DNA of 64,000 nt from Pseudomonas sp. ok272 (GTDB taxonomy: Bacteria > Pseudomonadota > Gammaproteobacteria > Pseudomonadales > Pseudomonadaceae). Below are positions 1 through 64,000 of this stretch, piece by piece (the stretch's first letter is position 1; each line of letters begins with the position of its first letter). The translations under genes were made by a program, and so were the position numbers. The stretch spans positions 1 through 64,000 of the forward strand of contig NZ_FOCB01000013.1 of the NCBI RefSeq assembly GCF_900109995.1. Reading direction: 5' to 3'. The notes under the pieces are model-generated. The model saw only the letters and a program-made list of their open reading frames with translations, had not been told where the DNA came from and did no database searches.

Positions 1-171
1 CATATAACACCCAAGCAATTTGCATGCTCCAAGCTGAAAAGCGAAAGAGACCAGATTGCGGTGTGTGAAGACGAAACGAACCGAAAGTTCGAGATCTTGC
101 AAAACACCGAAATCTATCACGTACCCAATTTGCTGAAGCGCGGCCAGCTGGCCACGATTCGGTACCCGAAT

Positions 172-290
172 TTCTTGACGACCATAGAGCATTGGAACCA
201 CCTGATCCCATCCCGAACTCAGCAGTGAAACGATGCATCGCCGATGGTAGTGTGGGGTTTCCCCATGTGAGAGTAGGTCATCGTCAAGAT
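172..290 (+). rRNA. rrf: 5S ribosomal RNA
   Basis: The sequence carries the gammaproteobacterial 5S hallmarks: the internal block CCCGAACTCAGCAGTGAAAC, the GATGGTAGTGTGGGG segment, and terminal arms (TTGACGA near the start, TCGTCAA at the end) that pair. The upstream 170 bases read as a 23S-5S spacer, and the first few bases resemble the extreme 3' end of 23S. The window therefore opens at the tail of an rRNA operon. Exact ends are good to a few bases. Confidence 0.95.
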
Positions 291-298
291 TAAATTCC

Positions 299-337
299 GA
301 AACCCCAATTGCGAAAGCAGTTGGGGTTTTGTTTTTG
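299..337 (+). terminator. rRNA operon terminator
   Basis: AACCCCAATTGC and GCAGTTGGGGTT form a stem closed by a short loop and followed by a T-rich run. It lies directly behind the 5S gene and is the expected intrinsic end of the rRNA operon. Confidence 0.85.
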
Positions 338-437
338 CCTGCGAAAAAGTTGATTCCGTATTCAGGACAAATTTGCACAGTTATTTTTGAGCCAGAACAC
401 TAGAATAGGCGGCTCATTTTTAGAACCCGAGCCCTTT

Positions 438-1097
438 ATGCCAGATCCGGTTGACGCCCCTGGGCTGTCAGATTTACCGCTGGAAGACTTGGTGGCCTGC
501 CATGAGTGCGACTTGCTGATGCGCAAGCCACAACTTGCCCATGGTGATAAAGCCGTCTGCCTGCGCTGCGGCTACGAACTCTATGCCCACCGGCACAATG
601 TGGTAGAGCGTAGCCTGGCACTTGTGATCGCAGCGCTGCTGCTGTACGTCCCCGCGAACTTTCTACCCATCATGCAACTCAATTTACTCGGGCAGTCCTC
701 CCAGGACACGGTATGGACGGGGGTTGTGGGTCTGTTCGATACCGGCATGCAGGGCGTAGCGGTGGTGGTGTTCCTGTGCAGCATGGGGATTCCACTGCTC
801 AAGCTGCTCTGTCAGCTATTGGTTTTGCTCAGTGTTCGTTTTGATATCGGCCGCAGTTACGGCTTGCTGCTCTACCGCATTTATCACCACCTTCGTGACT
901 GGGGGATGCTGGAGGTCTATTTGATGGGGGTGCTGGTGGCCATGGTCAAACTGGCTGATCTGGCATCGATCACCGTGGGTCTGGGCCTGGTGTGTTTTGT
1001 CAGTTTGTTATTGGTTCAGGTTTGGCTTGAAGTGGTGATGTCGCCGCATCAGATCTGGGAAGCACTGTCGGGAGAAGACCTTCATGCGGGCGATTGA
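438..1097 (+). CDS. LetA/PqiA-family half-protein 1
   Basis: Integral inner-membrane protein of the PqiA (LetA) family, thought to partner MCE proteins in lipid traffic across the periplasm. The N-terminus has a CxxC...CxxC zinc-ribbon motif (CHEC near residue 17, CLRC near 42), followed by about four hydrophobic segments and the family string YVPANFLPIM. At 219 aa it is about half of E. coli PqiA/LetA (roughly 420 aa), and the next gene supplies an equivalent second half. A TTG at 387 is in frame, but ATG 438 gives the normal family N-terminus and I prefer it. It overlaps the next gene by 14 bp, so translation is probably coupled. Confidence 0.85.
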   Translation: MPDPVDAPGLSDLPLEDLVACHECDLLMRKPQLAHGDKAVCLRCGYELYAHRHNVVERSLALVIAALLLYVPANFLPIMQLNLLGQSSQDTVWTGVVGLFDTGMQGVAVVVFLCSMGIPLLKLLCQLLVLLSVRFDIGRSYGLLLYRIYHHLRDWGMLEVYLMGVLVAMVKLADLASITVGLGLVCFVSLLLVQVWLEVVMSPHQIWEALSGEDLHAGD

Positions 1098-1707
1098 TGC
1101 AGGCGTTCTGATTTGTGCTGAATGCCACCAGTTGAACAAGCAACAACCGGACACCGACGAGCAGATCTGTACCCGCTGCGGCGCGCAGGTTCATGCACGC
1201 CGACCCAATAGCCTGGTGCGAACCTGGGCGTTGCTGATTACGGCAGCGATCTTGTACATCCCCGCCAACGTGTTGCCGATCATGACCGTCAGCGCCCTGG
1301 GACAGGGTGAAGGGGACACGATCATGTCCGGCGTCATCACCCTGATGCAGCACGGGATGTTTCCCATCGCTGCCGTGGTGTTTGTCGCCAGTATCCTGGT
1401 GCCGACCTTCAAGTTGGTCGGCATTGCGCTGTTGTTATTTTCGGTACAACGCCGCCAGCCCTTATCCGCGCAGCAACGCATCGTGATGTATCGGTTCATC
1501 GAGTTCATTGGCCGTTGGTCAATGCTCGATATTTTTGTCATCGCCATTCTGGTGGCGGTGGTGAGCTTTGGGCGACTGGCCACTATCGAAGCCAATCTCG
1601 GCGCGGTGGCCTTTGCCAGTGTGGTGATTTTGACAATGCTTGCCGCAGTAACTTTTGATCCCCGACTGATTTGGGATAACACGGAGTCGGACGACGACCA
1701 TGACTGA
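1084..1707 (+). CDS. LetA/PqiA-family half-protein 2
   Basis: Second PqiA/LetA-type membrane protein of 207 aa. It repeats the architecture of the preceding gene: a CxxC...CxxC zinc-ribbon (CAEC, CTRC) in the first 40 residues, then the matching string YIPANVLPIM and several membrane segments. In E. coli the two modules are fused in one polypeptide; here they are separate overlapping genes that presumably associate. The end overlaps the MCE gene by 8 bp, which makes a three-gene operon with tight coupling. Family assignment is firm; lipid substrate and direction are unknown. Confidence 0.85.
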   Translation: MRAIDAGVLICAECHQLNKQQPDTDEQICTRCGAQVHARRPNSLVRTWALLITAAILYIPANVLPIMTVSALGQGEGDTIMSGVITLMQHGMFPIAAVVFVASILVPTFKLVGIALLLFSVQRRQPLSAQQRIVMYRFIEFIGRWSMLDIFVIAILVAVVSFGRLATIEANLGAVAFASVVILTMLAAVTFDPRLIWDNTESDDDHD

Positions 1708-4009
1708 TTTGCCTACAGCTAAAACTCGACCGGCTTCAAACTGGTCGGCCATCTGGGTCTTGCCCCTCATCGCCTTGGTGATCGGTGGCTGGCTAGGCTG
1801 GCGTGCGTATAACGAAACCGGGATACAGGTCCAGGTTCGCTTCGAAAGCGGCGAAGGGATTCAGGCCAACAAGACCGAAGTCGTTTACAAAGGCATGTCG
1901 GTGGGCAAGGTGAAAAGCCTGGCCCTGGATGAAGAAGGCGCTACTCGCGGGGTCATTGCCACCATCGAGATGAACAAAGACGTCGAGCAGTACCTGCGCA
2001 AGAGCACACGCTTCTGGCTGGTCAAACCGAGCGTCACCCTCGCGGGGATCACTGGCCTGGAAACCCTGGTTTCGGGCAACTATGTCGCGATTAGCCCGGG
2101 TGAGGGCGAACCCTCACGCAAGTTCAAGGCCCTGGCCGAGGAACCGCCGCTGTCTGACGCCAAGCCGGGCCTGCACCTGACCATCAAGGCCGATCGTCTT
2201 GGCTCCCTGAACCGCGGAAGCCCGGTGTTCTACAAGCAGATCCAGGTCGGTGAGGTGAAAAGCTACCTGCTGTCCGAGGACCAGAGTACGGTCGAGGTCA
2301 AAGTGTTCATTGAGCCCATGTACGCCAATCTGGTGCGTAAACACACGCGCTTCTGGAACGCGAGCGGGGTCAGCATCGATGCCAGCCTGTCAGGAGTGAA
2401 GATTCGCAGCGAGTCGTTGGCCAGCATCGTCGCGGGCGGCATTGCCTTTGCCACGCCGGAGAACCGCAAAGACAGCCCGCCAACCGATCCGAGCCTGCCG
2501 TTCCGTCTCTATGAGGATTTCGATGCGGCCCAGGCCGGGATCCGGATCAAGGTCAAGCTCGGCGATTTCGAAGGCCTGCAAGCCGGTCGTACACCGGTCA
2601 TGTACAAAGGGATTCAGGTCGGCAACCTCAAGGCGCTCAAGGTCGACGCTGATCTGTCCAGCGCCACCGCCGAGTTGACGCTCGACCCATTGGCCGAGGA
2701 TTACCTGGTCGAAGGGACGCAGTTCTGGGTGGTCAAACCGTCGATTTCCCTGGCGGGTATCACGGGCTTGGAGGCGTTGGTCAAAGGTAACTACATTGCC
2801 GTGCGACCTGGCGATAAAGGCGCGGCGCCAAAGCGTGAGTTCGAGGCGCGGCCCAAGGCCCCGCCACTCGACCTGCGCTCGCCGGGCCTGCACCTGGTGC
2901 TGTTTACCGAGAACCTCGGTTCGCTGGAAGTCGGCAGCCCGATCCTCTACAAGCAGGTCAAGGTCGGCTCGGTGCAGAGCTACCAGTTCTCGCGGACCAA
3001 AAAACAGCTGGTGATCGGCGTCCACATCGAGAAAGAGTACGAAGGCCTGGTCAACGCCTCGACGCGCTTCTGGAACGCCAGCGGGATTACCCTGACGGGT
3101 GGCCTGACAGGCGGTATCCAGGTCAAGAGTGAGTCCCTGCAAAGCCTGATGGCGGGCGGCATTGCCTTCGAAACCCCGGAAGCCAAGGCCCCGTTGCAGA
3201 AGCGCATCCCCCGTTTCCGCCTGTTCGCCGATCATGATGAGGCGACGCAGAAAGGCGTGGTGGTGACCATCAAGCTCGACCGCGCCGACGGCCTGCGCAG
3301 CGGCACGCCGATTCGTTACAAGGGATTGGATGTGGGCAAGGTCGAAGATGTCGACCTCAGCGATGACTTGCAGTCCGTGCTGCTCACAGCGCGCATCACT
3401 GAAGTGCCGGAACGCATTGCGCGGGTCGGCAGCCAGTTCTGGGTGGTCAAGCCAGAGCTGGGCCTGATGAAGACGTCTAACCTGGAAACCCTGGTGACCG
3501 GGCAATACCTCGAAGTCCTGCCCGCGTCGAAGAACCTCGGGCAGCAGAAAAACTTCGTCGCCGTGCCTCAACCTCCCGAGGCAAGCGTCCAGGAACCCGG
3601 CTTGAGTCTGGTGTTGAGTGCCGCGCGCCGTGGCTCGTTGAAGACCGGCGTGCCGGTCACCTATCGCGAGATCACCGTGGGCAAGGTGACGGGCTATGAA
3701 CTGGGGCAGACAGCCGACCGGGTCCTGGTGCACATCCTGATCGAACCCAAGTACGCGCCGCTGGTGCGCAGCGGCACGCGGTTCTGGAACAGCAGTGGCT
3801 TTGGCGTGGACTTCGGTCTGTTCAAGGGCGCGACGGTGCGCACTGAGTCGCTGGAAACCCTGATCCAGGGCGGGATCGCCTTCGCCACCCCGGACGGCGA
3901 GCGCATGGGCAATCCAGCCCGGCCCGAGCAGACCTTCCCGTTGTTCGACAAGTTCGAGGATGAGTGGCTGACCTGGGCGCCGAAGATTCCACTCGGCAAG
4001 GGCCAGTAG
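1700..4009 (+). CDS. PqiB/LetB-type protein with six MCE domains
   Basis: Periplasm-spanning MCE (MlaD-like) protein, 769 aa, anchored by one N-terminal membrane helix (about residues 15-35). I count six MCE domains: roughly 41-134, 156-254, 280-371, 395-494, 518-608 and 634-731. Odd-numbered domains share FWxVKP with a GN/GQY element, and even-numbered ones share TRFWNxSG with GGIAFxTP, so the array looks like three duplicated pairs. E. coli PqiB has three MCE domains and LetB (YebT) seven, so this is an intermediate tunnel length. Family members form hexameric rings that stack into a hydrophobic channel between the membranes. No PqiC-like lipoprotein gene follows. Confidence 0.92.
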   Translation: MTDLPTAKTRPASNWSAIWVLPLIALVIGGWLGWRAYNETGIQVQVRFESGEGIQANKTEVVYKGMSVGKVKSLALDEEGATRGVIATIEMNKDVEQYLRKSTRFWLVKPSVTLAGITGLETLVSGNYVAISPGEGEPSRKFKALAEEPPLSDAKPGLHLTIKADRLGSLNRGSPVFYKQIQVGEVKSYLLSEDQSTVEVKVFIEPMYANLVRKHTRFWNASGVSIDASLSGVKIRSESLASIVAGGIAFATPENRKDSPPTDPSLPFRLYEDFDAAQAGIRIKVKLGDFEGLQAGRTPVMYKGIQVGNLKALKVDADLSSATAELTLDPLAEDYLVEGTQFWVVKPSISLAGITGLEALVKGNYIAVRPGDKGAAPKREFEARPKAPPLDLRSPGLHLVLFTENLGSLEVGSPILYKQVKVGSVQSYQFSRTKKQLVIGVHIEKEYEGLVNASTRFWNASGITLTGGLTGGIQVKSESLQSLMAGGIAFETPEAKAPLQKRIPRFRLFADHDEATQKGVVVTIKLDRADGLRSGTPIRYKGLDVGKVEDVDLSDDLQSVLLTARITEVPERIARVGSQFWVVKPELGLMKTSNLETLVTGQYLEVLPASKNLGQQKNFVAVPQPPEASVQEPGLSLVLSAARRGSLKTGVPVTYREITVGKVTGYELGQTADRVLVHILIEPKYAPLVRSGTRFWNSSGFGVDFGLFKGATVRTESLETLIQGGIAFATPDGERMGNPARPEQTFPLFDKFEDEWLTWAPKIPLGKGQ

Positions 4010-4016
4010 CGGCGCT

Positions 4017-4127
4017 TTCGCGAGCAGGCTCGCTCCCACAGGGGACCGGAATGGTCCATTCATGTGGGAGCTTGCTCGCAAAGCGCACCGAATGACCCAT
4101 TCATGTGGGAGCGAGCCTGCTCGCGAA
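4017..4127. repeat. cluster of three REP elements
   Basis: Three copies of the Pseudomonas REP core lie between convergent genes: one inverted at about 4017-4040, one shortened direct copy (GTGGGAGCTTGCTCGC) at about 4063-4083, and one full direct copy at 4104-4127. The inverted and direct copies form a REPIN-like pair. Confidence 0.85.
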
Positions 4128-4144
4128 GAGGACCGAGCGTCCAC

Positions 4145-4182
4145 AAAAAAGGCCGCGATCCCATCGGATCGCGGCCTTTTCG
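4145..4182 (-). terminator. terminator of mksFEB
   Basis: AAAAAGGCCGCGATCC and GGATCGCGGCCTTTT form a long GC-rich stem flanked by A and T runs. It lies just past the mksB stop and can act in both directions, so it may also stop readthrough from the MCE operon. Confidence 0.85.
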
Positions 4183-4202
4183 TTGGTGCTGTTTACCACC
4201 GG

Positions 4203-7043
4203 TCAGACTGCATCCAGCTCCGGCTCGTCCGCATGCGCGGTGACGCTCGGCTTCACTTCATCGTGACGGCGAATGTACTTCCAGTCCGCCTCGTCGATGT
4301 AGATGCCATTCGGCCCGCTGCCACCTTCCAGGTCGATGGCGACACTGGCGCAGACCTGCGGCTTCACACTGGCCAGGATCGGCACGAAGCCCAACTGCAA
4401 GCTGGTCTCCAGCAGCGCGGCCTGGTTCTTTTCATCGATGTCGGCCGCTTCGTCGAGGTAGTACGGCAAGCGCACGCGCCCGGCCTGGTCGCGGTCCATC
4501 AAGTGCAGCAACAAGTACATGTTGGTCAGCGCCTTGATGGTCATGGTGGTGCCGTTGGAGGCGGCGCCGTCGATGTCGGTGTGGATCACCGGTTGGCCAT
4601 TGACCTTGGTGATCTCGAACGCCAGTTCGAACAAGTCCTTGAGGCCGAGCTGGTTGTGGTTGGCCGCCACCAGCCGTGCCAGGTATTCCTTGGCTTCTTC
4701 GTTCTTGTTGTCCTGATCGGCGCTTTGGCTGAGGTCGAAGACCGAGAGCGTTTCGCCCTCTTCGTACTGGCCGGCACTGTGGATGATCTGGTCGATGTGC
4801 TTGAGGGCTTCCTTGTTCGGCGCGAGGACGATGCGGAAGCTTTGCAGGTTGGACACCTGGCGCTTGTTGATCTCGCGGTTGAACAGGGCCAGTTGGTGCT
4901 CAAGGCTGTCGTAGTCGCTGCGGATGTTGCGCAGGGTCCGGGCGATGTCAGTGACCGCCGCACGGCGCGCCTTGCCCAGGGTCAGGGCCTCGTCGGTACG
5001 GTGCGCATAGGCGTTGATCAGCAGTTGCAGGCGGCGCTCCATGTCGTCTTCGCTGTCGAACTTGGCCACGCCCTTGAGGCGGACCTGGGCATACAGCGCT
5101 TCGATCTGACCGTCTGAGCGCAGCAAGCCCTGCCAGCTGTCCTGGTAGTCGTTGAGCAGCGGCAGCAGGTTGTCCATCGAGTCGTCGACCGGGTCCATGA
5201 AGGGCGTGCCGAACGGCAGGTCGGTCGGCAACAGCTGGCGGCGGCGCAGCGCGTCATCGAGGGTACGTTGCTTGGCTTCCATGTCGGCGATCTGCCGGCC
5301 GACCAGTTGCAGCTTGGCCGACAGTTGCTGGACGCGCTCGGTGAAGGCGTCGCTGGAGCGTTTCAACTCGTCTTGCGCGGCTTCCATCTGTGCCAGTTGT
5401 TCGAGCTTGTCGTCTTCTTCGGCGCTCAGGGTTTGTGCACGGCGGAAGTCTTCCAGGGCTTTTTGCGCGTCCAGCACCTGCTGGTACAACGCTTCGGTCT
5501 GGGTTTTGCTCGCGGCGCGGTCGGCGACGACGGCGGCCTGGGTCTTGAGTTGCTTGAGCTCTTTGTCCAGGCGCTCTTTCTGATCGCGCAACGCGGCGCG
5601 GTCCGCCAGGGCTTGCAGGGCCGGCGGCTCGATGTGCGAGATGTCGATGGACAGGCCCGGCACTTCGAAGCGCTCGCCCTTGAAGCCATCGAGAATCAGC
5701 TCCAGGGATTTGACCCACTGGCCGTCTTCATCCAGGGCAATCCCGTGCTCGCCCAGCGGCAGGCTGAACAGCGCGCTGTTGAACAGGCGCATCAGGCGCT
5801 CGACGTCCTGTTGCGAAAACTCTTCGCGCAGGCGGGCGTAGCTGTTGTTGTCGGCGTGATCGAGTTGTTGCTTGACCGACTTGAGACGCTTTTCCAGGTC
5901 CCGCAGACGCTCTTCAAGGTCTTCGGCGCTGAATTGCCGGGACTGGGCCAGGGCGCCGGCCAGTTCGTCGTGGGCATCCTTGGCAGCCAGCAGTTGCTGC
6001 TCCAGAACCTTGACGTCGTCGATCAGGGCGAAGCGATGCTTGAGCACCGCCAACTCGCCAAGCCAGCGCTGCACGCCACTGATCTCACGCTCCAGGCGCA
6101 TCAGCTCCTGGGTGCCGCCGCGCTGGTCGTTCTGCAGGGCGTCCTGTTCGTTGCGGTAGTGCTCGGCCTGGATCGTCAGTTCTTCCTTGCGCGCTCCGGC
6201 GTAGTCCGACCAGGTGCCCAGCAGGGAGTCGAGCAGGGGGGAGAGGCGATGCAGTTTGCCGCGCAGGATATTGCGTTGGCTGACGCCAGCCGCCAGTGCT
6301 TCGACCAACGGGCCGGCAATCACCAGCGAGTTGTAGTCCTGTTCCATGCGGCGCACGTCGCGGAAGGCTTCTTCGCACGCGGCAATGTAATCGACGCTGC
6401 CGGAACGCAGGCTGTGCTCGAACGCATCGAGGAACAGTTGCTTGAGTTTGGCGGCGGTGATTTCGCGCATGTGCAGCAGGTTGATGAACAGGGCGCGGAA
6501 GGTCTTGAGGCTCTGCTCGCTGGTGGAGCGCAGCGGGATCAGCGTCAGGTCCAGGGGAATCGAGGTGTGACCGCCGACCAGCAGGCGGCGCAGTTCATCG
6601 GGCTTGAGCTCGTAGGCTTTCAAGCCTTCGCGCTCCAGGTTGCTGAACAGTTCTTTCTGGCGCAGGCAGGTGTCGTTCTTCTGGTAGTGGGCCAGGTCCA
6701 GCTTGCCGGCGTAGGCGAAGAACTGGTGACCGAAACCACCGCCCGGACCGCGTCCGACCACGCCAATCACGTGGGGGCCGTGGGGCAGCGCGACTTCCAC
6801 CAGGATGTAGCTGGTGTCGGAGGCGAAGTAGAAGCGTCGCGATTGCTCCAGGCTGTACTTGCCGAAGCTCATGTCCGACATGCGCGCCAGGATCGGGAAC
6901 TGCAGGGCGTTGATCGAGGCGGACTTGCCGAGGTTGTTCGCGCCGTAGACCGACAGCGGTTCCTCCAGCGGGAACAGGCCGAGGCTGTAGCCGGCGGTGT
7001 TCAAAAGGGCAAAGCGGCGAATGCCGTAGCGTTCCTTGCTCAT
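4203..7043 (-). CDS. mksB: MksB, SMC-like ATPase of the Mks condensin
   Basis: Large coiled-coil ATPase (946 aa) of the MukB-like SMC family, which compacts and organises the chromosome with MksE and MksF. A Walker A motif (GANNLGKS, residues 34-41) lies at the N-terminus, there are two long coiled-coil stretches rich in Glu/Gln/Leu, and a Walker B-like YYLDEAADID is near residue 870. It is the last gene of mksF-mksE-mksB and overlaps mksE by 4 bp. No mksG/jetD nuclease gene lies beside the operon, which favours the housekeeping Mks condensin over a Wadjet plasmid-defence system. Confidence 0.92.
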   Translation of the reverse strand: MSKERYGIRRFALLNTAGYSLGLFPLEEPLSVYGANNLGKSASINALQFPILARMSDMSFGKYSLEQSRRFYFASDTSYILVEVALPHGPHVIGVVGRGPGGGFGHQFFAYAGKLDLAHYQKNDTCLRQKELFSNLEREGLKAYELKPDELRRLLVGGHTSIPLDLTLIPLRSTSEQSLKTFRALFINLLHMREITAAKLKQLFLDAFEHSLRSGSVDYIAACEEAFRDVRRMEQDYNSLVIAGPLVEALAAGVSQRNILRGKLHRLSPLLDSLLGTWSDYAGARKEELTIQAEHYRNEQDALQNDQRGGTQELMRLEREISGVQRWLGELAVLKHRFALIDDVKVLEQQLLAAKDAHDELAGALAQSRQFSAEDLEERLRDLEKRLKSVKQQLDHADNNSYARLREEFSQQDVERLMRLFNSALFSLPLGEHGIALDEDGQWVKSLELILDGFKGERFEVPGLSIDISHIEPPALQALADRAALRDQKERLDKELKQLKTQAAVVADRAASKTQTEALYQQVLDAQKALEDFRRAQTLSAEEDDKLEQLAQMEAAQDELKRSSDAFTERVQQLSAKLQLVGRQIADMEAKQRTLDDALRRRQLLPTDLPFGTPFMDPVDDSMDNLLPLLNDYQDSWQGLLRSDGQIEALYAQVRLKGVAKFDSEDDMERRLQLLINAYAHRTDEALTLGKARRAAVTDIARTLRNIRSDYDSLEHQLALFNREINKRQVSNLQSFRIVLAPNKEALKHIDQIIHSAGQYEEGETLSVFDLSQSADQDNKNEEAKEYLARLVAANHNQLGLKDLFELAFEITKVNGQPVIHTDIDGAASNGTTMTIKALTNMYLLLHLMDRDQAGRVRLPYYLDEAADIDEKNQAALLETSLQLGFVPILASVKPQVCASVAIDLEGGSGPNGIYIDEADWKYIRRHDEVKPSVTAHADEPELDAV

Positions 7044-7741
7044 GCGTCGGTCTCCTGTTCTTCGGCAATGGCGCGGGCCAGGGCGTCTTCTTCGCTTTCT
7101 TGCGTGAAGTCGCTGAGGTCCAGCGGGTCATCGGTGTGCAGCAGTTTTTCGTCGCTGTCGTCGTCGATCAGCACCGGGACCGGCAGAGGCAGCACGCTGT
7201 GCAGGCTGGCCGCCAGGTCGCGGTCCTGCTGCACCGACAGGCATACGTCGAGGAAACGGTGCATCGGCGGCAGGAAGCGGTAGATGCCGTTCTCTTCGGC
7301 GGCGAAGCCGAGCTGGGTCATGCGGCGCATGATCTTCTCCTCCAGCTCCTCAACGGTTTGCACTTCGGCCTGGATGAACAGGTCGCGGTACTTCTCCAGC
7401 AGCGAAGGCAGTTCATCACGGCCGAGGCTGCCGCCGTCGAGCACGGCCACCGGGTCGCGACCCTGGTCGGCCAGGTGCTCGACCAGGATGAAGGTGAACA
7501 GCGCCAGGCGCTGGGCGGTCTTGTTCACGGCCGCGGCGGCCAGGTCCGGCACGAAGTAATAAAAGCCGCGGGTGTCGCAGACCAGCTCAAAGCCCAGGGC
7601 CTTGAACAGCGTGCGGTACTGGTCCTGGAAGTTCGACAACTGCGCATACAGCTCAGGATCGCGACGGCTGACGTGGTAGCCCTTGAACAGTTCGCGAAAG
7701 ATCGGCGCCAATTGGGACAGTTCGGATAGATCAAGATGCAT
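7040..7741 (-). CDS. mksE: MksE, KITE-type subunit of the Mks condensin
   Basis: MukE-like subunit of 233 aa that dimerises and binds the kleisin MksF. It begins MHLDLSELSQLAPIF and ends in an acidic tail (DDDSDEKLLHTDD...). Assignment rests on size and on its position between the kleisin and SMC genes in the standard mksFEB order. It overlaps mksF by 11 bp and mksB by 4 bp, so the three are translationally coupled. Confidence 0.88.
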   Translation of the reverse strand: MHLDLSELSQLAPIFRELFKGYHVSRRDPELYAQLSNFQDQYRTLFKALGFELVCDTRGFYYFVPDLAAAAVNKTAQRLALFTFILVEHLADQGRDPVAVLDGGSLGRDELPSLLEKYRDLFIQAEVQTVEELEEKIMRRMTQLGFAAEENGIYRFLPPMHRFLDVCLSVQQDRDLAASLHSVLPLPVPVLIDDDSDEKLLHTDDPLDLSDFTQESEEDALARAIAEEQETDA

Positions 7742-9008
7742 GGGGAGTGCTCGCGGAATTCTCGGTGGCCTCGGTGCCGGCCGAGAGCAGGGCGAAGGAG
7801 CGCAGGCTGACCTGGTGCTCGTGGGTATGGTAGTCGCGACGCGCCAGGCGCTCGCGGGTGAAGCGTTTTTCCCGCGACAGGCGCGAGAACCAGTACAGCA
7901 ATTCGTCGGTCGCGCCGTCCGGCTCCTGCTCCAGCAGCCAGGTCATCAGGTCTGGCATCGGCAAGGCATCTTCGCAGCGTTCGAGCATCTCCCGAACGGT
8001 ACGCGGGGCACGCGGGGCCTCGCCCTTCTGGGTCTTGTGGGCCTTGGGGAAGCGCGCCGGCTTGGGCTCGAAGCGCGCCAGGGCGTAGACGTACGCCTCG
8101 ACCTGGCTGGCGCTGCCGAGGAAGGTGCTTTGCGGGCGGGTGAACATCGGCATCGCGGCCTGGGGCACGGCGTCGATGCCCTTGCGTCGAATCATCGACA
8201 GGGCCAGCGCCGCGCCACGGGTCACGGCGTTGTGCCGGCGCGCTTCTTCACGCAGCGGCAACAGCAGTTCGCGGGCGTGACGCAGGGTCAATTGGGCGCT
8301 GGTCTGCATTTCGAGGATGCGGGCGTGGGTGCGCAGCAGCATATCGTCGTCGACCAGGTGGCCGAGGCGCTGCTGCTCGCTGAGCATACGCAGCAGCACG
8401 TTCTCGACCTTGCGCACGCCTTGCTCGAAGGCCCCGTCGGCGTTCACCAACTGGATCATCGGCTCGACATACTCGTCCCAGGTCGCCAGCACTTCGGCGT
8501 AGCGCTGGCGCAGCGGGATCTGCCGGTCGCTGGTCTTGGCCCGTTCGGCGACGGCCACCAGGGCCTGTTCGTCGTTGGCGAGTTTCTTCAGGACATCGCG
8601 TACACGCATATCGAGCAGACGCAGTTGCCGTGCCAGGTCGTGGCCATCGCGAATGTCGAAGGCGTCCTGGATGTAGCCGGCCAGCCGCTCCAGGTGGCGC
8701 AGGTAGGCTTCGATTTCCAGGCACAGGCCCAGGCGATGCTCACGGCGCAGGTAGGCGAGGAAGTCGTGGATCTGCGCGTTCAGTTCAAAGCGGTTCGGGC
8801 TTTTGGCCACGGGTACCAGAATGTCGAGGCGGATCCACACGTCCAGCAGGCTGGTGATGTCCTGTGGCGTGCTGTCCAGTTGCTGGGCGGCCAGTTGCGA
8901 GCGCAGTTCGTTGAGGCTCAGGGTGCCTTGGTCGAAATGCTCACACAGTGGCTCCAGAAGTGCCCAGTGTTCGGCGAGGGCGCGCAAGACGCGCTTGGGT
9001 TCGATCAT
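7731..9008 (-). CDS. mksF: MksF, kleisin subunit of the Mks condensin
   Basis: Kleisin-like subunit of 425 aa and first gene of the condensin operon. The N-terminal part looks like a winged-helix segment (ALAEHWALLEPLCEHFDQGT...), followed by helical regions that would bridge the MksB heads and bind MksE. Identification comes from length and from order with the clear SMC gene downstream. The start ATG faces holD, so the 180-bp gap to holD must hold divergent promoters. Confidence 0.88.
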   Translation of the reverse strand: MIEPKRVLRALAEHWALLEPLCEHFDQGTLSLNELRSQLAAQQLDSTPQDITSLLDVWIRLDILVPVAKSPNRFELNAQIHDFLAYLRREHRLGLCLEIEAYLRHLERLAGYIQDAFDIRDGHDLARQLRLLDMRVRDVLKKLANDEQALVAVAERAKTSDRQIPLRQRYAEVLATWDEYVEPMIQLVNADGAFEQGVRKVENVLLRMLSEQQRLGHLVDDDMLLRTHARILEMQTSAQLTLRHARELLLPLREEARRHNAVTRGAALALSMIRRKGIDAVPQAAMPMFTRPQSTFLGSASQVEAYVYALARFEPKPARFPKAHKTQKGEAPRAPRTVREMLERCEDALPMPDLMTWLLEQEPDGATDELLYWFSRLSREKRFTRERLARRDYHTHEHQVSLRSFALLSAGTEATENSASTPHAS

Positions 9009-9187
9009 TGGATTGGCCGGCTGGTTGGCGATTAAAAGCAGCGATTGTACTGCATCGGGCGTGATCGGAATCCCCCCTCGCCGGATCGATGGGACGGACA
9101 GTCATGATTCTATCGATCAACAGCGGGCGATCTTGGGCGAAGGGCGGTAGAATCCCTGCACTTTAGTTATCCACAAGTGGCCGACCT

Positions 9188-9979
9188 TTGCTTATCGAGT
9201 CCCGTCGCCGCGCCTATTTGACCGCCATGCAGGTGGTCAATTGGCTGCCGCGCACCGAATTGCCCTTTGCCGCCCCGTCGCGGCCCGAACGGCTGGAGAT
9301 GCTCGTGCCGTTGGTCGCCGAGCCTGCGGTGCCGGCCGCTGCCCCGGCGGCCAGTGCCCCGGCGGTCGTCGAGCCGCTCGCGACGCCAGCGGCGCGGGTG
9401 AAGGTCGAGGTGCCACGGCCCTCGCTGGCCAGTACGCGGACGAACGCCAAGGTCGAGCCAGACGTCACCCCAGCGGTGGCCAAGGCCCCGGTCGTACCGC
9501 CGCCGCGCTTTGCCCTGCAATTGCTGCGTGCCGGTCGTTGCCTGCTGCTGGTGGAGTTACCCACAGGCGGGGCGTTCCAGACGCGTGATCCCGCCTACCT
9601 GTTGCTCAAGGACATGTTGCGCGCCGCCGGCCTGCCAGACAGCCCGCAAATCGTCGGTGAGCCGGTGCGTTGGCCACTGCTGACACGCGGCACGATGGAT
9701 CAAGGCCCGGAAGCGGCCCGGGACTTTGTCCAGGGCTTCGTGTCGGCACGCCTGGAAGATGAACCCTGTGTCTGCCTGTGGTTGATCGGCCTGCCAGCGG
9801 TACGTTTTGCCGGTGAGGCGGATGCCCAAGCCTACAACCGTGAACTCCAGGTCGAAGGCCTGGGGTCAGTCTGGGCGCTGCCTGGCCTGGAGTTATTAAT
9901 GGAAGAGCCACAGCGTAAGGCTGATGTCTGGCAAGCCATGCGTCGGCTGATGGCGCGCTGGAAAGAATCGAATGAGTGA
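9188..9979 (+). CDS. holD: DNA polymerase III psi subunit (HolD-like)
   Basis: 263-aa protein with an N-terminal block (AYLTAMQVVNWLPRTELPFA), a low-complexity Ala/Pro/Val linker (about residues 45-95) and a folded C-terminal domain. The linker is unlike E. coli HolD. Pseudomonad psi is nonetheless known to be long, divergent and encoded immediately upstream of rimI, exactly as here. Psi links the clamp loader to chi and SSB. The start is a TTG with no better upstream candidate; ATG at 9227 would remove conserved-looking residues. It overlaps rimI by 8 bp. Assignment is by synteny plus the N-terminal motif. Confidence 0.65.
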   Translation: MLIESRRRAYLTAMQVVNWLPRTELPFAAPSRPERLEMLVPLVAEPAVPAAAPAASAPAVVEPLATPAARVKVEVPRPSLASTRTNAKVEPDVTPAVAKAPVVPPPRFALQLLRAGRCLLLVELPTGGAFQTRDPAYLLLKDMLRAAGLPDSPQIVGEPVRWPLLTRGTMDQGPEAARDFVQGFVSARLEDEPCVCLWLIGLPAVRFAGEADAQAYNRELQVEGLGSVWALPGLELLMEEPQRKADVWQAMRRLMARWKESNE

Positions 9980-10424
9980 CGCTGTATCGTTCCGCCCCAT
10001 GACCGAAGCGGACCTGGAGGCTGTACTCAAGATCGAATACGCGGCGTTCAGCCATCCCTGGACCCGTGGGATTTTTCTCGATGGCCTGGGCAAGTACCAG
10101 ATCTGGCTGATGTTCGAAGGCCAGCAACAGGTGGGCCACGGCGTGGTGCAGATCATCCTCGATGAGGCGCACCTGCTGAACATCACGGTCAAGCCCGAAA
10201 ATCAGGGGCGTGGCTTGGGCCTGACCTTGCTCGAATACCTGATGTCGATTGCCTACAAGGCCGAGGCACGGGAGTGCTTCCTGGAAGTGCGCGACAGCAA
10301 CCGCGCGGCGTTTCGCCTGTATGAGCGCTATGGTTTTAATGAGGTAGGCCGGCGCCGCGATTACTACCCGGCCGTGGGTGGGCGCGAAGATGCGGTGGTC
10401 ATGGCCTGTACCCTGGTGGATTGA
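9972..10424 (+). CDS. rimI: RimI, ribosomal protein bS18 N-acetyltransferase
   Basis: GNAT-fold acetyltransferase of 150 aa, the standard RimI length, that acetylates the N-terminus of ribosomal protein S18. The acetyl-CoA loop is seen as ENQGRGLGLTLLEYL (about residues 76-90). The C-terminal RLYERYGFNEVGRRRDYYP signature is typical of RimI. It overlaps holD, the same pairing as in E. coli. Confidence 0.93.
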   Translation: MSDAVSFRPMTEADLEAVLKIEYAAFSHPWTRGIFLDGLGKYQIWLMFEGQQQVGHGVVQIILDEAHLLNITVKPENQGRGLGLTLLEYLMSIAYKAEARECFLEVRDSNRAAFRLYERYGFNEVGRRRDYYPAVGGREDAVVMACTLVD

Positions 10425-10521
10425 TCCCGCCGGGGCCCGTTGCTAAATGCTCCCACGACGTGACCTCGACGGACGGTCGCCTGTCATACCTGCGCATCAT
10501 TCCTGCTTGAGGTTTCAGACC

Positions 10522-11166
10522 ATGAACGAACTACAAGACCTGATTGATAACAACGAGCGCTGGGCAGATGCGATTACCCAGGAAGACCCGGACTTCTTCG
10601 CCAAGCTGGCGCGCCAGCAGACGCCGGAGTACTTGTGGATCGGCTGCTCCGACGCCCGGGTCCCGGCCAACGAGATCGTGGGCATGCTGCCCGGTGACCT
10701 GTTCGTGCACCGTAACGTGGCCAACGTGGTGCTGCACACCGATCTCAACTGCCTGTCAGTGATCCAGTACGCGGTGGACGTGCTCAAGGTCAAGCACATC
10801 CTGGTCACCGGCCACTACGGTTGCGGTGGCGTGCGTGCCTCGATGCAGGACCGCCAGTTGGGGCTGATCGACGGCTGGTTGCGCTCGATTCGCGACCTGT
10901 ACTACGAAAACCGCGAAGTCCTGGGCCTGTTGCCCACCGAAGAAGAGCGGGTCGACCGCTTGTGTGAGTTGAACGTGATCCAGCAAGTGGCCAACGTCGG
11001 CCACACCAGCATCGTGCAAAATGCCTGGCACCGTGGGCAGAGCCTGTCGATCCATGGCTGCATCTACGGCATCAAGGACGGTCGCTGGAAGAGCCTCAAC
11101 GCCACCATCAGCGGATTCGAGCAACTGCCGCCGCAGTATCGCTTGCGCCCGGTTGGCGCACTCTAA
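10522..11166 (+). CDS. can: beta-class carbonic anhydrase
   Basis: Interconverts CO2 and bicarbonate in the cytoplasm, feeding carboxylation reactions. The zinc ligands and active-site Asp are all present: C42 and D44 in GCSDARVP, H98 and C101 in HYGCGG, the same numbering as E. coli Can. At 214 aa from ATG 10522 it has the family length. The open frame extends upstream to 10447, but the ATG preceded by GAGG fits better. Confidence 0.95.
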   Translation: MNELQDLIDNNERWADAITQEDPDFFAKLARQQTPEYLWIGCSDARVPANEIVGMLPGDLFVHRNVANVVLHTDLNCLSVIQYAVDVLKVKHILVTGHYGCGGVRASMQDRQLGLIDGWLRSIRDLYYENREVLGLLPTEEERVDRLCELNVIQQVANVGHTSIVQNAWHRGQSLSIHGCIYGIKDGRWKSLNATISGFEQLPPQYRLRPVGAL

Positions 11167-11197
11167 AGCCCGCGTCCCGCCGAAGAAGAACACCCGT

Positions 11198-11217
11198 GGC
11201 GAGCGAGCTTGCTCGCC
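11198..11217. terminator. REP-like hairpin between convergent genes
   Basis: GGCGAGC and GCTCGCC form a perfect 7-bp stem around GAGCTT. It sits between can and the convergent SET-domain gene. There is no T tract, so a termination role is only a guess; it may be a degenerate REP. Confidence 0.4.
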
Positions 11218-11234
11218 ACTGGCAGCATTACTCT

Positions 11235-11759
11235 TCAGTCGAGGCTGTGCCTGCGCCAGCGTTGCAGGTACGCCAGGCCCTCGGCGTTTGGCGACTCATC
11301 GTAGCCGGTGATCCAACCCCGGCACTGGGGCGAACCGCACTGGCAGGCAAACTGGCGCAGCAGCCGGTCTTCCGTGGTGGTGTAGTCCATGCTCAGTGCG
11401 CAGCCCGGGCGAATGTCTTGCAGCGACCATAGCCACAGCTCACTCATGTCCAGAAAGACGCTGGGGTCACAAGAGTGCGGCAGCAACCCACAAAAGAACG
11501 GGTCGTACATGTGAATGCCCGGCAAGAGCTGCACGGTATGGCGCTGCCGTTCGTGGGTCAGTTGCCCGGACACTCGACAGAGCCTGCTGATGCGCAGGGC
11601 GTGGCGCCTGGCGATGATGGCCGCTGCCGCGTCATCCTGGGCTTGGACCAGACGGAAATTTCTGGCGCTGGGGTAGCCTTCGCGCACGCTGAGTATCGGA
11701 CTGGGGTAAATACCCTTGCCGGGTGGTGCCTGCAGTGGGTGTTTGGGATGGCTTTTCAT
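11235..11759 (-). CDS. SET-domain protein, putative lysine methyltransferase
   Basis: The 174-aa protein carries C-terminal SET hallmarks: an HSCDPS element (like NHSCDPN, the SAM/pseudoknot motif), GCALSMDY (like GEELTxDY, with the catalytic Tyr), and a post-SET zinc cluster CQC...CRGW. The N-terminal SET half is weakly conserved. SET enzymes methylate protein lysines; bacterial ones are uncommon and mostly uncharacterised. ATG 11759 follows an AGGA box; a GTG codon lies immediately before. It is transcribed toward can and is not obviously in an operon. The target is unknown. Confidence 0.75.
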   Translation of the reverse strand: MKSHPKHPLQAPPGKGIYPSPILSVREGYPSARNFRLVQAQDDAAAAIIARRHALRISRLCRVSGQLTHERQRHTVQLLPGIHMYDPFFCGLLPHSCDPSVFLDMSELWLWSLQDIRPGCALSMDYTTTEDRLLRQFACQCGSPQCRGWITGYDESPNAEGLAYLQRWRRHSLD

Positions 11760-12046
11760 CACGATCCTGTCGACCTTTTTCGCTGCTCGCTTGGGGGGAG
11801 ACTACCCCGTCAGCCTTACAACCCGTGGCCTGGAGCAAAGCGTCTCGTAAATTAAACGAAGTGTCTACTGTCAGATCTGACAGGTGGAAAGGACGCCCAG
11901 GCAGGGCAAGTGCTTCCTTCACCTAAATGGCCGGCGAACTGGCCGGGGCTATTGAAGGGGGGACTTTGGCCTGACGGGTTGTTCAAGGGCGCGTTTGCGT
12001 AGACCATGTGCGGCGTGATGCCTACGTCTATTCCAGAGCCAGATTT

Positions 12047-13363
12047 ATGACTGCCACCCCTGACACTCGACCCATGCCATTCTCCCGGTCCGACTACAAG
12101 ACCCTGGGCCTGGCAGCGCTCGGCGGGGCGCTGGAAATCTACGACTTCATCATCTTCGTATTTTTCGCCCTGACCTTGAGCCAGTTGTTCTTCCCGCCCG
12201 ATATGCCCGAGTGGCTGCGGCTGCTGCAGAGCTTCGGGATCTTCGTCACCGGCTACCTGGCCCGGCCACTGGGCGGGATCCTGATGGCGCACTTCGCCGA
12301 CCGACTGGGGCGCAAGAAGGTGTTCAGCTTGAGCATCCTGATGATGGCGCTGCCGTGCCTGCTGATCGGGATCATGCCGACCTACGCCCAGATCGGCTAT
12401 TTCGCACCACTGCTGTTGCTGGTGCTGCGGGTGTTTCAAGGCGCGGCGGTGGGCGGTGAAGTGCCCAGTGCCTGGGTGTTCGTGGCCGAGCACGCACCGG
12501 CCGGTCATCGCGGCTACGCCCTGGGCTTCCTGCAGGCCGGGCTGACGTTCGGCTACCTGATCGGTGCCTTGACCGCGACCTTGCTGGCGCAGGCGTTCAC
12601 CCCGGAGCAAATCCTCGACTACGCCTGGCGCTACCCGTTCCTGCTGGGGGGCGTATTCGGCGTGATTGGCGTGTGGTTGCGCCGCTGGCTCAATGAGACC
12701 CCGGTGTTCATGGCCATGCAGGCCAGCCGCGAGCAGCACGACGAACTGCCGCTGCGCACCGTGCTGCGCGAGCATCGCCTGGCGATGTGGCCGGCAGTGA
12801 TCCTCACCTGCGTGCTGACCTCGGCGGTGGTGACCTTCGTCGTCATCACCCCCACCATGATGCAGAAAACCTTCGGCATGACGGCCAGCCACACCTTCGC
12901 CCTGAGCAGCCTGGGCATTGTGTTCCTGAACATCGGTTGTGTGATCGCCGGGTTGATCGTCGACCGCATCGGTGCCTGGCGCACGGTGATGCTGTATAGC
13001 CTGCTGCTGCCGCTGGGGATTGGCGTGCTCTACACCAGCCTGGTGGGCGGCGGGCTGTGGGTGGGTGCGGCCTACGCGATTGCCGGTCTGTGTTGCGGCG
13101 TCGTGGGGGCGGTGCCATCGGTGATGGTCAGCTTGTTCCCGGCGCGGATTCGCGTCTCGGGGATCTCGTTCACCTACAACATTGCCTACGCCATCTGGGC
13201 AAGTATCACGCCGCTGCTGTTGATTGGCCTGATGCCGTGGAGCCCCTGGATCTGCGTGATGTTCAGCGCAGTGATGGGCGCGGTGGGCATTGGTGCGGCG
13301 CTGTACTTCGGTTCGCGCCTGCCGCAGGTCGGCCAGCCGGCTGGCACGACCTGTTATCCCTGA
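12047..13363 (+). CDS. MFS transporter, metabolite:H+ symporter (MHS) type
   Basis: Twelve-helix major-facilitator protein of about 438 aa. It has the MHS-subfamily signature in helix 2-3 (GYLARPLGGILMAHFADRLG, with the DRxGRK loop) and begins LGGALEIYDFIIFVFF, like ProP, KgtP and ShiA relatives. A substrate cannot be assigned. I took ATG 12047; ATG 12074 is an alternative. The 280 bp upstream holds nothing recognisable. It ends 6 bp from the convergent RidA gene. Confidence 0.9.
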   Translation: MTATPDTRPMPFSRSDYKTLGLAALGGALEIYDFIIFVFFALTLSQLFFPPDMPEWLRLLQSFGIFVTGYLARPLGGILMAHFADRLGRKKVFSLSILMMALPCLLIGIMPTYAQIGYFAPLLLLVLRVFQGAAVGGEVPSAWVFVAEHAPAGHRGYALGFLQAGLTFGYLIGALTATLLAQAFTPEQILDYAWRYPFLLGGVFGVIGVWLRRWLNETPVFMAMQASREQHDELPLRTVLREHRLAMWPAVILTCVLTSAVVTFVVITPTMMQKTFGMTASHTFALSSLGIVFLNIGCVIAGLIVDRIGAWRTVMLYSLLLPLGIGVLYTSLVGGGLWVGAAYAIAGLCCGVVGAVPSVMVSLFPARIRVSGISFTYNIAYAIWASITPLLLIGLMPWSPWICVMFSAVMGAVGIGAALYFGSRLPQVGQPAGTTCYP

Positions 13364-13369
13364 AGGGCA

Positions 13370-13855
13370 TCACCTGCCAGGCTTGAGCGCGACGATCATG
13401 TCGACCTCGACGGCGGCGCCCTTGGGGAGCTGGAACACACCTACCGAGGTGCGCGTATGCCGGCCCGCGTCGGCAAAGATGGCATAGAGCACGGCGGATG
13501 CGCCATCGGCGACTTCACTCTGTTGGCTGAATTCGGCATCGCTGCGCACATAGACATTGATGCGCAGCACGCTGTCGATGCACTCAAGATCACCGAGCAT
13601 CTGCGCCAGGATGGCCAGGGCGCGCATCGTGCAGATCTTCGCCGCGTGCTGGCCTTGCTCCAGCGAGACCTCGGCGCCGACCCGGCCGACCACCATCACC
13701 GTATTGTCAATCCGTGGGATCTGCCCGCTGACATACACCTGGTTGCCGTTGCGCACGGCCGGCACATAGTTGCCGCCGATGCGTAGCTCGCCGTCGAAGC
13801 GATGGCCCAGGTGACGGGCGACATCGTCGAACAGGGCCTGGCGCGATTGATCCAT
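13370..13855 (-). CDS. RidA/YjgF-family protein
   Basis: 161-aa YjgF/YER057c/UK114-family protein. The C-terminal signature with the substrate-carboxylate Arg is present (RTSVGVFQLPKGAAVEVDM, about residues 133-151). RidA proteins hydrolyse reactive enamine/imine intermediates released by PLP enzymes. It is longer than classical RidA (about 128 aa) because of an N-terminal extension, as in the RidA subfamilies with divergent function. It converges on the MFS gene and appears monocistronic. Confidence 0.88.
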   Translation of the reverse strand: MDQSRQALFDDVARHLGHRFDGELRIGGNYVPAVRNGNQVYVSGQIPRIDNTVMVVGRVGAEVSLEQGQHAAKICTMRALAILAQMLGDLECIDSVLRINVYVRSDAEFSQQSEVADGASAVLYAIFADAGRHTRTSVGVFQLPKGAAVEVDMIVALKPGR

Positions 13856-14053
13856 GGGTGACTCTCCGGGTGGGCGATTGGACTGCGCCGACTATAGCGC
13901 GATGACGGCGAGTTCAAACTGTCGGCGGCCGGACAAGGTGTGCTCAGCGATCAGGTTTTTTGTAGGACAAATCCCAAAAGGCGCTTCAGAAATATCTCGA
14001 AATGCCGATGGCTAGGCTTGACGCTCCCACTCTGCCCATCGGTGTACCCCCCC

Positions 14054-15370
14054 ATGTTCAACAAACGTTTGAAGCAGGAGCTGTCGGCTCTTCGCGAGGA
14101 ACTCTCCACCCTGCAACAAGTGAAGGACAGCCTGGAAAGCGAGATGCTCGTGCTCACCCTGGACACAGACGGACGAGTGCAGTGGATCAACCACAACTTT
14201 GCCCAGGAAATGCTCTACAAGGAGCACGAGCTGGACGGTCGCCTGCTCGAAGAGCTGGTCCCGACGCACGTTAAAAACGATGAGTTCTACCTGCGCTTCA
14301 AGCAATCGCTGGCCCGGGGCGAGCATTTTGCCGGTGCCGTGCGCTTGCTGCGGGGCAACGGCGAGGAGGCGTGGTTGCGCTCGATCTCCCAGCCAGTGCG
14401 CGGCCCGGACGGCAAGGTCAAGCACGTGTCGATCTACTCCAGTGACCTGACTCGCACCATCGCGACCTCCCGTGAGCATGAAGACCTGATCGGCGCGTTG
14501 ATCCGCTCGACCGCGGTGATCGAGTTCGACCTTGGCGGGCACGTGCTGACGGCCAATGATCGCTTCCTCAACGGCATGGGTTACAGCCTGGCGCAGATCA
14601 AGGGCAAACATCACCGGATGTTCTGCGATCCGCAGGCGTACAACAGCCCGGAGTACCCGGCGTTCTGGCAGCGCTTGAATGCCGGCGAATTTGTTGCCGA
14701 GCGCTTCAAGCGTGTCGACAGCCACGGTCGGACGGTCTGGCTCGAAGCCTCCTACAACCCCGTGCGCGATGCCAACGAAAAGCTCTACAAGGTGGTGAAG
14801 TTCGCCACCGTCATCACCGACCAGGTCAATCAGGAGCAAGCCGTCGCGCAAGCGGCGAACATTGCCTATAGCACCTCGTTGCAGACCGACAGTAGCGCGC
14901 AACGCGGTACCGCCGTGGTCACCCAGGCGGTGGACGTGATGCGTGAACTGGCCAAGCACATGCAACAGGCCGGCGAAGGCATCGAGGCGCTGAACGAGCA
15001 GTCGCTGGTCATCGGCTCCATCGTCAAGACCATCAGCAGCATTGCCGAGCAAACCAACTTGCTGGCGCTCAACGCCGCCATCGAAGCGGCCCGTGCCGGT
15101 GAACAGGGCCGGGGGTTTGCCGTGGTGGCGGACGAGGTCAGGCAGTTGGCCTCGCGGACCAGCAAGGCCACCGAAGAGATCGTTGGCGTGGTGCGCAAGA
15201 ACCAGGACCTGGCGCGCGACGCCGTGGTGCTGATGACCGATGGCAAGCTCCAGGCCGAGCAAGGGCTGGCGCTGGCGGCCGAGGCGGGCACGGTGATTGT
15301 CGAGATCCAGGACGGCGCGCAGAAGGTCGTCAACGCGGTGGGGCAGTTCGCCAACCAGCTGTCGACGTGA
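14054..15370 (+). CDS. cytosolic double-PAS methyl-accepting protein, BdlA-like
   Basis: 438-aa signalling protein: a short N-terminal coiled coil ([18 protein letters not shown]), two tandem PAS domains (about 30-140 and 150-270), then a methyl-accepting signalling domain with the invariant hairpin tip ([20 protein letters not shown], about residues 334-353). No membrane segment is visible, so it is cytoplasmic. This architecture and size match BdlA, the P. aeruginosa biofilm-dispersal sensor. Orthology is inferred from architecture only. ATG 14054 was chosen over the in-frame 13940 codon because the protein starts naturally there. Confidence 0.85.
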
Positions 15371-15382
15371 TGTGAGTGACCG

Positions 15383-15773
15383 CTACCTGCGCCTGGCGGG
15401 CGGTGCATGTTCAGTGGTGGCGAACAAGCGTGGATCGGTGGAGATCCCATGCTTGATGAAGGACAGCGGCTGGCCGCCGAGCATTTGCTGGATCAGCGCC
15501 GGTTCCACGTAGAGACTTGAAACCTTCCTCGGTGCCGGCCTCGCCATCGTGGGCTTCATCCGGGTGCAGCACCATGGTCCTGCCGGGCAGGTTGTGTTGC
15601 CAGCCACCGCGATACTGGAAGCTTTGTACACCGGTCAGCGTACGGCCAATGGCGTAGGTGTCGTGGCGGTGAAGCTCATAGGCATGTCCCGAGAAAAACG
15701 CCTCGATACGCTCCACCCCGTCCGTTTTCGGGGTGCGGTGAAGCCAGTTGGTAGGGGGCTTGGGCTTGCTCAT
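15383..15773 (-). pseudogene. broken AraC-family regulator (sensor domain only)
   Basis: The first 85 codons encode an AraC-type cupin sensor domain (FFSGHAYELHRHDTYAIGRT, then PGRTMVLHPDEAHDGEAG). Near 15525 the reading frame shifts, and the continuation (YVEPALIQQMLGGQPLSF, then DPRL) appears in another frame before stopping at 15383. The DNA-binding helix-turn-helix half is missing altogether; the next gene ends 12 bp away. It is a frameshifted and truncated relic. Confidence 0.8.
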
Positions 15774-15892
15774 GAAAAGTCTGCATGGCAGGGGCGACGA
15801 TGGCGACACGGTGACGCAGCGGTGGGCGGGCTGTCAGCCGCCAAGGCGGATCATGGCGTGGTGCTGGCCGGATGCGGGCGCTAGGGTCGTGT

Positions 15893-16264
15893 TTAATGGC
15901 TGCGCATGGGTTTGATCAGGCTTTGTGCCGGAATCCCGAACAGCTCATGGAGCTTCCAGATCATGGGCAGCGTGAGTGCCCGTTTGCCATTGAGTACCTC
16001 ATACACCCTGTTTGTCCGGCCAATGGCGGGTGCCAGGTCTGCGGCCGATAGCCCCGACTGCTCCATGCGGAACTTGATCGCATCAATGGGGTTGGGCAAA
16101 TCGACGGGGAATTGCTTGGCTTCGTAGGCCTGGATGAGGGTAATCATGACGTCGAAATAGTCACCCTCAGGCGTTCCAGGCTCGGGTGGGTTATCAAACA
16201 GTGCAGAGACGTCCTTGAGAGCCGCACGGTAGTCCTGTTCGGTATGGATCGGACGAATATTCAT
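15893..16264 (-). CDS. higA: HigA-type antitoxin
   Basis: 123-aa antitoxin with a helix-turn-helix in the second half (LSAADLAPAIGRTNRVYEVLNGKRALTLPMIWKLHELFGIP), typical of HigA proteins that bind the toxin and repress the operon. It begins 3 bp after the toxin stop, with the toxin gene first, which is the higBA order. Confidence 0.88.
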   Translation of the reverse strand: MNIRPIHTEQDYRAALKDVSALFDNPPEPGTPEGDYFDVMITLIQAYEAKQFPVDLPNPIDAIKFRMEQSGLSAADLAPAIGRTNRVYEVLNGKRALTLPMIWKLHELFGIPAQSLIKPMRSH

Positions 16265-16267
16265 GGG

Positions 16268-16570
16268 TTACTCCATTTCAACGATATCGGCATCGATAGC
16301 GTCGCACTGCGTATGGGTGCCGACAAACTTTATGTAGATGGCGGCGAAGCGATAGGCCACGCAGACGACCAGCCGATAGTCGTTGCCCTTGATGTTGAAC
16401 ACGACCCTGGACCCCTTGAGGATGCTGGCGCTGCGAAAGTGCGCCTTGATATCGGCTGGCGTTGTCCAGTTCGCGTGCTTCGCTTCGTCGATCCAGGCCA
16501 GTAGCGGCTGCTGGGAGTCGGGGAATCTCTCCCAAAACCCTTTCAGATGACTCATCGCGATGATTCTCAT
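16268..16570 (-). CDS. higB: HigB-type toxin, mRNA interferase
   Basis: 100-aa toxin of the HigB family (RelE superfamily). Recognisable features are the start MRIIAxSxLxxFWE, the central ADIKAHFRSASIL and the core RVVFNIKGNDYRLVV...IKFVGTHxxYDxID-like end (here FVGTHTQCDAID, where Cys replaces the usual Tyr). Family members cleave ribosome-bound mRNA. It is followed directly by higA. Confidence 0.88.
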   Translation of the reverse strand: MRIIAMSHLKGFWERFPDSQQPLLAWIDEAKHANWTTPADIKAHFRSASILKGSRVVFNIKGNDYRLVVCVAYRFAAIYIKFVGTHTQCDAIDADIVEME

Positions 16571-16725
16571 GGCGTGATCCTAGTCCCGTGGTGGGACTGT
16601 TGCAAGGCTATGAAGGGGTGAGGCGACAGGCTGGCGTGCTGAACGCTCAGGAGCTTACGTCCTGGCCAGGTCGATGGCTGTCAGTGGCAGGCTGAGTGAG
16701 GAAGGTGATTTAGCGCCCGAGCTTA

Positions 16726-16760
16726 TAAAAAAGGGCCTACCCCTGGGTAAGCCCTTTCTT
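16726..16760 (-). terminator. terminator between ggt and higBA
   Basis: On the minus strand GGGCTTACCC pairs with GGGTAGGCCC (one wobble or mismatch) and is followed by a run of T. It lies just past the ggt stop codon. Confidence 0.8.
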
Positions 16761-16774
16761 GTGCGCGCTGTCGC

Positions 16775-18613
16775 TCAATCCCCCAGCGCCGCACCCTCTC
16801 TTCGTGGATCGGCACCACCGGCCCAGGCGGCTCTGCCTTGAGCATCACGCACCCGGACGATGGCCTGGGTGCCGCTGGTCATGTCGATCTCGTTGACCAC
16901 GTGGCCCTTGTCCTTGAGGGCCTGGATCAGCATCGGGCTGAACTGGCCTTGCTCCAGTTCAGTCGGGCCGTTGCGGCTGCCGAAGTTGGGCAGGCTGATC
17001 GCGGCTTGCGGGTCGAGGTTCCAATCGAGCATGCCGACCACCGACTTGGCCACGTACTCGATGATCTGCGAACCGCCGGGAGAGCCCACCGTGGCCAGCA
17101 GTTCACCACTGTCGCGGTCGAAGATCAGGGTCGGGGCCATGGACGAGCGTGGGCGCTTGCCGGGCTCGACGCGGTTGGCCACCGGCTGGCCGTTTTCTTC
17201 GGGGATGAAGGAGAAGTCGGTCATCTGGTTGTTGAGCATGAAGCCCTGGACCATCAGGTGCGAGCCGAAGGCGGCTTCCACGGTGGTGGTCATCGACACC
17301 GCACCACCCAGGTCATCCACGGCCACCACGTGTGAGGTGGAGATGCGCAGCGGTGAGCGATCCGGTGCGTAGGCCACCTGGATGCCCGGCGGTGTGCCCG
17401 GCTTGGCGCTGCCCATGCTGCGTTCGCCAATCAGCGTCGCGCGACTGGCCAGGTAGGCGGGGGAGACCAGGCCTTCGACCGGGACCGGCACGAAGTCCGC
17501 GTCAGCCACGTACAACGCCCGGTCGGCGTAGGCCAGGCGCTCGGCCTCGCTGATCAGGTGCACCGCCTCGGGCGCAGGCTCCATGCCGGCGGGTTTATCG
17601 GTCTTGAGCGGCTTGAGGGCCGCCAGGCTCCAGCGCGAGTCGCGGGCTTGCAGGGCCTGCAAGGTGCCGAGGATCTGCGCCACGGCAATCCCGCCCGAGG
17701 ACGGCGGCGGCATACCGCACACCTGCCAGCGCTGGTAATCGGTGCACAGCGGCGCACGCTCCTTGGCGCGATAGCCCTTGAGGTCATTGAGGGACAGGCT
17801 GCCAGGGTTGGCGTTGCCCTGGACCTTGGCCACGATCTCCTGGGCAATCGGGCCCTGATACAGCGCGTCGGGGCCTTCGGCGGCAATGCGTTTGAGGACA
17901 TTGGCCAGCGCCGGATTCTTCAGTTGCGTGCCCACTGCCTTCGGACTGCCATCGGTGTTGAGGAAGTACGCGGCCATCTCGGGGGCGCGTGGCAGGAACG
18001 GATCGGCGGCGATCATCGTGTGCAGGCGCGGCGAGATCGCAAAGCCTTTTTCCGCCAGCGCGATGGCCGGCTCGAACAGCTTGGCCCACGGCAGGCGGCC
18101 ATGTTGCTGATGGGCCAGTTCCAGGGCGCGCAACACCCCGGGGGTGCCGACCGAGCGTCCGCCGATCTGGGCTTGGGGGAAGGGCATGGGTTTGCCATCC
18201 GCTTGCAGGAACAAGCGTTCAGTGGCGCCGGCCGGAGCGGTTTCGCGACCGTCGTAGGTGCGCACGGCCTTGCCGTCCCACAACACGATCAGCGCACCGC
18301 CACCGATCCCCGAGGATTGTGGCTCGACCAGGGTCAACACGGCTTGCATGGCGATGGCCGCGTCGATGGCCGAACCACCCTGGCGCAGCATCTCCCGCCC
18401 GGTCGCCGCAGCCAGCGGGTTGGCGGCCGCCGCCATGTGCTTGCTGGCGTATTGGGTGTGCAGGTCCGTGCGATAGCCGGAAGCGACTTCCGGGGCGACC
18501 GGTAACGGGCTGCTGGTCGGTGCAGTGAGCGAGCCATTGCAGGCGGCGAGGGTCAGGGCGACGGCGATCAACGACAGGGCGCAGCGGCGAGAGTGACTAA
18601 AGGCTGGAAACAC
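16775..18613 (-). CDS. ggt: gamma-glutamyltransferase, lipoprotein
   Basis: Ntn-hydrolase that cleaves and transfers gamma-glutamyl groups from glutathione in the periplasm. From GTG 18613 (preceded by GGAGT) the 612-aa product has a lipoprotein signal, ALSLIAVALTLAAC. The large subunit shows GGGALIVLWDG; the autocleavage region is STSHVVAVDDLGGAVSMTTT, with the nucleophilic Thr in STSH; the lid and active-site GSPGGSQII lies in the small subunit. The open frame runs upstream to 18895, but that extension lacks a signal peptide and would bury the lipobox. Confidence 0.9.
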   Translation of the reverse strand: MFPAFSHSRRCALSLIAVALTLAACNGSLTAPTSSPLPVAPEVASGYRTDLHTQYASKHMAAAANPLAAATGREMLRQGGSAIDAAIAMQAVLTLVEPQSSGIGGGALIVLWDGKAVRTYDGRETAPAGATERLFLQADGKPMPFPQAQIGGRSVGTPGVLRALELAHQQHGRLPWAKLFEPAIALAEKGFAISPRLHTMIAADPFLPRAPEMAAYFLNTDGSPKAVGTQLKNPALANVLKRIAAEGPDALYQGPIAQEIVAKVQGNANPGSLSLNDLKGYRAKERAPLCTDYQRWQVCGMPPPSSGGIAVAQILGTLQALQARDSRWSLAALKPLKTDKPAGMEPAPEAVHLISEAERLAYADRALYVADADFVPVPVEGLVSPAYLASRATLIGERSMGSAKPGTPPGIQVAYAPDRSPLRISTSHVVAVDDLGGAVSMTTTVEAAFGSHLMVQGFMLNNQMTDFSFIPEENGQPVANRVEPGKRPRSSMAPTLIFDRDSGELLATVGSPGGSQIIEYVAKSVVGMLDWNLDPQAAISLPNFGSRNGPTELEQGQFSPMLIQALKDKGHVVNEIDMTSGTQAIVRVRDAQGRAAWAGGADPRREGAALGD

Positions 18614-18789
18614 GTGGCGACTCCGTCCGTTGGCTAAAGAATTGGGCGACTGTATCGGCGTGAAGAATCCACGGCAATGCGGTTGTGCGGCGGCTGACGT
18701 AGCGAGCGGGCGTTTTTCCTTCATCAATCCATATATTTTCTGTAGGGTCGAGGGCATGCGAGCTACGCCAAAAACAACAAGAGGCTGAC

Positions 18790-19893
18790 ATGCACACTGA
18801 GTTCCCAGACCTGCCCAGCTACCGTGGGTTGCGTGAGTTGTTCCTCGCGGCGGCGACCGACGCCGGTGCCCACTTGACCGAGTACCCGCACCCACTCAAG
18901 GGGCCGTTTGGCGAGGCGCTGGCCACCGACGTGGCCGTGCTCGGCAACCCCGGCGCCAAGCGTGTCCTGGTGGCCCTGAGCGGAACCCACGGGGTCGAAG
19001 GGTTCTACGGTTCGCAATGCCAGACCCAGTGGCTCAAGGAACTGGCCAGGCGCCCGTTGCCCGATGACGTGGCGGTGGTGATGATCCACCTGATCAACCC
19101 CTGGGGGACCGCGTGGATGCGTCGGGTCAACGAAGACAACATCGACCTGAACCGCAACCACCTGGACTTCGATGCACCGTTGCCGGACAACCGGGCCTAC
19201 GCCGCGCTGCACGACATCTACGCCTTTACCGAGCTGCGGGGGCCACAGCGTGAGCGTGCCGATGCCATGCTCGCCGCGCAGTTGCGCGAACAGGGCTGGC
19301 CGGCGGTGATGTCGATCGTCGAGGGCGGCCAGCACAGCCATCCCGATGGGCTGTTCTATGGCGGGCTGGCGCCGAGCTGGTCGAATCGCACCCTGCACCA
19401 GATCATCACGGCTCATCTGGCCCACGCTGACGTCGCCCTGTGCTTCGACCTGCATACCGGTGCCGGCGAGTACGGCCATCCGATGTTGCTGACCGTGACC
19501 CAGGCCGTCTACCCGGCGCTGGATCAGGCGCAGGCGCTGTATGGCCCATGGCTCTATCCGATCCAGACCGGCGCGCAGGTACTGAGTGACACCGGGATTG
19601 CGGCAACGGCCACCGGCTATACCTCGCAAGCGTTGCTCGAGGCATTGCCCCACACGCGGGTGATGCCGTTCGTGATCGAGTGCGGCACCTATCCGGGCGC
19701 AGTGGTGCATGAACATCTACGTGATGATCATTGGCTGCACCTGCACGGCAACCCCGGCAGCGAAGAGGGGCGGGCCATCAAGTTGGGCCTGCTGGAACAG
19801 TTTTACCCCGCCGACCCGGACTGGCAGGAGATGGTCTGGGTGCGCACCCGGCAGATCTGGGAAAAGGCCCTGTCGGCGCTACCGGATGTTTGA
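18790..19893 (+). CDS. DUF2817 M14-like zinc peptidase
   Basis: 367-aa protein of the DUF2817 group, related to zinc carboxypeptidases (M14). Candidate zinc ligands are H and E in GTHGVEG (about residues 66-72) and a later His in DLHTGAGEYGHP; an Asn-Arg pair (DLNRNHLDF) and a C-terminal Glu (VIECGTYP) complete the usual catalytic set. No signal peptide is seen, so it is probably cytoplasmic. Substrate unknown. It is divergent from ggt. Confidence 0.85.
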   Translation: MHTEFPDLPSYRGLRELFLAAATDAGAHLTEYPHPLKGPFGEALATDVAVLGNPGAKRVLVALSGTHGVEGFYGSQCQTQWLKELARRPLPDDVAVVMIHLINPWGTAWMRRVNEDNIDLNRNHLDFDAPLPDNRAYAALHDIYAFTELRGPQRERADAMLAAQLREQGWPAVMSIVEGGQHSHPDGLFYGGLAPSWSNRTLHQIITAHLAHADVALCFDLHTGAGEYGHPMLLTVTQAVYPALDQAQALYGPWLYPIQTGAQVLSDTGIAATATGYTSQALLEALPHTRVMPFVIECGTYPGAVVHEHLRDDHWLHLHGNPGSEEGRAIKLGLLEQFYPADPDWQEMVWVRTRQIWEKALSALPDV

Positions 19894-19910
19894 GTGACCA
19901 GCGCTACGCT

Positions 19911-19975
19911 CGAGGCGGGCTTCTTGAGGTGATTCATAGACGGCTGTAGGCATCCATGGATCGGTACTTGGTGGC
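19911..19975. repeat. distal attachment-site repeat of the island
   Basis: A 65-bp sequence beginning CGAGGCGGGCTTCTTGAGG and ending GGTACTTGGTGGC matches 22882-22946 with only 3 mismatches in direct orientation. It carries one arm of the tRNA terminator hairpin without its partner arm, as expected for the copy created by integration. Confidence 0.85.
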
Positions 19976-20120
19976 GTCGCCTTCGCGTTTGAAACGCCGA
20001 GGTAGGCGCGAACCACCCGGGATTTGAATGGTCCGCTAATATCGTCCGAGGTCTCCCGATTTCAGATCGGAGTATTCCTGGTGATCTAGGTTCGGCGCCT
20101 CGATTGCTTCCATCGACGAG

Positions 20121-20375
20121 CTACTGTTTGAACCCCGGCAGGCCGTTTGCTTCGCGCCACTCTTTGACGGTTTTGGTTACGCCTTCCGCCGAGTCATCGG
20201 CGTCGTCCTCAGGATAAAAAATCAAATCGGACCCCTTCGGATGTCCGCAAATTGAATTGAAGTGAAACACAAGCTTGCTTTCTTCCTCTTCGCTCTCATC
20301 ATTCCCCATGATGCGCTCAAGCAGGTCTATGAACTCTTGTTCTGTGTAATCCGAAAAACTTTGTTTAGTCGCCAT
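20121..20375 (-). CDS. colicin E/S-pyocin DNase immunity protein
   Basis: 84-aa acidic protein of the Im2/Im9 family, which binds the cognate nuclease domain and protects the producer. Family features are the start SFSDYTEQEFIDLLERI, the acidic loop, and helix III in GSDLIFYP followed by DDSAEG (compare SDLIYYP in Im9). It overlaps the bacteriocin stop codon by 11 bp, the usual coupled arrangement. Confidence 0.93.
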   Translation of the reverse strand: MATKQSFSDYTEQEFIDLLERIMGNDESEEEESKLVFHFNSICGHPKGSDLIFYPEDDADDSAEGVTKTVKEWREANGLPGFKQ

Positions 20376-21630
20376 TTTTATTTTCCTTGTGAATCTCTAC
20401 GTGCCGCTTTGGAGTCATTACAGCTAGGTTATCAACATCATAAACCGCACCACCATGCTGGATATGCTCGATGTGATGTATCTCGTACTTCGCTTTTTCC
20501 CCGTAGTGATCCGGCATAGGGGCAAAAGGCGCCCTGCCATCCATCAGCTTACTTTTGTTTGTGCGCTTGAACTGACTTAGCAGCGTTGGATCGCTCGCCA
20601 CCTCTTCCCAGAACGCCTCCCTGAATTTATCAAAGCTGGAGAACTCACGCCCTCGGAGCGCGTCCGCGATGCGTGTCGGTATCGGTGCGCCTAGGCCTTC
20701 ACCGGCGCCAGCAAGCCAGATGCCCGATACGTCCTCCCCGATACCAGTCACAGTGCCGGGGCCGTAGCGTGGGCCAGTCTTTGAAAACACGATGTACAGC
20801 GAGCTAAGGCCCGTTCCCGCCGGAAAGACCAGAATACAGTCGTCGGTTTCGATGTCGTCCCCAGCCGGATAGCCCTCAATCTGGGAGTCTGTGTTTTCCG
20901 GTATGGGATGAACCAGAATGACGGGGTCGGCGTTGCGCTGCTCAGGGTGGACCAACGGCGGGAGGGCTAGCGGTCCTCTGGGAGTCCACAAAATGGTGAT
21001 GCCGTTCAGGTCCGCTTCCAGTACGGTTTTGGTGGCATTCCATTTGACCTGGACTGTGCGCACGGAATCATCGCCGGACGGGCCGGTATGAATGCCATAG
21101 ACCTGCATTACGCCTTCGGCATCACGACGGAACTGAAAGCGTACACGGGTGGGTGCACGGCTCAGTTGGCGCAGATCATCGTCTTTGTACAGTGTCCCGT
21201 CGCCCATCTGGGTGGAGAGCATTCCCGCAATGAACACCCCTGTAGGGTTGCCGCGCAAGGCCCACCTGAAACCCTTTTGTAGTAGGCCGCTACCAGCGAT
21301 GCGCCCCAGCACTGCGTCGAAGCCTACCGCGAGTTTAAGCGCTTCGATTGACGAGGGGACAAGCATGGGCGCGACCAGCATGACCTTGCCAAAGTCTGAG
21401 GCGGGGACGGTGGCAGTACCGGGCTTAGTGCAGCTCCAGCTTTCAGGTACGCAGGACTTAGCAAAGACCAGGTCTGTACGTTCCTTGGGGCGTGGCCATT
21501 CATCTTTTTTAAGGTGGACGACCGGCTCTGGCTCTCGGGGTGGATTAAACGCGGCCCATGAGGCACCACCGTTCGGAAGTCTCCGACTCCATTCATCGTC
21601 AAAAGGGTTTTTCTTTTTATCCTTGTTCAT
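20365..21630 (-). CDS. short S-type bacteriocin with HNH DNase domain
   Basis: 421-aa bacteriocin from ATG 21630 (AAGG 7 nt upstream); the open frame reaches a TTG at 21696. After about 85 N-terminal residues comes a pyocin-S translocation domain (about 90-290). The C-terminal 135 residues are a colicin E2/E9-type DNase: the DRIA/FWEEV-like stretch (PTRIADALRGREF, AFWEEVASDP) and an intact HNH motif (EIHHIEHIQHGG, DNLAVMTPKRHVEIH). Typical S-pyocins are about 620-780 aa; this one lacks room for the usual receptor-binding N-terminal domain. It may use a short receptor domain or be truncated. It is followed by its immunity gene. Confidence 0.88.
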   Translation of the reverse strand: MNKDKKKNPFDDEWSRRLPNGGASWAAFNPPREPEPVVHLKKDEWPRPKERTDLVFAKSCVPESWSCTKPGTATVPASDFGKVMLVAPMLVPSSIEALKLAVGFDAVLGRIAGSGLLQKGFRWALRGNPTGVFIAGMLSTQMGDGTLYKDDDLRQLSRAPTRVRFQFRRDAEGVMQVYGIHTGPSGDDSVRTVQVKWNATKTVLEADLNGITILWTPRGPLALPPLVHPEQRNADPVILVHPIPENTDSQIEGYPAGDDIETDDCILVFPAGTGLSSLYIVFSKTGPRYGPGTVTGIGEDVSGIWLAGAGEGLGAPIPTRIADALRGREFSSFDKFREAFWEEVASDPTLLSQFKRTNKSKLMDGRAPFAPMPDHYGEKAKYEIHHIEHIQHGGAVYDVDNLAVMTPKRHVEIHKENKNGD

Positions 21631-21730
21631 GACAAGACCTTGTATCGCTTCATGTAGAGCCGGGGGAGCTTGTCGTTCAAAACGAATGTCGGTCAATTTT
21701 GCTCGGTAACCTAAAGTTTCAGATCCGTCG

Positions 21731-22040
21731 AAACTACGAGCGCCGAAGTTCGTAGTTTCATTCGTAGAACCACTCGTAGCTTTGAGTTTCCGCGCACCTG
21801 GTCATGCGCGAAAGTTTGCGCGGAACCTGCGCGGAATGGTCGGCGGTGCGTACCTGGTCAGCCTCAGAGTTACGCAAGGTGCCTTGCGTAGAAACTTGCG
21901 TAGTTTCGCGTTCGACCTAAGTGGTGCTGGTAGGCAGACCAAAACTGCGCGGACGGTTTTGCGCAGCTCGGTGCGCAGCTTTTCTGATTCCGCGCACGGC
22001 GCCTTGCGTGGAAGTTTGCGTGGAGCCGTGCGTGGAGTGG
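21731..22040. repeat. array of 12-bp-spaced CGTRG/CGCRG motifs
   Basis: Between the bacteriocin and the small ORF is a stretch with strong periodicity. Five clusters of two or three motifs occur at exactly or nearly 12-bp spacing: cores at 21751/21763/21775, 21807/21819/21830, 21887/21899, 21948/21962/21974 and 22007/22019/22031. Clusters repeat about every 60-80 bp, and most are preceded by an inverted copy of their own core, for example TACGCAAGG and CCTTGCGTA at 21871-21890. The core is nearly constant within a cluster and differs between clusters. No convincing gene fits; open frames on both strands show a matching 4-residue periodicity. Function unknown. Confidence 0.75.
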
Positions 22041-22112
22041 CTGGCACCCTCGATCAGTACGCAGCCTGAAAAGGCCGGTTTTGCTGCGAGCCAGGTCTTA
22101 ACCCCGGCTAAT

Positions 22113-22135
22113 CTCAAGGGTCCATGACCCTTGAG
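22113..22135. promoter_or_regulatory. perfect 10-bp inverted repeat
   Basis: CTCAAGGGTC and GACCCTTGAG flank a 3-base spacer. No T run follows on either strand, so it does not look like a terminator. It lies just upstream of the small ORF at 22146 and could be an operator or an RNA hairpin near its start. Confidence 0.55.
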
Positions 22136-22145
22136 GGCTGAAATT

Positions 22146-22388
22146 ATGACCAGGTATCGCCTGAGCCAAGCCGGGCACGATTTGAACTACGGCTATCGAC
22201 GTAATGCGCGATTGGCACTTGAGGCGCTTGGCCCAACCTTTACAGAGGAGGAGGCGCTGAGTGCACTCCAACCACTCCAGGCATCGGGAAGGCTTGGTAA
22301 GGGCACGTCCAGAAGCTTCTGGCACCGGTTCGCCACGCTGGGGGCGCATGCCAAAAAGAAAGCGTTCATTGAGTTGGCAGCTAGCTGA
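22146..22388 (+). CDS. unknown small island protein
   Basis: 80-aa basic protein (MTRYRLSQAGHDLNYGYR...) with no recognised family. It starts at ATG 22146 with a weak GAGGG box; an in-frame TTG at 22131 lies inside the preceding palindrome. It is rich in Leu, Ala, Arg and Lys with a helical pattern (TEEEALSALQPLQASGRL) and could be a small DNA-binding protein or excisionase-like factor, but no helix-turn-helix is clear. It may be a real island gene; homologues would decide. Confidence 0.5.
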   Translation: MTRYRLSQAGHDLNYGYRRNARLALEALGPTFTEEEALSALQPLQASGRLGKGTSRSFWHRFATLGAHAKKKAFIELAAS

Positions 22389-22514
22389 TAGCGTTGATTG
22401 ATCCGCCGGGCACTTACTCGTAGTACCGCTCAAGGTCACCAATCTGAATGCTGCCCCGGCATGACCCTCAAAGGGTGGCCGGAGGTTTTCACTCCGAAAA
22501 TGGATGGTTTCCAC

Positions 22515-22545
22515 GGGTAACCCAAAAATGTTTTTTTGGTTACCC
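22515..22545. repeat. hairpin at the integrase breakpoint
   Basis: GGGTAACC and GGTTACCC are separated by an A-rich then T-rich centre that can also pair, giving a long stem. It lies exactly where similarity of the integrase fragment stops (after RVTKK on the minus strand), so it may mark the truncation point. Confidence 0.5.
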
Positions 22546-22815
22546 GGCTCATCTGCTCAAGGATGCCCTGCTTTTCGAGTGCGCGTAGAAGGCTCATCCA
22601 TTCCATCGACAGGATGCCGGTGTAAGGGCGTTTGCCGAGTTCTGGGAAGACGTGACGCTCAAGTGCCCCGATCATACGCTTTGCAGTACCTGCGTCCCAA
22701 CCGCTGAGGCGTGAGGTATGCCATTCGCGGGCGAGTGTTTCAAAGGTATCGTTTGCCGCCTCGACCTCAGCAGCCTTGCGCGCCAGGTTCGTGGCCATCG
22801 GATTTTTGCCTTCGG
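22534..22815 (-). pseudogene. P4-type integrase fragment
   Basis: About 93 codons match the middle of P4-family tyrosine integrases: EGKNP, then TFETLAREWHTSRLSGWD, ALERHVFPELGKRPYTGI and LLRALEKQGILEQMSRV, which is the SAM-like core-binding domain. The N-terminal arm-binding domain and the whole catalytic domain with the R...HxxR...Y residues are absent. It lies beside the tRNA-proximal repeat, the normal place for an integrase, so it is a relic of the enzyme that inserted the island. Confidence 0.8.
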
Positions 22816-22870
22816 CGGCATCACACGATGGGAAGTATAGGGAGAGACAATTACAGACAGCCAGAAACAA

Positions 22871-22897
22871 GAAAGCCCGCACGAGGCGGGCTTCTTG
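22871..22897 (-). terminator. tRNA-Met terminator
   Basis: On the minus strand AAGCCCGC and GCGGGCTT form an 8-bp stem around CTCGT, followed by TCTTGTTTC. It lies about 45 bp behind the tRNA. One arm is included in the attachment repeat. Confidence 0.8.
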
Positions 22898-22946
22898 AGG
22901 TGATTCATAGACTGCTGTAGACATCTATGGATCGGTACTTGGTGGC
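22882..22946. repeat. tRNA-proximal attachment-site repeat
   Basis: Direct repeat partner of 19911-19975 with 3 mismatches over 65 bp. Its end covers the final 7 bases of tRNA-Met including the encoded CCA, so the tRNA 3' end remains intact after integration. Confidence 0.85.
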
Positions 22947-23016
22947 TACACAGGGACTTGAACCCCGGACCCCAGCATTATGAATGCTATGCTCTAACCA
23001 ACTGAGCTATGTAGCC
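22940..23016 (-). tRNA. tRNA-Met (CAT)
   Basis: A full 77-nt cloverleaf reads on the minus strand: acceptor GGCTACA pairs with TGTAGCC, the D-arm holds AGCTCAGTTGG, the anticodon arm TAGCA/TGCTG closes loop TTCATAA (anticodon CAT), the T-arm has GTTCAAGTC, and CCA is encoded. The acceptor starts G-C, so it is elongator rather than initiator. It serves as the integration site of the adjacent island. Confidence 0.95.
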
Positions 23017-23027
23017 AAGTGGCGCGC

Positions 23028-23056
23028 ATTATTGGCTCGTTATGAGGAAGTGTCAA
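23028..23056 (-). promoter_or_regulatory. promoter of tRNA-Met
   Basis: On the minus strand TTGACA and AATAAT are separated by exactly 17 bp and followed by a GC-rich GCGCGCC discriminator, as expected for a stringently controlled stable-RNA promoter. Confidence 0.8.
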
Positions 23057-23233
23057 GCGTAAATCTAAAATATTTCTCTACGCTTTCAACTGCTTATCCC
23101 CGTGCTTGGGGAAAACCGCCCACACCCCCCGTCGAAAACTCGTTAGCTGCCTAATAGGATGGCGCTGCCGCACTCAAAAGTGGCACATTGTTGCACCGGC
23201 AAATGCACTCTCATCCGTTGTATGGAAACTGTT

Positions 23234-24451
23234 ATGGCAACCGACACCCCTCAAGCGGCCGTTTCAACGGCTCCTGCGACATCGCAAAGCAGTCCGTTGG
23301 TCATGAGCATCATTGGCGCAGTGGCATTGGCGCATTTGATCAATGACTTGATCCAGGCGGTCCTGCCGTCGATCTACCCGATGCTCAAGGCCAGCTATGG
23401 CCTGAGCTTCACCCAGATTGGCCTGATTACCTTGACCTTCCAGCTCACGGCGTCGCTGTTGCAGCCGTGGGTCGGGTATTACACCGACCGTCACCCCAAG
23501 CCCTGGCTGTTGCCGGCCGGGACGGTGTGCACGCTGATAGGCATCCTGATGATGTCCCAGGTCGGGAGCTTTGCGCTGATCCTGCTGGCGTCAGGGTTGA
23601 TCGGGGTGGGTTCGTCGACCTTCCACCCGGAGGCTTCGCGTATCGCACGCCTGGCCTCGGGCGGGCGTTTTGGCCTGGCGCAATCGACGTTCCAGGTCGG
23701 TGGCAACGCAGGTTCGGCGCTTGGTCCGTTGTTGGCGGCAGCGATCATCATTCCTTACGGTCAAGGCCAAGTGGCATGGTTCGGGCTGTTCGCGGTGTTT
23801 GCGTTGTTTGTGCTGTATCGGATCAGCCGCTGGTACGCCAATCACTTGAGCCTGTTCAAACTCAAGCAGGGCCAGGCTGCGACGCACGGGCTGTCGAAGA
23901 ATCGGGTCATCGGGGCATTGGTGGTGCTGGGGCTGCTGGTGTTCTCCAAGTACTTCTACATGTCCAGCCTGACCAGCTACTTCACCTTCTACCTGATCGA
24001 GAAGTTCGACCTGTCGGTGGCCAGCTCGCAGTTGCACCTGTTCCTGTTCCTGGGCGCGGTGGCGGCGGGGACCTTCTTCGGCGGGCCGATTGGCGACAAG
24101 ATCGGGCGTAAGGCGGTGATCTGGTTCTCGATCCTCGGCGTGGCACCGTTCACCTTGCTGTTGCCCCATGTCGACCTGTTCTGGACCAGTGTCCTGAGCG
24201 TGGTGATCGGCTTCATCCTGGCCTCGGCATTCTCGGCCATCGTGGTCTACGCCCAGGAGTTGGTGCCGGGCAACGTGGGGATGATCGCCGGGGTGTTCTT
24301 CGGCCTGATGTTCGGCTTCGGCGGTATTGGCGCCGCGTTGCTGGGGTACTTGGCGGACATTCACGGGATCGAATACGTGTACTACCTGTGCTCGTTCCTG
24401 CCGTTGCTGGGTGTGCTGGCGATCTTCTTGCCGCGGACCAAGAAGGCCTGA
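23234..24451 (+). CDS. MFS transporter, Fsr (fosmidomycin resistance) family
   Basis: Twelve-helix MFS exporter of about 405 aa. It resembles Fsr-type drug exporters: the opening ALAHLINDLIQAVLPSIYPML, GYYTDRHPKPWLLPAG in the 2-3 loop and GVGSSTFHPEASRIARLASG are characteristic. ATG 23234 has GGAA at good spacing; ATG 23222 is also possible. It is monocistronic, with a hairpin terminator after the stop. The natural substrate is unknown. Confidence 0.88.
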   Translation: MATDTPQAAVSTAPATSQSSPLVMSIIGAVALAHLINDLIQAVLPSIYPMLKASYGLSFTQIGLITLTFQLTASLLQPWVGYYTDRHPKPWLLPAGTVCTLIGILMMSQVGSFALILLASGLIGVGSSTFHPEASRIARLASGGRFGLAQSTFQVGGNAGSALGPLLAAAIIIPYGQGQVAWFGLFAVFALFVLYRISRWYANHLSLFKLKQGQAATHGLSKNRVIGALVVLGLLVFSKYFYMSSLTSYFTFYLIEKFDLSVASSQLHLFLFLGAVAAGTFFGGPIGDKIGRKAVIWFSILGVAPFTLLLPHVDLFWTSVLSVVIGFILASAFSAIVVYAQELVPGNVGMIAGVFFGLMFGFGGIGAALLGYLADIHGIEYVYYLCSFLPLLGVLAIFLPRTKKA

Positions 24452-24473
24452 TCGAACGCTCCAGGCTCAACGG

Positions 24474-24512
24474 CGAACGCCCCTGCCTTTATTCGGCCAG
24501 GGGCGTTCGTTT
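24474..24512. terminator. hairpin between convergent MFS genes
   Basis: CGAACGCCCCTG and CAGGGGCGTTCG form a 12-bp perfect stem with short T stretches after it. It lies between the end of the Fsr-like gene and the end of the truncated MFS gene, and probably acts for both. Confidence 0.75.
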
Positions 24513-24515
24513 GGC

Positions 24516-25109
24516 TTATAGCGCGCTGCCGTCCTTGATCGTGGCGGTCCACTGGTACGTTTCTGCCTTGGCCTTGGGGGCTCGCACCTGCGAGATGAAC
24601 AGTGCTGCCAAAATAGCCGGGATAGCGCTGAGGATGAAAATCTGACTGACCGGCATCTGCATGGCGATAAATAAACTGCCGAACAGCGGGCCCAGAATCG
24701 ACCCGAATCGCCCCACGCCCAAGGCCCAGCCGGCACCCGTCGCGCGACAATGGGCCGGGTAGAAGTTACTGCTGAACGCGTTAAGTGTCAGTTGCCCGCC
24801 TATCACACACATACCGGTGGCGAAAACCAGCCCGATCATCACCACCTTGTTGTCATGAAACAGGCCGATCAGGATGGTGAACAATCCAGCGGCAGCGAGC
24901 ACGACACACAACAGTTTTGCCTTGTTGGCGACGCGGTCGGCAAAGTAGGACATCGCGCCTGCGCCGATCGTCCCGGCAAACAGGAACAATGAAGTGATCA
25001 AGTTCGCTTCACTGAGGTCGACGCCGTTCTGTTTGAGCAAGGTCGGCAGCCAGCTCACCATGAAGTACAGCAAGATCAACGCCATGAAGAACGTTGCCCA
25101 GATCAAGTT
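24516..25109 (-). pseudogene. truncated MFS transporter (C-terminal half)
   Basis: About 196 codons encode only the last six or so helices of an aromatic-acid:H+ symporter type MFS protein (YFMVSWLPTLLKQNG near the start, then GWALGVGRFGSILGPLFG). The N-terminal half is missing; similarity ends abruptly near 25109 where an IclR coding sequence begins in the opposite direction. It cannot give a working transporter. Confidence 0.85.
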
Positions 25110-25527
25110 GGCCAGGCAGGCTCAAGCCAGTGCATTCATTTCCGTGACGCAGGGCAATGAATGCATGGTGATCATGGTCGCCGACCCCGCAGAGTCGATG
25201 ATGCGCGTGGGGTATCGAATCGGCAGTCGCCATCCTCTTGATCAAGGCGCGGCGGGGATTGCAATTCTTTCCGGGCGCAAGGCGCTGCCCAATGATTCAG
25301 AGGCCGTGATCCAGGCGCGTGAGTTGGGCTACAGCCTGACTCGCGGTCAATTGCAGCCTGGGGCCATTGGTGTGGCGAGCCCGATCAGTTGTCCACACGA
25401 CCAGCATTCTTTTGAAGCCTGTGTGGGTGTGGTTGCCTTGAACTCGCTGGATCTGGATATCGCCACTCAAGCCGTACCCAGAACGGCAGCGATCATTACG
25501 CAATTGCTCGGTGCGGCCCCGACATAA
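25107..25527 (+). pseudogene. truncated IclR-family regulator (effector domain)
   Basis: Codons from about 25107 read as the IclR effector-binding domain (LARQAQASAFISVTQGNE, RIGSRHPLDQGAAGIAILSG, then GAIGVASPI). The N-terminal winged-helix DNA-binding domain is missing. The open frame continues upstream to 24994, but that part is antisense to the MFS remnant and not IclR-like. It is the other side of the same deletion that truncated the MFS gene. Confidence 0.85.
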
Positions 25528-25597
25528 GTTGAAAAGGCCGCTGCCGTGATGCTCGGTCAACTGGGCGGCGGACGCATGATGACCAGCGCTAAGACGC

Positions 25598-25636
25598 AAA
25601 AATCCCCGTATCAACGAATGATTACGGGGATTTTTC
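25598..25636. terminator. bidirectional terminator downstream of ychF
   Basis: AAAAATCCCCGTA and TACGGGGATTTTT form a 13-bp perfect stem with A and T flanks. It ends both the minus-strand ychF operon and plus-strand transcripts from the IclR remnant. Confidence 0.88.
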
Positions 25637-25670
25637 GTTTATCGAGGTCCGTGGGCATCCACGGCCTTCG

Positions 25671-26771
25671 TCAGACGTTAAAGCGGAAGTGCATCACGTC
25701 GCCATCCTTGACGATGTATTCCTTGCCTTCCAGGCGCCATTTACCGGCTTCCTTGGCACCGGCTTCACCCTTGTACTGGATGAAGTCGTTGTAGGCGATG
25801 ACTTCGGCGCGGATGAAGCCTTTCTCGAAGTCGGTGTGGATCACGCCAGCGGCTTGTGGTGCGGTGGCCCCGACCTTGACGGTCCAGGCACGGACTTCTT
25901 CAACGCCTGCAGTGAAGTAGGTCTGCAGGTGCAGCATTTCGTAGCCGGCGCGGATCACGCGGTTCAGACCAGGCTCTTCCAGGCCCAGGGCCTCGAGGAA
26001 CATGTCTTTTTCTTCGCCGTCTTCGAGTTCGGCGATTTCCGCTTCGATCTTGTTGCACACCGGTACAACGATGGCGCCTTCTTCTTCGGCGATGGCCATG
26101 ACCACGTCGAGCAGTGGGTTGTTCTCGAAGCCGTCTTCAGCAACGTTGGCGATGTACATCACCGGCTTGGTGGTCAGCAGGTGGAAGCCCTTGATCACGG
26201 CCTTCTCGTCGGTGCTCATGTTCTTCATCAGGCTGCGCGCTGGCTTGCCTTCGGTGAAGTGAGCGATCAACTGCTCAAGCAGGGCTTTCTGGACGACAGC
26301 GTCCTTGTCGCCACCCTTGGCGTTGCGCGCGACTTTCTGCAGTTGCTTCTCGCAGCTGTCGAGGTCGGCAAAGATCAGTTCCAGGTCGATGATCTCGATG
26401 TCGCGTTTCGGGTCGACGCTGTTGGAGACGTGAATCACGTTCTCGTCTTCGAAGCAGCGTACCACGTGGGCGATGGCATCGGTCTCGCGGATGTTGGCGA
26501 GGAACTTGTTGCCCAGGCCTTCACCTTTCGACGCGCCGGCCACCAGGCCTGCGATGTCGACGAATTCCATGGTGGTCGGCAGGATGCGCTTTGGATTGAC
26601 GATGGCTGCCAAGGCGTCCAGGCGCTTGTCGGGCATCGGCACGATGCCGGTGTTCGGCTCGATGGTGCAGAAGGGGAAGTTCTCGGCCGCGATCCCGGAT
26701 TTGGTCAGGGCGTTGAACAGGGTGGACTTGCCGACGTTAGGTAGGCCGACGATGCCGCAATTGAATCCCAT
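25671..26771 (-). CDS. ychF: redox-regulated ATPase/GTPase YchF
   Basis: 366-aa OBG-family P-loop protein of standard length that prefers ATP and binds ribosomes. P-loop GLPNVGKST (residues 8-16), [12 protein letters not shown] switch [15 protein letters not shown] (G3), and NxxE-type G4 variant NKIEAE, followed by the C-terminal TGS-like domain ([17 protein letters not shown]). It follows pth by 22 bp in the conserved pth-ychF operon. Confidence 0.95.
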
Positions 26772-26793
26772 GGTGTTTCCCCTTGGATAAGAG

Positions 26794-27378
26794 TCAGGCC
26801 TTCTGGCTGTGCAGGTTTTTCATCGCGCGGTTCCATTCACCGGCGAGGATATCCGGCAGCACGCCGAGGGCAAAGTCGATGCTGGCATCGAGTTTTTCCT
26901 GTTCGGCGCGTGGCGCACGACCCAGGACGAAGTTTGAAACCATACTGGCCACGCCCGGGTGGCCAATGCCAAGCCGCAGGCGGTAAAACGTATTCTGATT
27001 GCCCAGTTGCGCGATGATGTCGCGCAACCCGTTGTGACCGCCATGCCCGCCGCCCTGTTTGAGCTTGGCAACGCCGGGAGGCAAGTCGAGTTCGTCATGC
27101 GCCACCAGGATTTCTTCGGGTTTGATCCGGAAGAAGCCCGCAAGTGCCGCGACGGCCTGGCCGCTGCGGTTCATGTAGGTGGTGGGAATCAGCAGGCGAA
27201 TGTCCTGACCTTGATGCGAGAAGCGCCCGGTCAGGCCGAAATATTTGCGATCGGCCACAAGGTTGACGCCTTGGGCGTGGGCGATGCGCTCAACAAAAAG
27301 GGCCCCCGCGTTATGCCGGGTCTGTTCGTATTCGGCGCCTGGATTTCCCAGGCCAACGATCAGTTTAATGGCAGTCAC
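26794..27378 (-). CDS. pth: peptidyl-tRNA hydrolase
   Basis: 194-aa Pth that recycles peptidyl-tRNA dropped from ribosomes. Signature residues are [15 protein letters not shown] (residues 9-23, with catalytic His in TRHN), YMNRSGQAV, and HDELDLPPG...[11 protein letters not shown]. The start is GTG. It lies between rplY and ychF on the same strand. Confidence 0.95.
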
Positions 27379-27546
27379 GACAGGGGCCCTTCCTTTGGAG
27401 TTGTGGATAACATCGCCGCAACCTGGGTGCGGCGAAAGTGGACGGCAAGAGCTAACTTATCCAGAGATAAACTTCGCGTTGTCGCCCGCTTTCTCGCTAC
27501 GTTCCGGTCCGCGATGTTTCCTCAAGCTCCGGCATTGCAGAGTGAA

Positions 27547-28143
27547 TTACTCTGCAGCGCTTTCTGCTTCTGGTGCAACACGTGGAGCGTGAACATTGGC
27601 AACAGCCTTGTCATCACCGTGTGCCAGAGCAACGAACTCAACGCCTTTAGGGGCTTTGAGGTCAGACAGGTGAATGATCGAGCCGATTTCGGCGTTAGCC
27701 AGGTCGACTTCGATGAATTCAGGCAGGTCTTTCGGCAGGCAAGTTACTTCGACTTCAGCGATAACGTGCGAAATTTCGCCGCCTTTCTTGATCGGAGCAG
27801 CTTCGCCAACGAAGTGTACAGGTACGATAGCGGTCAGTTTCTGGCCAGCTACAACGCGTACGAAGTCAGCGTGCATCACGTGGCCTTTGGCCGGGTGACG
27901 CTGCAGGGCTTTGATGATTACGTTTTGCTTGGTGCCGCCAACGTTCAGCTCGATGATGTGGCTGTAAGCCGCTTCGTTTTCGAGCAGTTTGGCAACTTCT
28001 TTGGCCAGCATGCTGATGGATTCAGGGGCTTTTTCGCCACCGTAAACTACAGCTGGAACCAGGCTTGCGAGACGACGCAGGCGGCGGCTCGCACCTTTCC
28101 CCAGGTCGGAACGCACTTCAGCATTCAGGGTAAAATCGTTCAT
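27547..28143 (-). CDS. rplY: 50S ribosomal protein L25/general stress protein Ctc
   Basis: 198-aa long-form L25 (TL5/Ctc type) that binds 5S rRNA. The N-terminal domain ([27 protein letters not shown]) and the C-terminal beta domain ([33 protein letters not shown]) are both present, with an Ala/Glu-rich tail. I start at the MNDFTLN methionine; 8 in-frame codons upstream are unlikely to be used. The gap to pth is 168 bp, so pth may have its own promoter. Confidence 0.93.
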
Positions 28144-28208
28144 GTTGTATCTCCAAAATAACCACATTCGCCCCAGCGTTTGCGACCAGCGCTAAAGGCG
28201 ATATGGGC

Positions 28209-28253
28209 AAAAAAGCCCCGCCCCGACAGGTTATGCCGGGGCGGGGCGCTTTT
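28209..28253 (-). terminator. terminator after prs
   Basis: GCCCCGCCCCG and CGGGGCGGGGC form a GC-rich stem bordered by A6 and T4. It lies between the prs stop and the rplY start and should separate these transcripts. Confidence 0.85.
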
Positions 28254-28285
28254 CGTCATCGAGATGTAGGCGAAGGGCAGGGCCC

Positions 28286-29227
28286 TTAGCGGAACATCGC
28301 GCTGATCGATTCTTCGTTGCTGATGCGGCGAACCGCTTCGGCAACAACCGGTGCGATATCCAGTTGGCGGATACGTGCACAGGCTTGTGCTGCAGCGGAC
28401 AGCGGGATGGTGTTAGTCACCACCAGCTCGTCCAGCACGGAATTTTCAATGTTCTCGATTGCCCGACCCGACAGCACAGGGTGTGTGCAGTAGGCAAAGA
28501 CCTTGGCAGCGCCATGCTCTTTCAAGGCTTTAGCCGCGTGGCACAGGGTGCCGGCGGTATCGACCATGTCGTCAACCAGGATACAGGTACGCCCTTCGAC
28601 ATCACCGATGATATGCATCACTTCAGAGTGATTGGCTTTCTCACGGCGCTTGTCGATGATCCCGAGATCAACGCCCAGGGACTTGGCAACCGCACGTGCA
28701 CGCACGACGCCACCAATGTCCGGGGACACAATCATCAGGTTTTCGAAGCGTTGGTCTTCGATGTCATCCACCAATACTGGGGAGCCGTAGATGTTATCTA
28801 CCGGAATATCGAAGAAGCCCTGGATCTGGTCAGCATGCAAGTCAACCGTGAGAACACGATCGATGCCGACTACGGTAAGCATGTCAGCAACGACTTTCGC
28901 GCTGATAGCTACACGTGCGGAACGCGGACGGCGATCCTGACGGGCATAACCAAAGTAGGGGATCACCGCAGTGATTCGAGTCGCTGAGGAGCGGCGGAAG
29001 GCATCAGCCATCACGACGAGTTCCATCAGGTTATCGTTGGTCGGAGCGCAAGTCGGCTGAATAATGAAGACGTCTTTACCGCGGACATTTTCATTGATCT
29101 CGGCTGTAATCTCGCCGTCGGAAAATTTACCGACAGAGATGTCACCGAGAGGGATATGCAGCTGACGTACAACACGCCGAGCCAGATCGGGGTTAGCGTT
29201 CCCCGTAAAGACCATCATCTTGGACAC
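28286..29227 (-). CDS. prs: ribose-phosphate pyrophosphokinase
   Basis: Makes PRPP from ribose 5-phosphate and ATP for nucleotide, His and Trp synthesis. It is 313 aa, the class I length. The ATP/flexible-loop region ([15 protein letters not shown], about 97-111), the PRPP-binding motif ([14 protein letters not shown], about 216-229) and the start [12 protein letters not shown] are conserved. The start is GTG; an ATG lies 3 codons in. tRNA-Gln lies directly upstream. Confidence 0.96.
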
Positions 29228-29272
29228 GCGCAGTACCTAGAGGCTGAGGGTAACCTGGATGAGTATAGAAAA

Positions 29273-29347
29273 TGGCAGGGGCGGCTGGATTCGAACCAAC
29301 GCATGGCAGGATCAAAACCTGCTGCCTTACCGCTTGGCGACGCCCCT
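29273..29347 (-). tRNA. tRNA-Gln (TTG)
   Basis: 75-nt cloverleaf on the minus strand: acceptor AGGGGCG pairs with CGCCCCT, anticodon arm GCAGG/CCTGC closes loop TTTTGAT (anticodon TTG), T-loop TTCGAATC, and CCA is encoded. It lies between ispE and prs and may be co-transcribed with ispE. Confidence 0.95.
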
Positions 29348-29384
29348 GTATCTGTTGCAACGAGTACCCAGTACTCGGTTCCTT

Positions 29385-30236
29385 TTAGAGCAGACTTTGC
29401 AACTTGCGATGCAACATCGAAATGTTGCTTCCCTTTGCTACAAACCCTGTAAGGGTCTCTGTAAGAAGGGCCGAGACTTTATCAGCTTCAGCTTTGTTTG
29501 GGAAGCCCCCAAACACACAACTTCCAGTTCCGGTGAGTTTTGCTTCGGTAAATTTACCTAACAAATTCAAAGCGTTACGTACATCTGGATAACGCCTTGT
29601 TACCACCGGTAAGCAGTCATTTCGACTGTTTCCCTTGGGAACGGGGCGCACTTTAATGGGAGATGAGTTACGTGTCAACAACGGATCTGAAAAAATTTCT
29701 GCTGTACTTACAGATACTTGCGGAACAAGTACGACATACCAAGGTTCTTCGGGGTCTACAGGGGTCAGTTTCTCCCCCACGCCCTCGGCGAAAGCCGCGT
29801 GCCCACGCACGAAAACCGGGACGTCAGCCCCCAGGGTCAGGCCCAGGACGGCCAGGCGATCTTCATCCCAGCCCAGTTGCCAGAGATGGTTCAGGCCCAG
29901 CAACGTAGTGGCCGCATTTGAACTGCCGCCACCGATTCCACCGCCCATGGGCAAGATTTTTTCGATCCAGATGTCGATGCCCAGCGTACAGGCGGATTGT
30001 TCCTGGAGTTTTTTCGCCGCGCGCACGATCAGATTGCTGTCGTGAGGCACGCCTTCGAATTCGGTGTGCAGGCGAATGACACCGTCATCGCGCACCGCGA
30101 AAGTAATTTCATCGCCGTAGTCGAGGAATTGAAACAGCGTCTGCAGCTCGTGGTAGCCGTCTGGACGGCGACCGAGAATGTGCAGCATCAAATTCAGTTT
30201 GGCGGGCGAGGGCAGCGTCAGGCGACTGGCAGGCAT
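29385..30236 (-). CDS. ispE: 4-diphosphocytidyl-2-C-methyl-D-erythritol kinase
   Basis: GHMP kinase of the MEP isoprenoid pathway, 283 aa. Seen are [24 protein letters not shown] at the N-terminus, the ATP loop [14 protein letters not shown] (about 94-107) and the C-terminal [11 protein letters not shown]. It begins 1 bp after the lolB stop, so it is co-translated with lolB. Confidence 0.95.
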
Positions 30237-30237
30237 G

Positions 30238-30855
30238 TCATTGCCCCAGTTTGCGCGGTTGCCAGGCCTTGATCACCAGCGTGATATCAAGGTCGGTGCC
30301 GTGCAGCTTGATGCGCTCGGGCAGCCAGTAACCGTTTTGTTGGGTGTAGGCGATGTATTCGATCTGCCAGCCATCCTGCTCAAGGGTGGCGAGGCGGCTG
30401 TCGGCATCCAGGGCCAGACGGCTTTTACTGTCCGGGGCCGGGAGCCCGCGGACCCACCACGCCAGGTTGGACACCGGCAGTTTCCAGCCCAGCTGTTCTT
30501 CGAGCAGCGCTTCCGGGCTGGGTGCGGTGTAGCGTCCCTGGTTCGCGACTTCCAGCGTGACATTGCCCGGTCGACCGGTCAGGCGGGCAGCGCCACGGCC
30601 CAGTGGGCCGGAGAGGCGGATATCGTAGTAATCCTGGCGTTGCAGCCAGAACAGCGTACCGCTCCCCGAATCCTTCGGCGCGCGAATACCGATCTTGCCG
30701 TCAATCTGCCAGCCATCCAGGGCGGTCAGTTGTTGTTTGTGCTCGCGCCATTGGGCCGGATTGCCGTGGCCTTCGACCGACTCGCGAGCGCCAAAGCCCG
30801 CGCAACCGGCGAGCAGGGCGATGAAGCTGAACACTATGACGTGGCGCAAAAACAT
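30238..30855 (-). CDS. lolB: outer-membrane lipoprotein LolB
   Basis: Receives lipoproteins from LolA and inserts them in the outer membrane. 205 aa with a lipoprotein signal ([10 protein letters not shown], Cys 18) and the LolB beta-barrel region ([20 protein letters not shown], then [10 protein letters not shown]). It lies between the TPR lipoprotein gene and ispE in the conserved lolB-ispE order. Confidence 0.93.
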
Positions 30856-30859
30856 GATT

Positions 30860-32584
30860 TTAAAGAGTCTCGGATCCGGTCAGGCGCTTGATGGTGCTGC
30901 GCAGGATGGTGCTGTCAGGCTGTTCCTTGAGGTACTTGGCCCAGATTTGTTTGGCTTCGCGTTGCTTGCCGTTGGCCCACAGGACTTCGCCCAGGTGAGC
31001 CGCAACCTCTTGGTCGGGGAGGCGCTCAAGGGCCTGGCGCAAGTAGCGCTCGGCTTCGTCGAGATTGCCCAGGCGGTAGTTGACCCAGCCAAGGCTGTCG
31101 AGCACGGCCGGGTCTTCCGGGTTCAACTGGTGGGCCTGCTCGATCAGGACCTTGGCTTCGGCGTAGCGGGTCGTGCGGTCGGACAAGGTGTAGCCCAGCG
31201 CATTCAGCGCCATGGCGTTGTCCGGGTCGCGCTTGATGATCTGGCGCAGGTCTTTTTCCATCTGTGCCAGGTCATTGCGTTTTTCCGCGAGCATGGCGCG
31301 GGAGTAGAGCAGGTTCAGGTCGTCCGGGAATTGCTTGAGGGCTTTGTCGAGCACCGTCCAGGCGCGATCGTCCTGTTTATTGGCCGATAGGGTCTCGGCT
31401 TCGACCAGGTACAACTGGATCGCGTAGTCGGGTTGCTCGTCGCGCTCCTTGGCCAACGTGCTCTGGGCGTCGTTGGTGCGGCCGTTCTGCATGAGGATGT
31501 CGGCCTGGCGCAGTTGTGCCGGCAAGTAATCGCTGCCCGGCGTGACCTGGGCGTACTCGATCAGGGCGCCTTGTGGGTCGTTGCGTTCTTCAGCGATGCG
31601 TCCCAGGTTCAGGTGGGCGGAGTCGACATGGCTGTCGCGGGCAATCAGGTCTTCCAGATAACCCTTGGCCTCCTCCCAGGCCTTGGCCTCCAGGCAGACC
31701 AGCGCCAGGGAATAGCGCAACTCGTCGTCTTCGGGGTACTGCTGAACCAGGTTCGAAAACTCGACCTTGGCATCCTCCATGCGGTCCTGCTCAACCAGCA
31801 GGCGGGCATAGGTCAGGCGCAGGCGCTTGTCGTCCGGGTATTGGCGAATGCTTTTTTGCAGCAGCGGCAGGGCTTCATCGCCGCGGTCCAGGCTTTGCAA
31901 CAAACGGGCACGCAGCAGGATGGGTGCTACCTCGCCGTCTTGCGGCGGGTTTTTCTCCAGGAGGGCGAGTGCGCCCTTGGAGTCGCCGTCCTGTTGCAGC
32001 AGCAAGGCCTTGCCGAAAATCAACTGGCCGTTGTTCGGGTGGCGCAGCAACAAGCGGTCAAAGCTGTTCATCAGGCCATTGCGCGTGTCCTGGTCCGTAT
32101 CGGCCGCCGACAGGGCGAGGAAGTCGAAATGGGTATCGCCCTTGCCTTGCAGGACCTTCTCCATATAAACCATGGAGTCGTCGTAGCGCCCGGCGCGAGC
32201 CAGTTGCACGGCGGCGGCGCGTTGCGCTTCAAGGTCTTGCGGCGAGTTTTTGGCCCAGATCAGTGCGCTGTCGAGCGCGGCCTGGTCAGCCCCCAGGTAT
32301 TCGGCGATGCGAAATGCCCGCTCGGAAATGCCTGGGTCCTGGGTGTTGATCGCCTGGGTCACGTAGTTATCCAGGGCAATGTCATAGCGATTGCGCTGGC
32401 CGGCCAGTTCAGCGCTGAGCAGGCTGAAGATGGTTTCTTCGCTGAACGAGCTGTAGACCTTGGGCTTTTCAGGGGCTGGGCTGCTACCCGCAACCGGCGA
32501 CGAGTTGTCTGTCGATACGGGGGCCATGGCCTGGCAGCCGCCGAGCAGGACAACACTTAGGAGCAACGCGGAAGATCTATTCAT
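30860..32584 (-). CDS. TPR-repeat lipoprotein
   Basis: 574-aa tetratricopeptide-repeat protein with a lipoprotein signal ([11 protein letters not shown]). At least eight TPR-like units run through the chain; the clearest near the C-terminus contain [19 protein letters not shown] and [19 protein letters not shown]. It probably scaffolds an envelope complex, and the link with lolB is conserved in pseudomonads. The exact role is unknown. It is divergent from hemA. Confidence 0.88.
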
Positions 32585-32766
32585 ATAGGAAGAGGACGAC
32601 TAACCTGCGGTCGGATCATCATGACACAAGCCTTCGGCCAAACATAACCGAGACTCAATGCGGGCCTTTTCACGGGCGGTATACAAGGACAATAGTCTGC
32701 GGAGGTTGTTCTCGGTGTGGCGAAGTAGGACAATTGTCGGCTTCTCGACATCATCAGCGACCTTGA

Positions 32767-34056
32767 ATGGCCTTCCTTGCACTCGGTATTAACCACAAGA
32801 CTGCTTCCGTAGACGTCCGCGAGCGCGTGGCCTTTACTCCAGAGCAGCTGGTTGAGGCCTTGCAGCAGCTCTGCCGACTTACCGACAGCCGCGAAGCTGC
32901 GATCCTCTCCACCTGCAATCGCAGTGAACTCTATATCGAACAGGATCAACTTTCTGCGGATGTGGTGTTGCGCTGGCTGGCCGACTATCACCATTTAAGC
33001 CTCGATGAGCTGCGCGCGTGTGCTTATGTGCATGAAGAGGATGCGGCAGTTCGTCACATGATGCGGGTCGCCTCCGGGCTTGATTCGCTGGTGCTGGGCG
33101 AACCGCAGATCCTCGGCCAGATGAAATCGGCCTACGCCGTGGCACGCGAGGCGGGCACCATCGGCCCGCTGCTCGGGCGTTTGTTCCAGGCCACCTTCAA
33201 TGCCGCCAAGCAAGTGCGCACCGACACCGCCATCGGTGAGAACCCGGTGTCCGTGGCATTCGCCGCGGTCAGCCTGGCCAAGCAGATCTTCAGTGACTTG
33301 CAACGCAGCCAGGCCTTGCTGATCGGCGCGGGCGAGACCATCACCCTGGTCGCCCGTCATTTGCATGAGCTGGGGGTCAAGCGCATCGTCGTCGCGAACC
33401 GCACCCTGGAGCGTGCCAGCCTGCTGGCCGAGCAGTTTGGCGCCCATGCCGTGCTGCTCGCGGACATCCCGGCGGAGCTGGTGCGCAGCGACATTGTCAT
33501 CAGTTCCACCGCCAGCCAGTTGCCGATCCTGGGCAAGGGCGCCGTGGAAAGCGCCCTGAAGCTGCGCAAGCACAAGCCGATCTTCATGGTCGACATTGCC
33601 GTGCCACGGGATATCGAGCCGGAAGTCGGCGAGTTGGATGACGTCTACCTCTATAGCGTCGACGACCTGCACGAAGTGGTCGCCGAGAACCTCAAGAGTC
33701 GCCAGGGTGCCGCCCAGGCCGCCGAAGAGATGGTGTCGATTGGCGCCGATGATTTCATGGTGCGCCTGCGCGAGCTGGCGGCGGTCGATGTGCTCAAGGC
33801 CTATCGTCAACAGAGCGAACGCCTGCGCGACGAAGAGCTGCAAAAGGCCCAGCGCCTGCTCGCCAATGGCGCCAACGCCGAAGACGTGCTGGTGCAACTG
33901 GCCCGTGGCCTGACCAACAAACTGCTGCACGCCCCCAGCGTGCAACTGAAAAAGCTTACTGCCGAAGGCCGCCTCGATGCGCTGGCCATGGCCCAGGAAC
34001 TGTTTGCCCTCGGTGAGGGCTCCCCGGATAGCTCGTCGGATAAAAAACCGCAATGA
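32767..34056 (+). CDS. hemA: glutamyl-tRNA reductase
   Basis: First committed enzyme of C5-pathway tetrapyrrole synthesis; makes glutamate-1-semialdehyde from Glu-tRNA. 429 aa. The catalytic Cys lies in STCNRSELY (residue 50), with [15 protein letters not shown] and the NADPH loop LIGAGETI. It overlaps prfA by 4 bp (ATGA), beginning a five-gene chain. Confidence 0.96.
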
Positions 34057-35135
34057 AAGCGTCACTGCTCAATAAGCTGGACATCCTCCAGGACCGTTTC
34101 GAGGAACTGACTGCCTTGCTTGGCGATGGCGAAGTCATTTCCGATCAGAACAAATTCCGCACCTATTCCAAGGAATACGCGGAAGTTGAGCCGATTGTCA
34201 CCACCTATAAACAGTTGCTCAAGGTTCAGGGCGACCTCGAAGGGGCCCAGGCCCTGCTCAAGGACAACGACCCGGACATGCGTGAGATGGCCGTGGAAGA
34301 AGTCCGCGAGGCCAAGGAGCAACTGCTCGAACTGGAAGCCAGCTTGCAACGCATGCTGTTGCCCAAGGACCCGAACGACGGACGCAACGTGTTCCTGGAG
34401 ATCCGCGCCGGCACCGGCGGTGACGAGGCGGCGATCTTCTCCGGCGACCTGTTCCGCATGTATTCGCGCTACGCCGAGCGGCGTGGCTGGCGGGTCGAAA
34501 TTCTCTCGGCGAACGAGGGCGAACACGGCGGCTATAAAGAAGTCATCGCCCGGGTCGAAGGCGAAAACGTCTACGGCAAGCTCAAGTTCGAATCCGGCGT
34601 ACACCGTGTGCAGCGGGTGCCGGCCACTGAATCCCAGGGCCGGATCCACACCTCCGCTTGTACCGTGGCGGTACTGCCGGAACCGGACGAGCAGGAAGCG
34701 ATCGAGATCAATGCCTCGGACTTGCGAATCGACACCTACAAGTCTTCCGGGGCCGGCGGCCAGCACGTCAACAAGACGGACTCGGCGATCCGGATCACCC
34801 ACTTGCCCTCGGGCATCGTGGTCGAGTGCCAGGAAGAACGCTCCCAGCACAAGAACCGGGCGCGGGCGATGTCCTGGCTCTCGGCCAAGCTCAATGACCA
34901 GCAAACCAGCGCGGCGGCCAATGCCATCGCCAGCGAGCGTAAACTGCTGGTGGGCTCGGGAGATCGCTCCGAGCGGATCCGCACCTACAACTTCGCCCAG
35001 GGCCGGGTCACCGACCACCGGGTCAACCTGACGCTGTATTCCCTTGATGAAATCCTCGCCGGTGGCGTCGATGCCGTGATCGAGCCGTTGCTGGCCGAGT
35101 ACCAGGCCGACCAACTGGCGGCGATAGGTGAATAA
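34053..35135 (+). CDS. prfA: peptide chain release factor 1
   Basis: Decodes UAA/UAG stops. 360 aa, full length. The GGQ motif lies in [15 protein letters not shown] (about 229-243) and the stop-codon recognition PAT tripeptide in [10 protein letters not shown] (about 186-195). It is followed without a gap by prmC, which methylates its GGQ glutamine. Confidence 0.97.
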
Positions 35136-35966
35136 ATGACCATCATTGCCAGTTTGTTGCGCGCAGCCGACCTGCCTGACTCGCCCACCGCGCGCCTGGA
35201 TGCCGAATTGCTGCTGGCCGCCGCCCTGGGCAAATCCCGCAGCTTCCTGCACACCTGGCCGGAACGCATCGTGCCCAGCGAAGCCGCGCTGACGTTTGCC
35301 GAGTACCTGCAGCGTCGGCGCTCCGGTGAGCCGGTGGCCTACATCCTCGGCCAGCAAGGCTTCTGGAAGCTGGACCTGGAAGTGGCACCGCATACGCTGA
35401 TCCCGCGGCCGGACACCGAGTTGCTGGTGGAGACCGCGCTGGAACTGTTGCCGGCAACCCCCGCCAAGGTGCTCGACCTGGGCACCGGCAGCGGCGCGAT
35501 TGCCCTGGCCCTGGCCAGCGAGCGCCCGACCTGGCAGGTCACCGCGGTCGACCGCATCCTCGAAGCCGTGGCCCTGGCCGAGCGCAATCGCCAACGCCTG
35601 CACCTGAACAACGTCACGGTACTGAGCAGCCACTGGTTCGACTCGCTCAACGACCATCGCTACACCCTGATCATCAGCAACCCACCGTACATCGCCGCCG
35701 CCGACCCGCATCTGGCCGCCGGCGACGTGCGCTTCGAGCCCGCCAGTGCGCTGGTGGCCGGTGCCGACGGCTTGGACGACCTGCGGCTGATCATCGCCCA
35801 GGCGCCGCAACACTTGGAAGCGGGCGGCTGGTTGATGCTCGAACACGGCTACGATCAAGCCGATGCGGTGCGCGACCTGCTGCTGACCCAGGGATTTGTC
35901 GAGGTCCATAGCCGCCAGGACCTGGGCGGCCACGAACGCATCAGCCTGGGGCGCCTGCCGTGCTGA
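35136..35966 (+). CDS. prmC: release factor glutamine methyltransferase PrmC
   Basis: SAM-dependent enzyme that N5-methylates the GGQ glutamine of RF1 and RF2. 276 aa with SAM loop VLDLGTGSGAIALALA (about 110-125) and the catalytic NPPY motif (ISNPPYIA, about 184-191). It starts directly after the prfA stop and overlaps moeB by 7 bp. Confidence 0.96.
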   Translation: MTIIASLLRAADLPDSPTARLDAELLLAAALGKSRSFLHTWPERIVPSEAALTFAEYLQRRRSGEPVAYILGQQGFWKLDLEVAPHTLIPRPDTELLVETALELLPATPAKVLDLGTGSGAIALALASERPTWQVTAVDRILEAVALAERNRQRLHLNNVTVLSSHWFDSLNDHRYTLIISNPPYIAAADPHLAAGDVRFEPASALVAGADGLDDLRLIIAQAPQHLEAGGWLMLEHGYDQADAVRDLLLTQGFVEVHSRQDLGGHERISLGRLPC

Positions 35967-36715
35967 ATGATCAGGAACTGTTGCGGTACAGCCGACAGAT
36001 TCTGTTGCAACACGTCGACATCGACGGCCAGTTGCGCCTCAAGCACAGCCGAGCCCTGATCGTCGGCCTCGGTGGTCTGGGGGCACCGGTCGCGCTGTAC
36101 CTGGCTGCGGCAGGCGTGGGTGAGCTGCACCTGGCGGACTTCGACACCGTGGATCTGACCAACCTGCAACGCCAGGTCATTCACGACACCGACAGCGTTG
36201 GCCTGAGCAAGGTCGACTCGGCGATCAAGCGCCTGGGCGCGATCAACCCCGAGATCCAGTTGATCGCCCATCGCGCCGCGCTGGACGAGGATTCGTTGGC
36301 GGCGGCCGTCTCAGCGGTCGACCTGGTGCTCGATTGCAGCGACAACTTCGCCACCCGCGAGGCGGTGAATGCGGCGTGCGTGGCGGCCGGCAAGCCACTG
36401 GTCAGTGGCGCCGCGATTCGCCTGGAAGGGCAGTTGTCGGTGTTCGACCCGCGTCGCGCCGAGAGCCCGTGCTACCACTGTTTATATGGCCACGGCAGCG
36501 AAGCCGAACTGACCTGCAGCGAAGCCGGTGTGCTGGGGCCGCTGGTGGGGTTGGTCGGCAGCCTGCAAGCCCTGGAAGCGCTGAAGTTGCTGGTGGGCTT
36601 CGGTGAGCCGCTGGTGGGGCGCTTGCTGTTGATCGATGCCTTGGGCACGCGCTTTCGCGAGTTGCGGGTCAAGCGCGATCCGGGTTGCCGCGTGTGTGGG
36701 CCCGCCCGTGCGTGA
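35960..36715 (+). CDS. moeB: MoeB/HesA-type sulfur-carrier adenylyltransferase
   Basis: E1-like enzyme of 251 aa that adenylates the C-terminal Gly of MoaD or ThiS. Seen are [15 protein letters not shown], the ATP loop VGLGGLGAP (about 32-40), [13 protein letters not shown] and DCSDNFATR. Zinc Cys pairs are CYHC and CRVC. The gene order prmC-moeB-murI is conserved. It starts at GTG. The MoeB versus ThiF role is not fixed by sequence alone. Confidence 0.9.
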
Positions 36716-37499
36716 GGCGCCGGTCGGGGTGTTCGATTCCGGCGTCGGCGGCTTGTCGGTACTGGCGGAAATCCAGCGCCTGCTGCCCAATGAGTCGCTG
36801 TTGTATGTCGGCGATTGTGGGCACATTCCCTACGGCGAAAAGACCCCGGAGTTCATTCGCCAACGGTGCAGCGTGATGGCGCGGTTCTTCTTCGAACAAG
36901 GCGCCAAGGCCATCGTCGTCGCCTGCAACACCGCCACCGTGGCGGGTGTTGCCGACATTCGGCGGGATTATCCGCAGTGGCCGATCGTCGGCATGGAGCC
37001 AGCGGTCAAGCCCGCTGCCGCCGCTACCCGCAGCGGCGTGGTCGGCGTGCTCGCCACCACTGGCACCTTGCAAAGCGCCAAGTTCGCCGCCTTGCTCGAC
37101 CGCTTCGCCACTGACGTGCGGGTGGTGACCCAGCCGTGCCCGGGCCTGGTGGAGTTGATCGAGGCCGGCGACCTGCAGAGCGAGACCCTGCGCCAGTTAC
37201 TGACCGGCTACCTCGAACCTCTGCTCGCGGCGGGTTGCGACACGCTCATTCTGGGCTGTACCCATTACCCCTTCCTCAAGCCGTTGCTCAAGCAACTGAT
37301 CCCCGCCGACATCAGCCTGATCGACACCGGCGCCGCCGTTGCCCGGCAACTGCAACGCCTGCTCGCCGAGCGCGACCTGCTGGCCGCCGGGCCTGCACGC
37401 CCTGCGCAGTTCTGGACCAGCGGCGACGCGCAGCACCTGACAACTATCTTGCCGTTGCTCTGGAATGACTCGGGTGTTGTGCAACGCTTCACGCGATAG
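36708..37499 (+). CDS. murI: glutamate racemase
   Basis: Makes D-glutamate for peptidoglycan. 263 aa from GTG 36708. The two catalytic Cys are in VVACNTATV and LGCTHYPFL, and the start [16 protein letters not shown] is diagnostic. The open frame runs to 36636, but that part is moeB in another frame. It overlaps moeB by 8 bp and is the last gene of the hemA operon. Confidence 0.95.
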
Positions 37500-37551
37500 A
37501 CCGTCACACCGAGTGGATGAGTATCTGCATAGCCCAGGTCTGGGTTGAGCC

Positions 37552-37862
37552 TGGAGCGAGGCTTGCCCGCGAAGAGGCCAGCCCATTCAACATCGATGTC
37601 GCCAGACTTACCGCGTTCGCGGGCAAGCCCTAATGCCAGTCAGTTAAGGCGCCAAACCTGTGGGAGCGAGCCTGCTCGCGAAGACGGCAACACAGCCAAC
37701 ATCTCCGTTGACTGACCTACTGCTATCGCGAGCAGGCTCGCTCCCACGTGGGTTTCGCTTAACTGACTGGCATTAGGGCAAGCCCGCTCCACACAAGGAT
37801 CCGGGCCTGACACTGGATGCGTGTTCGCCGTGGACCAGGGTGGGGCTTGCTCGCGAGGACGG
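37552..37862. repeat. complex REP/REPIN repeat region
   Basis: The 400-bp gap after murI contains no gene but several nested repeats. A CGAGGCTTGCCCGCGAAG copy near 37556 pairs with an inverted one near 37616. A 21-bp inverted repeat (GCCCTAATGCCAGTCAGTTAA at 37627, its complement at 37759-37779) encloses a standard REPIN (37659-37682 and 37722-37746). A lone degenerate REP lies at 37841-37860. Confidence 0.8.
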
Positions 37863-37899
37863 TGGATCAGTCAATCAGGATGCTGGCCCTGCCGGTCCT

Positions 37900-38205
37900 T
37901 CAGCGATACGCCGTGGCAATCCCGCGTCGCTCTTCGATGCACTCCGGTGCGCCCATCTCGAACTCGCGGCAGATCAGCGGGCGTTTTTCGTAGATGGTGC
38001 ACATCATCGTGTCGCGATCCAGGGCGGCGCACCAACCGTCGTCCAGGCGCAGCATGACTTCCCCGCCCCAATCATCGGTGTCGATAAATCGGTCCGGTAC
38101 GCCGGTGTCGGTGATCAGCATGACTTCCAGTTGGCAGCAGCAGGCCGCGCAGGTCGAGCAGGTGACCGCCGGTGTGACAATTTCGGTGAGGGGGATGGTG
38201 TTCAT
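37900..38205 (-). CDS. YkgJ-family cysteine-cluster protein
   Basis: 101-aa protein with an N-terminal CxxCxxCC cluster (CSTCAACCCQ, about residues 16-25) and downstream Cys residues in DGWCAALD, MMCTIYEKRPLIC and PEC. This is the zinc/iron-chelating domain family (UPF0153/YkgJ). The biochemical function is unknown. I start at MNTIPLTE; 9 further in-frame codons lie upstream. Confidence 0.88.
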   Translation of the reverse strand: MNTIPLTEIVTPAVTCSTCAACCCQLEVMLITDTGVPDRFIDTDDWGGEVMLRLDDGWCAALDRDTMMCTIYEKRPLICREFEMGAPECIEERRGIATAYR

Positions 38206-38280
38206 GGCCGGCAGTGTAAGGCAGCCGGCCATTGGAGTGTGAAAGGTCTGACGGACGTCTGCCCGTCACCGCGAAACCGC

Positions 38281-39720
38281 TCAGGCATCGCGTGAAGGCA
38301 GGTTCTTGAATGCCGTCAGTGCCCGCTCCCGCGACTGGCCGAGGTTGACGATGGGCGGTGGGTAGTCAACCACGCCGAACAAGCCGCCGAGGGCGGCCGG
38401 GTTGTGCACGTGCGTGCTATTGAGCGCGGCCAGTTCCGGGAGCCAGCGCTTGATGAACACACCATTGGCGTCGAACTTCTCTGACTGATTCAGCGGGTTG
38501 AAGATACGAAACCAGGGGGCGGCGTCGGTGCCCGTGGAGGCGCTCCACTGCCAGCCGCCGTTGTTCGCTGCCAGGTCACCGTCGATCAAGTGCTGCATGA
38601 AAAAGCGCTCGCCTTCGCGCCAGTCGATCAACAGGTTCTTGGTCAGGAACATCGCCACCACCATCCGCAGGCGGTTGTGCATCCAGCCGGTTTCCAGCAA
38701 CTGGCGCATGGCGGCATCGATGATCGGCAGGCCAGTGCGCGCCTCTTTCCAGGCCGCCAGTTCCTGCGGCGCCTGGCGCCAGGCCAGGGCTTCGGTTTCC
38801 GGGCGGAAGGCCCGGTGGCGCGAAACACGTGGGTAACCCACCAGGATGTGCTTGTAGAACTCGCGCCACAGCAGCTCGTTGATCCAGGTGATGGCGCCGA
38901 CCTGACCGCTTTCGAACTCGCCTTGATTGGCCGCCAGGGCGGCGTGCAGGCATTGGCGCGGTGAGATCACACCGCACGCCAGGTACGCCGAGAGCTGGCT
39001 GGTGCCGGGCTTGGCCGGGAAGTCACGTTCGTCCTTGTAGTGGTCGATCTGGCCCGAGGCGAATTCGCTCAAGCGCCGTTGCGCTTCGTCTTCGCCGGCT
39101 GGCCAGAGGGCGCGCAGGTACTCGCTTGGCGGCGTGAAGCCAGCGACCTGCGCCGGGATCGGATCACGGTTGATGACGCTCGGCGCCTGGATCTTGGGCG
39201 GCGCGACAAGGGCGGGCAAGGCGGTGTGCAGGCGCGAGTAGCAGACCTTGCGGAACTGGCTGAACACCTGGAACCAGGTGCCGGTCTTGGTCAGCACACT
39301 GCCGGGCTTGAACAGCAGTTGATCCAGGTAATGATGAAAACCGATGCCGGCGCTTTCCAGGGTTTGGCGTACGGCGGCGTCGCGACGGGTTTCATGGACG
39401 CCGTATTCCTCGTTGACGTGCACCGCGTCGACCTTCAGTTCACGGCACAACTGGAGCAGTACCCCGGGGGCATCGTCCCAGCGCGGGGCGTGGCGAATCA
39501 GCAGCGGGATGTTCAACGCCGCCAGGGCCTGGCTCAGCAGGCGCAGGTTGCGCAGCCAGAAATCCACCTTGCACGGCGCGTCATCGTGAACCAACCATTG
39601 CGCCGGGCTCAGTAGGTACACCGCCACGCACGGGCCGCGCGCGGCAGCGGCGCTCAGGGCGGTGTTGTCATGCAGGCGCAGGTCGCTGCGTAGCCAGATC
39701 AATTGCAGGCTCGGTTGCAT
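38281..39720 (-). CDS. phrB: deoxyribodipyrimidine photolyase
   Basis: Blue-light-driven repair of cyclobutane pyrimidine dimers; 479 aa, class I CPD photolyase. The N-terminal antenna domain starts LIWLRSDLRLHDNTAL. FAD-binding helices include TSQLSAYLACGVISPRQCL, WINELLWREFYKHIL and MHNRLRMVVAMFLTKNLLIDW, and the ending GGWQWSASTGTDAAPWFRIF is diagnostic. Its ATG overlaps the merR stop (TAATG), so it is translated as part of ybgA-merR-phr. Confidence 0.95.
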   Translation of the reverse strand: MQPSLQLIWLRSDLRLHDNTALSAAAARGPCVAVYLLSPAQWLVHDDAPCKVDFWLRNLRLLSQALAALNIPLLIRHAPRWDDAPGVLLQLCRELKVDAVHVNEEYGVHETRRDAAVRQTLESAGIGFHHYLDQLLFKPGSVLTKTGTWFQVFSQFRKVCYSRLHTALPALVAPPKIQAPSVINRDPIPAQVAGFTPPSEYLRALWPAGEDEAQRRLSEFASGQIDHYKDERDFPAKPGTSQLSAYLACGVISPRQCLHAALAANQGEFESGQVGAITWINELLWREFYKHILVGYPRVSRHRAFRPETEALAWRQAPQELAAWKEARTGLPIIDAAMRQLLETGWMHNRLRMVVAMFLTKNLLIDWREGERFFMQHLIDGDLAANNGGWQWSASTGTDAAPWFRIFNPLNQSEKFDANGVFIKRWLPELAALNSTHVHNPAALGGLFGVVDYPPPIVNLGQSRERALTAFKNLPSRDA

Positions 39721-40640
39721 TAGATGACGCCTCGGGAAATCAGGGACTGGAGTGCCGAGACCGGGTCTTGGGCCAGGTGCAGGTCAGGGATCTCAGTGGT
39801 GCTTGCCGACAACTCGGCGTGGTGGATGCAGACCGAGGGGCCGGCGATCAGTGTTGGGCAGGCGATGTTGCTCAGCAGGCGCGGCAGTTGTTTGAGGTCC
39901 AGGGGCTTGCGCGAATACAGCAGCACGCCACGGGCGCCCAGGTGCTCGACCGCCAGGGCCAGCTCACCCACCGGCAGCGGTGAGTCGAACACTTCCACGG
40001 GGCAGTCGGCACTGCTCACCAGCCAGGCGCAGAGCCACAGGTGCGGTTCCAGGGGCAGGTCGGATTGGTTGACCAGCAGCAGCGGTGCACCGCGCAACTG
40101 GCGGTTGTTGTGGTAGATCCGGGCGCCGAACTTGCTGCGCAGCCAACCCTGGAAAAACGCCTGCTCCATGCGCGCGCCGAACTGTCCTTGCCAGCGGTGC
40201 TCAAGCTCGGCCAGCAGCGGCATCAACAACTGTTGGCACAAGGTGCTGGGCGGATACAGCGACATCGCCTGGTTGAACCGGTCATCGAGCTGGCGCTCGG
40301 CCAGTTGGCTGATGGCCTGGATCAGGCGTTGGCGCAGGATCTGCCAGTCGTTGCCCAGGGGAGTGGCGAATGTCGGCGGGGTGTCGAGCAGCGGCTTGAC
40401 CTGGCTGACCGCCACGCCACGATTGAGCCAGGTCAGGATGTCGTGGATGCGCTGTACGTGCTCGGCCGAGAACAGGCGGTGCCCCTTGGGTGAGCGCAGC
40501 GGCACGATCAGGCCATAACGGCGTTCCCAGGCGCGCAGGGTGACGGCGTTGACGCCGGTGCTGCGGGCGACCTCTCGGATCGGTAGCCAGCCGTGTTCGC
40601 TGTCGGTTGGCTGATGGGGGGCGGGTTGGCGGTTCATCAC
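39720..40640 (-). CDS. MerR-family regulator, LitR/CarH-like (class II)
   Basis: 306 aa. An N-terminal MerR winged-helix (IREVARSTGVNAVTLRAWER...SPKGHRLFSAEH, residues 20-60) is joined to a B12-binding-type sensor region. In cobalamin-using CarH/LitR proteins the helical bundle has W-x9-EH and the Rossmann domain an ExxH lower-ligand motif. Here the first reads W-x8-EQ and no ligand His is evident, so cobalamin binding is doubtful. Light-responsive class II LitR proteins of P. putida are of this kind. Overlaps ybgA by 4 bp and phr by 1 bp. Likely repressor of its own operon. Confidence 0.82.
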   Translation of the reverse strand: MMNRQPAPHQPTDSEHGWLPIREVARSTGVNAVTLRAWERRYGLIVPLRSPKGHRLFSAEHVQRIHDILTWLNRGVAVSQVKPLLDTPPTFATPLGNDWQILRQRLIQAISQLAERQLDDRFNQAMSLYPPSTLCQQLLMPLLAELEHRWQGQFGARMEQAFFQGWLRSKFGARIYHNNRQLRGAPLLLVNQSDLPLEPHLWLCAWLVSSADCPVEVFDSPLPVGELALAVEHLGARGVLLYSRKPLDLKQLPRLLSNIACPTLIAGPSVCIHHAELSASTTEIPDLHLAQDPVSALQSLISRGVI

Positions 40641-41203
40641 ATCGCCTTTCTGAGGCTGAGGTGTTCCGGGTGTGGTTGCAGGTAGACCTGCTGTGCCACG
40701 TACGGATCGGGATGGTGGCGCACGTGATGCCTGAGCAGGCTCAGTGGCACCCGCAGCGGTGCGAGGCCTTGGCGGTATTGCTCGATGGCGCGGTGCAGGT
40801 ACTGTTTGTCTTCCCGGCTGATGCGGTGCTTGAAGTACCCGCTCAGGTGTTGCAACACATTGGCGTGGGTGCCACGCGTCGCCTGTTGTTGCAGGGCGCT
40901 CATCAGTGCACGGAAGTAGCGCGGGCCAAGCTCGGCGGGGTCGTTTTGATGCAGGGTGGCCAAGAGTTTGCCCAGCACCTTGTATTGCACCGGGTTGTGG
41001 GCCATCAGCAGGTATTTGTGGCGGGCGTGGAAGTCAGTCAGGGCGCGGCGGTTCAGGCCGGTTTCCAGCCGGTGCTGCCACGCGGCGCACACCTGGATCC
41101 GGGTGAGGGTGTCGGCACGAAAGACCAGGTCGCCGAGCCGGGGTTCGTCTTGCCAGCCGTCACCCATGACGATTGTGAGTGAGTGGGCGCAACGGCTCGA
41201 CAT
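40637..41203 (-). CDS. ybgA: YbgA-like DUF1722 protein
   Basis: 188-aa DUF1722 protein. The core RALTDFHARHKYLLMAHNP (about 51-69) and YKVLGKLL are the family signature. In many pseudomonads this domain is fused behind a DUF523 domain; here the N-terminal 45 residues are too short for that, so it resembles stand-alone E. coli YbgA, which also pairs with phr. Function unknown, presumably linked to photoreactivation or light stress. First gene of ybgA-merR-phr, downstream of the TGTACA operator region. Confidence 0.8.
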   Translation of the reverse strand: MSSRCAHSLTIVMGDGWQDEPRLGDLVFRADTLTRIQVCAAWQHRLETGLNRRALTDFHARHKYLLMAHNPVQYKVLGKLLATLHQNDPAELGPRYFRALMSALQQQATRGTHANVLQHLSGYFKHRISREDKQYLHRAIEQYRQGLAPLRVPLSLLRHHVRHHPDPYVAQQVYLQPHPEHLSLRKAM

Positions 41204-41226
41204 TGAGAAACCTCGGATAAAAACCT

Positions 41227-41300
41227 TGTACAGATTAATAGGTCTGTACAGCTTTATTGGATGATAGATCCGATGGTGTACAAGTCAAAGACTTTGTATA
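41227..41300. promoter_or_regulatory. operator/promoter region of ybgA-merR-phr
   Basis: Two sites with the same layout occur: TGTACA-N12-TGTACA at 41227-41250 and TGTACA-N12-TGTATA at 41277-41300. A minus-strand promoter fits between and over them: TTGACT (41283-41288), 16-bp spacer, TATCAT (41261-41266), with one TGTACA half-site inside the spacer. This would suit autorepression by the MerR/LitR-like product. The binding assignment is inference. Confidence 0.65.
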
Positions 41301-41361
41301 ACTTTTTGCGGTGAGCACGGATCGCCACCCCTGGCGGGACGGTCCGGTGGGGTGGCGGTTT

Positions 41362-42369
<1,008 letters not shown>

Positions 42370-42395
42370 CTACAGGCTTCGCGCGCTGCCAATCC

Positions 42396-42466
42396 TGTAC
42401 AATTTTAATTATTGGTATAACTTTTGGCGTTATCGTTCTGACAGCTTGGCCTATGGTTAACCATAG
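42396..42466. promoter_or_regulatory. divergent operator region, oxidoreductase/epimerase
   Basis: TGTACA-N12-GGTATA at 42396-42419 has the same 18-bp layout as the sites before ybgA, and its right flank (GTATAACTTTTGGCG) is nearly identical to the flank at 41296-41310 (GTATAACTTTTTGCG). A separate perfect 16-bp palindrome, CTATGGTTAACCATAG, follows at 42451-42466. Shared control with ybgA-merR-phr is inferred. Confidence 0.65.
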
Positions 42467-42543
42467 ACCTGTCCGATCCGAAACATCCCTGTTTATAAAA
42501 ATAGACTAGTGATCGGAGTAAAACGCCACGCGAGGAACATGTC

Positions 42544-43446
42544 ATGCACATCTTGCTGACCGGCGGTACTGGATTGATCGGACGCCAACTTTGCAGGCAA
42601 TGGTTGAGCCAGGGCCATAGCTTGACGGTGTGGAGCCGCTCACCCGAAAAAGTCGCGAAGTTATGCGGCAGCCAGGTGCGTGGCATTGCCCATCTGGAGG
42701 ACATTGGCGAGGCGCCGGTGGATGCGGTGATCAACTTGGCCGGGGCGCCGATTGCCGATCGCCTGTGGACCCACCGACGCAAGACGTTGCTGTGGGATAG
42801 CCGGATCCGCCTGAGCGAGACCTTGCTGCTGTGGCTGGAAAGTCGCGAGCACCAGCCGTCGGTATTGATTTCAGGCTCGGCGGTGGGCTGGTACGGCGAC
42901 GGCGGCGAGCGTGAGTTGACCGAGGATTCGCCGCCGGTCAGCGAAGACTTTGCCAGCCGCCTGTGCATCGCCTGGGAAGAAACCGCGCAGCGCGCCGAGG
43001 CGCTGGGCATGCGGGTGGTGCTGGTGCGCACGGGCCTGGTGCTGTCGGCCGAGGGCGGCTTTTTGTCGCGCCTGCTGCTGCCCTTCAAGGCCGCGCTGGG
43101 CGGGCCGATTGGCAATGGCCGGCAGTGGATGTCATGGATTCACATCGAGGACCAAATCGCGCTGATTGATTTTCTTCTGCATGAGAATAACGCCCGTGGT
43201 CCTTATAATGCCTGCGCACCAACACCTGTGCGCAACCGCGAGTTCGCCAAGACCCTGGCCGCGGTGCTGCATCGGCCGGCGTTCATGCCGATGCCGGCCT
43301 TTGCCCTGAAGCTGGGGCTGGGCGAGTTGTCGCTGTTGTTGCTGGGTGGCCAGCGGGCGACCCCCGCGCGGCTGTTGGCGGCCGGGTTTACCTTTCGCTT
43401 CACTGAATTGCGCGCGGCCCTGGACGACCTGTCCAGCCGCCTTTGA
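42544..43446 (+). CDS. TIGR01777-family epimerase (YfcH-like)
   Basis: 300-aa extended short-chain dehydrogenase-like protein. The Rossmann loop [13 protein letters not shown] (4-16), the motif [13 protein letters not shown] and the C-terminal DUF1731 region ([15 protein letters not shown]-like) mark the TIGR01777 group. Substrate unknown. hemH follows 13 bp downstream, so the two are co-transcribed from the light-cluster promoter. Confidence 0.9.
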
Positions 43447-43459
43447 AATAGGACGTTGC

Positions 43460-44482
43460 ATGACCGATCACGCGTTGCTCCTGGTCAACCTGGGTTCACC
43501 CGCTTCCACACAGGTGGCGGACGTGCGCAGCTACCTCAATCAGTTTCTGATGGACCCTTACGTCATCGACTTGCCATGGCCGGTCCGGCGTTTGCTGGTC
43601 TCGCTGATTCTGATCAAGCGCCCCGAACAGTCGGCCCATGCCTACGCCTCGATCTGGTGGGATGAAGGCTCACCCCTGGTGGTGCTCAGCCGTCGCTTGC
43701 AACACGCCATGACCACGCAATGGACCAAGGGCCCGGTCGAACTGGCCATGCGTTACGGTGAGCCGTCGATCGACACGGTGCTCGCGCGCCTGGCCGCCCA
43801 GGGCATCAAGCAGATCACCCTGGCGCCCCTTTATCCACAGTTCGCCGACAGCACGGTGACCACGGTGATCGAGGAAGCCCGACGGGTGATACGTGAGCGC
43901 AAGCTGGACGTGCAGTTGTCGATCCTCCAGCCGTTCTACGATCAGCCGGAGTACCTGGATGCTCTGGTGGCCAGTGCCAAGCCCTACCTGGCGCAGGATT
44001 ACGACCACCTGCTGCTGAGTTTCCACGGGTTGCCCGAGCGGCACCTGAAGAAACTCAATCCCGGCCATAGTTTTGACGGCGCTGGCGATTGCTGTGCCGG
44101 CGCCCCGCCGCAAGTCGTTGCCACCTGCTATCGCGGCCAGTGCCTGCGCACCGCGGCGGCGTTTGCCGAGCGCCTGGGGTTGCCGGACGGCAAGTGGTCG
44201 GTGTCGTTCCAGTCACGCCTGGGGCGCGCCAAGTGGATCGAACCCTACACCGAGGCGCGTCTCGATGAGCTGGGCAAAAGCGGGGCGAAGAAGATCCTCG
44301 TCATGTGCCCGGCGTTCGTCGCCGATTGCATCGAGACCTTGGAAGAGATTGGTGATCGAGGGTTGGAGCAGTTCCGCGAAGCGGGAGGGGAGGAGTTGGT
44401 GCTGGTGCCGTGTCTCAACGATGACCCGCAATGGGCGAAGGCGTTGAATACGCTGTGTGACAGGGCGCCGTTGGCCCTCTAG
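43460..44482 (+). CDS. hemH: ferrochelatase
   Basis: Inserts Fe2+ into protoporphyrin IX, the last step of haem synthesis. 340 aa from ATG 43460 with AGGA at proper distance. Conserved parts are [20 protein letters not shown], the active-site His in [11 protein letters not shown] (about 190-200) and the C-terminal Glu region [15 protein letters not shown]. Pairing with photolyase and a LitR-like regulator suggests that light controls haem flow, since protoporphyrin is a photosensitiser. Confidence 0.95.
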
Positions 44483-44486
44483 AAGC

Positions 44487-44551
44487 ATCGCGAGCAGGCT
44501 CGCTCCCACAAGGTTTATGTTGATCTTGTGGGAGCGAGCCTGCTCGCGAAG
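44487..44551. repeat. REPIN
   Basis: An inverted REP (CGCGAGCAGGCTCGCTCCCA) and its direct partner (TGGGAGCGAGCCTGCTCGCG) flank an 18-bp spacer, between the convergent hemH and uraA genes. They can fold into one long hairpin. Confidence 0.88.
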
Positions 44552-44585
44552 AGGTCCTGTCAATCAGCCCAGGACATGGCGCTGC

Positions 44586-45860
44586 TTACAACAACGGCTC
44601 ATCCGGCTGCTTGTTCTTCCAGCCATCATTGCCCGGCAACAGCAGGTTCAAGGCAATCGCCACGATGGCGCACAGCGCGATCCCCTTGAGACCGAAGTCG
44701 TCCGACCCGGTGCCGGTGCCGACCAGCATACCGCCAATCCCGAACACCAGGGTCACCGAGACGATCACCAAGTTGCGTGCTTCGCCCAGGTCGATCTTGT
44801 GGCGGATCATGGTGTTCATGCCCACCGCGGCGATCGAGCCGAACAGCAGGCACAGAATCCCGCCCATCACCGGCTCTGGAATGCTTTGCAGCAGTGCGCC
44901 GAACTTGCCGATAAACGCCAGGCTGATGGCGAAGATCGCCGCCCAGGTCATGATTTTCGGGTTGTAGTTCTTGGTCAGCATCACCGCGCCCGTCACTTCG
45001 GCGTAGGTGGTGTTGGGTGGGCCGCCCAGCAGGCCGGCTGCAGTGGTGGCGATACCGTCACCAAACAGCGTGCGGTGCAGGCCAGGCTTCTTCAGGTAGT
45101 CGCGGCCGGTGACGCTACCGACCGCGATCACCCCGCCGATGTGTTCGATGGCCGGCGCCAACGCGACCGGGACAATGAACAGGATCGCCTGCCAGTTGAA
45201 CTCGGGTGCGGTGAACGCCGGGATGGCGAACCAGGGGGCGGTAGCGATCTTCGCGGTGTCGACGACGCCGAAGTAGAACGCCATGCCAAAGCCCACCAAC
45301 ACGCCAGAGATGATCGGCACCAGGCGGAAGATGCCCTTGCCGAACACCGCCACGATCAAGGTGGTCAGCAGCGCCGGCATCGAGATCATCATCGCCGTCT
45401 GGTAATGAATCAGCTCGCGGCCATCGGGGGCCTTGCCCATGGCCATGTTCGCGGCAATCGGCGCCATGGCCAGGCCGATGGAAATGATCACCGGGCCAAT
45501 CACCACCGGCGGTAGCAGGCGGTCGATGAACCCGGTGCCTTTGATCTTCACCGCCAGGCCCAGGAACGTATAGACGAAACCGGCGGCCATCACCCCGCCC
45601 ATGGTCGCCGCGAGGCCGAACTGGCCCTTGGCGAGAATGATCGGGGTGATGAAGGCAAAGCTCGACGCCAGGAACACCGGCACCTGACGCCCGGTCACCA
45701 CCTGGAACAGGATGGTCCCCAGGCCCGCGGTGAACAGCGCGACGTTCGGGTCGAGGCCGGTAATCAGCGGCATCAATACCAGTGCGCCAAATGCCACGAA
45801 CAGCATTTGCGCGCCTGACAGGACCTGGCGCCAGAGCGGGTCGTTGAACTCATCCTGCAT
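44586..45860 (-). CDS. uraA: uracil:H+ symporter (NCS2 family)
   Basis: 424-aa UraA/NAT-family permease with about 14 membrane segments. The NCS2 signature region is seen in GLLGGPPNTTYAEVTGAVM, with the conserved Glu before (APAIEHIGG). It begins 2 bp after upp, so uptake and salvage of uracil are co-expressed. Confidence 0.92.
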   Translation of the reverse strand: MQDEFNDPLWRQVLSGAQMLFVAFGALVLMPLITGLDPNVALFTAGLGTILFQVVTGRQVPVFLASSFAFITPIILAKGQFGLAATMGGVMAAGFVYTFLGLAVKIKGTGFIDRLLPPVVIGPVIISIGLAMAPIAANMAMGKAPDGRELIHYQTAMMISMPALLTTLIVAVFGKGIFRLVPIISGVLVGFGMAFYFGVVDTAKIATAPWFAIPAFTAPEFNWQAILFIVPVALAPAIEHIGGVIAVGSVTGRDYLKKPGLHRTLFGDGIATTAAGLLGGPPNTTYAEVTGAVMLTKNYNPKIMTWAAIFAISLAFIGKFGALLQSIPEPVMGGILCLLFGSIAAVGMNTMIRHKIDLGEARNLVIVSVTLVFGIGGMLVGTGTGSDDFGLKGIALCAIVAIALNLLLPGNDGWKNKQPDEPLL

Positions 45861-45862
45861 GG

Positions 45863-46501
45863 TTACGCGTCCTTCTGCTTGGTGCCGAAGATCTTGTCGC
45901 CCGCATCGCCCAGGCCAGGAATGATGTAGCCGTGTTCGTTGAGTCGCTCATCGATCGAGGCGGTGTAGATGGTCACGTCCGGGTGAGCCAATTCCACGGC
46001 GGCGATCCCTTCGGGCGCAGCAACCAGAACCATGGCGCAGATGTCTTTGCAGCCAGCCTTTTTCAACAGGTCGATGGTGGCGACCATCGAGCTGCCGGTG
46101 GCGAGCATGGGGTCGATGATCATCGCCAACCGTTCGTCGATTTCTGGAACCAGTTTCTCCAGGTAGGTGTGGGCCTGCAGCGTTTCTTCGTTGCGGGCCA
46201 CGCCCACGGCGCTGACCTTGGCGCCCGGGATCAGGCTGAGTACGCCTTCGAGCATGCCGATACCGGCGCGCAGGATCGGCACCACGGTAATCTTCTTGCC
46301 GGCGATCTTCTCGACCGAAACAGTGCCGCACCAGCCTTGAATGTCGTAGGTTTCAAGGGGCAGGTCTTTGGTGGCCTCGTAGGTCAGCAGGGCACCGACT
46401 TCCTGAGCAAGCTCGCGGAAATTCTTCGTGCTAATGTCTGCGCGGCGCATAAGGCCAAGTTTGTGTCGGATCAGCGGATGGCGGATCTCACGGATGGGCA
46501 T
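45863..46501 (-). CDS. upp: uracil phosphoribosyltransferase
   Basis: Converts uracil and PRPP to UMP. 212 aa. The PRPP loop [12 protein letters not shown] (about 128-139) and the uracil-binding end ([15 protein letters not shown]) are conserved. It leads the upp-uraA operon. Confidence 0.96.
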
Positions 46502-46666
46502 AGGGAAAAGCTCCGGCGGCGGGCAAAAAAACCGGCCTAGATTAATCTATCCAGGGGGTGATGTCCTATAGACATACAGTACGTTAGTCCACAAATGCTT
46601 GATTAGACCGGGCGGGATGCGTACCTTTGCCCGCTTTTCCTGAATCCGCCACCCCTGGAGAGCGCC

Positions 46667-47224
46667 ATGTCCGCTGATCTCGAGCATATCCGTCAAATCA
46701 TGCGAGAGGCTGACTGCCTGTACACCGAAGCTGAAGTCGAGGCCGCCATCGCCCGCGTCGGTGCACACATCAACGAACAACTGGCTGACAGCAACCCAGT
46801 GGTGTTCTGTGTGATGAACGGCGGGCTGATCTTTGCCGGCAAGCTGCTGACCTACCTGCAGTTCCCGCTGGAAGCGTCCTACCTGCACGCCACCCGCTAT
46901 CGCAACGAAACCAGCGGCGGCGACCTGTTCTGGAAGGCCAAGCCGGAAGTCTCGTTCATCGACCGTGACGTCCTGATCATCGACGACATTCTTGACGAAG
47001 GTCACACCCTCGGCGCGATCATCGACTTCTGCAAGCACGCCGGTGCCCGCAAGGTGCATACCGCGGTACTGATCGACAAGGACCACGACCGCAAGGCGCG
47101 TCCGGACCTGAAAGCCGATTTCGTCGGCCTGCCGTGCATCGACCGCTACATCTTCGGCTACGGCATGGATTACAAGGGCTACTGGCGCAACGCCAACGGG
47201 ATCTTTGCCGTCAAAGGCATGTAA
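46667..47224 (+). CDS. hpt: hypoxanthine-guanine phosphoribosyltransferase
   Basis: Purine-salvage enzyme, 185 aa. The PRPP motif is VLIIDDILDEGHTLGAI (about 104-120), with VVFCVMNGGLIFAG upstream and a C-terminal DYKGYWRN. It is divergent from upp; the 165-bp gap holds both promoters. A REPIN follows the gene. Confidence 0.93.
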   Translation: MSADLEHIRQIMREADCLYTEAEVEAAIARVGAHINEQLADSNPVVFCVMNGGLIFAGKLLTYLQFPLEASYLHATRYRNETSGGDLFWKAKPEVSFIDRDVLIIDDILDEGHTLGAIIDFCKHAGARKVHTAVLIDKDHDRKARPDLKADFVGLPCIDRYIFGYGMDYKGYWRNANGIFAVKGM

Positions 47225-47243
47225 GAACCTGGTCCAACCCTTT

Positions 47244-47332
47244 GTAGGCGCGAGGCTTGCCCGCGAAGCGATGTCACCGCCAACCGAAGTGTTGGCGGTC
47301 AGGCCCTCTTCGCGGGCAAGCCTCGCTCCTAC
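47244..47332. repeat. REPIN with palindromic spacer
   Basis: GTAGGCGCGAGGCTTGCCCG and its inverted partner CGGGCAAGCCTCGCTCCTAC bracket a second inverted repeat (ACCGCCAAC...GTTGGCGGT, 47276-47299). The whole 89 bp can fold into one long hairpin. Confidence 0.85.
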
Positions 47333-47395
47333 GGATGGTCGGTTGCTCCATCTCGCCCATGCTAGAGTGCCCGGCCCCGCCCTCAGGAGCCTGTC

Positions 47396-47884
47396 ATGAG
47401 CCCGTTGATTCGTCGTTGCGCCGTCTTGTTGCTAATGAGCTGCAGCCTGCCCCTGGCCGCCGCGCCTGCGCTGATGCACGGACAGTTTCTGCCGCCCGAC
47501 GACCTGACCCTGCGTGACGCTCAACCCGAGCAGCAGCAACTGCTGCAGATCACCGAGTACTCGGTGGTGGTGGGCAGCCAGCGCCAGTCCAATCAGCAAC
47601 CGATCCCCGTGACGTCGCCGGTGATGATTCGCCTCAAGGGCAAGCCCCTCAACAAAGGCGCGACCATCAACCAGGTGCTGCTGAACTTTGACGGCGAAAG
47701 CAAAAGCCTGAAAAAGCCGGTCTACGACGACAAGCGCAAAGTCTTGACCCTGTATTACCCCATGGCCCAGTACTCGGTGGTGATGGACCTGCTGCGCAAT
47801 GGCACGCTGTATTGCCAGTTCCTGAGCTACGCCAATGGCCATGTCTGGGCGGACCTGCACACCGGGGCCGTGCGCGCACGTTGA
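47396..47884 (+). CDS. exported protein of unknown function
   Basis: 162-aa protein with a cleavable signal peptide (RRCAVLLLMSCSLPLAAAPA, cleavage near residue 23). The mature part is short and beta-rich, with no recognised catalytic motif; there is only one late Cys (LYCQF). Conserved position between hpt and the PA4642-like gene suggests a pseudomonad core protein. Function unknown. Confidence 0.75.
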   Translation: MSPLIRRCAVLLLMSCSLPLAAAPALMHGQFLPPDDLTLRDAQPEQQQLLQITEYSVVVGSQRQSNQQPIPVTSPVMIRLKGKPLNKGATINQVLLNFDGESKSLKKPVYDDKRKVLTLYYPMAQYSVVMDLLRNGTLYCQFLSYANGHVWADLHTGAVRAR

Positions 47885-47947
47885 GGCGATTCGCTGTGCA
47901 GGGGTAAACTGCCCGCCCCGTGAAATGTCTGCGAGCTGGAGTCGGCA

Positions 47948-48235
47948 ATGCGTAAAGATAAGAAACAGTTGATTGGTGATGAAATCGGCGATGCCCAGGT
48001 CAAGTTGTTCCTTGATTTCGAGCCGGTTGACGCGACTTCACCGTCCCATCACAAACTGATCAAGGCCTACCGTGGCCTGCGTATCGACGATTTCGAGCGT
48101 TTCCTGGTGTTCTTTGTCGAGGCCGGGCACGACCTGGACGGCAAGGATGAACACGGCCAGACCTTTGTCGAGGTGATCAAGGACCAGCGCAACGGCGCCG
48201 AGTACATCGAGTTGATCGAAAAGGCGCGCGGCTAA
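47948..48235 (+). CDS. PA4642-like conserved small protein
   Basis: 95-aa acidic cytoplasmic protein (MRKDKKQLIGDEIGDAQVKLF...). The family name comes from memory of the same locus in P. aeruginosa and is not a functional assignment. No enzymatic motif is seen. It ends 70 bp before the convergent mqo gene, with a shared terminator. Confidence 0.75.
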   Translation: MRKDKKQLIGDEIGDAQVKLFLDFEPVDATSPSHHKLIKAYRGLRIDDFERFLVFFVEAGHDLDGKDEHGQTFVEVIKDQRNGAEYIELIEKARG

Positions 48236-48250
48236 GGGTTTCGTCGCGAC

Positions 48251-48290
48251 AAAAAAAACGCCCCGTCCTGCATCAGGACGGGGCGTTTTT
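48251..48290. terminator. bidirectional terminator
   Basis: A8-CGCCCCGTCCTG and CAGGACGGGGCG-T5 form a 12-bp GC-rich stem between two convergent genes, serving mqo and the PA4642-like gene. Confidence 0.9.
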
Positions 48291-48304
48291 CATGGCGCTG
48301 AGCG

Positions 48305-49813
48305 TCAAGCGAGGCTTGGCGCCTCGCGGCTTTCTTCAACCAGTTCCAGGGCGACGTTGTTCTGCGTGTTGATCTTGCGATACAGCGCAGCGTCGGTTTC
48401 CAGGACCTTCTCGCGGGCCGGGAAGATCTCTGCCAGCTTGGCAGCCCATTCGCCGCAGGCCTTGGCCGGGAAGCACTTCTCGATCAGCTCAAGCATGATC
48501 GAAACCGTCACCGAGGCACCTGGCGAAGCACCGAGCAGTGCGGCCAGCGAACCGTCCTGGGCCGCGACCAGTTCGGTACCGAACTGCAGGATGCCGCCTT
48601 TTTTCGGGTCTTTCTTGATGATCTGCACACGCTGGCCAGCCACTTCCAGGCGCCAGTCCTCGGCCTTGGCCTGTGGATAGAAACGACGCAGGGAATCCAG
48701 GCGTTGCTCCATCGACTGCATCACTTCGCTGACCAGGTACTTGGTCAGGTCCATGTTGTTCTTGGCCACGGCCAGCATCGGCCCGATGTTGCCGGCGCGA
48801 ACCGACAGCGGCAGGTCCATGAAGGAGCCGTGCTTGAGGAACTTGGTGGTGAAACCGGCGTACGGTCCGAACAGCAGGGATTTCTTGCCATCGACCACGC
48901 GGGTGTCCAGGTGCGGCACCGACATCGGCGGCGAACCGACGGCGGCCTGGCTGTAGACCTTGGCCTGGTGATGCTTGACCACTTCCGGGTTGTCGCAACG
49001 CAGCCATTGGCCGCTGATGGGGAAACCACCAAAGCCTTTGCTTTCTTCGATGCCCGAGGCCTGCAGCAGCGGCAATGCCGCACCGCCCGCGCCGAGGAAG
49101 ACGAACTTGGCATCGACGTCACGGCTGTTGCCGCTGTTGACGTCCTTGATGCTGACGGTCCAGCCGTTGGCGTTACGCTTGAGACCGGTCACGCGCTTGC
49201 AGTACTTGACCTGGGCATCGGGTGCGCTGGTCAGGTGCTTGAGCAGTTGGTTGGTCAGGGCGCCGAAGTTGACGTCGGTGCCGTTCATGACACGGGTAGC
49301 GGCAATGACTTCGTCAGCCGGGCGCCCGGGCATCATCAGCGGCATCCAGTCGGCCATGGTGGCCTTGTCTTCGGTGTACTCCATGTCAGTGAAGGCATGG
49401 TGCTGCTTGAGTACGTTGAAGCGTTCCTTGAGGAACGACACGCCAGCGTCACCCTGCACGAAGCTCAGGTGCGGAACCGGGCTGATAAAGGACTTGCACG
49501 AGCCGAAGGTGCCTTTCTTGGTCAAGTACGACCAGAACTGCTTCGAGACTTCGAACTGAGTGTTGATGTGCACCGCTTTCTTGATGTCGACGCTGCCGTC
49601 AGCGGCCTGTGGCGTGTAGTTCAGCTCACACAGCCCAGCGTGACCGGTACCGGCGTTGTTCCACGGGTTGGAACTCTCCGCGGCCCCGGAATCCATCAGC
49701 TCGACGACTTCCAGCTTGATCGTCGGGTCGAGTTCTTTGAGCAGTACGGCGAGGGTGGCACTCATGATGCCGGCCCCAACCAGTACTACGTCGACTGCTT
49801 CGTTATGCGCCAT
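48305..49813 (-). CDS. mqo: malate:quinone oxidoreductase
   Basis: FAD-dependent membrane-associated enzyme that oxidises malate to oxaloacetate and reduces quinone, replacing NAD malate dehydrogenase in many pseudomonads. 502 aa. The FAD loop [19 protein letters not shown] (about 8-26), the motif [20 protein letters not shown] and the ending [22 protein letters not shown] are diagnostic. Confidence 0.96.
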
Positions 49814-50524
49814 TTAACGCGTCTCCAAAATCTGCAGCACCAAATTGTCGGCATAGCTGCCAGGAGTTACGGGGCATGCTCTGTAGAGCCCCAGGTCACC
49901 CATGGCCAGGATCGCCATGTCCGAATCTTCGCAATTTTTCGCAACTTCGACAGACGCTACCCACCGGGCTTAGAGTTGCTATGAACTCATTTCAGCGCGC
50001 GGGTGGCAATTCGACTTATGGTCGAGACATCTGTTTGTGCAACCAAATCCGTAGCGGACAGGCTTCAGGCTCCGGCGTTCGAGAAACGCCCGGCCCTGTG
50101 TCGTTGGGCTGTTGTAGACGCTAATGGTGCATATTCAGACGCAAAACTATTCATTTGCTCGCCACACTCTTGTGAAGTTGTGAAAACCCGTTTTTTCACG
50201 CTCTTTTGAAGACGTGAACCTCAAAAAAGGGCTATCCGCGCCTGGCACCGTGCCCGAAATAAACGGGCAAACAACTCAGTGACCGAGCGTCATGACAGCT
50301 CTGGCAGATGCGCGAAAAGTGGTGGTTTGCAGGACAAACAGCAAGCTCGCCAGCTTCACTCGATCTGTGTGGGCGGCTCTCTGTGGGCGGTTCGGGGATG
50401 CTAATACGCAAGTATCAGCGGTGCTGCGAGGCCCGATCAGGAGACGTCCTTATAATCGGGGGGAGATTGTAGCGAAGAAACGCAGGGAAATGGTCGTGTT
50501 TAATGACTTTTATTAGCAATCGGG
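49814..50524. other. 711-bp gap with no recognised gene
   Basis: No frame here has convincing coding character. Two hairpin-prone stretches are visible: around 50188-50232 (CCCGTTTTTTCACG with a partial complement) and TGCCCG/CGGGCA at 50251-50269. The region must contain the mqo promoter. A small RNA is possible but nothing identifies one. Confidence 0.5.
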
Positions 50525-50758
50525 TCAACGGGCCAGCGCCGAGTGCAGCCTTGCCTGGGCCGCCTGTGGTTTTAGGCGAGCACTGGCCGGCAGGGGCTGG
50601 TGCAACCAGTTGAGGCGAACTTCGCTGATTTCCACCCAGTCTTCGCCTTTGGGAGGCATGCGACAGTGCTTGAATGCCAGGCAGCGCTCATGCTTGTCGA
50701 GCTGTGCGAAGTGGCGATATTGGCGGCGCGGAGCGAACAGTAACCAGAGAGAGTGCAT
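50525..50758 (-). CDS. conserved hypothetical small protein
   Basis: 77-aa basic protein starting MHSLWLLFAPRRQYRHFAQL at ATG 50758, which has a GAGGG box upstream. It has aromatic and Cys residues (CLAFKHC) and no recognised domain. The open frame extends 29 codons upstream without a likely start. It lies divergent from the YajG-like lipoprotein gene. Confidence 0.6.
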   Translation of the reverse strand: MHSLWLLFAPRRQYRHFAQLDKHERCLAFKHCRMPPKGEDWVEISEVRLNWLHQPLPASARLKPQAAQARLHSALAR

Positions 50759-50939
50759 GGCAAGGCCCTCGAATAGTGACAGCGTAAAGTTAGCAGTGTG
50801 GCATGACACTCCGATTACTGGCGGCGCGCCTGGGGGACATTTCAACTGTCTTCAGCCCATGTTCAGGGTCGCTGGTTTGCAGGCGGTGCGCGCCGCTATA
50901 CTGCGCCTCAAGTTTGTGCCTGATTCTGGAGAGAAGCGC

Positions 50940-51524
50940 ATGTTGCAACGCCTGTTGTTCGGTTTGATCACTGTGACCAGTTTGACCTTGGTTGGCTGCG
51001 CCCACAGCCCGCAGCAACTTGCCCCGGAGCCGAAGCTGACGGCGCAGCTGGCGCCGGTCGGGCGTGGCCAGCCGGTGGTGGTGAGGGTGGTCGATGGCCG
51101 TCCGTCGCCGACCTTGGGCACCCGTGGTGGCCTGTATCCTGAAACCAGCGCCATTACTGTGCAGGGCGCGCAGATTCTGCCGAAGTTGCAGGCCCAGGCC
51201 GAAGCGGCGGTGCGCCTGCTGGGCTTTACCCCGACTGCCAATGCGCTGAATGCCCCGCAACTGACGGTCACCCTGGCCGAGCTGAAGTATCAGTCGCCCA
51301 AGGAAGGTTTGTATGTGACAGAGGCGACGATCGGCGCGACCTTCCGTTCTGATGTGCAGAACGCCAACCGTCGTTACAGTGGCCGCTATGGTGCGTCGCT
51401 GGACCAGCGTTTTGGCATGGCACCGAATCAGGAAACCAATAACAAGCTGGTCAGCGATGTGTTGAGCGATGCGTTGACCCGCCTGTTCAAGGATCCGACG
51501 GTTGGTCAGATCCTCGGCGAGTAG
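50940..51524 (+). CDS. YajG-family lipoprotein
   Basis: 194-aa lipoprotein; the signal MLQRLLFGLITVTSLTLVGC ends in a lipobox. The mature domain (VVVRVVDGRPSPTLGTRGG, then LLGFTPTANALNAPQLTVTL) matches the YajG/DUF family of envelope lipoproteins with unknown role. ATG 50940 follows GAGA; the frame is open far upstream but the signal peptide fixes the start. A terminator follows. Confidence 0.88.
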   Translation: MLQRLLFGLITVTSLTLVGCAHSPQQLAPEPKLTAQLAPVGRGQPVVVRVVDGRPSPTLGTRGGLYPETSAITVQGAQILPKLQAQAEAAVRLLGFTPTANALNAPQLTVTLAELKYQSPKEGLYVTEATIGATFRSDVQNANRRYSGRYGASLDQRFGMAPNQETNNKLVSDVLSDALTRLFKDPTVGQILGE

Positions 51525-51542
51525 TGTTTCGCCTGATGTCGA

Positions 51543-51578
51543 GAAGCCCGATGGCCTGTGAGGATGTCGGGCTTTTTT
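51543..51578 (+). terminator. terminator of the YajG-family gene
   Basis: AAGCCCGA and TCGGGCTT pair around a loop and are followed by T6. It lies 19 bp past the stop codon. Confidence 0.88.
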
Positions 51579-51610
51579 GTGGGGGAGAGCCTGACAGTCA
51601 GCCTGGCTCT

Positions 51611-51730
51611 GACGGATGTACCGCGATCTAAATTGTGGGAGCGGGCTTGCTCGCGAAGGCGGTCGTCAGCCAACCGGTCTCTTGCGGATGTACCCAGGTC
51701 CAACGGTGGGAGCGAGCCCGGCTTGCCGGC
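51611..51730. repeat. two tandem REP-bearing units
   Basis: A unit of about 73 bp occurs twice: GGATGTACC-N2-G-N-TC-N-AA followed by GTGGGAGCG, with REP cores at 51634-51657 and 51706-51730, the second one degenerate. Confidence 0.65.
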
Positions 51731-51842
51731 TGGCCTATCTCTTGTTGGTGTACATATCCATTGCTGCGGTCATGGCTGCTGGCGGTTCCGCTCTTGCAGC
51801 GGGTCACTTTTTCAAGCGCCAAAAAGTAACCAAAAGGCTTTG

Positions 51843-52063
51843 CCCCGAGCGTTCGGCCCCTCGCTAAGGCTCGGGGTTCCTTCGCTGCGGTATTCCTCTG
51901 GGGGCATCGCCCTCCTGTTTGCTTCGCTGCACCTCCCTGCGATGTGTTCGACTGCGTCGAACGGCGCTGTGCGCCAGTCCCCAGAGGGACACCTGCGCTC
52001 AGCCTGCCGATGGGGCGGGTGGATCAAGATCAAGATCAAGAGCGGCAGGCGAGCTAACGCTCG
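51843..52063. repeat. structured intergenic repeat element
   Basis: This 220-bp block contains ordered inverted repeats: CCCCGAGC/GCTCGGGG (51843, 51869), CCTCTGGGG/CCCCAGAGG (51895, 51979), within the latter GTTCGAC/GTCGAAC (51946-51962), then GCCTGCCG/CGGCAGGC (52002, 52043) around a triple ATCAAG tandem. It resembles a dispersed intergenic family that I recall from other pseudomonads. No coding sequence is convincing. Confidence 0.6.
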
Positions 52064-52114
52064 GCCTGTTGAGTGGTGAAGAGCGTATCGGGGTGGCTGG
52101 GAGTTTGGCGGTGG

Positions 52115-52393
52115 TTATGCCGCCTGTGAGTAGAAGTCCAGCACGCTGACGCCGGTGAACAGGTCGGTTTCCGGTAGGTCGGGGTGTTGGTGGCCCCCCA
52201 GGGCGCAGTAGACCAGCCAGTGGCGGTCCTGGACGTTGAAGGCCAGGCTGCCGACGAGGGTTTGTTGTTCGTCGCTGGGGGTGATGAGGTAGAGGCGGTC
52301 CTGGTTTTCGGCGTGCAGCATGACAAGTTCCGTGTCGGTTTCGAGGGGCGACAGAGTGACGTGTTTAGATGACGAAGACGTGACGCAGAACAT
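52115..52393 (-). CDS. conserved hypothetical protein
   Basis: 92-aa acidic cytoplasmic protein (TLSPLETDTELVMLHAENQDRLYLITPSDEQQTLVGSLAFNVQ region) without a known domain. The composition is like a real protein and the start at 52393 faces the small membrane-protein gene. Function unknown. Confidence 0.65.
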   Translation of the reverse strand: MFCVTSSSSKHVTLSPLETDTELVMLHAENQDRLYLITPSDEQQTLVGSLAFNVQDRHWLVYCALGGHQHPDLPETDLFTGVSVLDFYSQAA

Positions 52394-52513
52394 GAGTCGG
52401 TGGATTGTTTCGTAACTTGTCGGAAAGTCCGGGCAGGGGCGAGGGGTTTGGGTAGAATCCGCGCCGTGGGTGTTGTCGACGCTCCGCTTGTCCTGTTTTG
52501 CTTGAGGTTCTTG

Positions 52514-52798
52514 ATGTCACTGCAATTGATCTCGCTGCTTGCCGCACACCCCGCCAAACTGATCAACGTCCTCGCCCTGGTGTTTGCCTGCCCCGGCAGT
52601 TGGCTGCTGCACATTGCGCGCCGTCGCGAGCAGTTGGCGCGGGCCAGTCTCGCGGCGCAGGCCGAGCGCGGGAGCCGTGATAACCGGATGCACCTGTTGA
52701 GCATCGAGACCTTGCGCATGAACCGGTTTTTCTACGCGTTCGGCTTTGCCTGCCTGGGGTTGGCGTTGCTGGTATCGTGGATCAGCACTCGGTTCTGA
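52514..52798 (+). CDS. small membrane protein of unknown function
   Basis: 94 aa with two predicted membrane helices: LINVLALVFACPGSWLLHIA (near 14-33) and FFYAFGFACLGLALLVSWI near the C-terminus, joined by a basic, charged loop. ATG 52514 follows GAGG. A strong hairpin follows the stop. Confidence 0.7.
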   Translation: MSLQLISLLAAHPAKLINVLALVFACPGSWLLHIARRREQLARASLAAQAERGSRDNRMHLLSIETLRMNRFFYAFGFACLGLALLVSWISTRF

Positions 52799-52811
52799 CG
52801 ATTACGCCAGT

Positions 52812-52835
52812 CGGTGTGGGAGCGATCCCACACCG
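52812..52835. terminator. hairpin between convergent genes
   Basis: CGGTGTGGGA and TCCCACACCG form a 10-bp perfect stem with a GCGA tetraloop between convergent genes. There is no long T tract, so termination is likely but not certain. Confidence 0.6.
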
Positions 52836-52849
52836 TACGAGTTGGCGCC

Positions 52850-54016
52850 CTACAGTGCCAGGCCTGCCTTGACCCGGTACTGATTGCGCACCGGCGTGGC
52901 GTATTGCAGCACCAGGAACGGCCGGTGTTCCTCGGGGCAGGTGTCGAGGCGGCTTTGCCATTGCAGCTGGGCCTTGGCCAGTTCTTCGGCCGGGAATACC
53001 TGGGCGGCGTCCGGCACGTTCAGTTGCGGGTCGGCATCCTTCCATTGGGCATAAGCCAGGTAGTGCACCGGGAACAGGCGGTAGCCGCCGAGGATTTGCC
53101 TGTCCATTTCCATGGCCAGCTGCTTGGTGTCTTCGAATCGCTCGCGGATGGGGGCGGCGAAGTTGACGTGGACCCGGCCCTTGTAGCCTGTAATTCCCTT
53201 GGCGATGCTCGCGTCATCCTCGCCCGGCACCTTGGTGTAGCTGCCGGTGGTGGCGCGGATGTACAGCTCGCGGGCCTTGGCCTGGTCGCATGGGTCGTAC
53301 TCGTAGCTGATCGACACCGGGGTCAGGTTCAGCGACTGGATGACGTCGCCGAACGGCTCGTCCTTGCGGCTCATGTGGAACATTTTGAGGATCGCCGACT
53401 CGGTACGGTCGTCGCCGTCCTTGGCGCGGCCTTCGGCCTGGGCGATCCAGATCGATTGGCAGTCATTGCGAATCGAATGATTGATGTACGCCGACAGCAA
53501 CTGGTAGGCCGCCATCTTCTCGCGCCGGCCGCTGATGGAGCGATGCACGATAAAGCTTTTGTTCAGGCGCATCAGGTCGCTGACGTAGGGCTTTTGCAGC
53601 AGGTTGTCGCCAATGGCGATGCGGGGCGTTGGCAGGCCTGCGTGGTAGATCGCGTAGTTGACGAAGGCCGGGTCCATCACGATGTCGCGGTGGTTGGCCA
53701 GGAACAGGTAGGCGCTGCCGGACTTGAATTGTTCCACCCCGGTGTAGGTCACGCCGTCGGTGGCGCGCTCGATGGTGTGGTCGACATAGACTTCGACTTT
53801 GTCCTGCAGGGTTGCAACCGAGGTGACCCCGGCGAACTCACGGCGTAGCCGATGAGCTATAAGGGGTTTGAGCAACCAGCCCAGGGCGTTGGCCAATCGC
53901 GGGAAGCGGAAGTGGGTGAGGATATCTAAAAACGCCTTGTCGCCAAGCAACCGTGCCAGCACCGCTGGGACTTCGCTGTCGTCGTAAGGTCGGATGGCAT
54001 CGAATTCGCCCATCAT
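52850..54016 (-). CDS. PlsC-like acyltransferase
   Basis: 388-aa glycerolipid-acyltransferase family protein. The acyltransferase block I reads FLANHRDIVMDPAF (about 104-117), and block III-like residues lie in WIAQAEGRAKDGDD (about 190-203). In block I the His and the following Asp are separated by five residues (or by one, counting HRD), not the four of classical HX4D. No membrane helix is obvious, unlike PlsC. It may acylate a lipid or another acceptor; substrate unknown. Confidence 0.8.
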   Translation of the reverse strand: MMGEFDAIRPYDDSEVPAVLARLLGDKAFLDILTHFRFPRLANALGWLLKPLIAHRLRREFAGVTSVATLQDKVEVYVDHTIERATDGVTYTGVEQFKSGSAYLFLANHRDIVMDPAFVNYAIYHAGLPTPRIAIGDNLLQKPYVSDLMRLNKSFIVHRSISGRREKMAAYQLLSAYINHSIRNDCQSIWIAQAEGRAKDGDDRTESAILKMFHMSRKDEPFGDVIQSLNLTPVSISYEYDPCDQAKARELYIRATTGSYTKVPGEDDASIAKGITGYKGRVHVNFAAPIRERFEDTKQLAMEMDRQILGGYRLFPVHYLAYAQWKDADPQLNVPDAAQVFPAEELAKAQLQWQSRLDTCPEEHRPFLVLQYATPVRNQYRVKAGLAL

Positions 54017-54156
54017 GCTCTCTTGTTAGAAACGGCTAGGGTAAGTAATGGATTGAGTCGAATCCATACAGGGTACGGTCTGAAAAGTTAGCTCAAACAA
54101 AAATAGCCCTGCAAATAGACCGGCGATTATACGCACAAGTCACTTGGGAGACCGCG

Positions 54157-54339
54157 ATGCTGGAAACCGAGCGTTATCAATGCCCTTATTGTGGTGAGCA
54201 AGCCGAAGCGGTCCTGGATCTGTCGGGAGGCGACCAGACCTATATAGAGGACTGCCCGGTCTGCTGTCGGCCGATCACGTTCACGCTGCAAACCGATGGG
54301 CGGGAATGGATGCTCGAAGTCCACCGCGAAAATGATTAA
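54157..54339 (+). CDS. CPxCG-motif zinc-ribbon protein
   Basis: 60-aa protein with paired Cys motifs CPYCG (9-13) and CPVCC (33-37), the CPXCG small zinc-ribbon family. Function unknown. It is followed 12 bp later by a DUF2007 gene, a conserved pair. Confidence 0.88.
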   Translation: MLETERYQCPYCGEQAEAVLDLSGGDQTYIEDCPVCCRPITFTLQTDGREWMLEVHREND

Positions 54340-54351
54340 GGGGTGAGCGCC

Positions 54352-54612
54352 ATGCAGCGCATCTACGAACCGGAAGACCTGATGGAAGGCGAGTTGCTGC
54401 AGGGGATGCTGGCCAGCGAAGGCGTGGAGGCGCACCTGGTGGGGCGCGATTTGCTCGGTGCTACGGGGGAGCTGCCGGTGTTTGGGCTGTTGGGCCTGGT
54501 CGTGGACAATGACCAGGCGCAATACGCCCGCGAGCTGATTGCTGCCTACAATGCCGCGCTGCCAGTGTCCGATGATGAACCCGATAGCTTCCCTGGCGTG
54601 CTGGTCTGTTAG
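54352..54612 (+). CDS. DUF2007 putative signal-transducing protein
   Basis: 86-aa DUF2007 protein: YEPEDLMEGELLQGMLASEG and the Val/Asp-rich LGLVVDNDQAQYARELI are typical. I use ATG 54352, which is served by AAGGGGTGAG; GTG 54343 is an alternative. In an operon with the zinc-ribbon gene. Role unproven. Confidence 0.85.
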   Translation: MQRIYEPEDLMEGELLQGMLASEGVEAHLVGRDLLGATGELPVFGLLGLVVDNDQAQYARELIAAYNAALPVSDDEPDSFPGVLVC

Positions 54613-54647
54613 GCTGGCGGCCGTTTGATCAAGAGTCGTAATGCCCC

Positions 54648-55268
54648 ATGTGTGGACGTTTTGCCCTGTTTCGCTGGAACCCCGCGTTTGCGGCCTTGCC
54701 CGGTTTTCCGGCCGATCAGCAGGCGCAGTGGAATATTTCGCCGAACGACTCGGTGCTGATCCTGCGCGCCGAGGCCGGCCAGCGCACCCTGGCCCGTGCT
54801 CGCTGGGGGCTGACGCCACCGTGGCTGACGGACCTGTCCCGTACGCCGGCCCATGCCCGGGCCGAAACCGTGGCCGAGCAACCGATGTTTCGCCAGGCCT
54901 TTGCCCAGCGCCGTTGCCTGTTGCCGGCCAACGGTTTCTACGAGTGGCGCGGCACCGTGCGCAAGCGCCCGTACTGGTTGACGCCGGGCGAGGGTTCGGC
55001 GCTGTTCTTTGCGGCGATCTGGGAGGCCTATCCGGTGCAGGAGCAGGTGTGGCTGAGCACGGCGGTGATCACCCAGTCGGCAGCCAGCCAGCGCCGTCCG
55101 CTGATCCTCGATGCCGCCGGGCAAGAAGCCTGGCTCAACCCCGAGACCCCGCTGCACGCCTTGCAGGCCTTGCTGGCCAGTGAGCCCACCGCCTTGCGTG
55201 AGCGGGTGTTGGCCAACCTGGTGAACGATCCCAAGCTCAATGCACCTGAATGCCTGACGCCCGGTTGA
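54648..55268 (+). CDS. SRAP/YedK-family protein with altered active site
   Basis: 206-aa SOS-response-associated-peptidase (HMCES/YedK) family protein. Family members cross-link to abasic sites in single-stranded DNA through Cys2. Cys2 (MCGRF) and the Glu of GFYEW (matching E. coli E105) are kept. The Asn of INAR (N75) is His here (AHARAET), and the His of IHDRRP (H160) aligns with Ser (ASQRRP). The fold and likely DNA binding are intact, but cross-link formation or reversal may differ. It is 36 bp after the DUF2007 gene. Confidence 0.88.
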   Translation: MCGRFALFRWNPAFAALPGFPADQQAQWNISPNDSVLILRAEAGQRTLARARWGLTPPWLTDLSRTPAHARAETVAEQPMFRQAFAQRRCLLPANGFYEWRGTVRKRPYWLTPGEGSALFFAAIWEAYPVQEQVWLSTAVITQSAASQRRPLILDAAGQEAWLNPETPLHALQALLASEPTALRERVLANLVNDPKLNAPECLTPG

Positions 55269-55395
55269 GCAGTGTCTGCGCCGGTAGCGTATCTCGTCGG
55301 CCACTGCCGTAAAGTCACAGGTTGTACCGTTTTGTGTGTGGCGCGGATACACGGCACCGCCTACGATACGCGGCATATTTCCAGGGAGAGCGCTC

Positions 55396-56214
55396 GTGGG
55401 TAAAAAGTGGGTTGTGTGCGCCTTGGGCGCCAGTCTGTTGCTCGGCGGTTGTCAGTCGGTCAATACCACCAGCGGCGGCGCGGTAGGTGTTGAGCGTTCG
55501 CAGTGGATGTTCAGCATGTTGTCGACCGATGAGGTCAATAACATGTATGCCCAGTCCTATCAAAAGACCGTGGGCGAGGCGGGCAGCAAGGGTGTGCTGG
55601 ACAAGACCAGCAGTGATGCCAAGCGGGTCCAGGCGATCGCTACCCGGCTGATTGCCCAGGCCCCGACCTTTCGTCCGGATTCGGCCCAATGGCAGTGGGA
55701 AGTCAACCTGATCAAGAGTGACGAGCTCAACGCCAACTGCGGGCCTGGCGGCAAGATCATTTTTTACACCGGGCTGATCGACAGCCTGAAGCTCACCGAC
55801 GATGAAATCGCCGCGATCATGGGGCATGAAATCGCCCACGCCCTGCGCGAGCACGGTCGTGAAGCGATGTCCAAGGCCTATGGCATTGAGATGGCCAAGC
55901 AGGGCGCCGGTGCCTTGCTCGGTTTGGGTCAGGACACCCTGGCACTCGCCGACACGGTGGCCAACTACGGCATGACCTTGCCCAACAGCCGCGCCAACGA
56001 AAACGAAGCCGACCTGATCGGCCTGGAACTGGCCGCTCGCGCCGGCTATGACCCGAACGCGGCGATCAGCTTGTGGAACAAGATGAGCAAGGTCAACGAC
56101 GGCGCGCCACCTGAGTTCATGAGCACCCACCCGGCCTCCAGCAGCCGGATCGCTTCGTTGGACGCTGCGATTCCCAAGGTGATGCCGCTTTACCTGCAGG
56201 CCAAGAAGTCCTGA
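55396..56214 (+). CDS. M48-family metalloprotease, lipoprotein
   Basis: 272-aa lipoprotein zinc protease from GTG 55396 (GGGAGAG upstream). The signal VVCALGASLLLGGC ends in a lipobox; the catalytic HExxH is in IMGHEIAHALREHG (about 147-160), with the third ligand Glu in ENEADLIGLELAARAGYDP. It resembles LoiP/YcaL outer-membrane quality-control proteases. Ends in STHPASSSRIASL, a conserved M48 motif. Confidence 0.92.
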   Translation: MGKKWVVCALGASLLLGGCQSVNTTSGGAVGVERSQWMFSMLSTDEVNNMYAQSYQKTVGEAGSKGVLDKTSSDAKRVQAIATRLIAQAPTFRPDSAQWQWEVNLIKSDELNANCGPGGKIIFYTGLIDSLKLTDDEIAAIMGHEIAHALREHGREAMSKAYGIEMAKQGAGALLGLGQDTLALADTVANYGMTLPNSRANENEADLIGLELAARAGYDPNAAISLWNKMSKVNDGAPPEFMSTHPASSSRIASLDAAIPKVMPLYLQAKKS

Positions 56215-56240
56215 TGGTCATGGGGCGCCTGTAGAGGCGC

Positions 56241-56296
56241 CTTCGCGGGCAGGCTCGCGCCCACCTGACCCTGTGGGAGCGAGCCTGCTCGCGAAC
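56241..56296. repeat. REPIN
   Basis: An inverted copy (TTCGCGGGCAGGCTCGCGCCCA, slightly degenerate) and a direct REP (TGTGGGAGCGAGCCTGCTCG) sit 11 bp apart between the convergent M48 and GDT1 genes. Confidence 0.85.
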
Positions 56297-56326
56297 AATG
56301 GTCACACGGTCAATTGGCCTACCCCG

Positions 56327-56911
56327 TCAAACCCAGCCACTGCTCTGCATCGCCTTGTACACCGCCACGATGGCCAGGATCAGGAACGCCGAAGCCGCGA
56401 GGCGACGGATCAGGGTCAGGGGCAATTTGTCGGCGGCGAAGTTACCCGCCAGGACCACGGGCACGTTGGCGATCAGCATGCCGAGCGTGGTGCCAATGAT
56501 CACCAGCCACAACTCCGGGTACTGCGCCGCGAGCATCACGGTGGCGACCTGGGTCTTGTCGCCCATCTCGGCGAGGAAGAACGCGATCAAGGTGGTCAGG
56601 AACGGTCCGTACTTGCGGGCTGTGCTGGCTTCGTCGTCATCCATTTTGTCCGGCACCAGGGTCCACAGCGCGGTGGCGGCAAAGCTGGCGGCCAGGATCC
56701 AGTGCAGCATGGCGTCCGAGAAGAAACTGCCAAACCAGGCACCGACCACCCCCGCAGCCGCGTGGTTGGCCAGGGTCGCGGCGACGATGCCGGCGATGAT
56801 TGGCCAGGGTTTGCGAAAGCGAGCGGCGAGAATAAGCGCGAGCAGTTGCGTCTTGTCGCCGATTTCGGCCAAGGCAACGATTGCGGTGGGAACGAGCAAA
56901 GAATCCAGCAT
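56327..56911 (-). CDS. GDT1/TMEM165-family Mn2+ exporter
   Basis: 194-aa membrane protein with six helices and the duplicated family motif: AEIGDKTQLLA (about 15-25) and AEMGDKTQVAT (about 114-124), which forms the cation site. Bacterial members (MneA) export manganese. A yybP-ykoY Mn2+ riboswitch directly upstream supports this function strongly. Confidence 0.92.
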   Translation of the reverse strand: MLDSLLVPTAIVALAEIGDKTQLLALILAARFRKPWPIIAGIVAATLANHAAAGVVGAWFGSFFSDAMLHWILAASFAATALWTLVPDKMDDDEASTARKYGPFLTTLIAFFLAEMGDKTQVATVMLAAQYPELWLVIIGTTLGMLIANVPVVLAGNFAADKLPLTLIRRLAASAFLILAIVAVYKAMQSSGWV

Positions 56912-56941
56912 TAGGTTTTCCTAAGGGGCGGGTCGACACGG

Positions 56942-57112
56942 CTATGACACGTACAGCCTTCCCGCCCCGGGTAAGGTGTGCGTGTCATAGGTCTTGTCAA
57001 ACCCTGCAATCCATCTGTGTGGACGCTGGGGTCGCATACGCCATGGTCTGAGGACCAAGTATGTTGACGTATGCCGGACGAGCAAGGCGCTCGTGGGAGA
57101 CTACTCCCCTAG
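56942..57112 (-). ncRNA. yybP-ykoY manganese riboswitch
   Basis: On the minus strand, in order: CCTAGGGGAGTAG, GTCAACATACTTGG and GACAAGACCT, the conserved blocks of the Mn2+-sensing yybP-ykoY aptamer (about 56989-57112). The 3' end of the last block runs into a hairpin with arms CTATGACACG and CGTGTCATAG (56942-56990), which overlaps the aptamer closing stem. This is probably the expression platform. The GDT1-family gene starts about 30 bp downstream. Confidence 0.9.
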
Positions 57113-57120
57113 GACGGAGC

Positions 57121-57151
57121 GGATTCTGCCTAGGCAGAATCCGTTCGGCAA
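57121..57151 (-). promoter_or_regulatory. palindrome overlapping the riboswitch promoter
   Basis: A perfect 22-bp palindrome (half-site GGATTCTGCCT, 57121-57142) lies just before the aptamer. A minus-strand promoter fits: TTGCCG (57146-57151), 17-bp spacer, CAGAAT (57123-57128), so the palindrome covers the spacer and -10. It may be an operator adding transcriptional control to the riboswitch; this is inference. Confidence 0.5.
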
Positions 57152-57185
57152 GTGTTCTTTTTCAAACTTCCTTGTCAGAAGGATC

Positions 57186-58184
57186 TCAACCGCGCTTGGC
57201 CCGGTAGATCCGGAACCCGTTACCTTCGGCCTTGATCGCGCAGGGCCCCAGGTGCTCCTCGATCAGCGGTTGGTACTTCAGGAAGCTGTTGGCTACCAAG
57301 CGCAGTTCGCCGCCATTTTTCAGATGATTGCGTGCTTTTCGCAGCAAGTTTTCGGTGGCGAAATAATCGGTGTGCACCCCGACATGGAACGGCGGGTTGC
57401 TCAGGATGGCGCTCAAGCCCATGGGCGCGGCGTCGATGCCGTCCCCGGTCAGCACCTCGGCCTCCAGGCCGTTGGCCGCCAGCGTCAGGCGACTGCTGGC
57501 CGCGGCAAATGCATCAACGTCGAGCAACGTGACGCTATTGTGCGGGTAACGACGCTTGATTGCCGCCCCCAGCACCCCGGCGCCACAGCCGAAGTCCAGC
57601 ACGTGACCGCTGGGTAATTTGTCCAGGTGTTCGAGCAGCAAGGCGCTACCGCGATCCAGGCGGCCGTGGCTGAACACGCCCGGCAGGCTGATGACTTTCA
57701 AGGGGCCTTCGGCCAGCGGCAACTCATACTCCTGGGCCAGGCTTTCCAGCGATTTGGCTTCAGGTGCGTTGGCCACTGTCACTTGCCAGAGCTGGCAGTG
57801 GCGGGCGCTGTCGAGCTTGCGTGGCTTGCCGAACGGGTTGAGCTGCTTGGCCGCGCCCTCGATGCCGCTGCGCTTTTCACCCACCAGGTACAGTTCTCGA
57901 CCCGCCAGGCGCGAGGCGAGGGCGTTGAGGATGTAGTCGGTCAGGTCCTTGGACTTGGGCAGGAACACCACGGCCGTCTCGAACGCGCGGCTCGGCGCAT
58001 TCACCCCGAAGTGGCTGCGCTCGGCAAAGCGCGCGTCGAGCGCGGCCTGGTCGCCGGCGTGCCAGCACCAGCCGTGGGCGTTGGGTAACCGGCCGAGCAA
58101 ATCGTCGGCGGGTAAACCGGCCAGCAGCAACTCGCCTTGAAACAATTCGGCCTGACGAAGCAGTACTTCACTGCGCGGATCCAT
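57186..58184 (-). CDS. rsmC: 16S rRNA m2G1207 methyltransferase RsmC
   Basis: 332-aa two-domain methyltransferase (RsmC/RlmG type). The C-terminal SAM loop [15 protein letters not shown] (about 198-212) and catalytic NPPFHVG (about 264-270) are clear; the degenerate N-terminal domain is present. Length and ending match RsmC rather than RlmG. The 274 bp to the GDT1 gene hold the riboswitch. Confidence 0.9.
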
Positions 58185-58217
58185 ACTCTGCTCCTTGAAA
58201 AAAAGTGCGGCAGTTTA

Positions 58218-59183
58218 TCAACTGACGACCCGCAGCGCTGTAGCGCTGTAGAAGCCCCGAGCGTTTTCGGTCAATTGGCCGACGATTCGCTGCCGTGCTT
58301 CACGGCTGCCCCAGGCGTTGTGCGGGGTCACGATCAGGCGCGGGATGTCCCCGGCCAGCAGCGGATTACCCGTCGTGGGCGGCTCGACGCTCAGCACGTC
58401 GGTCGCCGCGCCGCCCAGGTGGCCACTGCGCAGGGCATCGGCCAGGGCGTGTTCGTCGATCAGGCCGCCACGGGCGGTGTTGACCACAAAGGCCCCGGGC
58501 TTGAGCTGGGCCAGTTCGCGGGCCCCGATAAAGTGGCGGGTGTGTTCGTTCAGCGGGCAGTGCAGGGTCAAGGCGTCGACCTGGGGCAGCAACTCGTCCA
58601 GCGGGATGCGCTCGGCACGGGCCGGGCGCCCGGGGATTTGCCCAGACAGCACGCGCATGCCAAAGGCTTCGGCCAGGTGTGCCACGGCGCCCCCCAACTC
58701 ACCGTGGCCGAGCAGGCCCAGGGTTTTTCCCTCCAGCTCGACAATCGGGTAGTCCAGCAGGCAGAACTGCTTGGCCTGTTGCCAGCGGCCTTCGCCGACG
58801 GCTTTTTGATAGTCCCCCAGCCGGGTGGCCAGGTTGAGCAGCAGCATGATCGTGTGTTGCGCCACCGACGGGGTGCCATAGCCCTGGCAGTTGCACACCG
58901 TAATGCCCTGGGCGCGGGCAGCGGCCAGGTCGACGTTGTTGGTGCCGGTGGCGCTGATCAGGATCAGCTTGAGCTCAGGATTGGCGGCCATGGCAGCGGC
59001 ATCGATCACGATTTTGTTGGTGATCGCCACCGTGGCGCCTTGCAGGCGTTCGGCCACTTGGTCGGGTTCGGTCTGGGCGAACAGCTGCAGTTCGCTGAAG
59101 CAGTCACGCAATGAGCTGAGGTCCAGGTCCCCCAAATCCAGTGAAGGGTGATCGAGGAAAACGGCGCGGCGATTGTTCGTCAT
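58218..59183 (-). CDS. hprA: D-2-hydroxyacid dehydrogenase, glycerate dehydrogenase-like
   Basis: 321-aa NAD(P)-dependent dehydrogenase. The dinucleotide loop GLLGHGELGGAVA (about 148-160), the catalytic Arg (VVNTARGGLIDE), Glu (AATDVLSVEP) and His (VTPHNAWG) are all present. The sequence and position next to rsmC match HprA, which reduces hydroxypyruvate to glycerate. Exact substrate is inferred. Confidence 0.85.
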   Translation of the reverse strand: MTNNRRAVFLDHPSLDLGDLDLSSLRDCFSELQLFAQTEPDQVAERLQGATVAITNKIVIDAAAMAANPELKLILISATGTNNVDLAAARAQGITVCNCQGYGTPSVAQHTIMLLLNLATRLGDYQKAVGEGRWQQAKQFCLLDYPIVELEGKTLGLLGHGELGGAVAHLAEAFGMRVLSGQIPGRPARAERIPLDELLPQVDALTLHCPLNEHTRHFIGARELAQLKPGAFVVNTARGGLIDEHALADALRSGHLGGAATDVLSVEPPTTGNPLLAGDIPRLIVTPHNAWGSREARQRIVGQLTENARGFYSATALRVVS

Positions 59184-59275
59184 TAACTGTACCTTTTGCG
59201 CATGAGTCTGAAGGCGTAATCTGCCGAGCCTATCAGATGAAACAACTAGTTACGCTTGGCCTAAAGGAGCCCCCC

Positions 59276-59905
59276 ATGTACTGGACAGAGTTTTTGACCG
59301 TTGCCCTGATTCACCTGTTGGCCGTGGCCAGCCCCGGGCCGGACTTTGCCGTGGTGGTGCGCGAAGCCGTGACCCACGGTCGTCGTGCGGGCACCTGGAC
59401 GGCGTTGGGGGTGGGCACCGCGATCTTCCTGCACGTTGGCTACTCGTTGCTGGGCATCGGCCTGATCGTGTCGCAATCGATCGTACTGTTCAACGCGCTG
59501 AAGTGGCTGGCGGCCGCGTATTTGTTGTACATCGGCTTCAAGGCCCTGCGCGCCCAGCCGGCGAAACCGGCCACCGAAACGCTGCACAAGGAAGCCGGCG
59601 TCCGCACCGCTCGCGGCGCCTTCACCTCGGGTTTCGTTACCAACGGCCTGAACCCCAAGGCCACGCTGTTCTTCCTGTCGCTGTTCACCGTGGTGATCAA
59701 CCCGCACACGCCACTGGCGATCCAGGCCGGCTACGGGGTGTACCTGGCCGTTGCCACCGCGGTCTGGTTCTGCCTGGTGGCGATGCTGTTCAGCCAGCAA
59801 CGGGTGCGCGCCGGCTTTGCCCGGATGGGCCACTGGTTCGACCGCATGATGGGCGTGGTGCTGATTGGTATCGGCGTGAAGCTGGCCTTTACCGAGATGC
59901 ATTGA
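59276..59905 (+). CDS. LysE/RhtB-family amino-acid exporter
   Basis: 209-aa exporter with about six helices. The family start LLAVASPGPDFAVVVREAV (about 14-32) and FTSGFVTNGLNPKATLFFLSLF (about 122-143) are characteristic. ATG 59276 has AAAGGAG at good spacing. Substrate is an amino acid or derivative, not determinable here. It is divergent from hprA. Confidence 0.9.
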   Translation: MYWTEFLTVALIHLLAVASPGPDFAVVVREAVTHGRRAGTWTALGVGTAIFLHVGYSLLGIGLIVSQSIVLFNALKWLAAAYLLYIGFKALRAQPAKPATETLHKEAGVRTARGAFTSGFVTNGLNPKATLFFLSLFTVVINPHTPLAIQAGYGVYLAVATAVWFCLVAMLFSQQRVRAGFARMGHWFDRMMGVVLIGIGVKLAFTEMH

Positions 59906-60118
59906 TCGGGTGAAGTATTCCCCGGGATGGTGGCCCAGCCGCCGAGGCGGCTGTAGGCCAAGTGGCGTGGGGGAGCGGGTTTATTCTGCATGGATGGTGG
60001 CGCAAAGCTAGCATTTGTGCGGTGCGACAAATCATTCCTTTGGCTGATTTGGTGAACGTGTGAGGTGGCTAGAGTGCCACTTCACGCCCAGACCGTGCAG
60101 TCAGATAAAGGGATGCTT

Positions 60119-61801
60119 ATGTTGCAGACTCGCGTTATTCCTCCCGCCGAAGGCGCTTATCAATACCCGCTGCTGATCAAGCGCCTGCTGATGTCCGGCA
60201 GCCGCTACGAGAAGACCCGCGAGATCGTCTACCGCGACCAGTTGCGCTACACCTATCCGACCTTGATCGAGCGGGTCGCGCGCCTGGCCAACGTGCTGAC
60301 GGCGGCCGGGGTCAAGGCCGGTGACACCGTGGCGGTAATGGACTGGGACAGCCATCGCTACCTGGAATGCATGTTTGCCATCCCGATGATCGGCGCGGTG
60401 ATCCACACCATCAACGTGCGCCTGTCCCCCGAGCAGATCCTCTACACCATGAACCACGCCGAGGACCGCTTCGTGCTGGTCAACAGCGAATTCGTCGGGC
60501 TGTACCAGGCGATTGCCGGGCACCTGACCACCGTCGAAAAAACCCTGCTGCTCACCGACTTGCCGGACAAGACCGCTGACCTGCCCAACCTGGTGGGTGA
60601 GTACGAACAACTGCTGGCGGGCGCGAGTCCCAGCTATGCCTTCGAGGACTTCGACGAAAACTCGGTGGCGACCACCTTCTACACCACCGGCACCACCGGC
60701 AACCCCAAGGGGGTGTACTTCACCCATCGCCAGTTGGTGCTGCACACCATGGGCGTGTCGACGATCATGGGCAGCATCGACAGCGTGCGCCTGCTGGGCA
60801 CCAACGACGTCTACATGCCGATCACCCCGATGTTCCACGTGCACGCCTGGGGCTTGCCCTACGTCGCGACGATGCTCGGGCTCAAGCAGGTCTACCCCGG
60901 GCGCTACGATCCGGAGTACCTGGTGCAACTGTGGCAGAAGGAAAAGGTCAGTTTCTCCCACTGCGTGCCGACCATCCTGCAAATGCTGCTCAATGCCAAG
61001 GCGGCCCAGGGCACCGACTTTGCGGGGTGGAAGATCGTCATCGGCGGCAGCTCCTTGAACCGTACACTGTATGAAACGGCCAAGGCCCGCGGCATCCAAC
61101 TGACCGCCGCCTACGGTATGTCGGAAACCGGGCCGCTGGTGTCCTGTGCGCACCTCAATGACGAATTGATGGCGGGTACCGAAGACGAGCGCACGACCTA
61201 TCGGATCAAGGCTGGCGTGCCCGGGCCGCTGGTGGACGCGGCGATTGTCGACGCCGAAGGGTGTTTCCTGCCGGCGGATGGCGAGACCCAGGGCGAACTG
61301 GTGCTGCGTGCACCGTGGCTCTCCGAGGGTTATTTCAAAGAACCGGAAAAGGGCGCCGAGCTCTGGGCCGGGGGCTGGCTGCACACGGGGGATGTGGCGA
61401 CCCTGGACAGCATGGGCGTGATCGACATTCGCGACCGCATCAAGGACGTGATCAAGACCGGGGGCGAGTGGATCTCCTCCCTGGACTTGGAAGACCTGAT
61501 CAGCCGTCATGCATCGGTACGCGAAGTAGCAGTGGTTGGCATCCCGGATCCGCAATGGGGCGAGCGCCCGTTTGCCTTGCTGGTGATCCGTGAGGGCCAT
61601 GTGATTGGGGCCAGGGAACTCAAGGATCACCTCAAGCCATTCGTGGAGTTGGGACACCTGAGCAAGTGGGCGATCCCGAGCCAGATCGCCCTTGTTACGG
61701 AAATTCCCAAGACCAGCGTCGGCAAGCTCGACAAGAAGCGCATCCGCCTGGACATCACCGAGTGGCAGGCGAACAACAGCACCTTCCTGTCGACGCTCTG
61801 A
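60119..61801 (+). CDS. AlkK-like medium/long-chain fatty acyl-CoA ligase
   Basis: 560-aa ANL-superfamily ligase that activates fatty acids as acyl-AMP then acyl-CoA. The AMP motif FYTTGTTGNPKGVYFTH (about 184-200), AYGMSETGP, the hinge GDVATLDSMGVIDIRDRIKD and the C-terminal KTSVGKLDKK catalytic Lys are present. It resembles AlkK. ATG 60119 is 6 bp after AAAGGG; ATG 60113 is possible. A DUF1302 gene follows, hinting at use of a hydrophobic substrate. Confidence 0.88.
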   Translation: MLQTRVIPPAEGAYQYPLLIKRLLMSGSRYEKTREIVYRDQLRYTYPTLIERVARLANVLTAAGVKAGDTVAVMDWDSHRYLECMFAIPMIGAVIHTINVRLSPEQILYTMNHAEDRFVLVNSEFVGLYQAIAGHLTTVEKTLLLTDLPDKTADLPNLVGEYEQLLAGASPSYAFEDFDENSVATTFYTTGTTGNPKGVYFTHRQLVLHTMGVSTIMGSIDSVRLLGTNDVYMPITPMFHVHAWGLPYVATMLGLKQVYPGRYDPEYLVQLWQKEKVSFSHCVPTILQMLLNAKAAQGTDFAGWKIVIGGSSLNRTLYETAKARGIQLTAAYGMSETGPLVSCAHLNDELMAGTEDERTTYRIKAGVPGPLVDAAIVDAEGCFLPADGETQGELVLRAPWLSEGYFKEPEKGAELWAGGWLHTGDVATLDSMGVIDIRDRIKDVIKTGGEWISSLDLEDLISRHASVREVAVVGIPDPQWGERPFALLVIREGHVIGARELKDHLKPFVELGHLSKWAIPSQIALVTEIPKTSVGKLDKKRIRLDITEWQANNSTFLSTL

Positions 61802-62137
61802 GCGCCCGTTGCCGTGCCCGAAAGGGCGCGCCAGGCCCACCAAGCAAGCGCTTGGCTTGTGTATTCGGAATTTTCAGCCATCCTTGCGGTGCCGGGCTCT
61901 GCCGGGCTGGCAACGGACGGTTGGAGAGTGGCTGGGGGCTGCAAATCACACTTTAGAGGGATCAAGCAGTACACCCTGCTGGATATAGTCCATCCACGGA
62001 TTTTTAAGAACGGGGCACACGCAGGAACAGGGGCGATGCAACTTTGAACGACTTGGCGAGCACCTGGCCTGCCGTCCTTCGGAGCGTTTTTAAAAGTGCT
62101 GTTTGCCATAACAATAAAAGCACATGGAGTAGCGTCG
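61802..62137. other. 336-bp gap with no recognised gene
   Basis: I see no convincing gene, terminator with T tract, or clear promoter consensus here. It should hold the promoter of the DUF1302 gene. Confidence 0.5.
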
Positions 62138-64000
62138 ATGACATCAGTAAACCAGTTCTGGCGCCGGGCGAAACTGCCTCTGGCGGTCAGTCTTGCCTCT
62201 ACGCTCGCCGGGCCTGCATTCGGCGTCAGTTTCAACGTTGGTGAAATTGAAGGTCAGTTCGACTCGACCCTCTCACTGGGCATGAGTGTGTCGACCCAAC
62301 AGCCGAACAAGGACCTGATTGGTGTCAACAACGGCGGCAAGGGCTTGTCCCAGACCTCCGATGACGGCCATGCGAACTTCAAGAGCGGCCAAGCCTTCTC
62401 GAAGATCTTCAAGGGCATCCATGACCTTGAGTTGAAGTATGGCGACACCGGCGTCTTCGTACGGGGCAAATACTGGTACGACTTCGCGCTGCAAAACCAG
62501 GACCTGGAATTCAAGAACGTCAGCAACGACCACCGCGATCAATCGGCCCGCTCTTCCGGTGGCGAGTTCCTCGATGCGTTCGTCTATCACAACTACTCCA
62601 TTGCCGATGAGCCGGGCACGGTGCGCTTGGGCAAACAGGTGATCAGTTGGGGTGAAAGTACCTTCATCGGCGGCGGCATCAACGCGATCAACCCGATCGA
62701 CGTGTCCGCATTCCGCCGTCCGGGGGCCGAGATCAAGGAAGGCCTGATCCCGGTCAACATGTTCTACCTGTCCCAGAGCATCACCGAGAACCTCTCGGCC
62801 GAGGGCTTCTACCAGATCGGCTGGAAAAAAACCGTCACCGATAACTGCGGCACGTTCTTCTCCCAGCCGGACATCGTCACCACCGGTTGCGACGACAACC
62901 TGCGCGTACTGAACAAGCGCTCGACGATCCCACTGCCAACCGTCATCTTGCCGTTGTTGGAGAACAATGGGGTCGACATCAACGAGGAAGGCGTCCTGGT
63001 GGCGCGTTCACCGAACCGCAACGCCCGGGACAACGGTCAGTGGGGCGCGTCCTTGAAGTACATGTTTGCACCGCTGGACACCGAGTTCGGTGCCTACTTC
63101 ATGAACTACCACAGCCGCGCGCCGATCTTCAGCGCCACCGGCGCACCGCAGTCGGTCTACAACTCCGCTGGCGCCCTGCAAGGGCCGTTTTCCGCCCTTG
63201 CTCCGCTGATTGTGGCCGGTAACTCCAGCTACTTCATCGACTACCCGGAAGACATTCGCCTCTACGGCCTGAGCTTCTCCACCAGCCTGCCTACCGGCAC
63301 GGCGTGGCAAGGCGAGATCAGCTACCGGCCGAATGCGCCGGTACAACTGAATTCCACTGACATCCTGTTCGCCGGCGTTCGTCCCCTGGGCGGTGACTTG
63401 AAGGACGCCTCGGTGCTCAGCGCAGGCCCAGGTGAGGACCTGGATGGCTATCGCCGCAAGGAAATCACCCAGATCCAGACCACCTTTACCCACTTCTTCG
63501 ACCAGGTCATGGGCGCGAGCCGCTTGACCCTGGTGGGTGAAATCGGCATGACCTATGTCGGCGGCCTGGAAAGCAAGTCCAAGGCCCGTTATGGCCGCGA
63601 TCCGGTGTTCGGACCGGGTGAGCTGCCTAATGGCTCCTGCGAGTTCCTGAACGGCAAGACCATCGCCGGTGCGGGTCCAGGCGCCTCGGACAGCAACCTG
63701 AGCAGCAACTGCAATAACGATGGCTTCACCACCTCATCCTCATGGGGTTATCGCGGTCGTGCCATCTGGGATTACAACGACGCATTCGCCGGGGTGAACC
63801 TCAAGCCGAACGTGGCCTGGTCCCATGACGTCAAAGGTTACTCCCCTGGCCCGGGCGGCAACTTCGAGGAAGGTCGCAAGGCCATCAGCCTGGGCTTGGA
63901 TGCCGAGTACCAGAACACCTACACCGCGAGCCTGGCGTACACCAACTTCTTCGGTGGCGACTACTCCACCGTGGATGACCGTGACTTCGTTGCCCTCAGC
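62138..64000 (+). CDS. DUF1302-family outer-membrane protein (partial)
   Basis: At least 621 codons, open to the window end without a stop. It starts at ATG 62138 with GGAG upstream and has a signal peptide (LPLAVSLASTLAGPAFG). The mature part opens with FNVGEIEGQFDSTLSLGMSV and continues with alternating amphipathic strands, for example GTVRLGKQVISWGESTFIGG, typical of the DUF1302 beta-barrel group. Such genes usually precede DUF1329 and RND-type genes and are tied to uptake or transfer of hydrophobic compounds; those neighbours would lie outside the window. Confidence 0.88.
   Translation, partial: MTSVNQFWRRAKLPLAVSLASTLAGPAFGVSFNVGEIEGQFDSTLSLGMSVSTQQPNKDLIGVNNGGKGLSQTSDDGHANFKSGQAFSKIFKGIHDLELKYGDTGVFVRGKYWYDFALQNQDLEFKNVSNDHRDQSARSSGGEFLDAFVYHNYSIADEPGTVRLGKQVISWGESTFIGGGINAINPIDVSAFRRPGAEIKEGLIPVNMFYLSQSITENLSAEGFYQIGWKKTVTDNCGTFFSQPDIVTTGCDDNLRVLNKRSTIPLPTVILPLLENNGVDINEEGVLVARSPNRNARDNGQWGASLKYMFAPLDTEFGAYFMNYHSRAPIFSATGAPQSVYNSAGALQGPFSALAPLIVAGNSSYFIDYPEDIRLYGLSFSTSLPTGTAWQGEISYRPNAPVQLNSTDILFAGVRPLGGDLKDASVLSAGPGEDLDGYRRKEITQIQTTFTHFFDQVMGASRLTLVGEIGMTYVGGLESKSKARYGRDPVFGPGELPNGSCEFLNGKTIAGAGPGASDSNLSSNCNNDGFTTSSSWGYRGRAIWDYNDAFAGVNLKPNVAWSHDVKGYSPGPGGNFEEGRKAISLGLDAEYQNTYTASLAYTNFFGGDYSTVDDRDFVALS

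Follow-up and report, generated by a model that had tools for sequence, protein, structure and literature searches.

A modular repeat array in a Pseudomonas bacteriocin island probably imitates the packaging sites of different headful phages

A bacteriocin island in a 64-kb stretch of the Pseudomonas sp. ok272 genome (the whole stretch analyzed, hereafter the window) carries a five-module repeat array at 21730-22041, recognized by direct reading and by script, and the locus raises the question of what reads these repeats. The array is placed between the S-type bacteriocin and immunity genes on one side and a small ORF on the other, with a truncated integrase and a tRNA-Met gene farther out (Table 1). 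Our comparisons with satellites and phages indicate that it is probably a collection of pac sites, imitating the sites bound by the small terminases (TerS) of different headful phages and lying in the remnant of a P4-related satellite. Binding of TerS to the modules and packaging from them are what we infer from sequence comparison. Headful phages begin packaging at pac, which in P22 lies within the TerS gene (parts of PMC9611059), and TerS proteins that target pac display their DNA-binding motifs in a ring (parts of PMC4737164).

Table 1. Array modules and neighboring genes of the bacteriocin island (window coordinates)
Feature	Position	Strand	Basis
Bacteriocin immunity gene, cargo	20121..20375	-	PF01320, E 1.6e-30
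S-type bacteriocin gene, cargo	20365..21696	-	Pyocin_S and DNase domains
Module C1, word CTACGA in three direct copies plus an inverted one (word-word-word-inverted on the minus strand)	21730..21784	-	reading and script
Module C2, word TTCCGCGCA with TTTCGCGCA as its third copy, and an inverted copy; 11- and 12-bp steps	21785..21842	-	
Module C3, word CTACGCAA twice plus inverted copy	21863..21915	-	reading and script
Module C4, word CTGCGCA twice plus inverted copy	21939..21985	-	
Module C5, word TCCACGCA three times plus inverted copy	21986..22041	-	
Small ORF, no assigned function	22146..22388	+	
Truncated P4-type integrase	22436..22924	-	PF22022, E 2.3e-13
tRNA-Met(CAT), presumed attachment gene	22940..23016	-	

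All five modules follow one geometry. On the plus strand an inverted core precedes the direct cores, the inverted and first direct 5-mers starting at 21734/21751, 21790/21807, 21870/21887, 21945/21962, and 21990/22007, an offset of exactly 17 nt in every case. Later direct cores follow at 12-bp steps, with the third copy of C2 (+11) as the lone exception, and the direct cores number three in C1, C2, and C5 and two in C3 and C4. The initial annotation had described a 12-bp-periodic array of five clusters, most with an inverted copy of the core and standing 60 to 80 bp apart. The periodic array is real: with 27 lag-12 repeated 5-mers per 340 bp, it is the strongest short-period signal of the 64 kb, the best competing place scoring 14 at lag 21 when lags 5-39 were scanned. 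Inverted copies are present in all five clusters rather than merely in most; all five bases agree in C1, in C4, and in C2 when copies 2 and 3 are the reference, and C3 and C5 have one mismatch each. The distances between cluster starts are 56, 80, 75, and 45 bp, the middle two falling in the range given and the outer two below it. By reading, a G.T pair on the plus strand lies within the stem of each of C3, C4, and C5. A module scan of the window found three modules on the plus strand and one on the minus strand (scores 17-20), and five 64-kb Markov sequences, scanned on one strand each, yielded two, both at the lowest score of 17. In the controls of a separate module scan, matches in random sequence were attributed to carried-over N runs, and an N run in one genome (G126) made a false module. 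The clusters differ in core phase modulo 3, and one step in C2 measures 11 bp, so taken whole the window copy does not form a translated repeat.

Arrays of this geometry might also be expected of a regulatory RNA made of repeated hairpins, which the initial annotation had offered as one reading. The array folds better than its shuffles (z of -5.0 on the plus strand and -4.4 on the minus strand), and the stem mismatches of C3-C5 would be G.U pairs on the plus strand. However, inverted repeats yield such fold scores without any RNA function, covariance models of Rfam gave no family at gathering score, and the words are tied to terS genes, as described below. We regard an RNA of this kind as extremely improbable.

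Among the traits of P4-related satellites, the window has a P4-type integrase, truncated, adjoining tRNA-Met, and its sequence is 31% identical to the phiAH14b integrase over 94 aa. No other satellite gene was found in the window by tblastn with 25 of the 29 phiAH14b proteins at E 1e-5 (no primase/helicase, AlpA, or Rha), nor was a second att copy, a 21-mer of the tRNA end occurring once with up to 3 mismatches allowed. A satellite in another genome (G126) also stands at a tRNA-Met(CAT) gene of identical sequence, with similar flanking DNA by reading.

A blastn comparison with Pseudomonas genomes, the route initially suggested, found no relative of the window array in phages, plasmids, or 198 other genomes of the genus; the bacteriocin 5' end was matched in one genus genome, and raising E to 10 gave one chance-level array match (E 4). 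A scan of the other 168 genomes likewise gave no triple word of C5. Relatives of the small ORF were found at two other Pseudomonas loci, in G310 and in P. fluorescens C2, and none among viral contigs, phages, and plasmids; a weak third match proved spurious. Around the G310 relative stand three word triplets whose cores are different (GGTTTCCA, GGTTCGCA, and GGTACGC), and the module scanner detected no module upstream of the relative in P. fluorescens C2. Related arrays were reached by a pattern scan instead. A TGCG pattern matched in 255 of 398 genomes, mostly as noise, and 14 places picked from these matches by eye comprised seven with module arrays (L086-L092), each with a word of its own, and seven without (L093-L099). 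The related array of one locus matched 13 of 149 genomes and a single phage record, that of the satellite phiAH14b. In all, 19 genomes had array matches, all of them Pseudomonas and with cores unlike those of the window. The period is kept while the cores change in these relatives, and a set of related sites recognized by a multimeric protein, one of the initial suggestions, is the most likely description of the array.

phiAH14b is a published satellite whose DNA was found packaged in the capsids of its helper, and its authors infer multimeric DNA and headful packaging in helper capsids (parts of PMC4936722). In the portions of that paper open to a text search, the sole occurrence of "repeat" does not concern the array region (PMC4936722). 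A primase and helicase like those of phiAH14b are encoded in the fetched DNA of 14 of the 19 array-match genomes, comprising all of the first ten array loci examined, where other satellite genes vary, and four of the remaining nine (G088, G025, G320, and G090). The fetched stretches of G087, G049, G046, G005, and G007, mostly with short array matches, contained no satellite replication gene, nor did that of G310. The association with a mobile element carrying a P4-type integrase, proposed at the outset, is most likely right as well.

Our word counts cover ten intact-looking satellites and leave aside the nine other array-match genomes; in one of the ten host genomes, G030, the proteins that were compared are the same as those of phiAH14b. 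Array word pairs lie at 59-86% of the cut-out regions, at a distance from the integrase end (G226 gave no integrase match). Read from int toward the distal end, a module consists of the word, the word again at +12 and at +25, and an inverted copy near +41. Twenty-four modules run in this direction and 11 in the opposite one, eight of the latter being the GGTTCGCA module, in which there appears to be an additional inverted copy. The window modules have the same direction relative to the P4-type integrase as those of the satellites, and whether orientation relative to int is informative is a matter on which these counts are suggestive only. In phiAH14b, 22 of the 32 exact word pairs (9-14 bp) have their start in none of the 29 annotated CDS; these CDS take up 13.5 of the 16.8 kb. 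Each satellite holds, by our own count, about five to nine words of one kind plus a second class. By inspection, words are mostly alike and spacers differ among modules that recur in the same region of the ten satellites, and this combination of like words and unconstrained spacers is in keeping with a protein that recognizes multiple copies together.

The satellites also have counterparts of the attP arm and crr repeats of P4, with words of their own. Their crr-like region has a 9-10 bp spacing and lies between helicase and p17, separate from the array, and the replication origin that had been considered for the window is not supported. In this region (L116 9300-9530 and equivalents), the iterated word varies by satellite (GGGGAACA, TGGCAACA, TGGGAACA, or GGGGACA) and the geometry is nearly constant. 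At L116 13700-13900 there is a third class of pairs, with a 10-bp step and a TTTT center (TGTAAGGTTTTGTAAGGTT and others).

The P4 repeats themselves (GenBank X51522) resemble the array in being short iterated words, 12-bp direct repeats with an inverted copy, but they serve integrase and replication, and their words and places are unlike those of the array. This likeness raises the alternative that the array is a library of arm-type sites (attP arms) for many P4-type integrases. The annotation of the P4 record includes 12-bp attP arm repeats with this very layout, a 12-bp word pair stands just upstream in 46 of 78 non-redundant P4-type integrase loci (35 of them with an inverted copy too), and the window array shows the same trait, a 12-bp direct pair with an inverted copy. 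Against this, by inspection of the 78 loci, the array words differ from the sampled integrases' own arms, only GGTATCC being common to both; the modules lie distally, away from int; like terS modules, they frequently include a third copy at +25; and 14 of 16 terS words were found in the satellites instead. A library of integrase arms is thus highly improbable. The pairs upstream of integrases are exactly 12 bp apart and made of many different words (e.g., L178 and L155). Integrase-arm decoys were an earlier working idea, which was dropped once the words appeared inside terS.

The modules of the satellites occur in phage terS genes. A scan of viral contigs for a triple GGTTCGCA or TTCACGCA returned 13 contigs, in 11 of which the match is covered by a TerS ORF, as called by our own HMM, built partly from the same contigs. 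Independently, PHROGs identified four tested ORFs (two from triple-word contigs, L277, and one genome locus) as terminase small subunit (E 5e-38 to 2e-74), and the module-bearing ORF type is annotated as small terminase beside terL in phage PS-1 and six other Pseudomonas phages. To avoid choice by word, we selected 39 terS genes by protein homology, namely 27 of the 28 genome matches of a phrog_1206 scan of 169 genomes (one weak match adjacent to another being dropped) and 12 of 51 phage records; their ORFs were extracted by HMM, an earlier extraction by motif having missed 13 of 50 loci. The module (word, word at +12, word at +25, inverted copy at about +41) lies within 32 of the 39 genes, or 25 of the 31 non-redundant ones, and is absent from seven; codon-shuffled terS genes contained it in 6 of 780 cases. 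The genes that bear it come from Pseudomonas and enterobacterial phages. A coding repeat, raised earlier as an alternative, is therefore true of the phage modules, which are coding and inside terS, but not of the window, where the copies are not in one frame.

The words themselves are common to terS genes and satellites. Fourteen of 16 distinct terS 7-mers recur in one or more of the ten satellites as pairs spaced 11-13 bp, against a mean of 0.40 and a maximum of 3 for letter-shuffled words, and none of the 14 occurs as such a pair in 400 kb of other DNA. Once registers were merged, by a procedure of our own, these 14 words amount to nine 8-mers: GGTTCGCA, GGTATCCA, GGTTTCCA, GGTTGCCA, GGTACGCA, TTCACGCA, TTCGCGCA, GGTGACCA, and GGTAACCA. 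Some of the agreement extends past the word, as in the TTCGCGCA module, where it includes the degenerate third copy GTCGCGCA.

The window modules share the terS layout, with C3 and C4 limited to two direct copies. Viral-contig scans with the window words gave 24 contigs, a fourth scan finding nothing, and a single one of them, L331 (with TTCCGCGCA), has the full inverted copy at the right place; it is also the sole contig with a TerS ORF over the match, the other 23 being without. This TerS belongs to phrog_1206 (E 1.5e-21, PHROGs), and a TerL-like ORF, assigned by reading, begins at its stop codon. Local alignment of C2 with L331 terS scored 66 (null maximum 38, 0/60 shuffles), a comparison that is not independent, as L331 was found via the C2 word. 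C5 scored 52 against the same gene (null maximum 38, 0/60 shuffles), and its frame STHGSTQTSTQGAVRG can be set beside SAHDSAQTSAHEVMRG of the L331 TerS. C4 was marginal against terS (score 36, null maximum 34, 0/60 shuffles); one of its frames reads EKLRTELRKTVRAVL, resembling the repeat region of some TerS. C1 and C3 gave no match above the null in 50 sampled terS genes. The 11-bp step of C2 breaks the coding frame, as would be expected of a DNA site freed from coding.

Such alignments, which for C2 and C5 run across 50 bp, could also arise if the modules were non-functional terS fragments left by recombination with prophages, and the truncation of the window element and the array matches where no satellite genes were seen are in keeping with this. 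Recombination debris, however, does not explain why the module alone is kept and the rest of terS gone, why by inspection the words are mostly alike and the spacers vary, or why ten satellites share many modules in the corresponding region. We consider leftover fragments very unlikely.

The second class of satellite repeats, pairs 10-11 bp apart such as TCTGGACAGGCTCTGGACGG, has a counterpart in a helper phage. The known helper of phiAH14b, phiAH14a, has TTCTTGACAGGCTCTAGACGGATG just upstream of a DUF2280 gene (L117 28336-28363), which is followed by the terminase gene, and this sequence agrees with phiAH14b in 23 of 28 positions; of the matches between phiAH14a and phiAH14b that rank higher, most lie within genes, and some are terminator-like. 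A similar pair precedes the DUF2280 gene in six of seven other DUF2280 phages (L349-L355, two of them nearly identical), as judged by eye. From its gene position, DUF2280 is presumably a small terminase, and the pair before it is a candidate pac of a second small-terminase type. The main array of phiAH14b does not match this helper, whose presumed TerS is of the other type (DUF2280), and the likeness of phiAH14b to phiAH14a is restricted to the second pair class.

If the modules are pac sites, the one embedded in terS would be the pac site that this family of TerS uses. A helper's ring of small terminases would bind the word copies of the matching module in a satellite, and its terminase would then cut the satellite concatemer and package it by headfuls, so that many modules would mean many possible helpers. 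Because no satellite replication gene remains in the window, the only present role of its array may be to mark the bacteriocin island for packaging, or the array may be a relic. More tentatively, though as a quite real possibility, satellites may keep a key ring, that is, a selected and growing library of pac sites drawn from the terS genes of many phages and from at least two small-terminase families, which would decouple a satellite from any single helper; the window would then show an array that has outlived its satellite and marks the bacteriocin island for any matching phage.

Identical word matches would equally be expected if the modules were decoys that titrate the small terminases of helpers and hinder helper packaging, with no role in packaging the satellite, and satellites commonly interfere with their helpers. 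However, one module per word would offer little for titration, and the packaging of phiAH14b DNA in helper capsids (parts of PMC4936722) implies that packaging signals are needed. We therefore hold decoys to be unlikely and prefer the packaging-site reading.

Satellites of the SaPI type carry a helper-like pac or cos that imitates the helper's packaging signal, typically with one or two such signals per element. The arrays described here share this imitation of helper signals but have about five to nine words per satellite plus a second class, and arrays of many such sites would be new relative to known satellites that imitate the pac or cos of one helper. The pac site of P22-type phages is placed inside the small-terminase gene and regarded as the site that TerS recognizes (parts of PMC9611059), whereas the window and satellite sites lie outside terS, are strung together, and differ in specificity. 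Within the phiAH14b/phiAH14a pair, phiAH14b carries a related array, and the window element differs in being truncated and in having another integrase type and cargo. Searches of open-access full text (satellites with repeats, decoys, pac, and multiple packaging sites), a scope outside which most subscription papers lie, returned no account of such arrays. How satellites are matched to helpers is a live question, and if the arrays are pac libraries, the helper range of a satellite could be read from its sequence by comparing words with terS genes. They would also constitute a natural catalogue of word-protein pairs for testing TerS recognition, which is hard to pin down biochemically (parts of PMC9611059).

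Some further features of the window were noted. A perfect 10-bp hairpin lies at 22113-22135, between the array and the small ORF, and two 10-nt stretches of the array (21796-21805 and 21851-21860) are exact reverse complements of the small ORF start (22146-22156). A manganese (yybP-ykoY) riboswitch is found at 56999-57122 on the minus strand.
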